A DNA stretch of 49,037 bases from a virus. Under the pieces are notes generated by a model. It worked only from the letters and a program-made list of their open reading frames with translations, searched no databases and had not been told where the DNA came from. Each line of letters starts with the position of its first letter. Within the stretch, counting starts at the first letter, position 1. The stretch covers positions 1 through 49,037 of the IMG/VR virus record IMGVR_UViG_3300020061_000002. One strand, 5' to 3'. The position numbers were made by a program, and so were the translations under genes. Positions 1 through 49,037 of this stretch are shown in pieces.

Positions 1-127
1 TACAATCAAATATAAAAAATCTCTCCAGTTATTTCACGTACTTTATATCTGTTAAATACAAATACAACTTTTACCCAATATCCGGACATTTACAGATAAA
101 CACTGCATTTATTGAAAAACCCGGTAA
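1..127. repeat. Terminal redundancy, left copy (circular junction)
   Basis: These 127 bases are identical to 48911-49037. They show that the contig closes on itself into a 48,910-bp unit. A length of exactly 127 is a common assembler k-mer size, so this is most likely an overlap of a circular or circularly permuted genome rather than a true virion terminal repeat. Confidence 0.95.
17..36 (+). repeat. 20-bp inverted repeat, right arm
   Basis: The sequence AAATCTCTCCAGTTATTTCA is the perfect reverse complement of 48381-48400. Across the circular junction the arms span 566 bp of the non-coding control region. Each arm presents the same 20-mer reading outward, this one toward the rightward genes. 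Function is unknown; a shared regulator site or a packaging or replication element are options. Confidence 0.85.
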
Positions 128-226
128 AAATGACTGTTTCTAAGCCCTCCTAAGGCCATTGCAATTCAATAGTTGAATGTATACCCATCTTTATCCGAAC
201 GCTTAACGTCGTACAATTATCCGAAC
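81..226 (+). promoter_or_regulatory. Three TCCGRAC operator-like motifs
   Basis: TCCGGAC occurs at 81-87 and TCCGAAC at 194-200 and 220-226. The last two belong to the longer shared string TATCCGAACGCTTA. The copy at 220 precedes a perfect TATAAT at 236-241, although the -35 region there is weak. Together with the copy at 264 they form a tandem array upstream of the first rightward gene. Confidence 0.55.
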
Positions 227-255
227 GCTTATATCTATAATATATGCAAAAACCC

Positions 256-284
256 TTGCGCTATCCGAACGCTTATGCTAGTAT
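256..284 (+). promoter_or_regulatory. Rightward promoter with motif in spacer
   Basis: The -35 is TTGCGC (256-261). A 17-bp spacer contains TATCCGAACGCTTA, and the extended -10 is TGC-TAGTAT (276-284). The predicted transcript starts near 291, with about 110 nt of leader before the gene at 402. The motif lies between the -35 and -10, the classical position for a repressor operator. Confidence 0.65.
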
Positions 285-401
285 TATTAGTAGGGGAAAG
301 AACAGAGCAAATAGTTAATTACAAGGCTTGATAGTTCACTCCGAATCAACATAAACAACAGAGGTATTACACAACTAGTACTTCACAAGGAAAAACAAAT
401 A

Positions 402-539
402 ATGGTAATTCACTATTACAACCGCGCTAGCAAGCGCTACACGGCACTACAAAACATTAAACGTAAGATTATCACAGTTGCACGATACGCGGGCTTAATC
501 GCTCTCATATGGGCTCTAGGCGTAATCTTTACAGCATAA
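402..539 (+). CDS. Small membrane protein, 45 aa
   Basis: First gene after the rightward promoter at 256-284. A basic N-terminal half (many Lys, Arg, Tyr) is followed by a single hydrophobic segment at about residues 29-44, so it is probably a membrane peptide with its N-terminus inside. AAGGA lies about 11 nt upstream of the ATG. No family is recognised. Its place at the head of the early region suggests expression soon after infection, perhaps acting on the host envelope or defences, which is inference only. Confidence 0.6.
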   Translation: MVIHYYNRASKRYTALQNIKRKIITVARYAGLIALIWALGVIFTA

Positions 540-553
540 GGAGTATAGATATT

Positions 554-658
554 ATGACAAGGAAAGCATCATATGCAATCGCCACAATTAGCGCAATGCT
601 AGGACTAGGTGCAATCGTGCTTTGTTCCTACATTGCAATAGCAGGGAGTTTAATCTAA
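554..658 (+). CDS. Small membrane peptide, 34 aa
   Basis: Starts after a good AAGGAG ribosome site. It is almost entirely hydrophobic from residue 8 to the end, with a lone Cys within an LCSY context and no convincing lipobox. It closely follows the 45-aa membrane gene and is probably co-transcribed. Function unknown; its short length keeps the call moderate. Confidence 0.5.
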   Translation: MTRKASYAIATISAMLGLGAIVLCSYIAIAGSLI

Positions 659-715
659 TGAATACACGGACGAATATTATCAATTACAGCACCAATTAAA
701 CGAGGAAAACTTATA

Positions 716-898
716 ATGTATAACCTAGTTGACCCATTAACAAACGTACAGGTAGAACAGTCTTATGAATTGGTTGACCTATTTAAAAAGCTTGACCTTT
801 ACACTAAGAAAAACAGACAAATAGTTATCACCAATGAACAGGGCGAGGTAGTAGCAGGCAATCTTATAGCATTTGAATATGCAGGAAAAACACTATAA
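716..898 (+). CDS. Hypothetical protein, 60 aa
   Basis: A soluble small protein with mixed charge and no recognised motif. It is preceded by GAGG at good spacing. Its stop codon shares one base with the next start (TAATG), indicating translational coupling with the exported gene that follows. Confidence 0.7.
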   Translation: MYNLVDPLTNVQVEQSYELVDLFKKLDLYTKKNRQIVITNEQGEVVAGNLIAFEYAGKTL

Positions 899-1101
899 TG
901 TTCGCAAGTCTTTATATCGTAATACTCGTCCTAACGCCCCAGGCGCAACTTACAAAGCAAACATGTGATTATAGCCACAATGTAATGTCCGGCACGTTAG
1001 AACGGCAATGCGGGGCACTACAGGACAAATATAAGCTTGAATACATTTGCAGTAATAACAAACCTAATAGCCTATGTTGGCTAGAGGATAAAACAATATG
1101 A
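898..1101 (+). CDS. Small exported Cys-containing protein, 67 aa
   Basis: Residues 1-17 form a hydrophobic signal-like segment (FASLYIVILVL, then polar TPQAQ). The mature part contains four Cys (near residues 23, 38, 51 and 60) and few other hydrophobics, as in small disulfide-stabilised secreted proteins. It is coupled to the upstream gene by TAATG. No family is recognised; an envelope-acting or superinfection-exclusion role is conceivable but unproven. Confidence 0.65.
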   Translation: MFASLYIVILVLTPQAQLTKQTCDYSHNVMSGTLERQCGALQDKYKLEYICSNNKPNSLCWLEDKTI

Positions 1102-1187
1102 CAGCCCACAACCAACCAAAAGGAATTTTACGCAAACCAATGCGTCGACTTATGCAACTAAATAAACGATTTAAAAGGAGCAAATAA
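1098..1187 (+). CDS. Very basic 29-aa peptide
   Basis: The ATGA overlap with the preceding stop and a GAGG ribosome site support translation. The product is strongly basic (about ten Lys or Arg in 29 residues) with no acidic residue, so nucleic-acid or membrane interaction is possible. No family can be assigned to so short a peptide. Confidence 0.5.
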   Translation: MTAHNQPKGILRKPMRRLMQLNKRFKRSK

Positions 1188-1188
1188 C

Positions 1189-1388
1189 ATGTTTACACAA
1201 CTTGAATACGACAGGGGTGACGCCATAGCGATCAGTTGGCATATTGACGATGTAAAGTAAAAGACCATATCACAAGCTGTATTAGCCACATTGATGAGGA
1301 TAAACAGCAGATTATATTTATAAACCCAAATGATAGTACTGACGAGTGGTACACATTCACATTAAACAACGAAAGTGTAGACGTATGA
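1189..1388 (+). pseudogene. Small gene split by a -1 frameshift
   Basis: Reading starts at 1189 (AAAAGGAG ribosome site upstream) and gives 23 residues before TAA at 1258. The -1 frame continues without a stop to TGA at 1386-1388. Joined, it would be a coherent ~66-aa protein ending ...WYTFTLNNESVDV. The TGA overlaps the next start as ATGA, the usual coupling here, which supports the second frame being real. At the junction the Lys codon AAG, preceded by A, sits right before the stop, so a tRNA-Lys could slip back to AAA. A sequencing indel in the A-run or a genuine mutation are equally possible. Function unknown. Confidence 0.6.
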
Positions 1389-1642
1389 AAAATAACAGAT
1401 TAGAGACAAGCGATTACATTGATCTTAGTAAAGACTGGTATTACGTCCAAGGTTTAAGGGACTTAAAACGCCCTGGAACTGTCGGCAAAGACATTGTAGT
1501 ATTTGCTAAGAATCTAAAAGAGGCAAAGCAAAAAACGACTTCATGGGCATTTAACAATAACATTGGTGAATTACACTTTTATCGCAACAACTATAAACCT
1601 GACGCCAGACGTTTGATAGCCTATGGACAAGTAATAAAATGA
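1385..1642 (+). CDS. Hypothetical protein, 85 aa
   Basis: Start chosen at the ATGA overlapping the preceding stop rather than an in-frame GTG 39 nt upstream. It is a soluble, basic protein rich in Lys, Asn and Tyr without a recognised domain. It overlaps the next gene by 4 nt. Confidence 0.7.
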   Translation: MKNNRLETSDYIDLSKDWYYVQGLRDLKRPGTVGKDIVVFAKNLKEAKQKTTSWAFNNNIGELHFYRNNYKPDARRLIAYGQVIK

Positions 1643-1914
1643 TCATCGGCGCATATAACTTTGACGATGATCAACAGCTAGAAAAGTTTATTGGTGATCT
1701 AAAGGCCGAACGGCCGAACGATGATAATCGCAATAGATTGCTTGATGATCTGGAAAAACATATCACTGATACAGTCGAACAGTGCAATTCATTTGAGGAA
1801 AAGATGGACCGGCAAAGCAGGTTAGTTACCAACGATATGCGGGCAAAGTTGCACGACATGGAACTGAATTTACGCCGGACATTAAACACAATAACAGAGA
1901 TTAAGGAGGGCTAG
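1639..1914 (+). CDS. Hypothetical coiled-coil-like protein, 91 aa
   Basis: Highly charged and predominantly helical by eye, with a heptad-like run over residues 30-85, so probably a small dimeric coiled coil. ATGA overlap with the upstream gene. No family recognised. Confidence 0.7.
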   Translation: MIIGAYNFDDDQQLEKFIGDLKAERPNDDNRNRLLDDLEKHITDTVEQCNSFEEKMDRQSRLVTNDMRAKLHDMELNLRRTLNTITEIKEG

Positions 1915-1917
1915 GGT

Positions 1918-2112
1918 ATGAATCCAACAATGGCATTGAAATTGATAGGCACGACCAGTATGCGTTACGCTAAGAAAATAGGTGATGAGATAACCATATT
2001 CCAAATAACCCATGGTGATAATTCTGCTAAAGTAAAAGAGGAAAAAACAAAAGCTGGCAAAACGCTAGTAATGACATGGAAAGGTGACTTATATGAATTC
2101 AAGCAGTCGTAA
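1918..2112 (+). CDS. Hypothetical protein, 64 aa
   Basis: Starts 3 nt after the preceding stop behind a GGAGG site. It is a small basic protein with alternating beta-like segments. No motif recognised. Confidence 0.65.
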   Translation: MNPTMALKLIGTTSMRYAKKIGDEITIFQITHGDNSAKVKEEKTKAGKTLVMTWKGDLYEFKQS

Positions 2113-2278
2113 TTTATCGGAAGTCGCAAAGCAAACGTTTGCAAATAACGCAGAGCGTCATGCAAATAATCAACGTATGAGGGCACTTCTGGGCGTTTTC
2201 ACGGCCTTGCTGTTCACATATGGCATATGTATCTACTTTATTGGTAAAGTGATCTTAGACGTGCTTACACGGCCTTGA
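2093..2278 (+). CDS. Membrane protein, 61 aa, one TM helix
   Basis: Start set at ATG 2093, which has AAGGTGA at good spacing; an in-frame GTG at 2084 is less likely. The N-terminal 34 residues are polar. Residues about 35-56 form a clear transmembrane helix (LLGVFTALLFTYGICIYFIG). It overlaps the previous gene by 20 nt and is the last gene before the terminator at 2304. Confidence 0.65.
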   Translation: MNSSSRNLSEVAKQTFANNAERHANNQRMRALLGVFTALLFTYGICIYFIGKVILDVLTRP

Positions 2279-2303
2279 TCATTTACGGCACTAAACGAAA
2301 ATG

Positions 2304-2336
2304 ATAACGTCCAAACTAATGGGCGTTATTTTATTT
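2304..2336. terminator. Bidirectional terminator between convergent genes
   Basis: ATAACGTCC (2304-2312) pairs with GGGCGTTAT (2321-2329) through nine positions including one G-T wobble. TTTTATTT follows on the + strand, and a T-rich run after the hairpin on the other strand suggests it also serves the leftward gene, whose stop codon lies in the tail. Confidence 0.7.
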
Positions 2337-2954
2337 AGGCGCTTGCTCTTGGGTACGCGATGCATCCGGTGACGTTGCACCCGGGTACATTGCCGCGTGA
2401 ATTTTAAGGGGATCACCTGTTTTGATAGCCGCTTCAATCTCGTCTTGTCGCGTAGTATCGGCCGGTTCGGGTGGGGTGTCATTTTCAGGGAGTTCGTCTA
2501 CGCCGGCAGGTTTTATAAGCTTTTTCGATAGTGAATCCATAAGCCTGACCAACTCCGGAGGGGTAGGCAAGTAAAGAACGGAGGTTTTGCGTTGGTAATC
2601 ATCCTCCGTGATATCGTTCTCTGTCCGCAGGTTGTCATACTGTTGCAGCAATTCCCAGTCCGCTAACGCGCGCGACAGCCTAGCATCGATGAGTTGATGC
2701 AGCTTACGGGTTAATGCTTCGGGCGTTATCACCCGTTCATTTTTAATTTTATTCCGCCAGTTCCTAAGCTTATTGTCGTTAAGAACTATTAGCCTACGCA
2801 CATCTTCGGGGTCTAGCACGACGTTATGCTGCTCTTCGATCATCAACACAATCATCTGCGGGGTGTACTTGTACGCGGCAAGTTCAAAGCATTTATCGCG
2901 CAGTATTTCAGGGACGTTTGTTTCTATTAAAGCTTGCGTGCGTTTTTTTACCAT
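2331..2954 (-). CDS. HTH-like protein, candidate regulator or small terminase, 207 aa
   Basis: The only leftward gene in the early half. Residues about 25-55 (AAYKYTPQMIVLMIEEQ, then EDVRRLIV) look like a helix-turn-helix. The middle is helical and charged, and the tail (residues 150-207) is Pro- and acid-rich. Two readings fit. As a small terminase subunit it shares orientation with the large subunit and has an N-terminal HTH plus helical core. As a regulator it stands divergent to the replication operon. It has no ribosome site, and its predicted transcript begins at or next to the ATG, so it may be translated leaderless, as lambda cI is. Neither reading can be proven here. Confidence 0.75.
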   Translation of the reverse strand: MVKKRTQALIETNVPEILRDKCFELAAYKYTPQMIVLMIEEQHNVVLDPEDVRRLIVLNDNKLRNWRNKIKNERVITPEALTRKLHQLIDARLSRALADWELLQQYDNLRTENDITEDDYQRKTSVLYLPTPPELVRLMDSLSKKLIKPAGVDELPENDTPPEPADTTRQDEIEAAIKTGDPLKIHAAMYPGATSPDASRTQEQAPK

Positions 2955-2960
2955 AAGGGA

Positions 2961-2989
2961 ATATTAGCATATTGACTATCCGGACGCAA
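2961..2989 (-). promoter_or_regulatory. Leftward promoter for the HTH-like gene
   Basis: On the minus strand, TTGCGT (2989-2984), 17 bp, then extended -10 TGC-TAATAT (2969-2961). Only six bases separate the -10 from the A of the ATG at 2954, placing the start site on or beside the start codon. It overlaps the rightward promoter at 2972-3000, so the two should compete. Confidence 0.65.
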
Positions 2990-3000
2990 CGGCGTATAAT
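2972..3000 (+). promoter_or_regulatory. Rightward promoter of the replication operon
   Basis: TTGACT (2972-2977), a 17-bp spacer holding TCCGGAC (2979-2985), and a perfect TATAAT (2995-3000). It is the strongest consensus match in the early region. The transcript should begin near 3007, leaving a leader of about 190 nt before the initiator gene, fully covering the antisense RNA target. Confidence 0.8.
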
Positions 3001-3070
3001 ACAAGCATGCTTACGGTTCGTCCGTTAGCACAACAAAAGCGCAGGACTGAACAACATAACACCCCACAAT

Positions 3071-3146
3071 TAAAAAAGAAAAGCCCCTCGGGTGAGGGAG
3101 CTAATCGATAAGGTGCACAACTGGCACTGACGGAACCGAACATAAC
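3071..3146 (-). ncRNA. Predicted antisense RNA, about 75 nt
   Basis: A leftward promoter at 3153-3180 is followed, about 50 nt after its predicted start near 3146, by an intrinsic terminator. The terminator is a 6-bp GC-rich stem (3088-3099) closing a 4-nt loop, then CTTTTCTTTTTT on the minus strand. The product has no coding capacity and is perfectly complementary to the leader of the initiator transcript. Position, size and orientation resemble the lambda OOP RNA and plasmid copy-control antisense RNAs. It likely limits initiator synthesis, which is inference from layout. Confidence 0.7.
3083..3100 (-). terminator. Terminator of the antisense RNA
   Basis: Minus strand: CTCCCTC, loop ACCC, GAGGGG, then CTTTTCTTTTTT (tail 3082-3071). 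Six pairs including one wobble, a compact loop and a long U-tract. Readthrough would run on into the 207-aa leftward gene. Confidence 0.75.
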
Positions 3147-3152
3147 TATTTC

Positions 3153-3180
3153 ATTATAGCGTGTCCCTCCGGACTGTCAA
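3153..3180 (-). promoter_or_regulatory. Leftward promoter of the antisense RNA
   Basis: Perfect TTGACA (3180-3175) and perfect TATAAT (3158-3153) with a 16-bp spacer that contains the TCCGGAC motif (3168-3174 on the + strand). It faces the initiator gene start from within its leader. Confidence 0.8.
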
Positions 3181-3198
3181 GCACCAGACAGGAGTTAT

Positions 3199-3951
3199 AT
3201 GACACTAAATGATCCGCAAACTAAACCGGAATTTATGCCAGACTTTTTCACGATACCGTGGCAAGTTTGGACAGACAAAAACATCACACCGCTTGGCGCA
3301 AAAGTATTTGCCGTGGTGTACTGGTACGAAAGAATGAAAGACGGCTATTGCCATGCTAACAATGCAACGATCGCTCGTATTGTCGGCTCTGGTAATACTG
3401 TCTCTATTTCTAATGCACTCAAAGTTCTAGTCGAACGTGGCTACCTAGATGCTACATACGATGGAATTACAGGTAATAGGACTGCTCTATCCACACTGAT
3501 CGCCTATGGAGAGACCCCATCATTATTTAATGATGCCCCATCATCAAATGATGATGCACCCCATCATCAAATGATGAATGATAATAAGAATATAAAAAAA
3601 GAACATTCTATTATGTCCGATTCCGAAAAATTAGATATTGAAAAGCTATATCGTGGATGGCTAATTGAAATGGTGATCGGCTTCGCTGTGTGGCAGGGCT
3701 TCCAGGACGATCCGCAGGCTCGTCGTGATTACTTGGTAACTGCACGGAAGAAAGTTAGGTTAACCGAAAAACGTCGTCAAAAGATGTTGTCTAGGTTACG
3801 TGAATTAGGTATGGCTGATTGCATCAAAGCTATCAAGAACGTCGCTAATGCTAGTGATTTTTATAGAGGTAACAACGACAATAAGTGGAAAGCCACTATC
3901 GAATGGTTGTTCAATTCTACTGAAAAGACGGAAGAGTGGGCCAATAAATGA
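3199..3951 (+). CDS. Replication initiator, O/DnaD-like, 250 aa
   Basis: Residues about 15-105 form a winged-helix domain of the type seen in phage replication initiators (ITPLGAKVFAVVYW ... NNATIARIVGSG ... LVERGYL). A low-complexity Asn/Asp/His linker (about 107-135) is encoded by the iterons. The C-terminal domain (about 140-245) ends with SDFYRGNNDNKWKATIEWLF, matching the closing W...WLF segment of phage O and DnaD-type proteins that contact the helicase or loader. The DnaB-type helicase at 13163 is the likely partner. GGAG precedes the ATG. Controlled by the promoter at 2972 and probably by the antisense RNA. Confidence 0.85.
   Translation: MTLNDPQTKPEFMPDFFTIPWQVWTDKNITPLGAKVFAVVYWYERMKDGYCHANNATIARIVGSGNTVSISNALKVLVERGYLDATYDGITGNRTALSTLIAYGETPSLFNDAPSSNDDAPHHQMMNDNKNIKKEHSIMSDSEKLDIEKLYRGWLIEMVIGFAVWQGFQDDPQARRDYLVTARKKVRLTEKRRQKMLSRLRELGMADCIKAIKNVANASDFYRGNNDNKWKATIEWLFNSTEKTEEWANK
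3515..3579 (+). repeat. Three 21-bp iterons, probable replication origin
   Basis: Units at 3515-3535, 3536-3556 and 3559-3579 share CCCCATCAT...AATGATG; units 2 and 3 are identical over their first 19 bases. Each unit is itself a dyad (CATCAT / ATGATG). They lie in the linker-coding part of the initiator gene, as the lambda origin lies within gene O. Confidence 0.75.
3580..3613 (+). other. AT-rich candidate unwinding element
   Basis: Directly after the iterons come 34 bases with very few G or C (runs of ATAATAAGAATATAAAAAAA type). An AT-rich stretch beside iterons is the usual duplex-unwinding site of lambda-like and iteron origins. Confidence 0.55.
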
Positions 3952-4148
3952 GTAGTTTAACAGTATTGGAACTTCGTAAACAACTTGATATTGAATTATT
4001 GAATGCTCGAATATCAGAGGCTAAAGTTATCAAAACGCTAGTAGGTAAATCACATCATATGGATATGAAGAAAAAAGATATGGCATATTGGATAGATAAA
4101 CGCATTGCTAAATTAGAAAAACAGAGATCGGAGCTAACGAATGAGTAA
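3948..4148 (+). CDS. Hypothetical helical protein, 66 aa
   Basis: ATGA overlap with the initiator gene. Lys/Glu-rich and helical throughout, with no recognised motif. First of a run of about twenty tightly packed small genes of unknown function that follow the initiator. Confidence 0.7.
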   Translation: MSSLTVLELRKQLDIELLNARISEAKVIKTLVGKSHHMDMKKKDMAYWIDKRIAKLEKQRSELTNE

Positions 4149-4293
4149 AATCATAGCACAAGAGCTTAGTGCAATTATTCAAAATTACATCTACGAAAAA
4201 CTTGGACAGTACACAGAATTCGAGGTGCAATACAATAAAGATAATATCCATATATGGGTTAAAGTCCCAGAGGGAGAGGTAGGAAAATTATGA
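4141..4293 (+). CDS. Hypothetical protein, 50 aa
   Basis: Starts 8 nt inside the previous gene and ends in a 4-nt ATGA overlap with the next, so it fills exactly what would otherwise be a gap in the operon. N-terminal amphipathic helix then a beta-like segment (FEVQYNKDNIHIWVKV). No family recognised. Confidence 0.65.
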   Translation: MSKIIAQELSAIIQNYIYEKLGQYTEFEVQYNKDNIHIWVKVPEGEVGKL

Positions 4294-4556
4294 GCGATCC
4301 ATCTAAAAACCTTAAAGAAGCAATGAATTTTATAACTAAGCAGCGTGTTCAATCCATTGATAGTGCGCTAACCCAATACATCAAATCGGCTATTCTGATG
4401 CTTGAAGTACAAGGTAAAAACATTGAAGATTATACGCTTATCCAAGTGCATAATCCTATGGAGTTTGTCGAAAATGGCGCAAGGGTTATTGTACAATGGC
4501 GTATCGTACATGTTGATAAAGTAAAAAATCTACCAGTGGTAGGGGAGACTGAATAA
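4290..4556 (+). CDS. Hypothetical protein, 88 aa
   Basis: Coupled by ATGA to the gene before and by TAATG to the next, with a purine-rich GGGAGAGG site. N-terminal helices followed by a beta-rich C-terminal half. No recognised domain. Confidence 0.75.
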   Translation: MSDPSKNLKEAMNFITKQRVQSIDSALTQYIKSAILMLEVQGKNIEDYTLIQVHNPMEFVENGARVIVQWRIVHVDKVKNLPVVGETE

Positions 4557-4891
4557 TGAATAAGAAGAATAGTGATGAAGAGCTGGAACGCCTAGTAAAT
4601 GAATATGTCGACCGCTGGTATTTGTCAGAAGACGGAGACTCAGATGCCTTGATAGTATCCAGCAAAGGCGAGATGAAGAGACAGATGGTATCTATCGTCA
4701 AATCCCGTGACCAACAAATAGCCTTGGCTGCACGGAAGCAGACAGTACAGGTACTCAAGAGCAGGATGTTAAAACACTTCACTAAATGGGGCGGAAATCA
4801 GGGGAACTGCGTGACAGAGGACACCCTAGACGATTACCTTGAATCTATAAATGCCACCCTTAAACAAGCCCAGGAGAAGAGTGATGAATGA
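4556..4891 (+). CDS. Hypothetical protein, 111 aa
   Basis: Begins on the last base of the previous stop. Highly charged and helical. Residues about 50-75 carry QMVSIVKSRDQQIALAARK. No known family. It overlaps the next gene by 8 nt. Confidence 0.75.
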   Translation: MNKKNSDEELERLVNEYVDRWYLSEDGDSDALIVSSKGEMKRQMVSIVKSRDQQIALAARKQTVQVLKSRMLKHFTKWGGNQGNCVTEDTLDDYLESINATLKQAQEKSDE

Positions 4892-5123
4892 TGAAAAACT
4901 GCGTGAGAGTGTCTGGCGATTTTGTAGGACAGAAGAGGCTGCCGACAAACTTGTCCAGCTCATCAAAGACCGTGACACCAAACGTGATGCGTATGTGATC
5001 GGTGAGGACAGAGAGGAGAACTCAAAATACACGCTCGTTCAAGCAGCCCAAGTTGGTTACAACAATCGGGGTACTGATGCTCGTCAACGTGCATCCACCT
5101 GGAACAGTAAGGAGCAATCATGA
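4884..5123 (+). CDS. Hypothetical protein, 79 aa
   Basis: Start set at ATG 4884, preceded by CAGGAGAAG. An in-frame ATG at 4851 would overlap the previous gene more and lacks a site. Charged and helical N-terminus. The C-terminal third is Asn/Arg/Gln-rich. Function unknown. Confidence 0.65.
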   Translation: MNDEKLRESVWRFCRTEEAADKLVQLIKDRDTKRDAYVIGEDREENSKYTLVQAAQVGYNNRGTDARQRASTWNSKEQS

Positions 5124-5383
5124 ATAGTACCTATGAACAAAAGAGAGATGAGATAGTCGTAGACCTTGTGTTTCAAACAATCGGTCTTGACGACATTGGC
5201 ACATCAGATGCGATTGAAGCAAAAGCCAAGCAAGCTATCGACTTCCTCGTTCAGAGTGAAGTACGTAAAGTACTAGATAGGCTAGAACAACAGAAGACCA
5301 ACACGTTTATCGCACCTACACACGGCATTCCTTTGTCAGCTATTGAAGCCGAACTAGCAGCCCTAAAAGAGGTAAAGAGATGA
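5120..5383 (+). CDS. Hypothetical protein, 87 aa
   Basis: ATGA coupling on both sides and a GGAG site. Acidic and helical; residues 50-62 (VRKVLDRLEQQK) look like a short coiled coil. No recognised motif. Confidence 0.7.
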   Translation: MNSTYEQKRDEIVVDLVFQTIGLDDIGTSDAIEAKAKQAIDFLVQSEVRKVLDRLEQQKTNTFIAPTHGIPLSAIEAELAALKEVKR

Positions 5384-5946
5384 ACCACGAACAATTAAGA
5401 GAGACACTCACCTCAACACTGTGGGGCAAGAACTACGACGAAACACTAGAAGAGGAACGTCCAGTTATAGACAAGGCTGTAGACGCTATTATGGCTCTAT
5501 TTGATACCTACAGTACGCAGGAGCGCATAGACGAACTGAACCTTATCAACCATGCACTTCAGTACAAGCTGGAGAAGGGCGACTGGGAGACACTTTGCGA
5601 GTACGGCAACGCTCGTCTAACCGACCTCTACAGTATGCAAGGGCCAACTAAAGAAGGTGAGGATACAAAAACGATCCTTCACGCGGAGGGGTACAGCCAC
5701 ACTCGGCTTGTCTACTTTGTAAGTGAACACGACGGATCTTACTGCTACTCAGAGCTTGGAGATGGCTACGACAATTTGCACTACCTGCACGTGGCAAATC
5801 CTTGGGATGACGATTTCGCCGAATGGGTACCTGTATCCACTAACGACTTCGATCTTGGACTCTGTAATACCTGCAACCAAATGACCAACCACCTACACGG
5901 TATATGTCAAAAGCATGAGCCAACTAACGGTGATCTAAATACATGA
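5380..5946 (+). CDS. Hypothetical protein with C-terminal zinc-like knuckle, 188 aa
   Basis: The N-terminal ~75 residues are helical and charged. The middle is rich in Tyr, Asp and Trp. Near the C-terminus, LCNTCNQMTNHLHGICQKH provides CxxC plus His and Cys at plausible spacing for one zinc. The largest of the small-gene block; it may be a composite of an unknown domain and a zinc knuckle. Coupled by ATGA overlap on both sides. Confidence 0.7.
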   Translation: MNHEQLRETLTSTLWGKNYDETLEEERPVIDKAVDAIMALFDTYSTQERIDELNLINHALQYKLEKGDWETLCEYGNARLTDLYSMQGPTKEGEDTKTILHAEGYSHTRLVYFVSEHDGSYCYSELGDGYDNLHYLHVANPWDDDFAEWVPVSTNDFDLGLCNTCNQMTNHLHGICQKHEPTNGDLNT

Positions 5947-6209
5947 GTAAAACAAAAAATGCTGTCTCGGTTAAAGATCTACCATTTATTGATAGCTTAT
6001 CTGAATTAAATTTAGCAGAGCGAAAGAAATACGGTCTTTACTTACCTAGTGGACAGACAAACTACTACCGCATACAGCAAATGAAGGGGCAAGGTGGATC
6101 CACAAAAGATGAAACCTGGGACAAAGCAACTCACCACCACACCTGTTGCCAAAGCAAAGTCCCGTGGCGACATAAGACATCATGTAGTCAATTAAATTTT
6201 AATGATTAG
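5943..6209 (+). CDS. Hypothetical protein, 88 aa
   Basis: ATGA overlap with the gene before. The C-terminal part is rich in His, Cys and Lys (HHHTCCQSK ... HKTSC), suggestive of metal binding though not a standard finger. Unlike its neighbours it is followed by a 30-nt gap. Confidence 0.6.
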   Translation: MSKTKNAVSVKDLPFIDSLSELNLAERKKYGLYLPSGQTNYYRIQQMKGQGGSTKDETWDKATHHHTCCQSKVPWRHKTSCSQLNFND

Positions 6210-6239
6210 CAACCCATTAACCAATAAAGGAGACACTCT

Positions 6240-6503
6240 ATGAACGAGGAATTGCGAAACAAAGTTGAAAAAATGATCGGTACAGCAATATTAAATAACG
6301 ACAAGAACTACACCGATGATATGATGGCCGTGATAAAACCTTATCTTGCCGACGAAAACTGGTGGATAGCATCTCTTGGTGCTGTTAATCCAGAGAGCAA
6401 AGTTCTTGGCCCATTTGCTACCAGAGAACTCGCCCTGAGGGTACGTGAGTATGTTGAAAAAGCTAATAAGCCTCACACTTACTGGGTCGCTAAGGAGGTC
6501 TAG
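6240..6503 (+). CDS. Hypothetical protein, 87 aa
   Basis: Strong AAAGGAG site. N-terminal helical segment, then a beta-hairpin-like region with WWIASLGAVNPESKVLGPFATRELALRVREY. The GPF...EAL-like pattern is frequent in small phage proteins of unknown role. Confidence 0.7.
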   Translation: MNEELRNKVEKMIGTAILNNDKNYTDDMMAVIKPYLADENWWIASLGAVNPESKVLGPFATRELALRVREYVEKANKPHTYWVAKEV

Positions 6504-6505
6504 CC

Positions 6506-6778
6506 ATGAGTTCATATAGAGAACAACTAAAAGAACACTTCGAATCTAACATGCTAGATGGTGACAAAGTAGAAGATTGCGGAGACGCAATGCTACACGC
6601 TGAAAATGTATGGGAATACGTCCAGGAGGTCGTAGCACAAAAACAAAAAGAAGCCCGTATAGATGAGTTGGAAAGACTGACAAACTCCTATGATAGTGAT
6701 TTGGGGTGGGACATATCTGATCGTTTGTTAAAGCTAACCACCACAGAAGAGGAACAACATGACCAAAGCCCTAGATAA
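6506..6778 (+). CDS. Hypothetical acidic protein, 90 aa
   Basis: GGAGG upstream. Acidic, helical, with a coiled-coil-prone central part (VQEVVAQKQKEARIDELERL). No recognised domain. It overlaps the next gene by 20 nt. Confidence 0.7.
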   Translation: MSSYREQLKEHFESNMLDGDKVEDCGDAMLHAENVWEYVQEVVAQKQKEARIDELERLTNSYDSDLGWDISDRLLKLTTTEEEQHDQSPR

Positions 6779-6983
6779 AACAAACGAAAAAGCCAGATCC
6801 AAAGCTAACGATAAACCCTACTACAAGCTTATAATGGACTACGTACGAGCTTGTCCCTACTGTGACGCCCAACTCCACTCAAACGGTATGGAGATGACCT
6901 GTGAGTGCGGAATATGGGTAGCCTCTTGGATAGACATGACCTATACCTACACTAAGAAGGAGCAACAAGATGACAACAGCTGA
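6759..6983 (+). CDS. Zinc-ribbon protein, 74 aa
   Basis: A short basic N-terminus precedes CPYC and, 13 residues on, CEC. The pattern CxxC...CxC with flanking aromatic residues is a zinc ribbon, usually a nucleic-acid or protein contact. GAGGA lies upstream. Role in the phage unknown. Confidence 0.7.
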   Translation: MTKALDKTNEKARSKANDKPYYKLIMDYVRACPYCDAQLHSNGMEMTCECGIWVASWIDMTYTYTKKEQQDDNS

Positions 6984-7095
6984 TTACAAGAAAGACAAAC
7001 CCCTCACTACCAAGCAAAAACAACTTCTCACCAAAGCAGTTAAACGTATCGTTAAGCAATACGGTGAGGTATTAAGGAGGCTAGCAAAGTCATGA
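6970..7095 (+). CDS. Basic small protein, 41 aa
   Basis: AAGGAG at good spacing; overlaps the zinc-ribbon gene by 14 nt and the next by 4 (ATGA). About a third of residues are Lys or Arg. Possibly nucleic-acid binding; no family. Confidence 0.6.
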   Translation: MTTADYKKDKPLTTKQKQLLTKAVKRIVKQYGEVLRRLAKS

Positions 7096-7220
7096 GCGAG
7101 CTACAAAAGGAAGTATCAAATTGGATTGGAGTTGGATTCTTAGCGCTATTATTGCTAGCGACATTAGTCGGGGTTATTTGGCTCATCGTAATGATATTGA
7201 GGAGTCTGCATGATAAATGA
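7092..7220 (+). CDS. Single-span membrane protein, 42 aa
   Basis: ATGA overlap with the previous gene and GGAGG upstream. Residues about 11-36 form one long hydrophobic helix, with a short basic C-terminus. Could be an inner-membrane effector; unknown. Confidence 0.65.
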   Translation: MSELQKEVSNWIGVGFLALLLLATLVGVIWLIVMILRSLHDK

Positions 7221-7734
7221 ACCTTTAAAAATCGTTGCAGCCGCATACCTTCACCGGGGAATCATATTCACCGGGTCGCGGCACTATCGCATCATCCAGG
7301 ACATTGCGTGTATGTTGGGGGAGCGGACATTTGAAGCTAATAGCCAGGACGGGTTTATGACAAACCGTGGTGAATTCGTTAATCGAACTACAGCAGCGGC
7401 AATTGCGCGCGAGGCCAAGCAAATACCGACAGAATTCACAGGTACACTCTACAGTGAAGACCTATGGCCTGATCCGGAGAGCACCACACGGGAGCTGGCT
7501 GGTATCGAAGGTAAGCTATCCATATCGAATGCATCCTGGCAGCACGCGTTCGCCCACGCCAACGGCAACATGGATACGGCAATCGATGAGGTATTTGAAA
7601 TGTTGATTGGCCGTTATGTGCAGGCGAGCCAAGCGCGTAATTGGGATGAACGCAATAAGATTTATTCTGCAAATGCAACTAAGAAAATCATCCGTGAAAA
7701 TTATAAAAAATGGAAAAGAGGGGAATTGATATGA
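7210..7734 (+). CDS. Conserved phage protein, FVNR/LYSEDLW family, 174 aa
   Basis: The first ~90 residues carry a signature I know from many phages: GIIFTGSRHYRII, GFMTNRGEFVNRTTAAAIA and LYSEDLWPD. The family is widespread but its biochemical role is unestablished. The C-terminal half is a separate helical extension with Trp and Lys at the end. GAGG precedes the start; it overlaps the membrane gene by 11 nt. Confidence 0.7.
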   Translation: MINEPLKIVAAAYLHRGIIFTGSRHYRIIQDIACMLGERTFEANSQDGFMTNRGEFVNRTTAAAIAREAKQIPTEFTGTLYSEDLWPDPESTTRELAGIEGKLSISNASWQHAFAHANGNMDTAIDEVFEMLIGRYVQASQARNWDERNKIYSANATKKIIRENYKKWKRGELI

Positions 7735-7988
7735 CAGATCACTATGTACATACAAATACTAAGGGGGTTATTTACCACCTACACAAAAAAGAAGTCACCT
7801 TGCGCGGTGGTAGAAAACAAATGATTTATTTTTTCAGGAAAAAACTAGGCGAGGTAAGTGCGATTGACCATAAACCGTATGAGACGTCGTTACTACCAGA
7901 GGGTATGATCGTAAGAGAGAATCCTCGTAACGGGTTTTTAACAATTGGTAAATATGAAAATAGGGTTAATAGGGAGGATCAAGACTAA
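7731..7988 (+). CDS. Small phage protein with C-terminal ENPRNGFL motif, 85 aa
   Basis: Start set at ATG 7731, with AGAGGGG seven bases upstream and an ATGA overlap. The layout MIYFFRKK ... LPEGMIVRENPRNGFLTI matches a common class of small proteins with a YFF...P.G....EN...G.P-type core. Function unknown. Confidence 0.65.
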   Translation: MTDHYVHTNTKGVIYHLHKKEVTLRGGRKQMIYFFRKKLGEVSAIDHKPYETSLLPEGMIVRENPRNGFLTIGKYENRVNREDQD

Positions 7989-8338
7989 TGGCAACTTTAC
8001 GAGGTATACTTATCGAATTTGGACAAAAATATGATTATCCAGAAGTGGATATCAGTGCAGAAAATCTCTTAGAAGAAACTGAACAAAAAATTTTAGATGC
8101 TATGGGGTTAGACGTTAACGGGCATCTTGAGGCAGCAAAACATACGCTATGGCGCAGGATTGCGTTTGTCGAGCGCTACGGCACCTTGAATGAAGTCGAG
8201 GCAGTACGAGAATATTCTGAACCAGAATTTGGCGATGTGGATGCTATTAATGCGATGAATAATGAAGTGGCTAAAATTTTTAAACCAGTCTATGATCGTG
8301 AAGCAAAGAAAAGCATAACAGGGGGTGCAAGATCATAA
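7988..8338 (+). CDS. Hypothetical acidic protein, 116 aa
   Basis: TAATG coupling on both sides. Helical and acidic, with a central segment LEAAKHTLWRRIAFVERYG. No recognised domain. Confidence 0.75.
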   Translation: MATLRGILIEFGQKYDYPEVDISAENLLEETEQKILDAMGLDVNGHLEAAKHTLWRRIAFVERYGTLNEVEAVREYSEPEFGDVDAINAMNNEVAKIFKPVYDREAKKSITGGARS

Positions 8339-8574
8339 TGGGTATTACGGGTGAAGATATGAATAAAATGACAGGTATCAAAGTTCCGACGATGGGGATG
8401 GATGAATCGACAGCGACCAGTCCATCGTTTAGCGAAGCCGATTTAAAGGCCCTAGACGAGCTTGAAAAGCGCGATGCGATAACTAAAAAAAGCTCACTTT
8501 CACGTTCAACGCGCGCCACACGTAAGCTACGCAAAGCACAGCGTCAAAATCGTAAGGCTGGTAGGAAACGATAA
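8338..8574 (+). CDS. Hypothetical protein with basic tail, 78 aa
   Basis: Neutral to acidic N-terminal half, then a strongly basic C-terminal tail (STRATRKLRKAQRQNRKAGR), likely contacting nucleic acid. TAATG coupling to the gene before. Confidence 0.65.
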   Translation: MGITGEDMNKMTGIKVPTMGMDESTATSPSFSEADLKALDELEKRDAITKKSSLSRSTRATRKLRKAQRQNRKAGRKR

Positions 8575-8657
8575 TGGACGAAAAACTATTCAAAACTACT
8601 GGTAAATGGTGACGGTCGTAGAGCTGATGAAATATATTTCAAATAAAGAAGCTGGCA

Positions 8658-8771
8658 ATGGCGAAGAAACCTGGTAAAAAACGTAAGGCCGGGCCAACGC
8701 ATATTTTGGTGTGCGATCCGGAACATAAAGAGTGTAAGGCAGTGAGGATTGATGATGAGCAAAAAAGCTAA
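8658..8771 (+). CDS. Possible 37-aa basic protein
   Basis: An open frame filling most of the 8575-8754 gap. N-terminal Lys-rich run (AKKPGKKRKAG), then CDPEHKEC, a possible half zinc site. The ribosome site is weak (AAAGAAG) and it overlaps the next gene by 17 nt, so the call is tentative. Confidence 0.4.
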   Translation: MAKKPGKKRKAGPTHILVCDPEHKECKAVRIDDEQKS

Positions 8772-9141
8772 CGAATTAAATTTACAGGTATTCGATGTTC
8801 ATATGGGCATGTTCGATTATGGCGTTCGTTTTTGCATCGGTGAATATAAAAAAGCAGTTGAATATGTTGCCTGGGTTTACAAAATAGATAAAGAAGATTT
8901 GTTCAAACCTATCCACGAACCTCGAGGCACATGCTTTAACCGCCCTGGATATGTACCAATAATATGGGTTGAAAAGAAACCGGAAACACCTCGAGAAATT
9001 GCAACCCTTGCACATGAATGTATCCATGCAATTTCATACATGTTCGATTGGGCTAATATGCCATTCTGCAATGAAACCGAAGAGGCATTTTGTCATGCTA
9101 CCGCTCACATAATGAATGTCGCGTTAGGAAAGATCAAATGA
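8755..9141 (+). CDS. Zincin-like metalloprotease fold protein, 128 aa
   Basis: HECIH at residues 87-91 fits the HExxH zinc motif, and Glu 109/110 within ETEEAFCH is a plausible third ligand about 20 residues on. Size and layout recall small phage or ImmA/SprT-like zincins. A substrate cannot be named; if active it might cleave a host regulator. TTG 8749 and ATG 8752 are alternative starts; ATG 8755 has the best spacing to AGG. Confidence 0.65.
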   Translation: MSKKANELNLQVFDVHMGMFDYGVRFCIGEYKKAVEYVAWVYKIDKEDLFKPIHEPRGTCFNRPGYVPIIWVEKKPETPREIATLAHECIHAISYMFDWANMPFCNETEEAFCHATAHIMNVALGKIK

Positions 9142-10388
9142 TCTATACCGCACGCGACTATCAGGTAGAGGGCAAGAACCGGGCTATTGAGCATCTACTT
9201 AAAAAAAAGCCTCACCCAATAGTGTTACAGATGGCCACTGGTGCTGGTAAGTCAATTGTGATTCGGGACATTGCACATGAGATCAAGACCGAACATCTAC
9301 CTAATGCGAAAATCTTGGTATTGCAACCAAGCAAGGAACTCGTAGAACAAAACTACGAAAAGATGATGGCCGTCGATGGGTTGGACATTGAAGTTGGTAT
9401 TTACTGCGCAGGATTGAAGCGCAAGGAAATCCGCGACATTACCTATGCAACTATCCAATCTATTTACCGGAAGCCTGAATTGTTCTTGGAATTCGAGATA
9501 GTGATCATTGATGAATGTCACCAGGTTAATCCGGAAAATCTCGAAGGCATGTATACGAAATTCCTAGAACAAATCGGGTGTAGGCGTGTCTTAGGGCTCA
9601 CCGCTACCCCATACCGCTTACGGCCATACTACTACTGGGAAGGTGATGAGCGCAGGCAGTCGGCCAAGATGGCGATGATCAACCGCATATATCCATTCTT
9701 CTTTAAGTCGATTATTTATCGAATTGAAACAGATGAGCTCATCGATCAAGGCTACCTCGCGCCGATACTGTACCGCAATGTAGAGATAGGCGAAATGTCA
9801 CAGCTAAGACTTACGACTACCGGCCAGGATTACACATACGAAAGTTTGAAGCAGTATTGGCTAGACGATATTCACATGATGAAAATGGCACAGGTAATTC
9901 AAAAGATAGATCAGTATTGCCAACGCAGCCTGACGTTCTGCGCGTCGATTGAACAGGCAGCCAGGGCTAAGGAAATGCTCGCAGAGATGGGTATCAAAGC
10001 CGAGATGGTATTTGGCGATACCAAGCCGAAGGAGCGGGCGCAGCTGGTGGCAGACTACCGAGCCGGCAAGTTTAAGCACATGCTTAATGTTGGGGTATTC
10101 ACTACTGGGTTTGATGTGCCGGCGTTGGACTGCATCATTTTAGCCAGGCAAACTATGAGCCTTGCGCTCTACTATCAGATGGTTGGCCGTGGAGTGCGCC
10201 TAGACCCGGAACGGCCACAGAAAAAATTACGTGTATATGATCTGGTCCGAGTGAGTGAAAAGCTCGGACGTGTTGAAACCATAAAAGTCGTAAGGGAGGA
10301 GCATGGATTTAGGGACAAGGTTATTTCAGAAGTCGGTAACATGACTGGCGTACCATTATTTGAATTTGCAGTTAATAAAAAGGAGTAA
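9138..10388 (+). CDS. SF2 DNA/RNA helicase, 416 aa
   Basis: Start set at the ATGA overlap with the preceding gene. Motifs in order: Walker A ATGAGKS (33-39), DECH box (125-128), TATP (155-158), the second RecA-like domain with TTGFDVPAL (322-330), and QMVGRGVR (347-354). This is a DEAD/DEAH-type helicase core of the ERCC3/RecQ-remote class common in phages, acting in replication or recombination. The arginine finger motif is intact, so it should hydrolyse ATP. Confidence 0.92.
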   Translation: MIYTARDYQVEGKNRAIEHLLKKKPHPIVLQMATGAGKSIVIRDIAHEIKTEHLPNAKILVLQPSKELVEQNYEKMMAVDGLDIEVGIYCAGLKRKEIRDITYATIQSIYRKPELFLEFEIVIIDECHQVNPENLEGMYTKFLEQIGCRRVLGLTATPYRLRPYYYWEGDERRQSAKMAMINRIYPFFFKSIIYRIETDELIDQGYLAPILYRNVEIGEMSQLRLTTTGQDYTYESLKQYWLDDIHMMKMAQVIQKIDQYCQRSLTFCASIEQAARAKEMLAEMGIKAEMVFGDTKPKERAQLVADYRAGKFKHMLNVGVFTTGFDVPALDCIILARQTMSLALYYQMVGRGVRLDPERPQKKLRVYDLVRVSEKLGRVETIKVVREEHGFRDKVISEVGNMTGVPLFEFAVNKKE

Positions 10389-10391
10389 ATT

Positions 10392-10598
10392 ATGTTTGAA
10401 TATACATATATCATCATCATGAATAGCGATGCGGACGAGAAATCTGTTGAACTTTTTAAGCTGATCGATCAAGGTTGGAGAGTTACGCATAATACAGGTG
10501 TAGCTCATGGCGTGCATTATATTTTGAATCGCCAACTTAGCGAGGAAGAACTGATTAAAAGACAAGAGCAAAGACAGAAGGAGAGCAACAATGCGTGA
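10392..10598 (+). CDS. Hypothetical protein, 68 aa
   Basis: GGAG upstream, 3 nt after the helicase. The N-terminal half resembles an alpha/beta fold with IDQGWRVTHNTG and a short hairpin. The last 20 residues are a charged Gln/Glu/Arg helix. A DUF-like small phage protein; function unknown. Confidence 0.7.
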   Translation: MFEYTYIIIMNSDADEKSVELFKLIDQGWRVTHNTGVAHGVHYILNRQLSEEELIKRQEQRQKESNNA

Positions 10599-10842
10599 GG
10601 AAGAAAGCACGGTCTATGACCCGTTAAAAAAGATTCAAAGTGAACAAATCCCTGATGATACTATTACGGTGATCATTAAGTGTGGCGGTAAAACGTACAT
10701 GCGCGGCATTAAGCTCGAGGATACCCAGGAAAAAACCGCAGCCCTTGTCGGTAACGTGATGCAAAGCGTTCTCGACACGGTTGATGCTAAGGGATTAAAG
10801 GCGGGCGGTAGCCGGCACGACCCAGATACGGAGATTGAATAA
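10591..10842 (+). CDS. Hypothetical protein, 83 aa
   Basis: GGAG site inside the previous gene and an 8-nt overlap. Contains ITVIIKCGGKTYMRGIKL, a beta-hairpin. The tail is Gly/Asp-rich. No family. Confidence 0.7.
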   Translation: MREEESTVYDPLKKIQSEQIPDDTITVIIKCGGKTYMRGIKLEDTQEKTAALVGNVMQSVLDTVDAKGLKAGGSRHDPDTEIE

Positions 10843-11060
10843 TGATCTGGAGTTTTATCTTAGCGGCGATAGGTATTCTAGGCATTTACTTGGCTGGAAA
10901 GAATAACAAGTACGGTTGGGCCCTAGGTATATTTGCGCAATTACTGTGGTTTATATTTGCAATAGTCACAAAGCAATATGGATTCATAGCTAGTGCAGTA
11001 GCTTATGGGTATGTTTATACTTTAAATTTCTATAAGTGGCACAAGAAAGAAGCACGATAA
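10842..11060 (+). CDS. PnuC-like three-helix membrane protein, 72 aa
   Basis: Three hydrophobic helices (about residues 2-19, 25-43, 47-66) with polar turns GKNNKYGWALG and TKQYG. The spacing and the ...YGYVYTLNFYKW end resemble the C-terminal part of nicotinamide-riboside transporters of the PnuC family and phage relatives, but it is far shorter than a full transporter (about 200 aa). It may oligomerise. TAATG coupling on both sides. Confidence 0.6.
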   Translation: MIWSFILAAIGILGIYLAGKNNKYGWALGIFAQLLWFIFAIVTKQYGFIASAVAYGYVYTLNFYKWHKKEAR

Positions 11061-11704
11061 TGGATATCGCATATATCAACAAACCACACTATGACGATGT
11101 TGGATATGACAGTTGGATCGTCAATGAAGAACACCGGGTATTCGGGGTATTCGACGGAATGGGCGTTAGTGACGGGGCTAGGGCAGCAAGCATGATGCTT
11201 TCCAATAAATTCGGACAGGTAGCATCTACTGGGTTAAATGCAAAAGCGCTTGGAGAAGTCATTAACAGTGTCTCCAGGACACTTTCTAACATGTTCCCGA
11301 ATGATGGCTCTACGGCCACCGTAGTGCGCATCAACAGCGAAGGGCAGCTCTATTACGCAAGCATAGGCGATAGCCGCTTGTACGTGATGAGGAAGGGTCG
11401 CATAAAGCAAGTTACGTCCGACGAAGGACTTGGAAATATGCTCACGAATTATGTTGGCGCATATTCTCACGGGGTATGCCAGATCGGCGAGATTAACAGC
11501 GACGATTGGGATGCGTTTATGCTTTGCACAGATGGCATCACAGGTGACTGGCAGCCACAGTTTATTTATGACGATGAGATCGAACGGTTGTTTACCGATA
11601 GGCTAACTTCAAAAGAGATATGCCGCGATCTTGTCAGTATAAGTAAAAAAGATGATGATAAAACAGTCATTGTTGTTAATAAATATAAGGGGGAAAACCA
11701 ATAA
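11060..11704 (+). CDS. PP2C-family protein phosphatase, 214 aa
   Basis: A serine/threonine phosphatase of the metal-dependent PPM/PP2C family. Seen in order: N-terminal acidic DDVGYDSW (12-19), FDGMG (31-35) in place of FDGHG, GSTAT (83-87), YYASIGDSRLY (98-108), CTDGI (156-160) and DDDKT (198-202). The metal-binding Asp residues are present, so it should be active. It may dephosphorylate host Ser/Thr kinase substrates. Start at ATG 11060 shares the base of the previous stop; an in-frame ATG 24 nt upstream is unlikely. Confidence 0.85.
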   Translation: MDIAYINKPHYDDVGYDSWIVNEEHRVFGVFDGMGVSDGARAASMMLSNKFGQVASTGLNAKALGEVINSVSRTLSNMFPNDGSTATVVRINSEGQLYYASIGDSRLYVMRKGRIKQVTSDEGLGNMLTNYVGAYSHGVCQIGEINSDDWDAFMLCTDGITGDWQPQFIYDDEIERLFTDRLTSKEICRDLVSISKKDDDKTVIVVNKYKGENQ

Positions 11705-12621
11705 TGGAAAAGAATAAAGATTTAGAAAAATTCGTGAATGGTGAACTGCAAGTAATGTCACCACTGCTAGTGAAATCAAAAAGCTTTTTAGTCGAAGCTA
11801 ACAAGGTTGTGGTCAAAGATAAAGATTCACTCGCGGAAGCAAAACGCCAGAAAAAAGAAATGGTTGAGCACCGTAATAGCGTGAAGGATTTGCGCTTAAC
11901 TTTCACCCGTACCCTGGATGGTATGAAGGCACAGTTTATTGAAAAACAGGATGAAGTATTAGCGCCATCGATCGAGGCCGAGGGTATTTTGAAAGAGCGA
12001 ATTTTCGATTACGAAGAGGAGCAACGTAAAATCAAGGAAGCTGAAAATGCGCGCGTTCAGGAGATTATTGAATCTCTCTACATGCCTAAGTTTGATCGTA
12101 AATCTATCACCGAAGACGAAGCGATTAAGGCTAAGGTAGATTTCGATATGACAGTCAATGCGCTTGATAAAAAAGACCGCAGCAAAAAAGCCGTTAAGGA
12201 ACAGATTATTTCTACTCGAGAGTTATTCGAAGAACTGATCACCCACGTTAAAACCCGCGACGAGCAGCGCGCCACCGCTATCGCCCAGGAGAAGGAACGC
12301 CGCGCCCTGGAAGATGAACAGCGCAAATTGCAAAAAGAAAAGGCAGAGGCGGGTGGTCCGGTTGATAATGTGAGCGTTCCAGGCGTTCCAGACGTTCCAG
12401 CCGATGTAGCTGGTCCTGATAGCACCCCCTCTCATCAGAGCGATCAATCCCCATATTCTTTAGTGCGTGATCTTGGCATTGAATGCATGAGCTCCGTAAC
12501 TAAGGTGTTGGCAGAACGACTATCAGGTATCGAAGGGCTAGCGCTCGAAGGCGAAGCTTATGAAGAATGGAAAGTTGACACTGCAGAAGCCATGTATGTA
12601 GTGATCGAAAAATACAGCTAA
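11704..12621 (+). CDS. Coiled-coil phage protein, DUF1351-like, 305 aa
   Basis: Residues about 25-130 are a long charged helix with ...KDKDSLAEAKRQKKEM... and ...LAPSIEAEGILKERI..., matching phage DUF1351-type proteins often found beside recombination genes. A second helical region (190-220) leads to a Val/Pro linker (about 224-245) and a conserved-looking C-terminal domain ending EEWKVDTAEAMY. Function unestablished. Confidence 0.7.
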   Translation: MEKNKDLEKFVNGELQVMSPLLVKSKSFLVEANKVVVKDKDSLAEAKRQKKEMVEHRNSVKDLRLTFTRTLDGMKAQFIEKQDEVLAPSIEAEGILKERIFDYEEEQRKIKEAENARVQEIIESLYMPKFDRKSITEDEAIKAKVDFDMTVNALDKKDRSKKAVKEQIISTRELFEELITHVKTRDEQRATAIAQEKERRALEDEQRKLQKEKAEAGGPVDNVSVPGVPDVPADVAGPDSTPSHQSDQSPYSLVRDLGIECMSSVTKVLAERLSGIEGLALEGEAYEEWKVDTAEAMYVVIEKYS

Positions 12622-12830
12622 TGGCGTACTTAAAACCTTCCGATCATAAAGCGATCGCATGGTGGGCGCAGTCACGAAAGCTGGTAGCGCAGCTTTCAAC
12701 CCCGCCAACAATCTACTTCAAAGACGATAAGGGCGTAGAGACGAGTGTGAATTTATTTTCACTCGTCACCCTATATAAAGCGTGGCTGGATGAGGAAAAG
12801 AAAAAATCTAAACGAAAGGCGGCAGCATGA
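12621..12830 (+). CDS. Hypothetical protein, 69 aa
   Basis: Couples to its neighbours by TAATG and ATGA. Contains IYFKDDKGVETSVNLFSLVTLYKAWLDEE and a Lys-rich C-terminus. Its coding DNA holds a perfect 8-bp inverted repeat at 12740-12767. No family. Confidence 0.65.
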   Translation: MAYLKPSDHKAIAWWAQSRKLVAQLSTPPTIYFKDDKGVETSVNLFSLVTLYKAWLDEEKKKSKRKAAA

Positions 12831-13036
12831 GAGAAATTACAGTTAAAACGATTGGTCGCATGGCAAAAATTGCCAATAAATTTCGTGCGGTATATGTGAT
12901 CATTCGGAGTGAAAGTCATATTGTTATGACAAACAATGAGACATTCGGGGCGGTGCTTGAAGAGCACAAGCCGGGCCTCATAAGTGATTGCGAGTTTGCA
13001 ATCAGGAATATGAAAAAACACAATGAAGATGCTTAA
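12827..13036 (+). CDS. Hypothetical protein, 69 aa
   Basis: ATGA overlap with the preceding gene. Alpha/beta-looking, neutral, with no motif I recognise. It overlaps the next small gene by 14 nt. Confidence 0.6.
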   Translation: MREITVKTIGRMAKIANKFRAVYVIIRSESHIVMTNNETFGAVLEEHKPGLISDCEFAIRNMKKHNEDA

Positions 13037-13154
13037 AGTAGGGCGTTACACGCTCATCCGCCACTGGTGGCGTTGGTATACAATCCACCAGGTCATGCCG
13101 GACGGCAAGCCATATTTACGGCGCATAGAGTTTCCGTTTAAAGAAGAGGAATAG
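13023..13154 (+). CDS. Basic aromatic small protein, 43 aa
   Basis: Lies in the gap before the DnaB-type helicase. Rich in Trp, Arg and Tyr (HWWRWYTIHQV ... YLRRIEFPF), a beta-hairpin-like composition. No clear ribosome site, but it fits the overlapping pattern of the operon. Confidence 0.5.
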   Translation: MKMLKVGRYTLIRHWWRWYTIHQVMPDGKPYLRRIEFPFKEEE

Positions 13155-13162
13155 GGTAGGGT

Positions 13163-14584
13163 ATGGAGACGTTTGAGTTACCGGCATCGGTAGAATCCGA
13201 AGAGTCAGTGCTGGGTGCCATCCTCATTGATGGCGGCCATGTCATGAAGCAGATCGATCACATCATAACTAAGGACGATTTCACTAACAAAGATCGCGCT
13301 ATTCTTTATCGTGCCATGCGTGCAGTATGGGTCAAGCATGGTGATGTCGATTTCCTAAGTGTCACCGAATTCCTACGGGATAAAGGATTTTACGATGAAA
13401 TTGGCGGTGGACAATTCATTATTAGAATGACTAACGCGGTGCCGAATGCATCACATGTTGTTACCTATGCCCGGATCGTTGCTGATAAAGCAGTTGCCAG
13501 GCGAATTATTATTGCAAGCCAGGACATCATTAAAATGTCGGCCAGTGTGGATGATATCAATGACTTTGTACAGCAAGCGGAAGATCGATTGAAGGGTGTA
13601 ACACGCACAAGCGCCCGTAAGGAGGGTAAGCTTGCCATCGTGAACTTGGATGAGTGGCGAGAGCTCGCACGCCAACAGGCCCCGTCTGACGGTGGACTGC
13701 GCGGTATTTCGCTAGGCTATCGATCCCTAGATGAAATGACGGAAGGCTTCGAGCCGGGCGAAGTGATGATTTTAACTGGCCACACTAAGCACGGTAAGTC
13801 AAAACTTGCAGCCAATCTTGCCTGGAACGTAGCGAAAAAAGGTATCGATGTTATGTTTATTAATACCGAAATGACAAAGATGCAAGTCGCCAGGCGTATG
13901 AACGCCATGAGTAAAACTGACGAAAAGCTTCCTGGAACAATTTATGTGAACGACCGGGCAGACCTGGCACATAAGGATGTTATTTCAATTATGGAAAAGG
14001 CCAAAGAGATCGGCTGTGGCATGGTAATTATTGACCACCTCCATTTCTTCTCACGCAGCGTCGATAATCAAACGAATGAGCTTAGTAAAATTACCAAAGA
14101 ATTCAAAGAAGCCGCAGTGCAGCTTGATTTGCCGGTGTTACTCCTATGTCACATTCAACAGGGTGACACGGCCAGAAGGCCAACCTTGCAAATGTTGAAG
14201 GGGTCTAGTTCGATCGCCCAGGACGCAGACATTGTGATTACGGTATGGCGCGACGATAAACCAAATGCAACTGATCCGCATACGATGGAGGTGTTGCGCC
14301 TAGCGCACCGTTCGGCCGAACGCGCAATTACCCGTATTTATCTGTACGGCGATGGCATTCGATTACTCGAGGAGAAGCCAAAGACCACGGCGCAGCAAAA
14401 ACAATACTTTGAAGATACCGCGCGTATGCTCGGGGAAAAGGATGATGATGCCCTTGATTTACAAACCGGATGGGACGAAGAGCATGAAGGTGACGGAGGA
14501 ACAGCTAGCAGTGCTAAAAGCAGTGAAAGTATATTGGCCTCCGGAGAAGAAAGTCAAGGTGGGAAACCGCCTCATAGCGATTAA
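13163..14584 (+). CDS. dnaB: Replicative DNA helicase, DnaB-type, 473 aa
   Basis: Unwinds DNA at the replication fork with ATP. The N-terminal DnaB domain is present (LPASVESEESVLGAIL at 6-21, GG...FI at 81-86). The core has Walker A GHTKHGKS (206-213), the catalytic Glu in NTEM (234-237), Walker B VIIDHLH (288-294) and an H4-like region KGSSSIAQDAD. Full-length for the family except for a low-complexity acidic and Ser/Gly tail (about 440-473). With no phage polymerase visible, it likely feeds the host replisome from the origin inside the initiator gene. Confidence 0.93.
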   Translation: METFELPASVESEESVLGAILIDGGHVMKQIDHIITKDDFTNKDRAILYRAMRAVWVKHGDVDFLSVTEFLRDKGFYDEIGGGQFIIRMTNAVPNASHVVTYARIVADKAVARRIIIASQDIIKMSASVDDINDFVQQAEDRLKGVTRTSARKEGKLAIVNLDEWRELARQQAPSDGGLRGISLGYRSLDEMTEGFEPGEVMILTGHTKHGKSKLAANLAWNVAKKGIDVMFINTEMTKMQVARRMNAMSKTDEKLPGTIYVNDRADLAHKDVISIMEKAKEIGCGMVIIDHLHFFSRSVDNQTNELSKITKEFKEAAVQLDLPVLLLCHIQQGDTARRPTLQMLKGSSSIAQDADIVITVWRDDKPNATDPHTMEVLRLAHRSAERAITRIYLYGDGIRLLEEKPKTTAQQKQYFEDTARMLGEKDDDALDLQTGWDEEHEGDGGTASSAKSSESILASGEESQGGKPPHSD

Positions 14585-14639
14585 GGATATTGTATTTGTC
14601 AAACCTATTATTCCTGATCAATTGCAACTTGGGGATTGA
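14448..14639 (+). CDS. Small protein overlapping the helicase 3' end, 63 aa
   Basis: Open in the +1 frame from within the helicase tail to TGA at 14637. AAGG sits six bases before ATG 14448. The C-terminal part (VKVYWPPEKKVKVGNRLIAIKDIVFVKPIIP) looks like a real small beta domain. It overlaps the helicase by 137 nt, in exactly the low-complexity tail, which may be a consequence. Alternative start 14484. Confidence 0.45.
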   Translation: MPLIYKPDGTKSMKVTEEQLAVLKAVKVYWPPEKKVKVGNRLIAIKDIVFVKPIIPDQLQLGD

Positions 14640-14664
14640 CATTTTGTCCGAACTCATTTATGAT
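14636..14664 (+). promoter_or_regulatory. Promoter of the structured RNA and third operon
   Basis: Perfect TTGACA (14636-14641), 17-bp spacer with TCCGAAC (14647-14653), then TATGAT (14659-14664). Expected start near 14671. The spacer motif links it to the promoters at 256, 2972 and 3180. Confidence 0.8.
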
Positions 14665-14670
14665 GGGATA

Positions 14671-15087
14671 GTCGCACTTTAACAATTCGGTTGACCAGAG
14701 CATCAAGCAGATGAGGTAGTACCTTTTTAATTTGGAATGCCAATAACGTATTATTGGTGCTTATAAGTATAATTGCTTAAACACTTCAACCAGACGCTTG
14801 TCTGTTTGATGCTCTAGTCAGTCGACGACGAACATTAACAATTCAATTTAAGCAATCTGTTACGCCTATAGCGTAAGCGGCAATCCATGGTGGACCGGCC
14901 GGTAGATGGCTATAGGCACGTTGCGGGGAAGGATAATTAACGAAAAGAAGGAGATTCCTTTTGTTAGCTCTTACAAACCGTCCCCGCTTCGACCTGGTAA
15001 CGAACCTACTTTGTGGTGTCTACATTTAGTAATCTCGTTACCAGGTTCTATGTAACAGATTGCTTAAATAATTGGGAAAGGATAACC
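14671..15087 (+). ncRNA. Structured non-coding RNA or long leader, about 415 nt
   Basis: No open frame of note, but dense perfect pairing. Stem A: 14692-14711 with 14801-14820 (18 of 20 Watson-Crick, one G-U). Inside it a 7-bp hairpin, 14740-14746/14751-14757. Stem B: 14846-14862 with 15053-15069 (17 perfect). It closes a junction of three arms with 1-6 nt linkers: C (14864-14871/14910-14917), D (14923-14929/14981-14987) and E (14992-15003/15035-15046, 12 perfect). Arm D holds an inner stem at 14946-14962. No T-loop, tRNA half or group I/II core is seen. No terminator precedes the gene at 15088, so it may act in cis as a leader or be processed. I do not recognise the family. Confidence 0.8.
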
Positions 15088-15294
15088 ATGCAAGAAAAAT
15101 TCAAAGAACCTCGCACACTTGAAGAATTCAAAAAGTTAGCCGAGCCTGTCACTATAACTGGTGCAACCTCTGTTCTTAATGCTTTGAACAAGAAACTTGA
15201 AAAAGTGACAAAGCCACTCAAAACTGAAATCGAATTTTTCGAACAAGTACTTGAGTACAAGAAGAACAATAAACTGCCCGAAGGATTGGAATGA
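15088..15294 (+). CDS. Hypothetical helical protein, 68 aa
   Basis: Start set at ATG 15088 with AAAGGA; an upstream in-frame start would read through the structured RNA. Charged and helical (ATSVLNALNKKLEKVTKPLKTEIEFF). First gene after the RNA, its ribosome site 18 nt beyond stem B, so RNA folding could affect it. Confidence 0.7.
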   Translation: MQEKFKEPRTLEEFKKLAEPVTITGATSVLNALNKKLEKVTKPLKTEIEFFEQVLEYKKNNKLPEGLE

Positions 15295-15295
15295 T

Positions 15296-15535
15296 ATGGC
15301 TCGATCTACGAAACGTAGGGAACTGCCCGTGCGTGAACAGCAGCGCTTAAAAACGCTTAAAGCTAACTTCACACCGAAGCAACGCAAGGCGTGGGCCTCT
15401 AAAGCGGGTAAGAGCTCACCCACACAGTTCACCTCGGATGCAGCGAAGAAGGCCAACGCAAAACGTTGGGAAGACTACTACGCAAAACATCCGGAAAAAT
15501 TAAAATTAAAACTCGCAAAAGAAAAGGAAAGGTAA
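15296..15535 (+). CDS. Basic hypothetical protein, 79 aa
   Basis: Strongly basic throughout, with a Lys/Arg N-terminus and a helical Lys-rich C-terminus. Likely binds nucleic acid. AAGGA lies about 10 nt upstream of the ATG. The longer in-frame start at 15251 lacks support. Confidence 0.65.
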   Translation: MARSTKRRELPVREQQRLKTLKANFTPKQRKAWASKAGKSSPTQFTSDAAKKANAKRWEDYYAKHPEKLKLKLAKEKER

Positions 15536-15536
15536 C

Positions 15537-15830
15537 ATGACAACTGAACAGAACATAACACCTGTTCCACCTACGCCTCCTAGCAAATGGGCTATAGGGT
15601 GGAAAAATAGCAAAGAGTATGGAGCCTTAATTGGCGCAACGATTATCGCACTTACATTTGTTGTAAATGGTATAGCGTTGGGCCTTTACGGCTTCGATCT
15701 TGTGCATCCATCACCAAGGATCGCGCAAGTACTTGGCGCAATATCAATGGCCTTCGCATCGTATGCGATGGGTTGGCTCGTGTGGAGTGGGGTAAGATTC
15801 CACTTGAGCGGTAATAAGAAAAGGAAATAA
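15537..15830 (+). CDS. Two-helix membrane protein, 97 aa
   Basis: A Pro/Thr-rich N-terminus, then transmembrane helices at about residues 31-51 and 64-88, and a basic tail SGNKKRK inside. A holin or envelope protein are options. Good AAGG site. Confidence 0.65.
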   Translation: MTTEQNITPVPPTPPSKWAIGWKNSKEYGALIGATIIALTFVVNGIALGLYGFDLVHPSPRIAQVLGAISMAFASYAMGWLVWSGVRFHLSGNKKRK

Positions 15831-15833
15831 CCA

Positions 15834-16274
15834 ATGTCTAAAAACCCTGAGGAAGGGCGGTTCACGGAAGAAACAAAGGCTGAAAAACTACGTGAATCGC
15901 GTTTGATGACTGCGCAAATGAAACGCCAGTTACGCGCTGCAAAGCATAAGAAGGAAGCCGAGGACCAAGCGAAACGATGGTTGGCCCGTCACAGGCCCGC
16001 GCACAGCGCAGCTGACGACGATATGGTTGCAATATCAACTGCAAGCCCATTACGGGGCGGAGGTCCTTTAAATCGACGCTCACGGCGGAAATTTGCAAAG
16101 CGAATGAATATGTTCAAGCTTCCGCAAGGATGGCAGAATTTCAATAGAAATTATGCTGAACGATTCGGACATATGGAAAGCCACTCACGTGGAAACCGGG
16201 CACGCAAAGATGCCGCAAAATTAGCAAAGAAAAATAACGGCATCGCAGATGCGATTGCAAAGGGAGACAACTAA
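15834..16274 (+). CDS. Basic hypothetical protein, 146 aa
   Basis: Rich in Arg, Lys and Ala, with a helical N-terminal part and RRSRRKFAKRM in the centre. Typical of nucleic-acid-binding proteins, perhaps accessory to the SSB encoded next. AAAGGA upstream. No named family. Confidence 0.65.
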   Translation: MSKNPEEGRFTEETKAEKLRESRLMTAQMKRQLRAAKHKKEAEDQAKRWLARHRPAHSAADDDMVAISTASPLRGGGPLNRRSRRKFAKRMNMFKLPQGWQNFNRNYAERFGHMESHSRGNRARKDAAKLAKKNNGIADAIAKGDN

Positions 16275-16849
16275 TGTCAGATAACGTATACGAAGATTAT
16301 GAACCACCTGTAAGCCAAGGGCTCTACCACGCCTTTGAAGATAAAAAAGAGTACACCTTCCGCATCGCTAGCGATCCTGTCGCGTACATTTCTTCTTTTA
16401 CCAATAAAGGTACGGGTGAAGTAACCGATCGTATGTTGTATGCCTGGATCGTCTGGAACATTGACGAAAAAATGGCACAGGTATTAAAACTTCCCGTCAC
16501 TGCATATAGGCAAATCGCCAAATATGGCGCTGACCCTGAATACGGCGATCCTAAAAACTACAACATCCGCGTTACGCGCACTGGTACTGGTCTTAAAACC
16601 ACCTACGATGTTGTCGCTTCACCAACTAAGAACGACCTTGCAGAAATCGCACCTGAATCTGTTGAGGCAATCCTAGCGGTCGATATCATCGAGGCAGTGT
16701 CTAAGGGCAAGGGCGTATCAAACGTCAACTGGCTACGCGATGTTGCGGCTAAACAAAAAGATGAAGTAAAACCGGCTGATCCTGAACAAAACCAAAACGT
16801 CAAAACCGATGATAAAAAACCATCTGAACCTGGCGAAGAGCCCTGGTAA
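16274..16849 (+). CDS. Single-stranded DNA-binding protein-like, 191 aa
   Basis: Residues about 15-150 form an OB-like beta-rich domain (YTFRIASDPVAYISSF ... YNIRVTRTGTGLKTTYDV). A disordered Lys/Glu/Pro linker follows, and the acidic tip EPGEEPW resembles the DDDIPF-type tail through which SSBs recruit partner enzymes. Neighbours are RusA and RecA-like genes. GGGAG upstream. Assignment is by architecture rather than strong motif. Confidence 0.65.
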   Translation: MSDNVYEDYEPPVSQGLYHAFEDKKEYTFRIASDPVAYISSFTNKGTGEVTDRMLYAWIVWNIDEKMAQVLKLPVTAYRQIAKYGADPEYGDPKNYNIRVTRTGTGLKTTYDVVASPTKNDLAEIAPESVEAILAVDIIEAVSKGKGVSNVNWLRDVAAKQKDEVKPADPEQNQNVKTDDKKPSEPGEEPW

Positions 16850-17325
16850 TGAGCGAGCTTGAACAATGGCAGAATGATATTAGGGTGTATGATGAGAAGT
16901 ACGAGACTTTGTACGTAAAAATCAAAGAACACACTAATGCTGCCACCAAGCTCGTCCGTGGCCAAGCAACAACCCCTATGCTAGAAAAGTCTGCCGTTGA
17001 ACTCGCACTATGCAACCAACAGCTAGTCGACATACGAGCAATGGCTGGCACAATTTTCCGAGGAACCAATAAGTTTTACGAACTAACCAAGGGAGCCTGC
17101 AAAGCGAACCTGATTAAGGAGAAGAATATCGCCGAGGAAGCGGCCGAGAGCGAAGCGCTTGCGCTATCAATCGAGGAATTTACGGTGATGGATCAGGCTG
17201 CATATAACCTGGACATCGCCGACAAAAGGTATGAATCAACAAATACGATGATTCATACCCTGCTTGTGGAGCTAGGTTATGGAAAAGCCAAAAGCAATAG
17301 TAAAAATACCAGTGACGTTCATTAA
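16849..17325 (+). CDS. Hypothetical helical protein, 158 aa
   Basis: Nearly all-helical and charged, with coiled-coil-like segments at residues 5-30 and 90-130. TAATG coupling to the SSB-like gene suggests a recombination-related role. No recognised domain. Confidence 0.7.
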   Translation: MSELEQWQNDIRVYDEKYETLYVKIKEHTNAATKLVRGQATTPMLEKSAVELALCNQQLVDIRAMAGTIFRGTNKFYELTKGACKANLIKEKNIAEEAAESEALALSIEEFTVMDQAAYNLDIADKRYESTNTMIHTLLVELGYGKAKSNSKNTSDVH

Positions 17326-17506
17326 ATCGATTGCAAAAAAGATTCAAGTGGAAGTCACGCCGTTACTGCAATTTGAAAATTTAACAGACTTACGCGTACG
17401 ACTACGACCGGCGGGTGGCGCTGCCAGAGTAGACCTGATCGTAACATGTAGCATTACAGCCGTGGCGTTGATTATTATCGTCGCAGTCCTTATGCTACTA
17501 CTATGA
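17279..17506 (+). CDS. Membrane-anchored small protein, 75 aa
   Basis: A basic N-terminal half (KAIVKIPVTFIKSIAKKIQ), then a C-terminal tail anchor (IVTCSITAVALIIIVAVLML). It overlaps the preceding gene by 47 nt and the next by 4 (ATGA). AGG lies upstream. Function unknown. Confidence 0.6.
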   Translation: MEKPKAIVKIPVTFIKSIAKKIQVEVTPLLQFENLTDLRVRLRPAGGAARVDLIVTCSITAVALIIIVAVLMLLL

Positions 17507-17910
17507 CGCAGGAGTTTTTCATACCCGTTCGGATGCCAGGCTTAAATGAATTCCTGGAACAGGCATACATTAGCCGGTATCTGGCGGGCCAGATGAAAAA
17601 GGAATGGACCGAGTTGTCGAGCCTCTACGCGAGGCAGGCAAAACTTGGTCACTTCACAGAGCCCATTACAGTGGAATTCCACTGGTATGAACCGAACTAC
17701 AAACGCGACCAAGATAACGTTGCATTTGCGAAAAAGTTTATATTCGATGGGCTTCAAGACAAACAGTACCCTGTGATTACAAACGATAATTACAAATGGG
17801 TAAAAGGTTTCTCTGACGCTTTTCACTACGAAGGTAAAGAAGGCGTTCGCGTAGTAATGAAAGAAGTCGAATATGTCAGAACTATTAACATGGATGGTGG
17901 AGGCAAGTGA
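17503..17910 (+). CDS. rusA: RusA-type Holliday junction resolvase, 135 aa
   Basis: Resolves four-way DNA junctions. Diagnostic features: MPGLNEFL near the N-terminus, KRDQDNVAFAKKFIFDGL (67-84) holding the catalytic Asp pair, and a further Asp at 95 in ITNDNYKWV. Length is typical of the family. It lies between SSB-like and RecA-like genes, as in many phage recombination modules. ATGA overlap at the start. Confidence 0.88.
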   Translation: MTQEFFIPVRMPGLNEFLEQAYISRYLAGQMKKEWTELSSLYARQAKLGHFTEPITVEFHWYEPNYKRDQDNVAFAKKFIFDGLQDKQYPVITNDNYKWVKGFSDAFHYEGKEGVRVVMKEVEYVRTINMDGGGK

Positions 17911-18127
17911 TGTAGAACTTTATACGTTTTTGATCATATGTTTCATCACAGTAATCGGATTAGTAATAAGTATCTTGGAGGATATTCATGGCAAAGAAAA
18001 AACACGAACACGGAGAGCTATATTTGCACGCAAAGCGCGAGCTAGAATTAGCCGGTTTATCAACGCCCAAAGGACAAAACGACACCGCAATGTACAGCAC
18101 CACCCTACGCCTCATCGACACGCTTGA
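17873..18127 (+). CDS. Possible overlapping membrane protein, 84 aa
   Basis: Open frame with one strong transmembrane stretch at about residues 17-38 (LYTFLIICFITVIGLVISIL), then an Arg/His-rich tail. It overlaps the resolvase by 38 nt and the next gene by 140 nt in another frame. It is the only frame filling 17911-17987, where the hydrophobic helix lies. The Arg tail may be a by-product of the overlapping gene, so the true 3' end is doubtful. Confidence 0.4.
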   Translation: MSELLTWMVEASDVELYTFLIICFITVIGLVISILEDIHGKEKTRTRRAIFARKARARISRFINAQRTKRHRNVQHHPTPHRHA

Positions 18128-18419
18128 ACGCGGTACTAAAACCGAATTCCAGCGTAACGTAGTCATTGAGTTTTTCGGAGCCCTAGCTAGGCACGTAGAG
18201 ATCGGCAGCATTACCGATAATCCAGAAGACTGGGAGCCTGCAGAGGGTATTGCCGAAGGGCTCATGGTCAATAAACGCAATAAGGTATACTTCTCGAGAG
18301 ATAAGGGTATCAGTTGGGTGAATAGTGCCGATAACACCTCTGGTATATCAGATCACTATGAAGCACCACCTGAAAAGGAGGAATCAGATGCCAGCACAGA
18401 AACCAAAGAAGACGTTTAA
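17988..18419 (+). CDS. Conserved phage protein, 143 aa
   Basis: Strong TTGGAGG site. The N-terminal ~80 residues have the layout HAKRELELAG ... VVIEFFGALARHVEIGSITDNPEDW, which I associate with a widespread phage family of unknown function. A short beta part with KVYFSRDKGISW and an acidic tail follow. It overlaps the recombinase by 32 nt. Confidence 0.7.
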   Translation: MAKKKHEHGELYLHAKRELELAGLSTPKGQNDTAMYSTTLRLIDTLERGTKTEFQRNVVIEFFGALARHVEIGSITDNPEDWEPAEGIAEGLMVNKRNKVYFSRDKGISWVNSADNTSGISDHYEAPPEKEESDASTETKEDV

Positions 18420-19230
18420 ACTCCAAAAGGCTAGCGATCTTGAGGACATTGAGTTTTTGCCAACCGGGATGCCTGGCCTGGACAAAGTGATCGGCGGCTT
18501 TCCGATCAAGCGCATCACCGAAATATATGGGCTAGAGAAGGTTGGTAAAACAACACTCACCCTTATGTCACTCGCGGCGCTGACGCAGAAAAAAAAGCGG
18601 GTTATCTTTATCGATGTTGAGAACTCTTTCAATAAAGACAGGGCCGAGGAACTAGGTGTGAATCTACCTTACCTGTTAATTGCGAAAGAGTTCATCCTGG
18701 AAGACGTTGCGCAGCTCATCATCGACAACGTTGAAAATGCGCACGCCATTGTCCTGGATTCGCTACCACAGCTCATCCCGCGCAGGGAGGCCGAGGGCGA
18801 GTTTGGCGATGCCAACATAGGTATTAAGGCTAAAGTAATTAACGAGCTCATGCGACGCGTTACGCCGAACCTAGCAGCAGGCAAATGTGCACTGATCGTT
18901 ATTAACCAGCTTCGGCCAAACCTTGACCCATACGGCGAAAAGTACATTACGCCTGGCGGATATGCGACCAGGTATATGGCAAGCCTCCGGCTGCTATTAA
19001 AATCTGGAGCGGCCGATCGTATAATAAGAAGTGAAAAGGGCGAGAAAGTACAAGTGGGCCATAGACTGCACGTCGTTGTTAAGAAAACAAAGACCGGCCC
19101 ACACGAAGGCAAAGAGGTTGTATTCGACCTCATGTACAAGACACCAAAACCAGTAACCGAAGAGGACGAGGATGAAGCTAACGCAGCAACAACTAAAAAA
19201 CCTGCACCGAAACAACGGCGTAAAGTTTAA
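18388..19230 (+). CDS. RecA-like recombinase, 280 aa
   Basis: Drives strand exchange. Start set at ATG 18388 behind a textbook AAAGGAGG; an in-frame ATG 63 nt upstream is unlikely. Walker A GLEKVGKT (48-55), Walker B IVLDSLP (121-127), NQLR (173-176) and a loop-2-like segment with TPGGYATRYMAS (188-199) are intact. Shorter than bacterial RecA (about 350), lacking the C-terminal domain, as is common for phage versions. A charged Lys-rich tail closes the protein. Confidence 0.9.
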   Translation: MPAQKPKKTFKLQKASDLEDIEFLPTGMPGLDKVIGGFPIKRITEIYGLEKVGKTTLTLMSLAALTQKKKRVIFIDVENSFNKDRAEELGVNLPYLLIAKEFILEDVAQLIIDNVENAHAIVLDSLPQLIPRREAEGEFGDANIGIKAKVINELMRRVTPNLAAGKCALIVINQLRPNLDPYGEKYITPGGYATRYMASLRLLLKSGAADRIIRSEKGEKVQVGHRLHVVVKKTKTGPHEGKEVVFDLMYKTPKPVTEEDEDEANAATTKKPAPKQRRKV

Positions 19231-19564
19231 AGCACTCGCACACGCGTGTGTTGACTGCAATCTATTGTGGCATCCTCTGGTAATGACGTTTGATCATCGA
19301 GACAGGAGCAAGAAGGTGAATTACATCCCAAAGCTTCTAATCGATGATCCGGCGATCTTCGATGCAGAAATAGCTAAGTGCGACGTGGTGTGCTGGAACT
19401 GCCACCAAATCCGAGAATATCTAAGAGACCTCAATATTCTTAACATAGGCGATTTGAAACGTGATCAATATCGCTTTTACGAACGACTGGTGCCCTACCT
19501 ATGTGGCGGGGCCATACTACGAAACGACGCATACAAATTCGTACCGGCAATAGGACCGCGATGA
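19172..19564 (+). CDS. HNH-type nuclease, 130 aa
   Basis: CVDC (26-29), FDHRD (40-44) and CDVVCWNCHQ form the zinc-supported beta-beta-alpha-metal site. It overlaps the RecA-like gene by 59 nt, with GACGAGG before the ATG. Could be a free-standing homing nuclease or a recombination nuclease; the operon position favours the latter. Confidence 0.72.
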   Translation: MKLTQQQLKNLHRNNGVKFKALAHACVDCNLLWHPLVMTFDHRDRSKKVNYIPKLLIDDPAIFDAEIAKCDVVCWNCHQIREYLRDLNILNIGDLKRDQYRFYERLVPYLCGGAILRNDAYKFVPAIGPR

Positions 19565-19908
19565 AACGCACACCAATTAAAAGGTTTGGCCGCATAAGCC
19601 AAGAACGAATGGACCGACGGGTGCAGTGGATCGCAGACCATCCGCCAAAGGAAACGCCAGATGGCCGCAAATATTATTTTTGCCACATCTGCGTGTACTT
19701 CCAGGAGGAGCCGGCCGTAGCGATCGTATGGTTTAATCGTTTCGTACTCGAGCATAAAGAAGCTAAAGGCCACCTGGTTTTTGGCGAATCACAAGAAGAC
19801 GATAATCTAGGTCCCGCACATTGGGACTGCAATAACGAGAAAGGATCACAGCAATTATGGCAGATGAAATCGAGCCCCCAAACGGGCAAACCGAATCCGT
19901 ATATTTAA
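19561..19908 (+). CDS. HNH-like nuclease, 115 aa
   Basis: Start at the ATGA overlap, not the upstream in-frame ATG 19501. The pattern FCHIC ... LEHKEAKG ... HWDCNNEKG supplies two Cys pairs and the His/Asn of an HNH site. Basic N-terminus (KRTPIKRFGR). A second HNH gene directly after the first and unlike it in sequence, so not a recent duplicate. Confidence 0.7.
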   Translation: MKRTPIKRFGRISQERMDRRVQWIADHPPKETPDGRKYYFCHICVYFQEEPAVAIVWFNRFVLEHKEAKGHLVFGESQEDDNLGPAHWDCNNEKGSQQLWQMKSSPQTGKPNPYI

Positions 19909-20150
19909 AGCCTGGCGTTCATGTACGCATAGGACAATTGATAAGTGAAGACATGGTTGATCGTAACCGCAAACGCATTCCAATAGAGATATGGGAAGAA
20001 ATGAAACCTGGCAGTCATGAGGTGGTACCTAATTTGGCGGAAGGTGATGTTGGTTATTTTTACGATGCAGGCAATGATCGAAGTGGAAGAATAGAAAGCC
20101 AGGGTGGTAAAACGTATACAGTATGGAGCCAAGCATGGGTAAACTCTTAA
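19857..20150 (+). CDS. Hypothetical protein, 97 aa
   Basis: AAAGGA before the ATG; overlaps the HNH gene by 52 nt. A beta-rich small protein (VYLKPGVHVRIGQLI ... VGYFYDAGNDRSGRIE) with no named domain. It precedes the lysozyme gene and overlaps it by 16 nt. Confidence 0.65.
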   Translation: MADEIEPPNGQTESVYLKPGVHVRIGQLISEDMVDRNRKRIPIEIWEEMKPGSHEVVPNLAEGDVGYFYDAGNDRSGRIESQGGKTYTVWSQAWVNS

Positions 20151-20746
20151 TCCTTATAGTTTTGGCTGTAATGTTTTTCATTGGCGGCACCCGCCCGGAA
20201 ATGGCCGAATTCTTTAAATCTGGTAATCCAGTAGCCGTTTCACAGCCGAAGACGACTATTGATCCATCTCCAATTCCAAAGCCCCTCACAGAGCCTCTAA
20301 ACGCGCCGGTTATGCCACCAACAGAGGTAGCTCCGGTAGTTAAGGACATCAATGTCCCTCACTCTACCCCCGTTGCGCCAGTAAATAATGAGGCTATCAC
20401 ATGGAATCGCTTGATCGCCGAAGGTTTTTCGCGCGAGCAAACTGCCGGCATCATGGGTAACTTGAAACAAGAACATAACTTCAACACGGATGGCGATGGC
20501 CTGGCGCAATGGACCCAAGATCGCTATAACAAACTTATGGCCAAAGCTAATAACCAGGACATCCACGTGCAGCTCGACTATTTAATGGAAGAGCTCAATG
20601 GCAATTACGCGCATGTGAAAGAAACGATCCTGGCATCCGGGCTCGAAGGCTCAATGCTCACATTCCAAAATAAATTCGAAAAATGCGGTGACTGCCGCGA
20701 AGCAACGCGTTTCAACTACGCATATGAAATATTAGGAAAGTATTAA
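20135..20746 (+). CDS. Signal-anchor lysozyme (Phage_lysozyme2-type endolysin), 203 aa
   Basis: Cleaves peptidoglycan glycan strands. Residues 3-18 are a hydrophobic N-terminal helix followed by a Pro/Val/Thr-rich linker (about 38-84). The C-terminal domain (about 88-200) has GFSREQTAGIMGNLKQE and GDGLAQWTQDR, typical of phage tail-lysozyme/glucosaminidase-like domains, with the catalytic Glu likely at 113. The helix can serve for Sec export or as a signal-arrest-release anchor. Start ATG 20135 follows GGAG. Odd: it sits in the rightward operon, away from the leftward amidase and holin. Confidence 0.82.
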   Translation: MGKLLILIVLAVMFFIGGTRPEMAEFFKSGNPVAVSQPKTTIDPSPIPKPLTEPLNAPVMPPTEVAPVVKDINVPHSTPVAPVNNEAITWNRLIAEGFSREQTAGIMGNLKQEHNFNTDGDGLAQWTQDRYNKLMAKANNQDIHVQLDYLMEELNGNYAHVKETILASGLEGSMLTFQNKFEKCGDCREATRFNYAYEILGKY

Positions 20747-21025
20747 ATGTTTATGCAGCAAGCAGTACCGGAGGGCGAAGAGAGCAAGCACATCGCTAGT
20801 GATGCGTGCCCTTGCCACCCTATTATCCGCAACCATAATGGTATGCTCTTTTTGTGGCACCGTTCATTCGATCACCGCGAATGGTGGATGGCTATAGAAG
20901 TTCTCCTGGGCTTTCGCTGCAAGGAACACCTGGCGTTTATCGACCGTGAAACATATAAGGTTGGACAGCCTCATGAACACACCGGCGAGCCGGCCGAGTA
21001 CTTCGAATATGAACACAAATTGTAA
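20747..21025 (+). CDS. Hypothetical Cys/His protein, 92 aa
   Basis: The last rightward gene. ACPCHP, HRSFDHREWW and FRCKEHL supply several possible zinc ligands. AGGA lies about 10 nt upstream; an internal ATG at 20753 is an alternative start. No known family. Confidence 0.65.
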   Translation: MFMQQAVPEGEESKHIASDACPCHPIIRNHNGMLFLWHRSFDHREWWMAIEVLLGFRCKEHLAFIDRETYKVGQPHEHTGEPAEYFEYEHKL

Positions 21026-21101
21026 AACCAGCCCGAGATGGACTGGTTTACCTCGATAACCCCTAAGGGTTAAAGTAAGTGTTCGTGCTGCCGTTAGGCA
21101 G
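21025..21101. terminator. Three consecutive hairpins between convergent operons
   Basis: AAACCAG/CTGGTTT (21025-21031/21043-21049), TAACCC/GGGTTA (21057-21062/21067-21072, loop CTAA) and CTGCC/GGCAG (21088-21092/21097-21101, loop GTTA). The first has A/T flanks on both sides, so it could terminate both directions; the others lack U-tracts. Nothing else recognisable lies in 21026-21183. Confidence 0.6.
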
Positions 21102-21183
21102 TGAGAGACTTATGTGTGAGGTGGAGTTTTGGGGGGTGTGTTTGTACGTAAGGTGCCGAGCGCTGTTCGACCATCGCTCATAC

Positions 21184-21336
21184 TTAAAATGTACCAGTTG
21201 TGCTTCGCCTACGCAATAGGTAAATTACTACGGCCGCAAGTACGATCGCAACCAACAGATACCAAAGGCTTATTCCTACTGACGTTAATAGCCAGTAAAA
21301 TATTACAACTATGATTAATGCAATTAGAATATCCAT
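21184..21336 (-). CDS. Two-helix membrane protein, 50 aa
   Basis: Start set at ATG 21336, overlapping the holin stop by one base (TAATG). Two hydrophobic helices (about residues 2-19 and 21-40) and a basic tail LLRRRS. Last gene of the leftward operon. Its position beside the holin suggests an antiholin or accessory lysis protein. Confidence 0.65.
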   Translation of the reverse strand: MDILIALIIVVIFYWLLTSVGISLWYLLVAIVLAAVVIYLLRRRSTTGTF

Positions 21337-21584
21337 TAGACTTTTTTCTCCGATTTCTTGAAGTAACCAGCTAACCAAGGTAAAAGACCCTGCGCGAAAG
21401 TTACGATTAATATTACTGCAGCAACCGCTTGCTGCGCTTGTTCTGGTAGGCCGTCAGGCACCGTAATGCCGAACACGGTAAGAATACCGACGATCGACGC
21501 GATGATGATACTAGCCCCACCAACAGCACTCATTTTAGCTGTTGGTGCAGCGGATGGTTGGTTGTATGTTTTGACTTCGGCCAT
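21336..21584 (-). CDS. Holin, 82 aa
   Basis: A polar N-terminal 20 residues, then transmembrane helices at about 21-41 and 50-72, and a short basic tail FKKSEKKV. The ASIVGILTVFGITVPDGL and LLPWLAGYF pattern fits small two-span phage holins. It directly follows the amidase gene, a usual lysis cassette, and would release the amidase to the wall. Confidence 0.7.
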   Translation of the reverse strand: MAEVKTYNQPSAAPTAKMSAVGGASIIIASIVGILTVFGITVPDGLPEQAQQAVAAVILIVTFAQGLLPWLAGYFKKSEKKV

Positions 21585-21585
21585 A

Positions 21586-22554
21586 TTATTTTCCTCCTAT
21601 AGAAGAAATTACGCTTGTTATTGCTTTACCGACAGCTGCAAAGAATTCAGCCATCACGCTAATGAATGCCGAGAGTTTGCTATCTTGTTCTTTGTCATAA
21701 TCAGTTGGACCGTCAGTCGGTGGTTTAACGTACGTACCAACAGTCGTCACTTGGGTAACAGGTGCCGTCGTGATCGAAGTGTTTTTAAGCACGCGGCTAG
21801 TTTCTTTCCCATCAGTTAGTGTCACCGTGAAGATACTCGTGCGAACACCATTCCGACCAACTGTTGTCACTTCAACCGATCCGTACGGTTTTGCGTTGTC
21901 CTCTATTGTCTTGATAGGGAACGGTATTGTTTCTGTTTTAACCTCTTCGATTGTAGTCACCACAGGTGCCGGTGGTGGGGTTACAGGAGGCCACAAAATG
22001 TTATTCCATTTTGCAGGGTTGTTGATCATATCAACAAGGGTGTCGCGCTGTTCAGCGATTCGAGCAGGGCAAGCCGTGTTGAATATTTCCTGGTGCAGCA
22101 TGATCGAAAGTCCAGTTGGATAACCGGCCTCCATGAGTTCTTCGTCTACAGGGCGAAGCCAGTCAGCAATTGCCATAAGAGCTTTTTGCGGCAATACTTT
22201 ATTCGTAAAGTTACCACAGTTTTCAAGTCCTACGGAGTGTACGTTCGTATTCCAGTCACCACAGTGCCAGGCTACATTCTGCCAAGGACTGACCATAAGG
22301 TCAATCAGCTTGTACCCATACTTATTGCTGCTATCCGGAGCGCCCGCAAATTGCGCCATCGAATAAGTTACTTGTCCCGGTCGGCTTGGGTGTTCGTGGT
22401 ATGGATAGATCGACCCACCGCCATAGCCACGATCTTTACCGATCGTGCTGAACCAGTCTTGAATAGTGATGTCCGGAGTATCAGGAAAATCTGGACCGGT
22501 TGAGTGATGTAAAACAAATATGTTTACAGGATATTGTCGTTGACCATCTTGCAT
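21586..22554 (-). CDS. N-acetylmuramoyl-L-alanine amidase with G5 domain, 322 aa
   Basis: An endolysin cutting the glycan-peptide bond. The PGRP/amidase-2 domain spans residues 8-175, with zinc ligands likely H16 or H17, H154 and C162 (IMLHQEIFNTACP). A Pro-rich hinge (190-198) leads to a G5 domain at about 200-276 (the wall-binding type found in monoderms). A C-terminal hydrophobic helix (about 293-320) is unusual for an endolysin and may insert in or contact the membrane. Its neighbour is the holin. Confidence 0.88.
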   Translation of the reverse strand: MQDGQRQYPVNIFVLHHSTGPDFPDTPDITIQDWFSTIGKDRGYGGGSIYPYHEHPSRPGQVTYSMAQFAGAPDSSNKYGYKLIDLMVSPWQNVAWHCGDWNTNVHSVGLENCGNFTNKVLPQKALMAIADWLRPVDEELMEAGYPTGLSIMLHQEIFNTACPARIAEQRDTLVDMINNPAKWNNILWPPVTPPPAPVVTTIEEVKTETIPFPIKTIEDNAKPYGSVEVTTVGRNGVRTSIFTVTLTDGKETSRVLKNTSITTAPVTQVTTVGTYVKPPTDGPTDYDKEQDSKLSAFISVMAEFFAAVGKAITSVISSIGGK

Positions 22555-22751
22555 TATGATTGCCCCTGATCTTGCTCTTCGGCATCTTTTTTAGCTTGTT
22601 GCCATGTAGGTTCTGGAACAACACCAGGGCCATATGCATCGTGCTCAAAACCCTTTCCCTCGGTTTGCTGATCGATACGTTTGCGCTCGATATCAGCTTG
22701 TGCCGATGCTTGCATTGCTGCTACCTCGGTTTCAGTTGGTACGTGTGCCAT
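22554..22751 (-). CDS. Hypothetical acidic protein, 65 aa
   Basis: Excellent AAAGGAGGAG site. Ala/Gln/Glu-rich, disordered-looking, with one Pro-rich turn YGPGVVPEP. Shares its end base with the amidase start. Role unknown. Confidence 0.65.
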   Translation of the reverse strand: MAHVPTETEVAAMQASAQADIERKRIDQQTEGKGFEHDAYGPGVVPEPTWQQAKKDAEEQDQGQS

Positions 22752-22926
22752 CTGGCTCCTCCTTTACTGCGCAATCTATAAACGCGTTAGGATAATAATA
22801 ACATGGGCGGATAAATAAACGATCAATCACAGGATAGTAATAGATGAGAACAGCAACAGTCAATGTGCCGACTGTTGCGAAAAACCAGAGTAGGATTTTT
22901 CCGAGAATATTTACAAATTTCTTCAT
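22732..22926 (-). CDS. Small membrane protein, 64 aa
   Basis: Start set at ATG 22926 (MKKFVNILGK), not the in-frame start 27 nt upstream. A TM or signal helix at about residues 10-30, then two Cys in a periplasm-side tail (RPCYYYP and IDCAV). Could be a spanin-like or lysis accessory protein in the amidase cluster; unproven. Confidence 0.6.
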   Translation of the reverse strand: MKKFVNILGKILLWFFATVGTLTVAVLIYYYPVIDRLFIRPCYYYPNAFIDCAVKEEPDGTRTN

Positions 22927-22930
22927 AGTA

Positions 22931-23773
22931 TTACCTAACACCCAATATAGCACCTAACCCACCAATTAAGTCACGTACAGGGGCTTTAATATACTGGTCA
23001 ACAATGTTGTTAATCCCCTGCAATGTTTGCTGGATAGGATTTTGCTGCACACCTGTCTCATCTTCGGGATCGGTAACCGTAGGAGGCGGCGGCGGAGTGC
23101 CATTAGCAACGCCTCCTGGCGACGCTTGATTCGAAGTACTATTATTTGCCTGGCCGTTAACGCGCTGGTTATCTAGGCGATTAGAATCATTCGAGGGAGC
23201 AGTGTTACCGCCACTAGGATTAGGATCATCAGATGTTGGCACCGCCTTCGTTACAATAAAAGGCAAACTAACATACGCGTATTCAACGTTGTAGCATCCA
23301 AACAAATAAGGGACACAAGCGGTGTGGTTGAATGTTATGAAACAACTCGCGCCCTGACGCACATCATCTGGCACTTTAGAAATGTTCCTGGCTAATGTCC
23401 GATCAATTGGTCCAGGAGGTAGTATAGATGTCACAACATCCTCGCCGGTTTTAAGATCAGGTAATGTATCAGTGTACCCGTAATTACAGATCAATTGCCG
23501 TTTAACGAGCACCTTTCCGGCATACAATTTGCTACCATCAAAATAACCCTGGATGATATCACCTGTTGCGTACTCATCTTTGGCCAGCGGTATAGGAGTC
23601 TTATAACTCGACAGACGCGTTGTAGCGGCCATGATGTATGTCACGGTAATAATTCCCAAAATAACCGCTGCGATCGTCACAAGCGTCATCATGAAATAAT
23701 CACTAAACCGAAAACCTTTGAGCTTACGCCCGACTGTTTTTTTGAGTGATTCGAGTGAGCTTTTCAATCGCAT
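22931..23773 (-). CDS. Membrane-anchored hypothetical protein, 280 aa
   Basis: Basic N-terminus, one transmembrane helix at about residues 28-52, then an extracellular domain (55-175) with five Cys that may pair. A long Asn/Ser/Gly/Pro-rich linker (178-235) follows, then an amphipathic C-terminus (GLGAILGVR). Exposed at the cell surface, so superinfection exclusion or a lysis role are possible. No family recognised. Confidence 0.7.
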   Translation of the reverse strand: MRLKSSLESLKKTVGRKLKGFRFSDYFMMTLVTIAAVILGIITVTYIMAATTRLSSYKTPIPLAKDEYATGDIIQGYFDGSKLYAGKVLVKRQLICNYGYTDTLPDLKTGEDVVTSILPPGPIDRTLARNISKVPDDVRQGASCFITFNHTACVPYLFGCYNVEYAYVSLPFIVTKAVPTSDDPNPSGGNTAPSNDSNRLDNQRVNGQANNSTSNQASPGGVANGTPPPPPTVTDPEDETGVQQNPIQQTLQGINNIVDQYIKAPVRDLIGGLGAILGVR

Positions 23774-23891
23774 TTTGGTTTTCCTCTCTATTTGATAGTA
23801 ATTGTTGCTCTATGAAATAACGGCGTCTTCGGTTGTGCACCGTTGACGAACCGACGATAATTATGAATAATAGAATTCCTATAGTGATCAT
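23724..23891 (-). CDS. Small membrane protein, 55 aa
   Basis: An ATGA overlap with the 82-aa gene before it and a 50-nt overlap with the 280-aa gene after it. Residues 2-16 are hydrophobic (ITIGILLFIIIVGSS), then RRRRYFIEQQLLSNREENQ forms a charged helix. The single-TM plus coiled-coil layout recalls spanin or phage accessory peptides. Confidence 0.55.
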   Translation of the reverse strand: MITIGILLFIIIVGSSTVHNRRRRYFIEQQLLSNREENQNAIEKLTRITQKNSRA

Positions 23892-24136
23892 CTAGCTTGG
23901 GCATCCAATACTCCACTGATACGATTAAATGCGGCCGTATTATTGACCAGAGCTGCTGTGTTTGTCTCAATAACCTTGCTCGATTGCTCAATGGCAACAG
24001 TCGACGCCTTGCTATCAAGAGACGCCTGTAACGCCAAGGTGATATATTTATCAGTATTCTTTCCATCCCTTATAACCATATATACTGCAATAGCCGCAGG
24101 AAAACCTACTTGGCTTATTGCAGCCAACCAATCCAC
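23888..24136 (-). CDS. Holin-like or phage membrane protein, 82 aa
   Basis: Starts at GTG 24136. An N-terminal helix at residues 8-22 (VGFPAAIAVYMVIR), a basic turn, then an Ala/Ser/Asn-rich helical part. The GFP-IA-YMVIR layout is common in small phage membrane proteins beside lysis genes. First gene after the terminator at 24171-24216. Confidence 0.6.
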   Translation of the reverse strand: MDWLAAISQVGFPAAIAVYMVIRDGKNTDKYITLALQASLDSKASTVAIEQSSKVIETNTAALVNNTAAFNRISGVLDAQAR

Positions 24137-24170
24137 AGTTATACTCTTTCACAGGTGTTACAAGGTGGTA

Positions 24171-24216
24171 GAAAAGAAAAGCTGCTCATGCCCCAATTAT
24201 GGAATACATGAGCAGC
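24171..24216 (-). terminator. Strong terminator ending the structural genes
   Basis: Minus strand: GCTGCTCATG (24216-24207), 16-nt loop, CATGAGCAGC (24190-24181), a perfect 10-bp stem, then TTTTCTTTTC. It sits 23 nt after the 196-aa gene and before the lysis cluster, so lysis genes depend on readthrough or a promoter I could not locate. Confidence 0.85.
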
Positions 24217-24238
24217 AATAGTCAAGCAACTAAACGGT

Positions 24239-24829
24239 TTAAACGTAACCGAGTTCTTTTAGACGCTCGTAAATTTCAGCGTCACTCTTCTCACGGTGAT
24301 TCTTTTCAGAAAGCGGGACCACAAAACCTTCAACGGGTCGGATGTGGGTGTGCGGAGTAACTTGGTCAAAAACGTCCACAGTCTTCCCGTTAACACGCTT
24401 GAAGCCCATACCAGGCTCGCTCTGTGGAACAGCACGTTGATAAGGGCTGTTTGCAGCTTTCGCCGCTTCGTCAGCCGCTTTATTACTTTTATCTTTAGCA
24501 TTATCCTTAGCCGCTTTTCTAGCTGCTTCGGCCGCTTTTTTACTGGAGGTGACACTGCCGGTACGAGGCTTCGTAGTCTCGGGTGTATCAAGAGTTTCTT
24601 CACCACTATCTTGATCATCGTCACCATCTTTTTTACCAGCACCTTCAACACCATCACCGTCGCCGACAAAAACTGTTTCCTCATCAATTTCCGTGCCTGG
24701 ATCAGCAAGGTCCAACTCTTCTTTGAGAGCTGATTTAAGGTCTTTTTCGTCGACGACTTTATCATCGGTTTTGTTGCGGTAAAGGCTTTTACCGTCTTGC
24801 GCTTTTACAATTCGTTCGTAAACTGCCAT
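24239..24829 (-). CDS. Hypothetical protein, acidic and Lys-rich linker, 196 aa
   Basis: A short ordered N-terminus (VYERIVKAQDGKSLYRN), then an acidic stretch (45-80, many Asp/Gly), then an Ala/Lys-rich helix (95-125), and a C-terminal part (QVTPHTHIRPVEGFVVPLSEKNH). Composition like a disordered virion or scaffold-associated protein. No named family. Confidence 0.7.
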   Translation of the reverse strand: MAVYERIVKAQDGKSLYRNKTDDKVVDEKDLKSALKEELDLADPGTEIDEETVFVGDGDGVEGAGKKDGDDDQDSGEETLDTPETTKPRTGSVTSSKKAAEAARKAAKDNAKDKSNKAADEAAKAANSPYQRAVPQSEPGMGFKRVNGKTVDVFDQVTPHTHIRPVEGFVVPLSEKNHREKSDAEIYERLKELGYV

Positions 24830-24861
24830 ATAATTATTCCCCTATCGGTAGTTTAAGTTTA

Positions 24862-25140
24862 TTATTTCTTGTACGTGATCGCTTTAACAGCGGCCATCTG
24901 TGCTAATACTAACTGACCAACGGCCAATTTGTCGAGGTCATAACCAAGCGCCTCACTTGAAGCGGTGCCATTACCCTCGTGGACGATATCAAGAACTGCG
25001 GCCATATGTTCCTTAATCTTTTGTACTTTTTCATCGCCGGATGGATTAAATGAAAGGCCAACTGCCTTTTGGCCAAATGATAATTCTTGTTCTTTTCGTG
25101 CTTCTTCTTGTGCTTCTGTTGCTGTTGCTGGGCTCATCAT
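24862..25140 (-). CDS. acb2: Acb2/Tad1-hairpin family protein, anti-CBASS sponge, 92 aa
   Basis: Residues 22-44 (FGQKAVGLSFNPSGD, then VQKIK) and 80-91 (AQMAAVKAITY) match the conserved ends of Acb2. Family members assemble into hexamers that bind cyclic di- and tri-nucleotides, taking the second messengers of CBASS and related defences out of action. Length (about 90) is right; the usual Trp in QMWAVKA is Ala here. It is unusual to find it among late virion genes. GGAG upstream; MM start, second Met possible. Confidence 0.8.
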   Translation of the reverse strand: MMSPATATEAQEEARKEQELSFGQKAVGLSFNPSGDEKVQKIKEHMAAVLDIVHEGNGTASSEALGYDLDKLAVGQLVLAQMAAVKAITYKK

Positions 25141-25182
25141 ACTATTTTCTCCTCTTAATACTATTTCTCAAATTTTATTATA

Positions 25183-28100
25183 CTACTTCTTTTGAAGATT
25201 CTTCTGTCGGGACTTAATTGAGCGGGTAGTAAGGTTGAGTTTCAATCCGTCGTATGTCTCGATTAAATCGTCCGTCATCTGATCACCATATTGTTTCGAA
25301 TAAGGGGTGAACTGTTCACGGAGATAGGCATTGTACGATTGTGCTGCGGCCTGGGCGTCGGCCACATCGCCTCGGGCAATTGCATCGTTAATGTATTTGT
25401 TTACAGATGCTTTATTAGCTGAAACTTTATCGGTGATCTTATAGAATTCAGTTTGTGCTCGAGACCCATTGCTACCTGACACTACATTCTTAACTTGATC
25501 AACTGGACTTTTGCCACCCAGGAGGCTCGCAGACACGCCCTGTCGCGCGTTTGCAGCTTGATATGGTGAAACACCCACCTTGGCTAGTGCGGCGTCAATA
25601 GGCGACGTTTTATCGGTGATTTGCTGTTCGGGTGTAAGACCCTGCGCACTATCCGGAACAACTTCACGGCCAGTAAAGAAGCTGTGATTTGTGGCGTTCT
25701 CGATAGGCACGCGGGCAAGCGGGCTCGAGATAACCGGTGCGGACCCAAGTATTGCATCCATGCTAAGTTTGCCATTCTTCTCAACTTGTACCGGTTGTGC
25801 GTAACCGATCGTCTTCATGAAAAGTTCTGCAAAACTTTGTGAATCCTGCCCGGCTAATTTGTCCAGGGCAACTTCAATATTGTTGCCGAATACTTTAGCG
25901 GCATCGTTCTTTGGAATTTTGATCACATCAGTGTAACGGCCACTCGCATCTTTATTATCGCCCAGGATAATAACAAAGTTATTTTCCCTATCTGTTTCGC
26001 TAAGGTTGTTAAGCACATCAGGGTACATTGTACGGTTCCAAACATAGCCGCTCACGGCAGGAAGCGCCACGCCGGCAGCGAGCATTCCAACCATTTTCTT
26101 GGGGTCCTCGCGGATGGCATCGACGACACGCTTGTTACCCTGTACAATCGAGTTAAAAAACGGTGTGAAGTTATTAAGCACTCGTGACACCGTACCGCCG
26201 TTTTGGAGGTCTCCAATTGCGTTCCTGGCAGCAAGTGCGGCTGCAGGATCAGACATACCTTTTTCAATAGCGGCCCTAGCTTCGGCCAAACGCGGGGCAT
26301 ACTCAAGTGCGCGACCTGTTTTCGTAACAACACTGCCGTATGCCTTAGCCAGTGGGACAATACCGCTGTATTTACCAAGAATCCGAGCAGCTTCTTTAAA
26401 CATATTCGTAGGAGTTTTAACCTCAACGCCACTAATTTTCTTGGTGACATCACGAACGATTTTATCCGTGTTACCTTTATCTGTGAATACACCGGCAGCA
26501 CCACCACCAGATTCGGTAATTTGTTTAGCGAAGTCACTATTGGTTAATGAATCCATGAATCCAGTCACCCACCTCTTTGCGTATGGGATGAGTAATAGCC
26601 GGTCAGCCACTGGAATGTTTTTAGAAGTCAGCCAGTGAGTACCAGTATCACGAATGGAGTTCTTGACCAAGAAGGCAGGGGAGAGCACTGTAGCGGCCGC
26701 TTTAAATGGCTTGGATGTAGCATTAAAGATTTTCTCCATAACACCGGTCTGGATATCATTCTTACCCTTGTACGCATCAGCAATATATTGAGGTAAGGCG
26801 ATTCGTTCCTGAATACCATTATTCCAGCCGGACACCGCTTCGTAGCCATCTGGCACATCGGCGTCTGCATGGGCTGCAGCTTCATCCATGTTGCCTTTGA
26901 TCTTGCCGGCAATTTCATCGTACTGACTTTTCGTGTAGCCAATTTCGTCCAGGAGATTATTAACCTTAGCATCACGACTGCCAATGCTGCGTTTAAGACG
27001 ATCGATGTCAGCGCGGGAGCCGTTCTCGATAAGGTTACGAACAAATGATGCGGTGTCCTGGGCGCCCATCTTAGAGCCTGTCGTCGCCGCTTGGGTGCCA
27101 GCACCCTCAATGATTCCCTCATCGATAATGCCCTGGGCCTTCGTGCTACCTTTAGCACGTTTAGTAATTGCGCCCTCTACCTGGCGGGCAAGATCAGTCA
27201 TTTCATCAGGAGCAGTACGAGAAACTTTCCCAGTTTGGGAAGTAGCTACATCACCGCCAAGGCCAGACACGGTAAAGTCGGCAGCGCCCATACGTTGGCC
27301 ACCACCTTTTAGTGCAGTACTTAACCCCTTCTTCTCGAGGTTATTCATTTCAGTTTGGAGTTTTCGGACTGTGCCAGAATCGCGTTTGATCAATTTATCT
27401 AATTGCGTCCTGATAGGGCGAAGTTCTTGATTGTCCCCTGCAAGGCTCATACGAGCCGTCACGTCGTCTGCATTGCGCAACTTGACTACCATATCAGGTG
27501 CAACGTCCGCGATCGCCTGGGCGCTCTTAAATATCTTATTTTGCTGTATGATGTTTTCAGTTTTCATGGCTGAACGGGTGACTGCCTCAAATGGGTCTTC
27601 GATTACGAACTTACGATCATCGCCCATGCCTTTAACTGCCTGGACAATATTCTTGCTGATGTTATTCGAATTCGTAGAAGCAAAGGTCTTTTGATTTTGC
27701 TGGATGTAATCTGCAATATTAAAGCGCGTAAAGTAGTGGGGGTTGAATTCCTTGATAGCAGTATAGCCCTCTTCGGAAATAAACCCATTGTCTTTCAAAC
27801 GGGTTAGCTGGTCGTCCTGGAAGTCGATAATACGTTGAGTGGCCGCTTGCACTTGTTGGAACTTTTCAGGTCCAAGGCGCTGTTGCATTTCATCTAGTTT
27901 GCGAGCTTCGGCCGCCACAGTTTCAGGACCATATACCTGGGCTCGGTCATTCGTCACCTGTTGCGCGACACCGTACGTTTTTACATCTTCGCTAAGGTTA
28001 TTCTTACGAACGTAATCAAAGTCAGATACGACGCTCTGCAGCCTGGCAGCGCCAGCTTCATCCATACCGTTGCGTAGCTGTGCGAGCGCGTGGGGATCAT

Positions 28101-29214
28101 CTGCGGCGTCTAGGACTTTGCCAGTTGCTTTGGTGTATGCTTTGGTCAAATCTTTAAGTGGAGCATTCGAATCAAATAACTGCTCATTCAATTTACTCAT
28201 GAAGCCACGGTCGCTCTTATTATCTTTCATGATTTGCTCACGACTTTTAAAGGTGACGCCTGGATGATTTTCTGTTGGCAGTACATCACCTGGCGTGACA
28301 CCATTTGGCTCATCCGGCGCAGCTAGGCGAGATGTAGGAGGTACTACCTCCTGGGCGAGGTTGCCCACTGGATCAGCCAATGTTTCACTAGCCGTTTTAG
28401 CGCCAGGAACTTGCATGTAGCCACCCTCGCGCATTGCTCGAGGCTGCGCGTTGAAGTCGGTAATACCTTTCTTCACTGCGTTCGCTCCGCTGCGGGCACC
28501 GGCTTTAATTCCAGCACCGACTAATTCCGATCCTGCGCCCATTGCAGTTGGAAGCGCATAATTCGCTATGGCGGAGAGGGGAGTAACTTCATTCCCCTGG
28601 ATGGCGTCATTCGCATTTGCTGCAGTGCCATATACGGCCGCTTCTTTGGCGTTATTGAGGAGTGCTTTTTTGGCACCAGCTTTCAAGCCTTCTTTAGCTA
28701 TATCAACAGTGGCAGATGCACCACGAGCAACAGGTATAACGGAAGCGGTATCAACACCGGCACCAACGAATTGCTTCGCAAAGCCGACATTCTGTTCTTC
28801 TGGTCCGGCACGCACGATACCTTTTTTGGTAACGGTAAGCGTGTTGCCAATGATGTCTTTGGTTAATTCATTAAATTGGGTTTTAAGCTCATCCTGGTTG
28901 ATCTTACCCTCGTTGTATTGGACATTCAGATCGCTAATTTTGCTTTGCATATCATCAGGATGCAGTGCCGTATCAATAGTTGTAATAGCTTTGCGAGGAA
29001 TACTAGTGGCCGATTCGTATGTGCCTTTGGCTACACCCCCAATAAAATCAAGCGCCTTCTCTAAAGGGTTTTTACCATCATCTTTGTTTTCATCCTTTGA
29101 TTTCTGCTCTTGTTCTTGTTGGCGTAATCGGGCAGCCGTTGCATCTTTACGCTTTTTCAACTCTTCCCGCGAGCTCTGTTGGATGTAATCTATGAAATCT
29201 TTATAGCCTGCCAT
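25183..29214 (-). CDS. Large ejection or internal virion protein with LPD38 domain, 1343 aa
   Basis: The longest gene. N-terminal charged helix (1-50), Ala/Gly-rich regions (about 140-240), and long helical segments. Around residue 845 comes LSPAFLVKNSIRD, followed by a basic/hydrophobic region, the signature of the large polyvalent-protein-associated domain 38 (LPD38) seen in giant phage virion polyproteins. Such proteins are packaged in the head and ejected with DNA into the cell. No tape-measure is seen, as expected for a podovirus. Enzymatic domains were not recognised. Confidence 0.82.
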   Translation of the reverse strand: MAGYKDFIDYIQQSSREELKKRKDATAARLRQQEQEQKSKDENKDDGKNPLEKALDFIGGVAKGTYESATSIPRKAITTIDTALHPDDMQSKISDLNVQYNEGKINQDELKTQFNELTKDIIGNTLTVTKKGIVRAGPEEQNVGFAKQFVGAGVDTASVIPVARGASATVDIAKEGLKAGAKKALLNNAKEAAVYGTAANANDAIQGNEVTPLSAIANYALPTAMGAGSELVGAGIKAGARSGANAVKKGITDFNAQPRAMREGGYMQVPGAKTASETLADPVGNLAQEVVPPTSRLAAPDEPNGVTPGDVLPTENHPGVTFKSREQIMKDNKSDRGFMSKLNEQLFDSNAPLKDLTKAYTKATGKVLDAADDPHALAQLRNGMDEAGAARLQSVVSDFDYVRKNNLSEDVKTYGVAQQVTNDRAQVYGPETVAAEARKLDEMQQRLGPEKFQQVQAATQRIIDFQDDQLTRLKDNGFISEEGYTAIKEFNPHYFTRFNIADYIQQNQKTFASTNSNNISKNIVQAVKGMGDDRKFVIEDPFEAVTRSAMKTENIIQQNKIFKSAQAIADVAPDMVVKLRNADDVTARMSLAGDNQELRPIRTQLDKLIKRDSGTVRKLQTEMNNLEKKGLSTALKGGGQRMGAADFTVSGLGGDVATSQTGKVSRTAPDEMTDLARQVEGAITKRAKGSTKAQGIIDEGIIEGAGTQAATTGSKMGAQDTASFVRNLIENGSRADIDRLKRSIGSRDAKVNNLLDEIGYTKSQYDEIAGKIKGNMDEAAAHADADVPDGYEAVSGWNNGIQERIALPQYIADAYKGKNDIQTGVMEKIFNATSKPFKAAATVLSPAFLVKNSIRDTGTHWLTSKNIPVADRLLLIPYAKRWVTGFMDSLTNSDFAKQITESGGGAAGVFTDKGNTDKIVRDVTKKISGVEVKTPTNMFKEAARILGKYSGIVPLAKAYGSVVTKTGRALEYAPRLAEARAAIEKGMSDPAAALAARNAIGDLQNGGTVSRVLNNFTPFFNSIVQGNKRVVDAIREDPKKMVGMLAAGVALPAVSGYVWNRTMYPDVLNNLSETDRENNFVIILGDNKDASGRYTDVIKIPKNDAAKVFGNNIEVALDKLAGQDSQSFAELFMKTIGYAQPVQVEKNGKLSMDAILGSAPVISSPLARVPIENATNHSFFTGREVVPDSAQGLTPEQQITDKTSPIDAALAKVGVSPYQAANARQGVSASLLGGKSPVDQVKNVVSGSNGSRAQTEFYKITDKVSANKASVNKYINDAIARGDVADAQAAAQSYNAYLREQFTPYSKQYGDQMTDDLIETYDGLKLNLTTRSIKSRQKNLQKK

Positions 29215-29220
29215 ACATTA

Positions 29221-29889
29221 TTACGATGGCGACCAGCCACCGCCTCCACCACCGCTAGATACACCTCCGCCATTGACGCCGAAGAGCGGCCGGTTGTTGC
29301 TATTAGCAAAGCTCGTGCCGTAGTTTGTATGGCCATAAATATGTGGATATTTCTTAATGAGGTCCTGCATAATATCCTGGGCTGTTGATTTAGGATTAAT
29401 ACCCTTGTTGTCTTTTAAATACGTTTGAAGTGTAGCCTGATCACCATTCTGAATAGCCTCAACGACACCGTGCGTATTGTTGTAATCGTTGACGTATTGC
29501 ATGTCGAATGGATTTTCAGACTTGGAAAGAATGTCAGCCGGGCGAACACCAGTGACTTTTGCATACTCGCTAATATCGATAGGCTTGCCATCTGGATCGA
29601 AGAAATCAAACCCGCCATCATCCTTACGACGCACACTATATTTAGATGGATCCATTTTGTCCTGCAGGGCTTTTATTTGCGCCTGTCGTGCCGCCTCTGC
29701 TTCTTTAGCCTGTTGGTTAGCAACTTCACCGGCATAGTCGCCTACGCCAGCTGCAGGCTTCGCTAGGACATCTCCGAAAAGTCCCTGGACAAAACTATTC
29801 ACAGCGCCATTGCTCGAGCCAGCATTGCGATCCCCGCCTTGGATGCCGGCGAGAACTGCTTGGGATAACTGTTTAAGTTTGTCTTCCAT
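29221..29889 (-). CDS. Virion-associated hypothetical protein, 222 aa
   Basis: Ala/Gln/Asp-rich and helical in the first half, with KYSVRRKDDGGFDFFDPDGKPIDI in the middle and a Gly/Ser tail (last ~20 residues). Adjacent to the large ejection protein, so probably a second internal virion component. Confidence 0.7.
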   Translation of the reverse strand: MEDKLKQLSQAVLAGIQGGDRNAGSSNGAVNSFVQGLFGDVLAKPAAGVGDYAGEVANQQAKEAEAARQAQIKALQDKMDPSKYSVRRKDDGGFDFFDPDGKPIDISEYAKVTGVRPADILSKSENPFDMQYVNDYNNTHGVVEAIQNGDQATLQTYLKDNKGINPKSTAQDIMQDLIKKYPHIYGHTNYGTSFANSNNRPLFGVNGGGVSSGGGGGGWSPS

Positions 29890-29913
29890 ACTGTCTTAAT
29901 CCTATCACCTTTA

Positions 29914-30906
29914 TTACATGTAAACCTGTTTAGCAAGCGCAATATCTTGTGGACGATAACCCTGGCCGGCAAGACTAGCAATGAATTGCGATACACCCTG
30001 TTGACTGTATGACTGTGTACGGCTAATAATATCGAGCGCTTTGTCGAGTTCATTCTGCAGGGAGAAGCTTTTTTCTTGGTTAGCCAAATCGGCCATAGCT
30101 GCGTCGAAATCGATCTTAGCGGACTTATCGGAAAGGGTTTGTTTTTCACCGGCACGAATATCACCGGTTGCAAGGTCTTCAAGTGTGCGATCAGCCAATA
30201 ACTTTTTAGCACCCTCATTGTTTTTAAACTCTTGAATCTGTCGGCCAGTCGAGACGTTACGATCAGATAATTGTTTAGAGATTTCCTGTTGGCCAAGTCC
30301 AGTGTCAGTACCGCCGGCTGCAGCAACTTCTTCTTGCAGGCCGCGCCTGGCTTCATCGAATTGGCCACCTTCATCAGTGAGGAACTCACTTCGCTTTGTG
30401 CCTATATCTGCCAGGACATTCGCCAGGTCTTCACCCGTGCGTACGCGCGAGGTTGAGTTATCAGCTACAGTGTTTTCTTTAGTGATTCGGTTCTGTTCAT
30501 ACGCAAGATCAGTTTCTTGTGTTCTTTGCGTACGGCTGATACTAGTTTTTTCCAGAAAGTTATTGAGTTTCTGCGCATATAGAGGAGTAACGTCGCTAGT
30601 AGCATTTTGCTTTGCCCGGTTGTAATTCCCTAGAATATCAAAATTAGGCAGCTTCGGTTGAGCCGCCAATTGGTTTTGTAATGCCGCGAGTTGCGCGGAC
30701 ATTTGCGCCCATTTCTGATCGCCGGCACTATCAACGGCAGGAGCGGGTGCGGGTTTTGAGGCAGTGGCAGACTTGTACGCCTGGTTCATCGACGCCTGAC
30801 CCTTATCGATAGTTTTTAAGAGATCGTCAGCCGGGTTACTAAACCAGTTTGTAACAGTGTTAAACGCGCCGGATGCGAGGTTTCCTATATCGCCGAAGAG
30901 ACTCAT
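29914..30906 (-). CDS. Internal virion-like protein, 330 aa
   Basis: Almost wholly helical and polar. N-terminal amphipathic FGDIGNLASGAFNTVTNWF, Pro/Ala-rich linker (about 47-60), then heptad-like coiled coil to residue 300. Resembles the ejected internal proteins of podoviruses by composition and position. No defined domain. Confidence 0.7.
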   Translation of the reverse strand: MSLFGDIGNLASGAFNTVTNWFSNPADDLLKTIDKGQASMNQAYKSATASKPAPAPAVDSAGDQKWAQMSAQLAALQNQLAAQPKLPNFDILGNYNRAKQNATSDVTPLYAQKLNNFLEKTSISRTQRTQETDLAYEQNRITKENTVADNSTSRVRTGEDLANVLADIGTKRSEFLTDEGGQFDEARRGLQEEVAAAGGTDTGLGQQEISKQLSDRNVSTGRQIQEFKNNEGAKKLLADRTLEDLATGDIRAGEKQTLSDKSAKIDFDAAMADLANQEKSFSLQNELDKALDIISRTQSYSQQGVSQFIASLAGQGYRPQDIALAKQVYM

Positions 30907-30968
30907 TTATAGCTAGTATCCTTTCTTGTCAATATTATGTATCATTAACAGTTTTTAGTCCACATTGA

Positions 30969-31481
30969 TTACGCCGCGTTGAATATACTCTCATATGGCT
31001 CATCCATTCCTTCATTTTCGAAAATAGCATATTTAATCTGAAACAATATATCCTGCATTAACGTATCGTAAGCTAATGCCGGACCAGAAATAGCACCAGC
31101 TTCATGAATGAAGTATACATTTGTCTTATCTACTCGGAATAATATAGCCTCATAAAATGGAATACCCCCGGTATAAAGGTATGAAGAATATTGCCCTTCG
31201 AAACCACTTATTGCTGCCGGTACCTGACGCGCCAAAAACCTCACCGATACCCGAGGAATAAACCGTTGCTTATGCGGGATCGTTTTAAAAATAATGCGTT
31301 GAATGCCCGGACTTGAAGTATTCAGATGTATTACGGTGCCACCGTTCATGGTTAGAATTTTCAGCCGGTCTTTACCTGGAGCTGAATCAATAACTAAATG
31401 GGTGTCCTCACTCGAATAAGCTAACTCATCACGAATTGTCTTGCCGTTAACCGCCGCAATAATTCCAGTACGCCTACTCAT
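30969..31481 (-). CDS. Hypothetical structural protein, 170 aa
   Basis: Beta-rich, neutral. ATGA overlap with the 279-aa gene before it. Placed between nozzle-region genes and ejection proteins, so a tail component is likely. No family recognised. Confidence 0.65.
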   Translation of the reverse strand: MSRRTGIIAAVNGKTIRDELAYSSEDTHLVIDSAPGKDRLKILTMNGGTVIHLNTSSPGIQRIIFKTIPHKQRFIPRVSVRFLARQVPAAISGFEGQYSSYLYTGGIPFYEAILFRVDKTNVYFIHEAGAISGPALAYDTLMQDILFQIKYAIFENEGMDEPYESIFNAA

Positions 31482-32317
31482 CCGATAATCTCCACAGGGT
31501 CTTTTAAAATGACATACCCAAACCTACGCGTGCCAAGGGAGGTCTGCACCCCCTGAAAGAGAATCGTGTCTGCAGTCGCCTTAGCCTTGGCGTATGATTC
31601 GAACAGCGGGCCAAACTCTAATTCATCATCTTGAAGCGCGGATGGCACAGCCGATTCACTCTTACTATACGCAGAACAAAGCATGTACGAAGGCGGATAG
31701 CCCACTTCATGTACAAGATTAACTACGCCTGCGACAGCTTTAATAGTGCCATGCATGTGCATACTGATCTGTTTCGCCGGAGTATAGAGGCTGTACGACC
31801 GTGGAGTATTGTCGTTTATATTCGTGCCGCCACGGTTAGGGTCCAGGAACTTTGCACCGTAGCGTGCGTTAGGCTGCGGCTTTGCCGTTGTAAGCACAGA
31901 AGATGGGGCTTTATATATCTCGCGCAGATCGAGCTTAAAAACGCGTAAAAAGCCCTTAATTCGCACCGTATTGGTATTAAAACCGGAATCCCAAAAGAAC
32001 GTGTAGTGGATGCCGTCAGGAAAAGATCGCAAATTACCCGACATTTTTCCGGGATCAGTAAGAAATGCATCGCTACTTACCGACATAGAAGATAATATTA
32101 CTTCAAACGCTGGAGCGTAGGGCAGCGTGTGGCCATACACTTTAAGACGTTTCCAACCGGTCGTGTGGCCAGTCATATTAAAAGTCACATCAATATAGCG
32201 CTCAACATGAATATTTAAAAACTTCCAACGCGAATCCATTGCTTTTTGATAATCGTTAGCACGTTGTATAGGAATTCCCTGTTGTGAGAATACCGCGCCG
32301 TATCTGCCATTTTCCAT
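31478..32317 (-). CDS. Hypothetical tail-region protein, 279 aa
   Basis: Beta-rich with several Tyr/Gly loops, e.g. RYIDVTFNMTGHTTGWKRL. Position suggests a tail-assembly protein. No domain recognised. Confidence 0.65.
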   Translation of the reverse strand: MENGRYGAVFSQQGIPIQRANDYQKAMDSRWKFLNIHVERYIDVTFNMTGHTTGWKRLKVYGHTLPYAPAFEVILSSMSVSSDAFLTDPGKMSGNLRSFPDGIHYTFFWDSGFNTNTVRIKGFLRVFKLDLREIYKAPSSVLTTAKPQPNARYGAKFLDPNRGGTNINDNTPRSYSLYTPAKQISMHMHGTIKAVAGVVNLVHEVGYPPSYMLCSAYSKSESAVPSALQDDELEFGPLFESYAKAKATADTILFQGVQTSLGTRRFGYVILKDPVEIIG

Positions 32318-32318
32318 G

Positions 32319-32603
32319 TTAAACCTCCTCGAGATCGCCTACGCGCCAGGTGGTATTCGAGTTTGGATCGCGGCCATCGATGCGACCATCACCGGTGACG
32401 CCATCAATAAGAATTTTGCCTACTTCTATTGTGTCAGCCATGTTGCCCGAGACTTGCATTTGATCAAAATTCAGACTGTTCGAACTAAGTGAGGCTCGCT
32501 TCATTTGCGAGAGTGTCGTGCTGCCAGGATCGCTGGCGATTGTACGGCGCATAAACCCATTAAATCCAGCATTCTCGTAGGTGTAACCCTTACCTTGGTT
32601 CAT
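32319..32603 (-). CDS. Hypothetical tail-region protein, 94 aa
   Basis: Overlaps the nozzle gene by 14 nt. Gly/Asn/Ser-rich, with a C-terminal GRIDGRDPNSNTTWRVGDLEEV. Small structural component by context. Confidence 0.65.
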   Translation of the reverse strand: MNQGKGYTYENAGFNGFMRRTIASDPGSTTLSQMKRASLSSNSLNFDQMQVSGNMADTIEVGKILIDGVTGDGRIDGRDPNSNTTWRVGDLEEV

Positions 32604-35103
32604 CAGTCTGGCCCGTCACTTCCTCCACGATATTGAAGTGGTCGTAGAACGCTTCGATAGATTGAGGCGGTCCATTGATCGCGCCGATGATCTTAACGTT
32701 AACAGTAGTCCCGTTAGGTATAGGCTTGCGATCGTTTGCATACGTAATCTGATGTGCAGGACCCACGATTTCACCAACTGTAATTGGCTTATTGTCATCG
32801 ACAATAATTTGAATTTTTAAACCATTAGCATCATGAGAATACACGTAAGCACCCACGAATTGCTTTATGGCCTCTGTACTGTAGTTAGTTTTTCCGAGGT
32901 CCATTTCAAATGAAATCGCTTGATCATCATCAAGATCACCCGTATCATCGATGTAAGAATAGCCTGTATCAGAGAAGAAATATGGTTTACTGAATCCTGT
33001 CGAACTGTCATTGACGTACATTAACGATTTGTGGTGCAAACTATCAATTGTCCAAGTGTTCGATCCGAAGTCATATATGACGCGTGTAGGCAAGTTATTA
33101 AACAACCCGATATATAACGTGTATTCGCCATCATCGATGCCTGCAGCGGCGCTACGTAGCTGTGAGAGCGGTATTTTAGACATAAGCTCGTTATGAATAC
33201 CGCGCGAAATGTACTCTTGCTGGCCGGAGCCTTCGTTACGCGCGTATATGCGCCCGCGCGAGGATGTCCAAATAACCCAATCATCATCGATATTTCGGAT
33301 CGTACGCTGCGATATACAGCCTACGCTCTTATTGAAAGCAATCGTAGTGTTGCCATCAAACTTATTTGAAGTATTAAGTGTGTAGACAAAAAGACGATTG
33401 GTGGATTCGATAACACCGGTAATAGCATTGCTTGAATCTGTACCTGGCTGCACTGCGGTCCAATCAGATTTATCTAGCGTAGGGTAGTCAACATTCCAAA
33501 GTGTTGAAAGCTGCGTGTATCGACCGGTAAGATAAACCTCATCGTTGTTCGAGAATACGTAACTTAGAGCGGTCGTCAACTGGCCAGTGCCATTACTCGA
33601 AAGCAGGATATTCGCACCAATTGTCGCGTCATTATAAGTGGCCGCAAGTTTAATCGAATTATCATCCCCAGGAATACGGATCACATAATATGTCGTATCA
33701 GCAGTCATGCCCCCTGGTATAGTTCCTACCGTATAGAATTTAACCGGTGTTCCCGTAGGAAAATCAGTAAGGCTAAGATCAGTCGGGAAGTTAATTGTTT
33801 CTGTGGTATTATCGGCCGTACCATCTGTACGGGTAATAGGTAGGTATTGAATTTGATTAGTGGTTTTATCGACATCATAAACCGTTAAAGTGTAAAGCTT
33901 GATTGGCTTACCTGATTTATAGATATCAATAACCATCCCTGGTTTTACATAACGAACCGATTGGAGGTCTAATTGCATCGCCTTGACACCTTGAAGCGAG
34001 GTGTACATGGCGAGCTCCGTGAGCTCGAGATAAGCTCCACCTTGGTTGGCAGATATGTTTATTCGATAATATCGGTACGCAGTAGTGTTCGAAAAACTAT
34101 ATGTGCGTGATTCCGAATTAGCCCAGTTGGGCACATTCGTTCGAGAGTCTAAAGATGTCCAAGCAATATCATCATTCGAGCCTTCGAATGTCCACGTCTT
34201 AGGGCCTTGATTTAAATCTCCACCCAAAGCATTGGCCGATAGGCCGGTTACAGCATAGTAAGTTACGACCTTCGCGTTCCCCGACCCAAAATCATATTTC
34301 AGCCAACCTGTTGTCACGGCAGCTGGGCCAACATGCCACATACCAGCCTCCCTATCAGTCGTGATTCGGTCGAATCCACGCCAGGCAGCGTAGTCAGGAC
34401 TGTATTCAGTTGAGGCAGATGCGACACCGAAAGGTGCCGTAGCAGATGTCATAGCCGGAATCTGGTTAATTAAGGTAGGCGTGACATATGTATCAGTTTG
34501 ATCACCGCGAATAAACGTAAATGCGCCCGTTCGAGGGGAGCCCTTGTAAATACGATCAGGAAAGATTTGAGCGCCAATTTTCACGTTGGCTGCGTGCAGC
34601 ACACCCCGGTAAACAACGAAATATTTCGGAGCCGGACAAAAAAGAAGGTTGCGCGTAAGCGAGACATCCATAACACTATTGATGTTTCGAGAAGCAAACG
34701 GTATACCATCAGCTGTTGTATATCCAGAGATGAATACCTCATCACCAAAATCGCAAAAGAAAACTTCAACACCCGCTGGAATATCGCTAATTACCGTGGT
34801 CCAAGTCCCACCAACCTCCTGAACACGTATAAGAGTAAAAGTACTGGCATCATTGAGCACAGCAACAAACTTACGAGGGCCAGAAGTAAACTGCGCCGTA
34901 TGAGCGCCGCAAGGGAGTTTTCCTGTCGTTGAGAATTGTGCGCCATTTTTTGAGTACCCATTCCGGCGAACAGGTGCGCCAATTACTTCATTAAAACGTA
35001 AGTTCCTACCGTTAAAAAGCTCATTCGCTTTACGATTGAGCCATGTACTCGCATTCTGAATTCCCTGGCTAAAATCGCCACGGCGGTATGGGCGGGTTCT
35101 CAT
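32590..35103 (-). CDS. Tail nozzle-like protein with inserted F5/8-type domain, 837 aa
   Basis: The N-terminus (MRTRPYRRGDFSQGIQNAS ... RNLRFNEVIGAPVRRNGY) matches podovirus tail-tubular-B or nozzle proteins that form the tip of the short tail. Residues about 221-364 carry a discoidin-like fold (WLKYDFGSG, KTWTFEGSNDDIAWTSLD, YRYYRINI), similar to F5/8 type C or CBM32 modules, probably binding surface sugar. The rest is beta-rich. Overlaps the adaptor gene by 4 nt. Confidence 0.72.
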   Translation of the reverse strand: MRTRPYRRGDFSQGIQNASTWLNRKANELFNGRNLRFNEVIGAPVRRNGYSKNGAQFSTTGKLPCGAHTAQFTSGPRKFVAVLNDASTFTLIRVQEVGGTWTTVISDIPAGVEVFFCDFGDEVFISGYTTADGIPFASRNINSVMDVSLTRNLLFCPAPKYFVVYRGVLHAANVKIGAQIFPDRIYKGSPRTGAFTFIRGDQTDTYVTPTLINQIPAMTSATAPFGVASASTEYSPDYAAWRGFDRITTDREAGMWHVGPAAVTTGWLKYDFGSGNAKVVTYYAVTGLSANALGGDLNQGPKTWTFEGSNDDIAWTSLDSRTNVPNWANSESRTYSFSNTTAYRYYRINISANQGGAYLELTELAMYTSLQGVKAMQLDLQSVRYVKPGMVIDIYKSGKPIKLYTLTVYDVDKTTNQIQYLPITRTDGTADNTTETINFPTDLSLTDFPTGTPVKFYTVGTIPGGMTADTTYYVIRIPGDDNSIKLAATYNDATIGANILLSSNGTGQLTTALSYVFSNNDEVYLTGRYTQLSTLWNVDYPTLDKSDWTAVQPGTDSSNAITGVIESTNRLFVYTLNTSNKFDGNTTIAFNKSVGCISQRTIRNIDDDWVIWTSSRGRIYARNEGSGQQEYISRGIHNELMSKIPLSQLRSAAAGIDDGEYTLYIGLFNNLPTRVIYDFGSNTWTIDSLHHKSLMYVNDSSTGFSKPYFFSDTGYSYIDDTGDLDDDQAISFEMDLGKTNYSTEAIKQFVGAYVYSHDANGLKIQIIVDDNKPITVGEIVGPAHQITYANDRKPIPNGTTVNVKIIGAINGPPQSIEAFYDHFNIVEEVTGQTDEPR

Positions 35104-36290
35104 TTAAGCGTATATCTCCGTGCGGTTACTGGATCGACAGATGATTCCCGCTGTGAGCTCATGAAGTCCCTGGCGGTGCCTACGTCCTTACGGTTCATAC
35201 GCTGCATCGTCACAACCTGGTTACTATACTTTTGTTCATATTTCGTAGCAAGAGCGCCAAATGACGGGTCGCGTTCAGCTTTCATTGAATAACCTTCGGC
35301 CAAGAATTTGTAGTAGTAGATCGTGCCATTTGGTGTTTGGATCAAATCGGAAGGATCATTAAACCTGGCAAACTTGCCATAGAAGTGGAGCTCGAAAGCG
35401 TCAGCCAGATTGGTCTTTGGGGTTGGCCGTAAAAGCATTCGCTTGTTTTTATCGTCAAGTGAAATACGCGAAGTATAATCTGATTTATAATCACCACCAT
35501 AGCCTATGTTGAATTTTCGATAAGGCATAGGAATGAGCGGTTTGCGTCTGGCAACACCGCCAAGAACACTGTTAGAGAAGAAGAAATCAAACTTTTCGTA
35601 AGTAAGTGGAAAATCAACATACGCCTGATCAGCTACCCTATCAAGCAATACGGAATCTCGCAGAAAACCATATGGCCGTTCGGATTGTGAAATCAAGTCG
35701 TCATTTACTTCATTCGCAAAAATCATATAAAGTTCGGGAGTAATGAGTGAATATCCCTGGTCACGAAGACGCTTCGAAGCGGTATCTGCAACGGCTCCAA
35801 TGCTCTCATTATCCGGACCACTAGCCCTAATGTAATCAGAAAAATCAGTTTCCTCTAGGGTTACGCTATGACGGTACTTCGTCCAGTAAAGCGTATTCCC
35901 ATCACCTGTAGTATCGTCGTAGACAGTTTGTTCGTCGTCATTGGTAACATCAACAGGCACGACGGCGAGTTGGGTTTTTGCGCCACCAACTGATGTCGAA
36001 CTATAAAATACGATCTGATCGTATCGCATAAGATAAACGGGCTCATCAGTGTTGTGGGGGAATTTAGTGGTGTTACCACCATCGAGCGTAATTGTGCTAA
36101 TATTCGCCGGAGCGGCCAGTTTAAGTATTTCTGATTGCTCGTACCCCATACGGCCAACCATAATCATTTTGTCGTCAATAAATCGAGTGGAGTTTTTAAC
36201 AGGTAGCGAAGTGGCGGCGACAACTATAAACCCCGCAAGGTAAGTTTTTTCAAGTTCTTCTACAGGTGGGTTCCAAGCGCTAACTATCAT
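35100..36290 (-). CDS. Candidate tail adaptor protein, 396 aa
   Basis: Placed just before the nozzle-like gene in transcription order, as adaptors usually are. Helical and loop-rich, with a beta-rich start (MIVSAWNPPVEELEKTYLAG) and QRESSVDPVTARRYTLK at the end. No signature domain visible, so the assignment is by position. Confidence 0.6.
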   Translation of the reverse strand: MIVSAWNPPVEELEKTYLAGFIVVAATSLPVKNSTRFIDDKMIMVGRMGYEQSEILKLAAPANISTITLDGGNTTKFPHNTDEPVYLMRYDQIVFYSSTSVGGAKTQLAVVPVDVTNDDEQTVYDDTTGDGNTLYWTKYRHSVTLEETDFSDYIRASGPDNESIGAVADTASKRLRDQGYSLITPELYMIFANEVNDDLISQSERPYGFLRDSVLLDRVADQAYVDFPLTYEKFDFFFSNSVLGGVARRKPLIPMPYRKFNIGYGGDYKSDYTSRISLDDKNKRMLLRPTPKTNLADAFELHFYGKFARFNDPSDLIQTPNGTIYYYKFLAEGYSMKAERDPSFGALATKYEQKYSNQVVTMQRMNRKDVGTARDFMSSQRESSVDPVTARRYTLK

Positions 36291-36344
36291 ATTTTTTTCC
36301 TTATGACTATATTGTAATTCACCATTTGATTATTGTATATGTTA

Positions 36345-38285
36345 TTAGAACATACCTGGGCGATTGCTTCTAACACTCATCCTTATTTTGACACCACTTT
36401 TAGGACGAATACTCGGCACCGTAGAGCGAATATTCGTGCGAGGTTTAGTCTTGTAATCAGTAGTAGGAACGATAACCGCTATACCATTAAGGAATAAATA
36501 AAATTTATCCTGAATAAGTATTTGATCGTATAGGTTTTTCACCGGGCTCACATAGTCAAGTACGGTAACAGAATCCCCAATATTGCGACGTGGGCGCTTT
36601 GAAATAGATTCGCCTACTGTAACACTATCACTAATAACTTTTGATTGAGTAATATTTCTTGCCTCTGCAGCCACAACGCTATCAGCAATATTTTTCACAA
36701 TACTTTTAATCAATGCGTCCGAGGCGGTGACTGCATCCGATCTCAAGAATTGGGATCCGGCATCATTTCCATCAATTGGCGTCACACTGTCAGCAATAAA
36801 TTTTCCAACTGCTTTTGAGTTTGCGTCAGAACCAGTAACTGAATCAGATAGACTTTTGCCAATTCCGCGAATGGTAGTAATTCCATCAGAAGTTAAAACC
36901 GTATCAGACAATGATTTTACAGGTTGGTGGAATGAAGAATCTAAAATTGTTACACTATCAGATAATGAACGAAGAAAAACATTGGCCGTACTTCGACCAT
37001 CAGTTACGGTAATAGAATCCGCTTTGTTGATAGTCGGTAAACTAGTGCGACCATCTGTTGCCACAGGTGAATCACTAATTGTCTTTCCGACAGATTTAAC
37101 AATCGCATCACTTGCCGTGGCCGTATCAGCCAGAGGCTTCGTGTACGGACCATATTCAACAGTAGCCCATATCTGGGACGCACGCGTATTGTTTGTGCCT
37201 AATGCAGTTTGTTTATACCCAATCTGCATTGTGTCGAGAGTCGCTGGTGTCCAGGGATTGCCATCAGGGTCGACATTAGTGAGAATAGGATATACCAGTG
37301 TAAATGTGCCGTTATTGCCATTCCAGGTAAAATTAGTGCTGTTGGGCTTGAAGGAGCGTCCTTGCATAATAGTGCCGCCCGACGTTTTAAGAAGTTCCGG
37401 AACTACCGCAGTAGTTGCATCAGCGCCGGCCGTGGCGAAATACGTACCTACAGCGACAGAAACAATTGAAACAAGGCCAAGACCAGAAGCGTCAACATTG
37501 AATAAATCTTCTTGGTTTGCAGCCGTGGCTTGGTTATAAACCGAGGGGCTAGGAGCTACTTTGTTTACGCGCGTGTAATTATTAGCTTGACCCGCAGTCC
37601 CCCCTACGGCGGTAGGGAAAGCATTAGCGTCACCGGCGGCGTTTGGCCGCAAATCAATAATTCTACCTTCACCAGGATAAGTATTATCAATAGAAGTAGT
37701 ACTGTCATTTACCGAAAGATCATCGAACCACCAAACACCGGTTGTTTGTGCCTCTGAATTTAAATTCCCTCCTACAGCAACTTCACCCAAAGACGTCGTT
37801 GTAGTATCAGTTGAGGTACTCGCAAAGACCACGCCATTAAGACGGGCGGCTAATTGATTAGAACCAGAGGCGTGAGTCCTATCGGCCATCAATTCGATCA
37901 TATACCACGTACCAGTAGATAAAGCGACTGAAGGCGAACCTACTTGCGTATGACTAGCATTGCGAAGTATCAAAGTGCCGTTCGATTCCAGTGTGAGGCG
38001 GGGACCACTGCTAGCCGGATTAGATAAATTTATAGAGAAAATAGTATTTGAACCACTAGGCAGTGTTTGCGGCCTAAAATATACACGCGCAAAATATTGC
38101 GAACCTGTAATTAAATGCACCCTAAGACCATAACCCATAGGAGTCCCGCTCGTCATACTCTGGATTCTTAACCCGAACGATCCCGTCCTGGCAGCGGCGG
38201 CCTGAATGAGAAAAGGTTGACTAGTATTGTAAGTCCAAGCAATAGAACTGTCTTGTTCAAAGCCCGAGTGAAATAACCTAGCCAT
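36345..38285 (-). CDS. Tail fibre with LamG-like head and SDSVT repeats, 646 aa
   Basis: Residues about 1-190 form a jelly-roll-like LamG/concanavalin region (ARLFHSGFEQDSSIAW ... WWFDDLSVND). A middle beta region (200-375) leads to about 12 degenerate 17-20-residue repeats at 383-592 around the core L/I-S/A-DSVT-x-x-D. These probably stack as a beta shaft. A receptor-binding appendage by architecture. Confidence 0.72.
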   Translation of the reverse strand: MARLFHSGFEQDSSIAWTYNTSQPFLIQAAAARTGSFGLRIQSMTSGTPMGYGLRVHLITGSQYFARVYFRPQTLPSGSNTIFSINLSNPASSGPRLTLESNGTLILRNASHTQVGSPSVALSTGTWYMIELMADRTHASGSNQLAARLNGVVFASTSTDTTTTSLGEVAVGGNLNSEAQTTGVWWFDDLSVNDSTTSIDNTYPGEGRIIDLRPNAAGDANAFPTAVGGTAGQANNYTRVNKVAPSPSVYNQATAANQEDLFNVDASGLGLVSIVSVAVGTYFATAGADATTAVVPELLKTSGGTIMQGRSFKPNSTNFTWNGNNGTFTLVYPILTNVDPDGNPWTPATLDTMQIGYKQTALGTNNTRASQIWATVEYGPYTKPLADTATASDAIVKSVGKTISDSPVATDGRTSLPTINKADSITVTDGRSTANVFLRSLSDSVTILDSSFHQPVKSLSDTVLTSDGITTIRGIGKSLSDSVTGSDANSKAVGKFIADSVTPIDGNDAGSQFLRSDAVTASDALIKSIVKNIADSVVAAEARNITQSKVISDSVTVGESISKRPRRNIGDSVTVLDYVSPVKNLYDQILIQDKFYLFLNGIAVIVPTTDYKTKPRTNIRSTVPSIRPKSGVKIRMSVRSNRPGMF

Positions 38286-38295
38286 GTCAGACCCC

Positions 38296-38805
38296 CTAGC
38301 TAATAGTTAGGGTCCAAGAGATGCTAAGTGTGTCTCCGGCAGCTTTTGCAATCGCGGTAAATGAAGAATACAGCCACATATTACCCGAGCTAGCGGCGTC
38401 AAATACGCCTGCTTCGGTAATCGAACCCGTGCCGTCGCCCGCAGCCCAGTCGCCAACCATTGTAACAACAGCGCTTGAACGGCCCTTACTAGTAAGTGCG
38501 TTTCGGTCAATCTCCGTAGTTAAGGTGGTCGTTCCACCGGTACTCGTACCAATTGCCATATGGGTAGGCTTGGTGAGTGATGGAGACGCAAGAAGTTGAT
38601 CGGCAATACCATTCTTCCCAGCAGTAGTCACGGTGTTATACACACTAAGAGTTTGTTTTATATTACCAAATTCATCACGAAGTATCGCACGGATATGAAG
38701 TGGCATACCAAATACTTTAGGAGCAATCTTTCCAAGGATATATCGAAAGAAATTATTCTTAATTGGTGATTTTGCATTTGCAACAATTGAATCAATACTA
38801 CGCAT
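38296..38805 (-). CDS. Tail fibre-like small protein, 169 aa
   Basis: Start set at ATG 38805 with GGAGG at ideal spacing. Helical N-terminus, then Gly/Thr/Ser-rich beta domain (HMAIGTSTGGTTTLTTE ... ITEAGVFDAASSGNMWLYS), the pattern of phage tail fibre or collar-type proteins (DUF-like, with GIFD/AGVFD motif). Probably a fibre subunit. Confidence 0.65.
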   Translation of the reverse strand: MRSIDSIVANAKSPIKNNFFRYILGKIAPKVFGMPLHIRAILRDEFGNIKQTLSVYNTVTTAGKNGIADQLLASPSLTKPTHMAIGTSTGGTTTLTTEIDRNALTSKGRSSAVVTMVGDWAAGDGTGSITEAGVFDAASSGNMWLYSSFTAIAKAAGDTLSISWTLTIS

Positions 38806-39031
38806 TTTGACCTCCATCATCTACAAGTTCTACCTCGCCAAGATCAAGAAAACCCTTAGCGGTACTTTCAGCTAATTCAAGAGTTTGACCGGGCTTATAT
38901 GTCTCACCATTTTTAAATAGGCCATTCTCAGCCTTTTCAGTAACTCGATACAATTTACGTTCAACAGGAGCGCCTGTTGAATCTTGGACTTCCATATTAT
39001 CTTCGTTAAGTTCTAATTCGTGGTCTGTCAT
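38798..39031 (-). CDS. Hypothetical protein, 77 aa
   Basis: A small acidic protein with KLYRVTEKAENGLFKNGETY and GQTLELAEST, a short beta barrel-like module seen in phage virion regions. Overlaps the next gene by 8 nt. Confidence 0.6.
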   Translation of the reverse strand: MTDHELELNEDNMEVQDSTGAPVERKLYRVTEKAENGLFKNGETYKPGQTLELAESTAKGFLDLGEVELVDDGGQNA

Positions 39032-39066
39032 ACGCTAATCATATCCTTACTTTAATTAAATTGCAA

Positions 39067-40680
39067 TTACACGCCACCGCGTTGTACGGATCGCCTTATG
39101 GCAAAGCTCATGTAGTCGATGTGAGCTAAATCAATCGCAGTAGTACCAGAATTTGTAATAACAAATGCAGCGCCTACCTCACGGCCAGAGGCCGTTGGAA
39201 TATTGGTCGAAAGGGTATCGGTCCATAGTAATGTCCCGGCGTCATTGTAAAGATAAAATATCACTGCGGTATTCGCTGCATTCGTACGAATAAACGCACG
39301 ATACCAAGTAGTCGCAGAAATCGTGTATGTGGTGCCTGTCGAGCTCCTAGTGGAGTTATTCGCCGTTTTACCAGTAACTACGCCAGAAGCATCAATTTCC
39401 AAGTACGCGCCGTCTACAGCGTCTGCAACGGTCGCAGTATCGAGGAATCCAAGGCGGGTAGTGTTAAGAGCAAGAGATGCGAGCTGGAATACCGCATTAA
39501 AGTGATCATCACCAGCGAGCCTAATAGATGAAATATTCGTGCCAACAAAGAATCCACTGTTTGTCGTAGTGGAACTTAATAGACGAATCGCACCAGGGTG
39601 ATTAGCATCTATAATTCCAGCCGTAGGCTGATTACTTGTACCCGATGCAATAGCAGTTCCCAAGAATGGGTCTAGCGCTTGCGTACCTGTTGCAACTAAG
39701 AAATCGTTTGAAAGCAAAATCTGTCGTCGAGTATTCGAGTTATTGAGAACGTTATCTGCTCCTACCAAGAAATCAGCTGATCCAGATACAATCGTACTAC
39801 CGACAATTGATACACGGTTACTCGTAGCATTCGTACGCTCTTCGGTCCATGCTTTTCCACCAGCAAATACACAGTCGTTAACCGTAATGTCGTTAGTAGG
39901 AAAAGTCGCAGTATCTTGAAATTTAAGCGCTTGAGTAGCAGTATTGAATTCACAGTTTGTAAGGTGAATCTTGTTTGAAGACTTGAATCGAATCCATGTG
40001 TCGACGGTAGTTCCAGTAAACCAACAGTTCGTAATCCAGCATTGCGTCTGGTGGTCAAGATCAATACCAATACCCGAAACCGAAGAAATATTGCAATCAA
40101 TAAGACGAATACCGCCAGGGATTGTTGCAGCAATTGGATCAACAGTAGAATCCCAAACCGTCTTGACGCTATTAGTAGCTAGGACGAAGCGACAGTGATC
40201 AAAAATAATCGTATCTTGATTAGTTAGCAGAACGCAGTTTGTTGTCGTACCATTCCCGTCAAAAGTAATATCTCTAAATCCGGTATCGTGCATCAATTCG
40301 GCGTTCGTCGTAGGATTAGATGCACCTGTCACTTCAACTAGATGCTCAAGTGTGACACCGATAGCGGCCTTAAATGTAACACCACCAGTGCCCATTTTTG
40401 CCCATTTTTCACCAACAAGGAAAACATTCTCAGGAACAACTAACGGGGATGATAGGCGGTATTTATATGGCCGCAGCACGACTGCACCACCACCTAATTC
40501 CTTAACATAATCAATAGCCGCTTGAATTTGTACATCATTATCCGAAGCCATATCAGTAACGGAGAATAGAGAGTCAGAGCCAACACCTACAGTCGCGCTG
40601 GTCGTACGCCCCGCCGAGATACCCTCGTTGGTAAGGTCCAATGTCGACCCGTGTGAGATGTCAAGAGTTCCACCTGCCAT
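39067..40680 (-). CDS. Tail spike with pectate-lyase-like beta helix, 537 aa
   Basis: After a ~50-residue lead comes the typical start of a right-handed beta helix (NDVQIQAAIDYVKELGGGAVVL ... YRLSSPLVVPENVFLVGE). About ten rungs follow (RDITFDGNGTTTN, IIFDHCRFV, IRLIDCNIS, CWITNCWFT, IHLTNCEFN). The C-terminal part (from about 380) is a Ser/Thr-rich jelly-roll-like domain. Likely cleaves or binds surface polysaccharide; catalytic residues are not identifiable by eye. Confidence 0.78.
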   Translation of the reverse strand: MAGGTLDISHGSTLDLTNEGISAGRTTSATVGVGSDSLFSVTDMASDNDVQIQAAIDYVKELGGGAVVLRPYKYRLSSPLVVPENVFLVGEKWAKMGTGGVTFKAAIGVTLEHLVEVTGASNPTTNAELMHDTGFRDITFDGNGTTTNCVLLTNQDTIIFDHCRFVLATNSVKTVWDSTVDPIAATIPGGIRLIDCNISSVSGIGIDLDHQTQCWITNCWFTGTTVDTWIRFKSSNKIHLTNCEFNTATQALKFQDTATFPTNDITVNDCVFAGGKAWTEERTNATSNRVSIVGSTIVSGSADFLVGADNVLNNSNTRRQILLSNDFLVATGTQALDPFLGTAIASGTSNQPTAGIIDANHPGAIRLLSSTTTNSGFFVGTNISSIRLAGDDHFNAVFQLASLALNTTRLGFLDTATVADAVDGAYLEIDASGVVTGKTANNSTRSSTGTTYTISATTWYRAFIRTNAANTAVIFYLYNDAGTLLWTDTLSTNIPTASGREVGAAFVITNSGTTAIDLAHIDYMSFAIRRSVQRGGV

Positions 40681-40721
40681 TAAGCGCCTACTATGATTTC
40701 GGTTGGTATATTCATAGCTTA

Positions 40722-40751
40722 ATCATATCACCCGAAACTAAAAAACCACAA
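40722..40751 (-). promoter_or_regulatory. Leftward promoter before the tail spike
   Basis: Minus strand: TTGTGG (40751-40746), 18-bp spacer, TATGAT (40727-40722). It sits 42 nt before the spike start, in the only sizeable gap of the tail genes. The -35 is weak, so the call is tentative. Confidence 0.5.
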
Positions 40752-40759
40752 GCTTATAT

Positions 40760-41080
40760 TTACGGCAACCTTTCAGCATTGCGGGCAGAATAAAGCGCCT
40801 CGTAATTTGTTTCCATAGTAAAACGTTTCTTAGGGTCCCAGTCCGGTCCCCATTTGATTTCATCGCCAAGATCAACCTGTTCCGACATATTGGGATATTC
40901 CTCATCCACACGTGGCTTCAAGTGAATGTAGAGCATATCCTGGCTCTGCGGCACAAATTGCTTATCAATGCATTCCTCCTCCTCTACACCATAAAGCGCC
41001 ATGAGTTCAAAGTAAGTAAACGTCTGTACTTCACCCTCTCGGGTGGTGACACTACCAGGGTGAATACAATACTTTATCAT
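40760..41080 (-). CDS. Conserved phage protein downstream of capsid, 106 aa
   Basis: Start set at ATG 41080 (MIKYCIHPG) because the longer frame would overlap the capsid gene. FTYFELMALYGVEEEECI resembles a small protein family common in phage capsid regions (F-T-x-x-E-L-x-x-L-Y-G pattern), function unknown. Separated from the capsid gene by the terminator at 41105-41138. Confidence 0.68.
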   Translation of the reverse strand: MIKYCIHPGSVTTREGEVQTFTYFELMALYGVEEEECIDKQFVPQSQDMLYIHLKPRVDEEYPNMSEQVDLGDEIKWGPDWDPKKRFTMETNYEALYSARNAERLP

Positions 41081-41104
41081 AACCTTATTGTAGACCAACT
41101 TGCA

Positions 41105-41138
41105 TAAAAAAGGAGGGGGCAATTTGCCACCCCCCTCT
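41105..41138 (-). terminator. Terminator after the major capsid gene
   Basis: Minus strand GAGGGGGG...CCCCCTCC stem with a GGC/GCC inner part and one bulge, then TTTTTT (41110-41105). It lies directly after the capsid gene stop, so capsid transcript level can exceed that of downstream tail genes. Confidence 0.8.
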
Positions 41139-41162
41139 TCTACCGCCGGTAGGTTAAAGTTC

Positions 41163-42086
41163 CTAAGAACCGTCACCCACTGATCCGAAGATTCCTTGCC
41201 AGCTAGAGAAGCCAACAGAGAATCGACATTCAACCTTCCACTTAGCTGCGCCGTTGTCAAAGTCCCAAGCAGGGCCTTCAACTTCTTCGTCAGTTCGTTT
41301 GAAGAAGTTCAGCTGGTGAGCCGAGCTATCCATTACGAACCACGCAGTCGGGTTGGTTAGGAATGGCCATACAATAAGATTCAATGCACCCTTCATGGTG
41401 TTGATGTCATTGAAGTTATTGCCAATCGATCCATCTGATTCAAGAATCAAACGTGCCTTATATCGGTTGTTCGGGTGGACAATAAGTGTGTCCGGGTTAA
41501 AGGTGATCAACTGACCCTTTGAATCTTTACGTGTCGACATCGTTGTAATAACGGTCTCGAGCGCGCTCTGGCTCAATGCAGTTGTAATCTTGTTCGATTG
41601 TGTAATCGTACCCTTCTTGTTGGTGTGAGCCGTTGAGAACAACGCCTGGCCATCAGCACCGTCAAATGTAGCTAGACCACCACCACCAGCAACGAATCCA
41701 TAATTGAATACGTCAGCTGCAGCAGTTTCGTATGTGCGCCATTTCGCCATTGAAAGCGTTTTAGGCAGACCCTCGATGATGTGCCATTTCTCATCTTGGA
41801 CCATTTTCTTGGAGACCATGCGGCCCTTTTTGAATTCACGGTGCACGTAGGTGGTAATCCATGAAGGATCAGCATCTTCGTAAGGCACTGTGCCAAGCTC
41901 CGACGTTTCTTCCAGGAGGCCAATGCCGGTAAACGCAGCATCTTCCTCGAACGCCTTATTGGACTGTATGACGTGGAAGATTTTGTCATACATAAGAGTA
42001 GGCATTACATTTTTATCAGTTTCACTATAAATAGTTCGAAAGATATCATCTAATGCATCTACCCATTCGGGTGTTACCATTGCCAT
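41163..42086 (-). CDS. Major capsid protein, 307 aa
   Basis: The HK97-like shell subunit. Recognisable pieces: N-terminal helix with DALDDIFRTIYSE, TSELGTVPYEDADPSWITTYVHREFKKG (E-loop like), spine helix region KTLSMAKWRTYETAAADVFNYGFV, IVHPNNRYKARLILESDG. Similar in layout to Mu gpT-type heads. Good AAAGG site. Preceded by decoration and scaffold genes, as in podovirus head modules. Confidence 0.85.
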   Translation of the reverse strand: MAMVTPEWVDALDDIFRTIYSETDKNVMPTLMYDKIFHVIQSNKAFEEDAAFTGIGLLEETSELGTVPYEDADPSWITTYVHREFKKGRMVSKKMVQDEKWHIIEGLPKTLSMAKWRTYETAAADVFNYGFVAGGGGLATFDGADGQALFSTAHTNKKGTITQSNKITTALSQSALETVITTMSTRKDSKGQLITFNPDTLIVHPNNRYKARLILESDGSIGNNFNDINTMKGALNLIVWPFLTNPTAWFVMDSSAHQLNFFKRTDEEVEGPAWDFDNGAAKWKVECRFSVGFSSWQGIFGSVGDGS

Positions 42087-42105
42087 AGTGTTTTACCTTT
42101 CTGGC

Positions 42106-42957
42106 CTAGACCAATGCCGCGCTAGAATCAACGTAGTCGTCAGCAACACGGAAGATTCCGTAAGTCGCATCAGTTCCACGGATCAGTGGAGCAGCTTTAA
42201 CTAATATTAATTGTCCAAGGTCAGCAACCGCCGTGTTAATAACACGTTGGACCCCAGTACCACCCTGTACGGCGCTCGAGCTCAAAGTAACGGCAGTGTC
42301 GGAAACAGTAAATGTAACCACACTGTCTTTAGATTCAAGAAGCAAAGTAGTAGCAGTTTTTGTCGTCGCTGTAACACTTGCATTTGCAACTGTACCAGTA
42401 CCGTATGTCGTACCAGCACCCGCAGTTGCGTTGATAGCCGATTTAAGGTTATCAAGTGATGCACTTGCGTTTGCGCCAATCAATACAAAATTCGCAGTAT
42501 CCGTAAGAGATGTCTGGAATGTGTACGTTTGACCACCAATAGTGACAGTGTCACCGTTGGTAAGAGCCACACCTGTTGAGGTGATTGTCGATTGCGCGTT
42601 GTTCATTAGGTTGAAGTACTTGCCTTCATCCGTAGCAGCGGCGTTTCCAGAGGCCATTTGGACCAAGTATTTTGCGCTTGGTTCTTGATTCACGAGTACC
42701 TTTACGGTACCGCCGGCGTTACCAAGAGCGGTTTTAACACCGGTATTAGCAACCCTTTTAGAGCGAGCAATATTCTCGGTGTCTCCACCTTGAACAAAGC
42801 CCAGCAATCGCTTTTTTGAAATCGAAGTAGTAGTCACTTTACCACTAGCGAGAGTAACAAAGTCACCACTCGTAACGGTAACGCCACTTGCTACAGCGAC
42901 TTTGCGCGAAGCGGAATTGCTTCCACCATCTTCGCGGCCAATATATTCAGCAGCCAT
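42106..42957 (-). CDS. Head decoration-like protein with inserted domain, 283 aa
   Basis: The outer parts (1-120 and 230-283) are a small beta-rich fold resembling phage decoration or stabilisation proteins. Between them, residues about 124-230 begin VALTNGDTVTIGGQTYTFQ and continue with SLDNLKSAINA, a module found inserted into many phage capsid and tail proteins. Transcribed just before the capsid gene. Confidence 0.7.
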   Translation of the reverse strand: MAAEYIGREDGGSNSASRKVAVASGVTVTSGDFVTLASGKVTTTSISKKRLLGFVQGGDTENIARSKRVANTGVKTALGNAGGTVKVLVNQEPSAKYLVQMASGNAAATDEGKYFNLMNNAQSTITSTGVALTNGDTVTIGGQTYTFQTSLTDTANFVLIGANASASLDNLKSAINATAGAGTTYGTGTVANASVTATTKTATTLLLESKDSVVTFTVSDTAVTLSSSAVQGGTGVQRVINTAVADLGQLILVKAAPLIRGTDATYGIFRVADDYVDSSAALV

Positions 42958-42978
42958 AGAGTATTTTCCCTTCTAATA

Positions 42979-43938
42979 TTAACTTTTGCCTGTCTCTTTG
43001 ATTAATCGTTCCTTCGATACGCCCATTTTCTGTGCGAGTGTCAAAGTAAGATTACTAAACTGCTTAGCGTTTCCGCCACCCTTCGCAGTCTTTTTAGGTC
43101 GATTCGGTCGGACAGGTGCCGCATCGCCCTTTAGCCCGTCAACAAGGTCTTGATTCGCTTTCGTCTTCACGTCGCGGCCTAGATAAGCATACGCTTTTTC
43201 CATCGCCTCGCCGCCCATCATAAGGCGTCCGCTCTTCTGGAGCTCCATCTGCGAGAAGTGTCGCATAAGCTCCTTGACCTCTTTGTTCAATTTAGGGTCG
43301 GTCATTACTTCGGGGTTATTATCAACGAATTCTTTGGTGTTTAACTCGTTCTTGGCTTTCCACTCTGTCTTTGCATTAGTGAGGAACGGGTCCTCTGCAA
43401 CATCAGCTTGTCCGCCGCCATCACCGCCACGATCCGAACCGCCACCTGAACCACCGTTGCCGTCCACGTCCAATAATTTGAGCAGTTGCTTTCCGAACTC
43501 TGGGTCCTTATTTGCAGCTTCTCGTATGGCCGTAACTTGACGCTCGTATGTTTCTGCGCGGTCATTCGCATCATTAAGCTGTGTAGCTTGATCGATATAC
43601 GCACTTTCAATATTCTTCGTGTAAGATCCCCTCTTACCGTCACCCTTGAACTGGGGCAATTTCACATCAGATTTTCCATCATCATCGGCATTGGCTGCAT
43701 CATCGTCGTCGGCGCCATTTCCTGCGTCGTCGTCTCCGCTACCATCATCGTCGTTGTTGAGGTCGTCTGCCTCCGCGTTTGCACCACCCTTATCGGCTGT
43801 GTCTAATTTATCATCATCGTCTTGATCGTCCTCTGCCGCTTCACCCGGAGCATCCGGGGCGTTTTGGACCGCATCACGAATCTGATCCTGAAAACTACCT
43901 TTAGGTTTTGCATCTGCATCATCGGTTTTATCTGCCAT
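42979..43938 (-). CDS. Scaffold protein candidate, 319 aa
   Basis: A very acidic, Asp-rich N-terminal region (about 30-95), a coiled-coil-prone middle (AYIDQATQLNDANDRAET), a Gly-rich linker, then a helical region and a basic C-terminus (RPNRPKKTAKGGG, then ALAQKMGVSKERLIKETGKS). Composition, size and position before decoration and capsid genes fit an internal scaffold. Confidence 0.75.
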   Translation of the reverse strand: MADKTDDADAKPKGSFQDQIRDAVQNAPDAPGEAAEDDQDDDDKLDTADKGGANAEADDLNNDDDGSGDDDAGNGADDDDAANADDDGKSDVKLPQFKGDGKRGSYTKNIESAYIDQATQLNDANDRAETYERQVTAIREAANKDPEFGKQLLKLLDVDGNGGSGGGSDRGGDGGGQADVAEDPFLTNAKTEWKAKNELNTKEFVDNNPEVMTDPKLNKEVKELMRHFSQMELQKSGRLMMGGEAMEKAYAYLGRDVKTKANQDLVDGLKGDAAPVRPNRPKKTAKGGGNAKQFSNLTLTLAQKMGVSKERLIKETGKS

Positions 43939-43976
43939 TTTAAAATACTCCTGTCGGTCTCTTTCGAGGGTCCCGC

Positions 43977-43982
43977 ATTATA
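43977..43982 (-). promoter_or_regulatory. Possible -10 box before the scaffold gene
   Basis: Minus strand TATAAT about 38 nt upstream of the scaffold start, in the 94-bp gap, without a good -35. A nearby ATCACC/GGTGAT dyad (44015-44000 region) might be an operator. Weak evidence. Confidence 0.3.
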
Positions 43983-44032
43983 TGTTAATACCATCACCCC
44001 GCTTGGCTGCTTGGTGATCAAGTAGGGGCTGC

Positions 44033-44431
44033 CTACTTAACCTTGGAGATTAATTCGCGTTGACCGGGAGTGGATGAGGCCGGCTTAGGTGCCGTTTTCT
44101 TCTCGGTTCTTTTATCTTCCGCCTTATTGAATTGCTTAACAATCTCTTCAATCATTTTTGGAACGTATGCGTTCTCTGCGGCACACCCTCGGTAAAATTG
44201 TACATTCTCAATAGTCGGTTGGCTATTGATAGAAGTAGTTGCAATTTGGATCGCCCGTTGCTTGAACCAAACATTTTTTAAAATATTCCATTCAGGACTG
44301 GCTACCAATTTTGCGAGCAAAACCTTTTCCGTCTTGGTGATATCAATACTACCAAGCTTATATTCTTCGTTGAATAGGTTATTGCGATTTCGAGGTGCAA
44401 GTGGTGTTATGTCGTCGTTCGTCTTTTTCAT
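44033..44431 (-). CDS. Hypothetical protein, 132 aa
   Basis: Between portal and scaffold. A helical core (TEKVLLAKLVASPEWNILKNVWFKQRAIQIATTSI) and a Lys/Pro/Thr tail. Position suggests a head-assembly or connector accessory. No family recognised. Confidence 0.68.
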   Translation of the reverse strand: MKKTNDDITPLAPRNRNNLFNEEYKLGSIDITKTEKVLLAKLVASPEWNILKNVWFKQRAIQIATTSINSQPTIENVQFYRGCAAENAYVPKMIEEIVKQFNKAEDKRTEKKTAPKPASSTPGQRELISKVK

Positions 44432-44462
44432 ATTATCCTTATTCTTATATTTTATGCAAGTT

Positions 44463-46676
44463 TTATGCCATAGCCATCGCTGGTTGGCCTGCCGTCACGT
44501 CTCCACCCGTCACTGGCGCAGGAAGCCCAGTTGAGGAATCAGGCACACTCGGACCGCCTGGCATTCCTGCAGGCACCGCATTCCCGCCACCTTGACCGCC
44601 CGCTCCACCGCCCTGTGCGGCCGCAGCTGCAGCTGCAGCAGCGAGCGCAGGGTTTTTAGCGATCTCGTCCTGGACGTGGAACTGGAATGCGGCCTTAACC
44701 GGTGCAGACAGTGCCTTGTAGGCGTCTGATTCCATAAAGTCGAGGTGTACTTCATTATGACGTTCACTGGCCTTAGGCGTGCCAGGAAGCTGGAAGATTT
44801 TCCCATCAATTTGCATTTGTACAAATATCTGGTTTTCTTGTTCAGCCATCATGCGTTGCTCGTCGTCTGAAAGCCCACCGCTCATCATCCAGTCGCCAGG
44901 TGATTCGTCGTTAAGCTCAACCACACGGGCAATAGATTTCTCGAGATCAAGGAACCGGGCGAATAGTGGGTTGCCGGCAATCTGTCCGAACATCTCATTA
45001 ACCTGGGCCCGCTTAATAGCCCGTGAAATAACCGGCGTGCTCTCGGCATCCATGATGATATCGAAATTACGCTGCATGTAGCGTGCATACGTAGGGTCAA
45101 GTTTGAATGAGGACCATCCTGGAATCTTGTACGTGGACAATTGCACATCCTCGCCCTTTTCCGGATCGCCAGTAATCTCATATTCAAAGCCTTCAACGCG
45201 AATTGTGCGGTAGACCTTCTCATCTTTGCGTTCGTTGTCGACAACAATAGATTCAAGGCGCTTCGCCGTGTAGTAGAACTGGATATTTGACCATTTCTTT
45301 TTGCCAAGACGCACCAGCGTGTTCCAGTTGGATAGCGTATTAATCAAATTAATACGTTGCTGCGCAGTTTCCTTCACAATAGCCGCTTCGGTAGCAGTCC
45401 CCCCCTGTTGCATAGCAGGGCGATCATCCATTCCGTGTGCGCGGCGCTCATCTTCCTTCAAAGATTCATCCATACGGAGGCTCGAGCCAGGAACATCACC
45501 ATATTCTAGGGCCTGGACAGCTTGATTGAGTGGCAATCCATTAGTGTTAAGGCGGATAATACCATGTGGGCGAGGAGTTAGGTCGTCTTCTGAAATATCA
45601 AACAAATCATTAACAATAAACATCTTGGAGATGTGCATTTTCTGGCGGTCCAAAGACATATTCCTGATCGAACGACGCTCTTCAACGAGCGAGTGAATGA
45701 TAAATGGAATACCCATGCCGTAAATCTGGCCAGGAATAGGGTAAAAGCTCCACACATCCATTGGAAGTTCCTTGTGCTTTGATGGAAGAGGTGAGTTTCG
45801 GATCAATACGTTATTTGCGAGCACTGCGTAGGTATCGGTAAGGCGGTTCCAATAATGAATAAGCTCAACATCATCCTTGCCAATGTCATTCGCAAGCTTG
45901 AAATAGCCCACATTCTTAGGCAAATCACCGGCCGCAACTACCTGGTCGACATCCTTGAATGGTGACTTGTTCGCATATAATGATTTGAAAGTTTCAAATG
46001 GAATAACTTCACGGTATGCGCAGTCCTGGCCGTACTTCTGGTCTTCCGCGCCAGGGTCAAAGAATGCTGCAGTGTTATCGATGAAGCGGGTATAGACATC
46101 ATCCCAATCTACAATCTTAGCTTTTTTGTATTTTACTTCACCCTCTGAATATGACACTGGGTCTTGGACATCCCGCGTCTCATAACGATATTCTTCAAGC
46201 GTAAATGCTGTGCCGCGAATCGCTGATGCGTTACGGGCTTTATATGTCTCTTGGTCAAATTCAGTTGTATCTAGTGCAAACGCAAAAATCGATCCGGCGA
46301 AATGTTCAAGAGGAGCATCTGCCGCATCGACACCGCGAATGAGTGGGCGTGGTCGTAAATTGATTGTTTCCTGCATGTGCGACTGCACAGCTGAAAATCC
46401 ATCAGGTAAAATAACGTCAGCTCGCCAATCACGATCATCACGCTCCGGCGCCCACATACGATACATCTTATCCCCAAGGTCCCACTGCTTTTCCGCTTCA
46501 ACGCGAAGCGGGTCTGATTTCATTTCTTGATAACGATCCCATACTTGGCGTCGCATGGGAGAATCTTTTTTGGTAGGTCTGTAGGTGAATTGGGTCTCTT
46601 TGCCGTCCGTGCTTTTCACAGCATTTTCGGTGCCAGGTTTCCCGCGATATTGTATGTAGTTTGCGTTATTGCTCAT
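44463..46676 (-). CDS. Portal protein, 737 aa
   Basis: Forms the dodecameric DNA gate. Seen: early R-x-x-W-D-x-Y segment (RRQVWDRYQEMKSDPLRVEAEKQWD), then TDTYAVLANN and the DVWSFYPIPGQIYGMGIPFIIHSLVEERRSIRN region typical of large podovirus portals, with a long stem helix. C-terminal poly-Ala and Gly-rich stretch (about 688-712) is disordered. Size is closer to P22-type (725) than T7-type (536). Sits directly after the terminase gene. Confidence 0.8.
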   Translation of the reverse strand: MSNNANYIQYRGKPGTENAVKSTDGKETQFTYRPTKKDSPMRRQVWDRYQEMKSDPLRVEAEKQWDLGDKMYRMWAPERDDRDWRADVILPDGFSAVQSHMQETINLRPRPLIRGVDAADAPLEHFAGSIFAFALDTTEFDQETYKARNASAIRGTAFTLEEYRYETRDVQDPVSYSEGEVKYKKAKIVDWDDVYTRFIDNTAAFFDPGAEDQKYGQDCAYREVIPFETFKSLYANKSPFKDVDQVVAAGDLPKNVGYFKLANDIGKDDVELIHYWNRLTDTYAVLANNVLIRNSPLPSKHKELPMDVWSFYPIPGQIYGMGIPFIIHSLVEERRSIRNMSLDRQKMHISKMFIVNDLFDISEDDLTPRPHGIIRLNTNGLPLNQAVQALEYGDVPGSSLRMDESLKEDERRAHGMDDRPAMQQGGTATEAAIVKETAQQRINLINTLSNWNTLVRLGKKKWSNIQFYYTAKRLESIVVDNERKDEKVYRTIRVEGFEYEITGDPEKGEDVQLSTYKIPGWSSFKLDPTYARYMQRNFDIIMDAESTPVISRAIKRAQVNEMFGQIAGNPLFARFLDLEKSIARVVELNDESPGDWMMSGGLSDDEQRMMAEQENQIFVQMQIDGKIFQLPGTPKASERHNEVHLDFMESDAYKALSAPVKAAFQFHVQDEIAKNPALAAAAAAAAAQGGGAGGQGGGNAVPAGMPGGPSVPDSSTGLPAPVTGGDVTAGQPAMAMA

Positions 46677-46683
46677 AAAGTTT

Positions 46684-48333
46684 TTAGTATCCTACCATAG
46701 GTGATCTAGGCTTATTTAACATATTAACGTAATCGCTATCAAGTGCGCTAGTCTTTTTCTGCGTACTATTTCCGCCATCCCCTGTCGGGCGTATACCAAG
46801 TTCCAAAATCCCTGAAAAACAATCGCTCACGTCGTCATGTTTGGCACGCGGGAATTTCGTCAGCTCGTCTTCCAGAATATCAATGTTCGGAGCTGCAATG
46901 CAGTGGAATACCTCATGCGCTTCATAGTAAGGGGCGAGAGCCCTGATTCGTTCCTCTTTTGTGCGTGGACGACTTTTAAACAAATGACAACGCAATGAGA
47001 TGCCGCGCTTGCGTTCTTCCTGCCGCAACGTATATTCTATCGACTTTTGTGTTCCAACCACTTCCAGGCCCCAGCGAACGGGCTTAAAGATAGCATTTAG
47101 CTCAAACATCTTATCGATAATTTCCGAATACTTCATTTTCATACGCACGATATGTTTGGCGTAGAGCCTGCCGTGTGCATCAATGCCGGCAATCACAATG
47201 GCGCAATAGTCGCTGTAGGGTCCTTCATATGAGGGGTCAACCAATCCATACCAGTTTATTTTTCGCAGTGTCATAGCATGGCGTGATAAATACCTGAAAT
47301 TCTCATGCTTAAATGTGGCGGTCTCATCGTCCACCGGGTTGTTCAAATATTGACAAGAGAACAGATACGCACCTTGAATACGGCGCATACGTTTTAATGT
47401 GACACGATTTAAACGCTGCGGGTAAAATTCCTCGCCAGTTTTGCTTAAAGCAGACCTGGTAATGAAATTAAAGTCTTCATGCTCTTCATCAATGATTTCT
47501 TGATAGGCATCCGAAAAGGCCCAGCGTGTACCAATCACCACTTGTGGACAGTTAGGATCGAGCAGGGAGTACACAAGCTTGCGGTGTTCTTTTACCTTGT
47601 CAATTTCTTCTGTGGTCTTTGTGTTAAGTTCCGAGTGAAGGTCGTCCAGGAATGCAATGTCATAGTGATAGCCGTTACGTGTAGCACCAATACCTAAACA
47701 GTCGATTGATGGTTCTTTACGTGCTCGAGTTCGATGTGCGAGCACAATCATCTCTGTTGACCATGCTTGCTTGCGGCTTTTTGCATCCGGGTAGATTTTC
47801 CAAAGCGTGTAGAATACGTCACGTAGTTGTTGATTCTCTTCATAGTGGCCTTTTATCTCCGTTAAGAAGCCTCGGGATTTCGTAACTGTTTCAGAATCAA
47901 TTGCTATGCGATCTTCCGGGAAGTTCAAGTGCCATTGAATACTGCCGCCAATCGTGATTACAGACGTTTTAAGCGTGCCACGAGGCATGAGATAGAGCAT
48001 AGACGTTAAATAGATGTTTACCTTGTCTCGGACGCTGTACGCGGCGTCTATGTTCGGTTCGAACTTACGTTGCCATGCGAGAAATTCTTTTTTCTCCTCG
48101 TCAGTAGGCATCCCCTCTTCTTCGGTGCGTCCGTAATCCGAGGGATATTCGTATTTAAGAGATTCCGCCGGGTCCTTTTTAAAGAGCAAGTGTCGAAACG
48201 ATGCGCATAGCGGGCCATGTACCTTCGGATCGATAAGGTCCCCACCCCCGAGCACGTGCTTTACCAGGAAGAATAGATCGTACTTGCAGCGTTCAGCGAT
48301 TGCCTGTTTGGCTCTTAGCTCGTAATCATTCAT
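46684..48333 (-). CDS. terL: Terminase large subunit, 549 aa
   Basis: DNA-packaging motor. ATPase: Walker A-like MPRGTLKTS (116-124), Walker B IAFLDD (226-231), coupling motif VVIGTRW (265-271). Nuclease: Asp 366 (GLVDPSYEGPYSDY), Glu 424, and HDDVSD (499-504). Complete and typical length. No ribosome site; an extended -10 (TGCTATCAT, 48350-48342) ends 8 nt before the ATG, suggesting a leaderless or near-leaderless transcript. The small subunit is not next to it; the gene at 2331-2954 is the only candidate. Confidence 0.93.
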   Translation of the reverse strand: MNDYELRAKQAIAERCKYDLFFLVKHVLGGGDLIDPKVHGPLCASFRHLLFKKDPAESLKYEYPSDYGRTEEEGMPTDEEKKEFLAWQRKFEPNIDAAYSVRDKVNIYLTSMLYLMPRGTLKTSVITIGGSIQWHLNFPEDRIAIDSETVTKSRGFLTEIKGHYEENQQLRDVFYTLWKIYPDAKSRKQAWSTEMIVLAHRTRARKEPSIDCLGIGATRNGYHYDIAFLDDLHSELNTKTTEEIDKVKEHRKLVYSLLDPNCPQVVIGTRWAFSDAYQEIIDEEHEDFNFITRSALSKTGEEFYPQRLNRVTLKRMRRIQGAYLFSCQYLNNPVDDETATFKHENFRYLSRHAMTLRKINWYGLVDPSYEGPYSDYCAIVIAGIDAHGRLYAKHIVRMKMKYSEIIDKMFELNAIFKPVRWGLEVVGTQKSIEYTLRQEERKRGISLRCHLFKSRPRTKEERIRALAPYYEAHEVFHCIAAPNIDILEDELTKFPRAKHDDVSDCFSGILELGIRPTGDGGNSTQKKTSALDSDYVNMLNKPRSPMVGY

Positions 48334-48341
48334 ATGTTTTT

Positions 48342-48350
48342 ATGATAGCA
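48342..48350 (-). promoter_or_regulatory. Extended -10 of the leftward late operon
   Basis: Minus strand TGCTATCAT: a TGn extended -10 with TATCAT. No -35 match. The start site would fall within 1-2 nt of the terminase ATG. Shares the TGCTA element with the promoters at 256-284 and 2961-2989. Confidence 0.5.
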
Positions 48351-48380
48351 CGTGTTTTCAAATTACCCCTGTTAAAAATC

Positions 48381-48400
48381 TGAAATAACTGGAGAGATTT
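48381..48400 (-). repeat. 20-bp inverted repeat, left arm
   Basis: Perfect reverse complement of 17-36 (and of 48927-48946). It lies 48 bp upstream of the large terminase start and reads toward it, mirroring the other arm, which reads toward the early genes. Confidence 0.85.
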
Positions 48401-48676
48401 CAAAAATTTATTGCGCGATTTTTTTTGGACATCCGCTTACCAGGTATCACTAATATAGAGATCGACGCGGCCCAGCTGGAACGGTTCGGGTGCATAGGGG
48501 GTGAGGTCGATGCCATGATCGCTATACAATGAATAGTAAAAAATACAAGGAATACAAAAATCAAAAACAATATATCATCAATAGAATAATGGGACATATG
48601 TCATACACATACGCGCAATGTATGTATGATACATGTACTATGTATACACATCAACAGGGGTGAGCAGGCTATGGGA

Positions 48677-48696
48677 CGCACAACATATATTGTGCG
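48677..48696. promoter_or_regulatory. Palindrome in control region
   Basis: CGCACAA, a 6-nt spacer and TTGTGCG form a perfect 7-bp dyad. There is no U-tract on either side, so it resembles a protein-binding operator more than a terminator. No cognate protein can be named. Confidence 0.45.
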
Positions 48697-48815
48697 ACAT
48701 TAACATATTTAGGCAAAGATGAGTATATACCCATCTTTTATATTACATCGCATACATCACGCCAGGTATATTGATACATGATTATGCTATCATGTGAGCT
48801 TTTGCGCAAATTCGT

Positions 48816-48899
48816 GTCTCCGGACGCATTGCGATAAACTAGATGCAACGTTGATGATTGTACAAAATAGAGCAAATATAACTAAATCATTATCCGAAC
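48816..48899 (+). promoter_or_regulatory. Two TCCGRAC operator-like motifs
   Basis: TCCGGAC at 48819-48825 sits upstream of a TAAACT box. TCCGAAC at 48893-48899 is followed by a GTACAAT box at the circular junction. Both resemble the arrangement at 194-284, where the motif lies just upstream of a -10-like hexamer. Their -35 matches are poor, so promoter function is uncertain while the motif recurrence is clear. Confidence 0.45.
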
Positions 48900-48910
48900 G
48901 TTTACGGGGG

Positions 48911-49037
48911 TACAATCAAATATAAAAAATCTCTCCAGTTATTTCACGTACTTTATATCTGTTAAATACAAATACAACTTTTACCCAATATCCGGACATT
49001 TACAGATAAACACTGCATTTATTGAAAAACCCGGTAA
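48911..49037. repeat. Terminal redundancy, right copy
   Basis: Exact duplicate of positions 1-127, running to the last base of the window. Anything annotated in 1-127 occurs only once per real genome. Confidence 0.95.

What the first reader, a model, noticed from the sequence alone, without database searches (positions are those of the whole stretch)
14671..15087. Undescribed ~415-nt structured RNA with a three-arm junction
Directly after a near-consensus promoter there is no open frame but heavy complementarity. A 20-nt stem A (18 pairs plus a wobble) is followed by a 17-bp perfect stem B closing three consecutive arms C (8 bp), D (7 bp) and E (12 bp) with only 1-6 nt between them. Such nested pairing cannot be chance. 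I find no tRNA, tmRNA or group I/II features. Large ornate RNAs encoded by phages (for example GOLLD and ROOL) are known, but this is smaller, and I do not recognise it as either. It could be a free RNA or a cis-acting leader for the operon at 15088. This is my leading candidate for an undescribed system.
Basis: partly seen in the sequence, partly recalled or inferred. Interest (0 to 1): 0.9.

Follow-up and report, generated by a model that had tools for sequence, protein, structure and literature searches.

The report
Phage leader copying ribosomal-RNA operon design
This phage starts one of its operons with a 415-nucleotide non-coding RNA built like the leader of a bacterial ribosomal-RNA operon (a "boxA" binding site directly followed by a long paired stem, twice in a row), and similar units turn up in unrelated phages, which suggests that these viruses borrow the host's rRNA-transcription machinery for their own genes.

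Summary
The structure is real: z = -10.4, no Rfam family, no coding frame, and promoter and layout conserved in two relatives. Stems B, C and E carry 14 two-sided compensatory changes and no broken pair between the window and L001. Each hairpin is directly preceded by a boxA-like site: GCACTTTAACAATT (14674) and GAACATTAACAATT (14830). The first is the window's best match to E. coli rrn boxA and starts about 3 nt after the predicted start site. Both are exact 14-mers found upstream of 16S genes in Patescibacteria or Patescibacteria-like genomes. In E. coli and an Anaerolineae rrn operon, boxA is likewise followed at once by the leader-trailer helix.

The same boxA-helix unit recurs in at least two unrelated metagenomic phages (L130, L139) and in isolated Pseudomonas phages: PA11-like Zobellviridae (24- and 30-bp helices, loops holding small genes) and HHBS14_1.

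Best explanation: a cis-acting operon leader of two rrn-type boxA modules. It would recruit host NusB/S10 to make RNA polymerase processive and help close the long helices, which look like RNase III substrates. It is probably not a free ornate RNA. Nus binding, antitermination and processing are inferred, not shown. New variant of a known kind.

The parts
14636..14664 (+). sigma-70-type promoter TTGACA-17-TATGAT; start site about 14671
   Evidence: sequence conserved in L001 and L002
14674..14687 (+). boxA1, GCACTTTAACAATT
   Evidence: best match to E. coli rrn boxA in the window, 13 of 14; exact 14-mer upstream of 16S in Patescibacteria locus L186
14688..14717 (+). stem A, 5' strand, starts 0 nt after boxA1
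   Evidence: duplex -37.5 kcal/mol, 0 of 150 random positions as good
14718..14793 (+). loop of hairpin A with two small hairpins
14794..14824 (+). stem A, 3' strand, ends 5 nt before boxA2
14830..14843 (+). boxA2, GAACATTAACAATT
   Evidence: exact 14-mer upstream of 16S in L172 and L173; identical in both L001 copies
14846..14863 (+). stem B, 5' strand, starts 2 nt after boxA2
   Evidence: 7 of 17 pairs changed on both sides in L001, none broken
14864..14917 (+). arm C (9-bp base)
   Evidence: 3 of 8 pairs compensatory in L001, none broken
14883..14896 (+). conserved apical motif ATCCRTGGTGGACC in arm C, shared with L001
14919..14991 (+). arm D
14992..15046 (+). arm E (12-bp base)
   Evidence: 4 of 12 pairs compensatory in L001, none broken
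15052..15069 (+). stem B, 3' strand, 4 nt before the ribosome-binding site
15074..15082 (+). ribosome-binding site GGGAAAGGA
   Evidence: sequence; conserved in L001
15088..15294 (+). first gene of the operon, 68 aa, unknown function, conserved in L001 and L002
   Evidence: no Pfam or PHROG family

Best explanation
The element is the 5' leader of a phage replication/recombination operon (68-aa protein, SSB-like, RusA-like, RecA-like genes). It is made of two tandem modules of ribosomal-RNA type: boxA followed at once by the 5' strand of a long helix that closes over 76-188 nt. SHOWN here: the promoter, the two boxA-like sites, the two helices and their adjacency, conservation of this layout with compensatory stem changes, and recurrence of the unit in unrelated phages. 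INFERRED: as boxA emerges from RNA polymerase, host NusB-S10, with NusA/NusG and, where present, SuhB, binds it and stays on the polymerase. This makes elongation processive and Rho-resistant over the untranslated leader and the operon behind it. It also tethers the 5' strand until its partner is made, so the long helix closes efficiently. The helices are then probably cut by RNase III, leaving a trimmed mRNA start a few nt before the first ribosome-binding site. No phage N protein or boxB is needed, as in rrn operons.
For: boxA identity: 14674 is the best match (13/14) to the E. coli rrn boxA of L035 on both strands of the window. Two exact boxA-like sites in 417 nt have P about 1.4e-4. Both 14-mers are rrn-leader 14-mers of Patescibacteria or Patescibacteria-like genomes. 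Anatomy: helices start 0 and 2 nt after boxA; duplex energies beat 150/150 and 148/150 random positions. The positive controls, E. coli rrnB and the Anaerolineae L176 rrn (boxA ACATTAACAATT), have the same adjacency. Conservation: L001 has both boxA sites, both helices and three arms with 14 compensatory and no broken pairs in B, C, E; L002 has boxA2 plus a 24-bp helix. Recurrence in unrelated phages: L130 and L139; Pseudomonas phage PA11, two modules with 24- and 30-bp helices at gap 0; K4, PP21, PPAT, Ty, FBPa8, HHBS10_2; HHBS14_1, a 20-bp perfect helix. The phage has no NusB gene; NusB is in 26 of 29 sampled Patescibacteria genomes.
Against: No binding, antitermination or processing data. 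boxA2 departs from the gammaproteobacterial consensus GYTCTTTAANA (PMC5725501) at three of 11 positions, so it would be doubtful in a gammaproteobacterial host; the host is not known. L002 keeps only one recognisable boxA. Stem A shows fewer compensatory changes and four broken cells of 18 in my ungapped comparison, although both sequences form a long stem there. In CVT22, VR7901, L106 and L252, boxA sites lack a statistically significant adjacent helix. Rho-dependent terminators in the operon were not tested.
Confidence: 0.68

Rival explanations
1. Pre-rRNA decoy: the abundant leader, liberated by RNase III, titrates NusB/S10/SuhB (or RNase III and processing factors) away from the host rrn operons and so lowers host ribosome synthesis; antitermination of the phage operon is secondary.
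For: Two rrn-type boxA sites and two leader-trailer-like helices in one short RNA at a strong promoter; the extra arms C-E would be needless for antitermination alone.
Against: The element lies in cis, directly before an operon, in all three relatives; in PA11-type phages the loops hold genes with ribosome-binding sites; no terminator follows the RNA.
Confidence: 0.12
2. Only an RNase III-type processing and mRNA-stabilising leader; the boxA resemblance is incidental or relic.
For: Long perfect helices ending just before the ribosome-binding site, as in RNase III-processed phage mRNAs (established knowledge of T7 and lambda N leaders).
Against: boxA sites are the most conserved sequence while the stems diverge, and boxA sits directly before the helix in unrelated phages.
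Confidence: 0.1
3. A regulator that senses a ligand or protein through the three-arm junction and controls the 68-aa gene (riboswitch-like or autoregulated leader).
For: Three-arm junction kept in L001, with the conserved apical motif ATCCRTGGTGGACC in arm C.
Against: L002 lacks the arms although it keeps the gene, the promoter and the boxA2-helix unit; no alternative fold that hides the ribosome-binding site was seen.
Confidence: 0.06
4. A put-like RNA that binds RNA polymerase directly, or a free ornate RNA of the GOLLD/ROOL type.
For: Phage-encoded, structured, close to a promoter.
Against: No Rfam match; by my recollection HK022 put is far smaller and made of two short stem-loops (its action: PMC9378689); stem sequence is not conserved between relatives, unlike an RNA that contacts RNAP by sequence; no terminator before the gene.
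Confidence: 0.04

Closest known systems
Bacterial rrn leader (boxA + 16S/23S leader-trailer helix, rrnTAC; PMC10250234)
   Same: boxA directly followed by the 5' strand of a long helix, two such units in tandem, promoter-proximal, no boxB-N protein needed; checked on E. coli rrnB and an Anaerolineae rrn.
   Different: Encloses no rRNA; 76-188 nt loops instead of 1.5-2.9 kb; drives a protein-coding phage operon.
Lambda nutL / N leader with RNase III stem
   Same: Promoter, boxA, structured leader with a long stem, then the ribosome-binding site of the first gene (distance and structure noted in PMC5725501; RNase III role recalled).
   Different: No boxB-like short hairpin and no N-like gene recognised; boxA abuts the long helix itself; two units.
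suhB leader boxA and other boxA-regulated genes (PMC5725501)
   Same: boxA used outside rrn for a protein-coding gene.
HK022 put RNA
   Same: Phage cis-acting structured leader RNA without a phage protein.
   Different: Acts directly on RNAP without boxA; not similar in size or sequence.
GOLLD, ROOL and other large ornate phage RNAs (Rfam)
   Same: Large structured phage-encoded RNA.
   Different: No Rfam match even at E <= 10; a leader rather than a conserved free RNA.

Membership tests
rrn-type boxA antitermination leader | boxA sequence (gamma consensus GYTCTTTAANA; host-type variants elsewhere) | tested here: met
   boxA1 13/14 to E. coli; boxA1 and boxA2 are exact rrn-leader 14-mers of Patescibacteria-type genomes. 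boxA2 fails the gamma consensus.
rrn-type boxA antitermination leader | leader-trailer type helix beginning directly after boxA | tested here: met
   gap 0 and 2 nt; energies beyond 150/150 and 148/150 random positions; controls
rrn-type boxA antitermination leader | NusB-S10 binding and resistance to Rho | not testable with these tools
   needs biochemistry
rrn-type boxA antitermination leader | transcription of rRNA | tested here: not met
   no rRNA or other Rfam family in the window
lambdoid nut site | boxB hairpin just after boxA plus a phage N protein | tested here: not met
   the hairpins after boxA are 18-29 bp long, not a boxB-like short hairpin; none of the window proteins scanned matched an N-type antiterminator family (not every ORF was scanned)
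Known Rfam RNA family (incl. GOLLD, ROOL, OLE, HEARO) | score at or above the family's gathering cut-off | tested here: not met
HK022 put RNA | two short stem-loops that act on RNAP without Nus factors | tested here: inconclusive
   architecture differs; factor dependence not testable

The most novel reading that the evidence does not exclude
Phages of very different hosts independently carry or exchange a portable rRNA-operon mimic, 'boxA + long helix' modules matched to the host's own rrn boxA, as their main Nus-dependent processivity and RNA-processing signal, with genes or RNA domains as cargo in the loops. This includes a phage of the barely known Patescibacteria (CPR), which makes it a window on how such cells' rRNA-type transcription is usurped.
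Probability: 0.35. Interest if true: 0.88.

Novelty: new variant of a known kind. Interest (0 to 1): 0.72.

Why it matters
boxA/Nus control is taught as a feature of rRNA operons, lambdoid phages (with N and boxB) and a few host genes. A phage leader assembled from rrn-type boxA-helix units, recurring in unrelated phages including isolated Pseudomonas phages, would show a second, N-independent route by which phages take over Nus antitermination. It would also offer a small model to test how boxA tethering helps a long-range helix close, which is an open question for rRNA maturation. The boxA variant may also serve as a host marker for phages of uncultured bacteria.

Tried and rejected
Rfam, at curated cut-offs and at E <= 10: nothing. 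tRNA/tmRNA: none. BLASTN of the region in named phages: no homologue. Helicase, RecA-like, 68-aa protein and promoter-pattern scans of viral contigs found only two relatives, L001 and L002. Helicase scan of genome contigs: none. Pattern boxA2...TCCNTGGTGGA: 60 hits, all chance except L001. Two-boxA pattern scans gave 189 stretches; after fold filtering only the window, L001, L130 and L139 pass convincingly, while L259 is a coding region on the other strand and most others are chance. L106, L252, CVT22 and VR7901 have boxA in long leaders or stretches without large frames but no significant adjacent helix. RecA profile search in Patescibacteria only found cellular-type RecA and says nothing about the host. 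Late-operon start (48.3-49.0 kb) shows no boxA. Papers: no description of such modules found in the open-access library; subscription papers are not covered.

Full report
THE OBSERVATION. The region 14671-15087 folds at -157.8 kcal/mol, z = -10.4 against dinucleotide shuffles. The promoter TTGACA-17-TATGAT (14636-14664) is the best sigma-70-type site in the scanned part of the window. There is no Rfam family, no tRNA and no reading frame other than an upstream extension of the next gene.

RELATIVES. Two metagenomic phages carry the same gene order (DnaB-like helicase, this region, 68-69-aa gene, SSB-like gene and so on): L001 (helicase 72% identical) and L002 (61%). Both keep the promoter and a structured leader of 403 and 238 nt. 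Between the window and L001 the stem sequences differ widely, but the fold is the same including the three-arm junction. Stem B has 7 two-sided changes in 17 pairs, arm C 3 in 8 and arm E 4 in 12, all without a broken pair. Stem A is long in both but aligns less cleanly (3 two-sided changes, 4 broken of 18). L002 keeps hairpin A and a 24-bp stem B, but not the arms. The only long conserved sequence inside the arms is ATCCRTGGTGGACC at the tip of arm C.

THE KEY FEATURE. Directly before each hairpin lies a near-identical motif: GCACTTTAACAATT (14674-14687) and GAACATTAACAATT (14830-14843). E. coli rrnB has GCTCTTTAACAATT directly before the leader strand of its leader-trailer helix. The site at 14674 is the best match to it in both strands of the whole window (13/14) and starts about 3 nt after the predicted transcription start. 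Exact boxA-like 11-mers occur four times in the window; two falling within this leader has P about 1.4e-4. The helices start 0 and 2 nt after boxA, and their duplex energies exceed 150 of 150 and 148 of 150 random positions. The same adjacency holds in the two rrn controls, E. coli rrnB and an Anaerolineae operon whose boxA reads ACATTAACAATT.

HOST HINT. ACATTAACAATT placed 91-151 nt upstream of a 16S gene occurs in only five of about 85,000 species genomes: a Saccharibacteria, a Falkowbacteria, two unnamed 0.9-Mb genomes with Patescibacteria-like 16S starts, and one Anaerolineae. Two of them (L172, L173) read GAACATTAACAATT, the exact 14-mer of boxA2. A Patescibacteria locus, L186, reads GCACTTTAACAATT, the exact 14-mer of boxA1. 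NusB is present in 26 of 29 sampled Patescibacteria and absent from the phage. A Patescibacteria host is therefore plausible but not shown; the scan covers only part of the possible boxA positions.

A CLASS, NOT A SINGLE CASE. A scan for two boxA sites 126-156 nt apart, filtered for a stem filling the interval, returned two further, unrelated phages, L139 and L130. Each has boxA, hairpin, boxA, branched hairpin, small gene. In L139 the first helix starts 11 nt after boxA and is not significant by the simple adjacency measure, the other three are. In isolated phages the unit is clear in Pseudomonas phage PA11 (Zobellviridae). GTTCTTTAACA at 43587 is followed at gap 0 by a 24-bp helix that closes 299 nt later, exactly before a second GTTCTTTAACA at 43897. 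That one is followed at gap 0 by a 30-bp helix spanning 242 nt. The loops hold the small genes ORF054 and ORF055. Relatives K4, PP21, PPAT, Ty, FBPa8 and HHBS10_2 keep the second module; PPAT keeps both with changed but paired stems. HHBS14_1 (39 kb) has boxA plus a 20-bp perfect helix around a small gene, and the old partial PLS27 record (filed as Teseptimavirus) has boxA and the same 5' strand. boxA sites without a significant helix occur in the early leaders of CVT22 and VR7901 and in L106 and L252.

MECHANISM. Established: NusB-S10 binds boxA and, with NusA, NusG and SuhB, modifies RNA polymerase. In rRNA the 5' strand is proposed to stay tethered until the trailer emerges, so the leader-trailer helix can form (PMC10250234). 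boxA is also used outside rrn (PMC5725501). Applied here, this gives a leader that loads the Nus complex twice, keeps polymerase processive through untranslated RNA and the operon behind, and folds into long helices that RNase III can cut just before the first ribosome-binding site. Loading, processivity and cutting are inferences; the anatomy and its recurrence are shown.

STANDING. It works like an rrn boxA leader but is not an rRNA operon, and it is not a lambdoid nut site (no boxB-type hairpin and no N-type family match in the proteins scanned). I file it as a new variant of a known kind: a phage leader of tandem rrn-type boxA-helix modules. The open-access literature searched does not describe it.

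Noticed in passing
L307 (Pseudomonas phage PA11 NC_007808) 43580-44140; L315 (HHBS14_1) 1494-1760; L314 (PLS27) 827-890: In the Pseudomonas modules the 5' strand of the boxA helix can instead pair locally (GTAGTG...CACTAC) around the AGGAGG ribosome-binding site of the enclosed gene, so closing the long helix could switch that gene on; the segment is nearly identical in phages filed under different families.
   Followed up: partly
window 1-127 and 48911-49037: The record has a perfect 127-bp direct terminal repeat, so the phage genome is probably complete.
   Followed up: yes
window 194-271 and 48893: Three copies of ATCCGAACGCTTA in the left intergenic region and one related copy (ATCCGAACGTTTA) near the right end, the region between the divergent early and late genes: possible regulator or origin repeats.
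   Followed up: no
window 14883-14896: ATCCRTGGTGGACC at the tip of arm C is identical (one R) in the window and L001 although the surrounding stems have diverged: a possible protein-binding site.
   Followed up: partly
window 11036-11704: Phage-encoded SpoIIE/PP2C-type protein phosphatase domain, beside a 305-aa protein with no PHROG or Pfam match.
   Followed up: no
L106 rc 8895-9599 (IMGVR 3300014710_000026) and L252 1280-1750: Long stretches without large reading frames carrying two or three canonical gammaproteobacterial-type boxA sites (GCTCTTTAACAATT and GATCTTTAACAATT); L106 has a PA11-like portal gene.
   Followed up: partly
L130 rc 2384-2412: Within the second boxA hairpin a stretch GGAGGTTCGATTCCACC resembles a tRNA T-arm, but ARAGORN finds no tRNA.
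   Followed up: no
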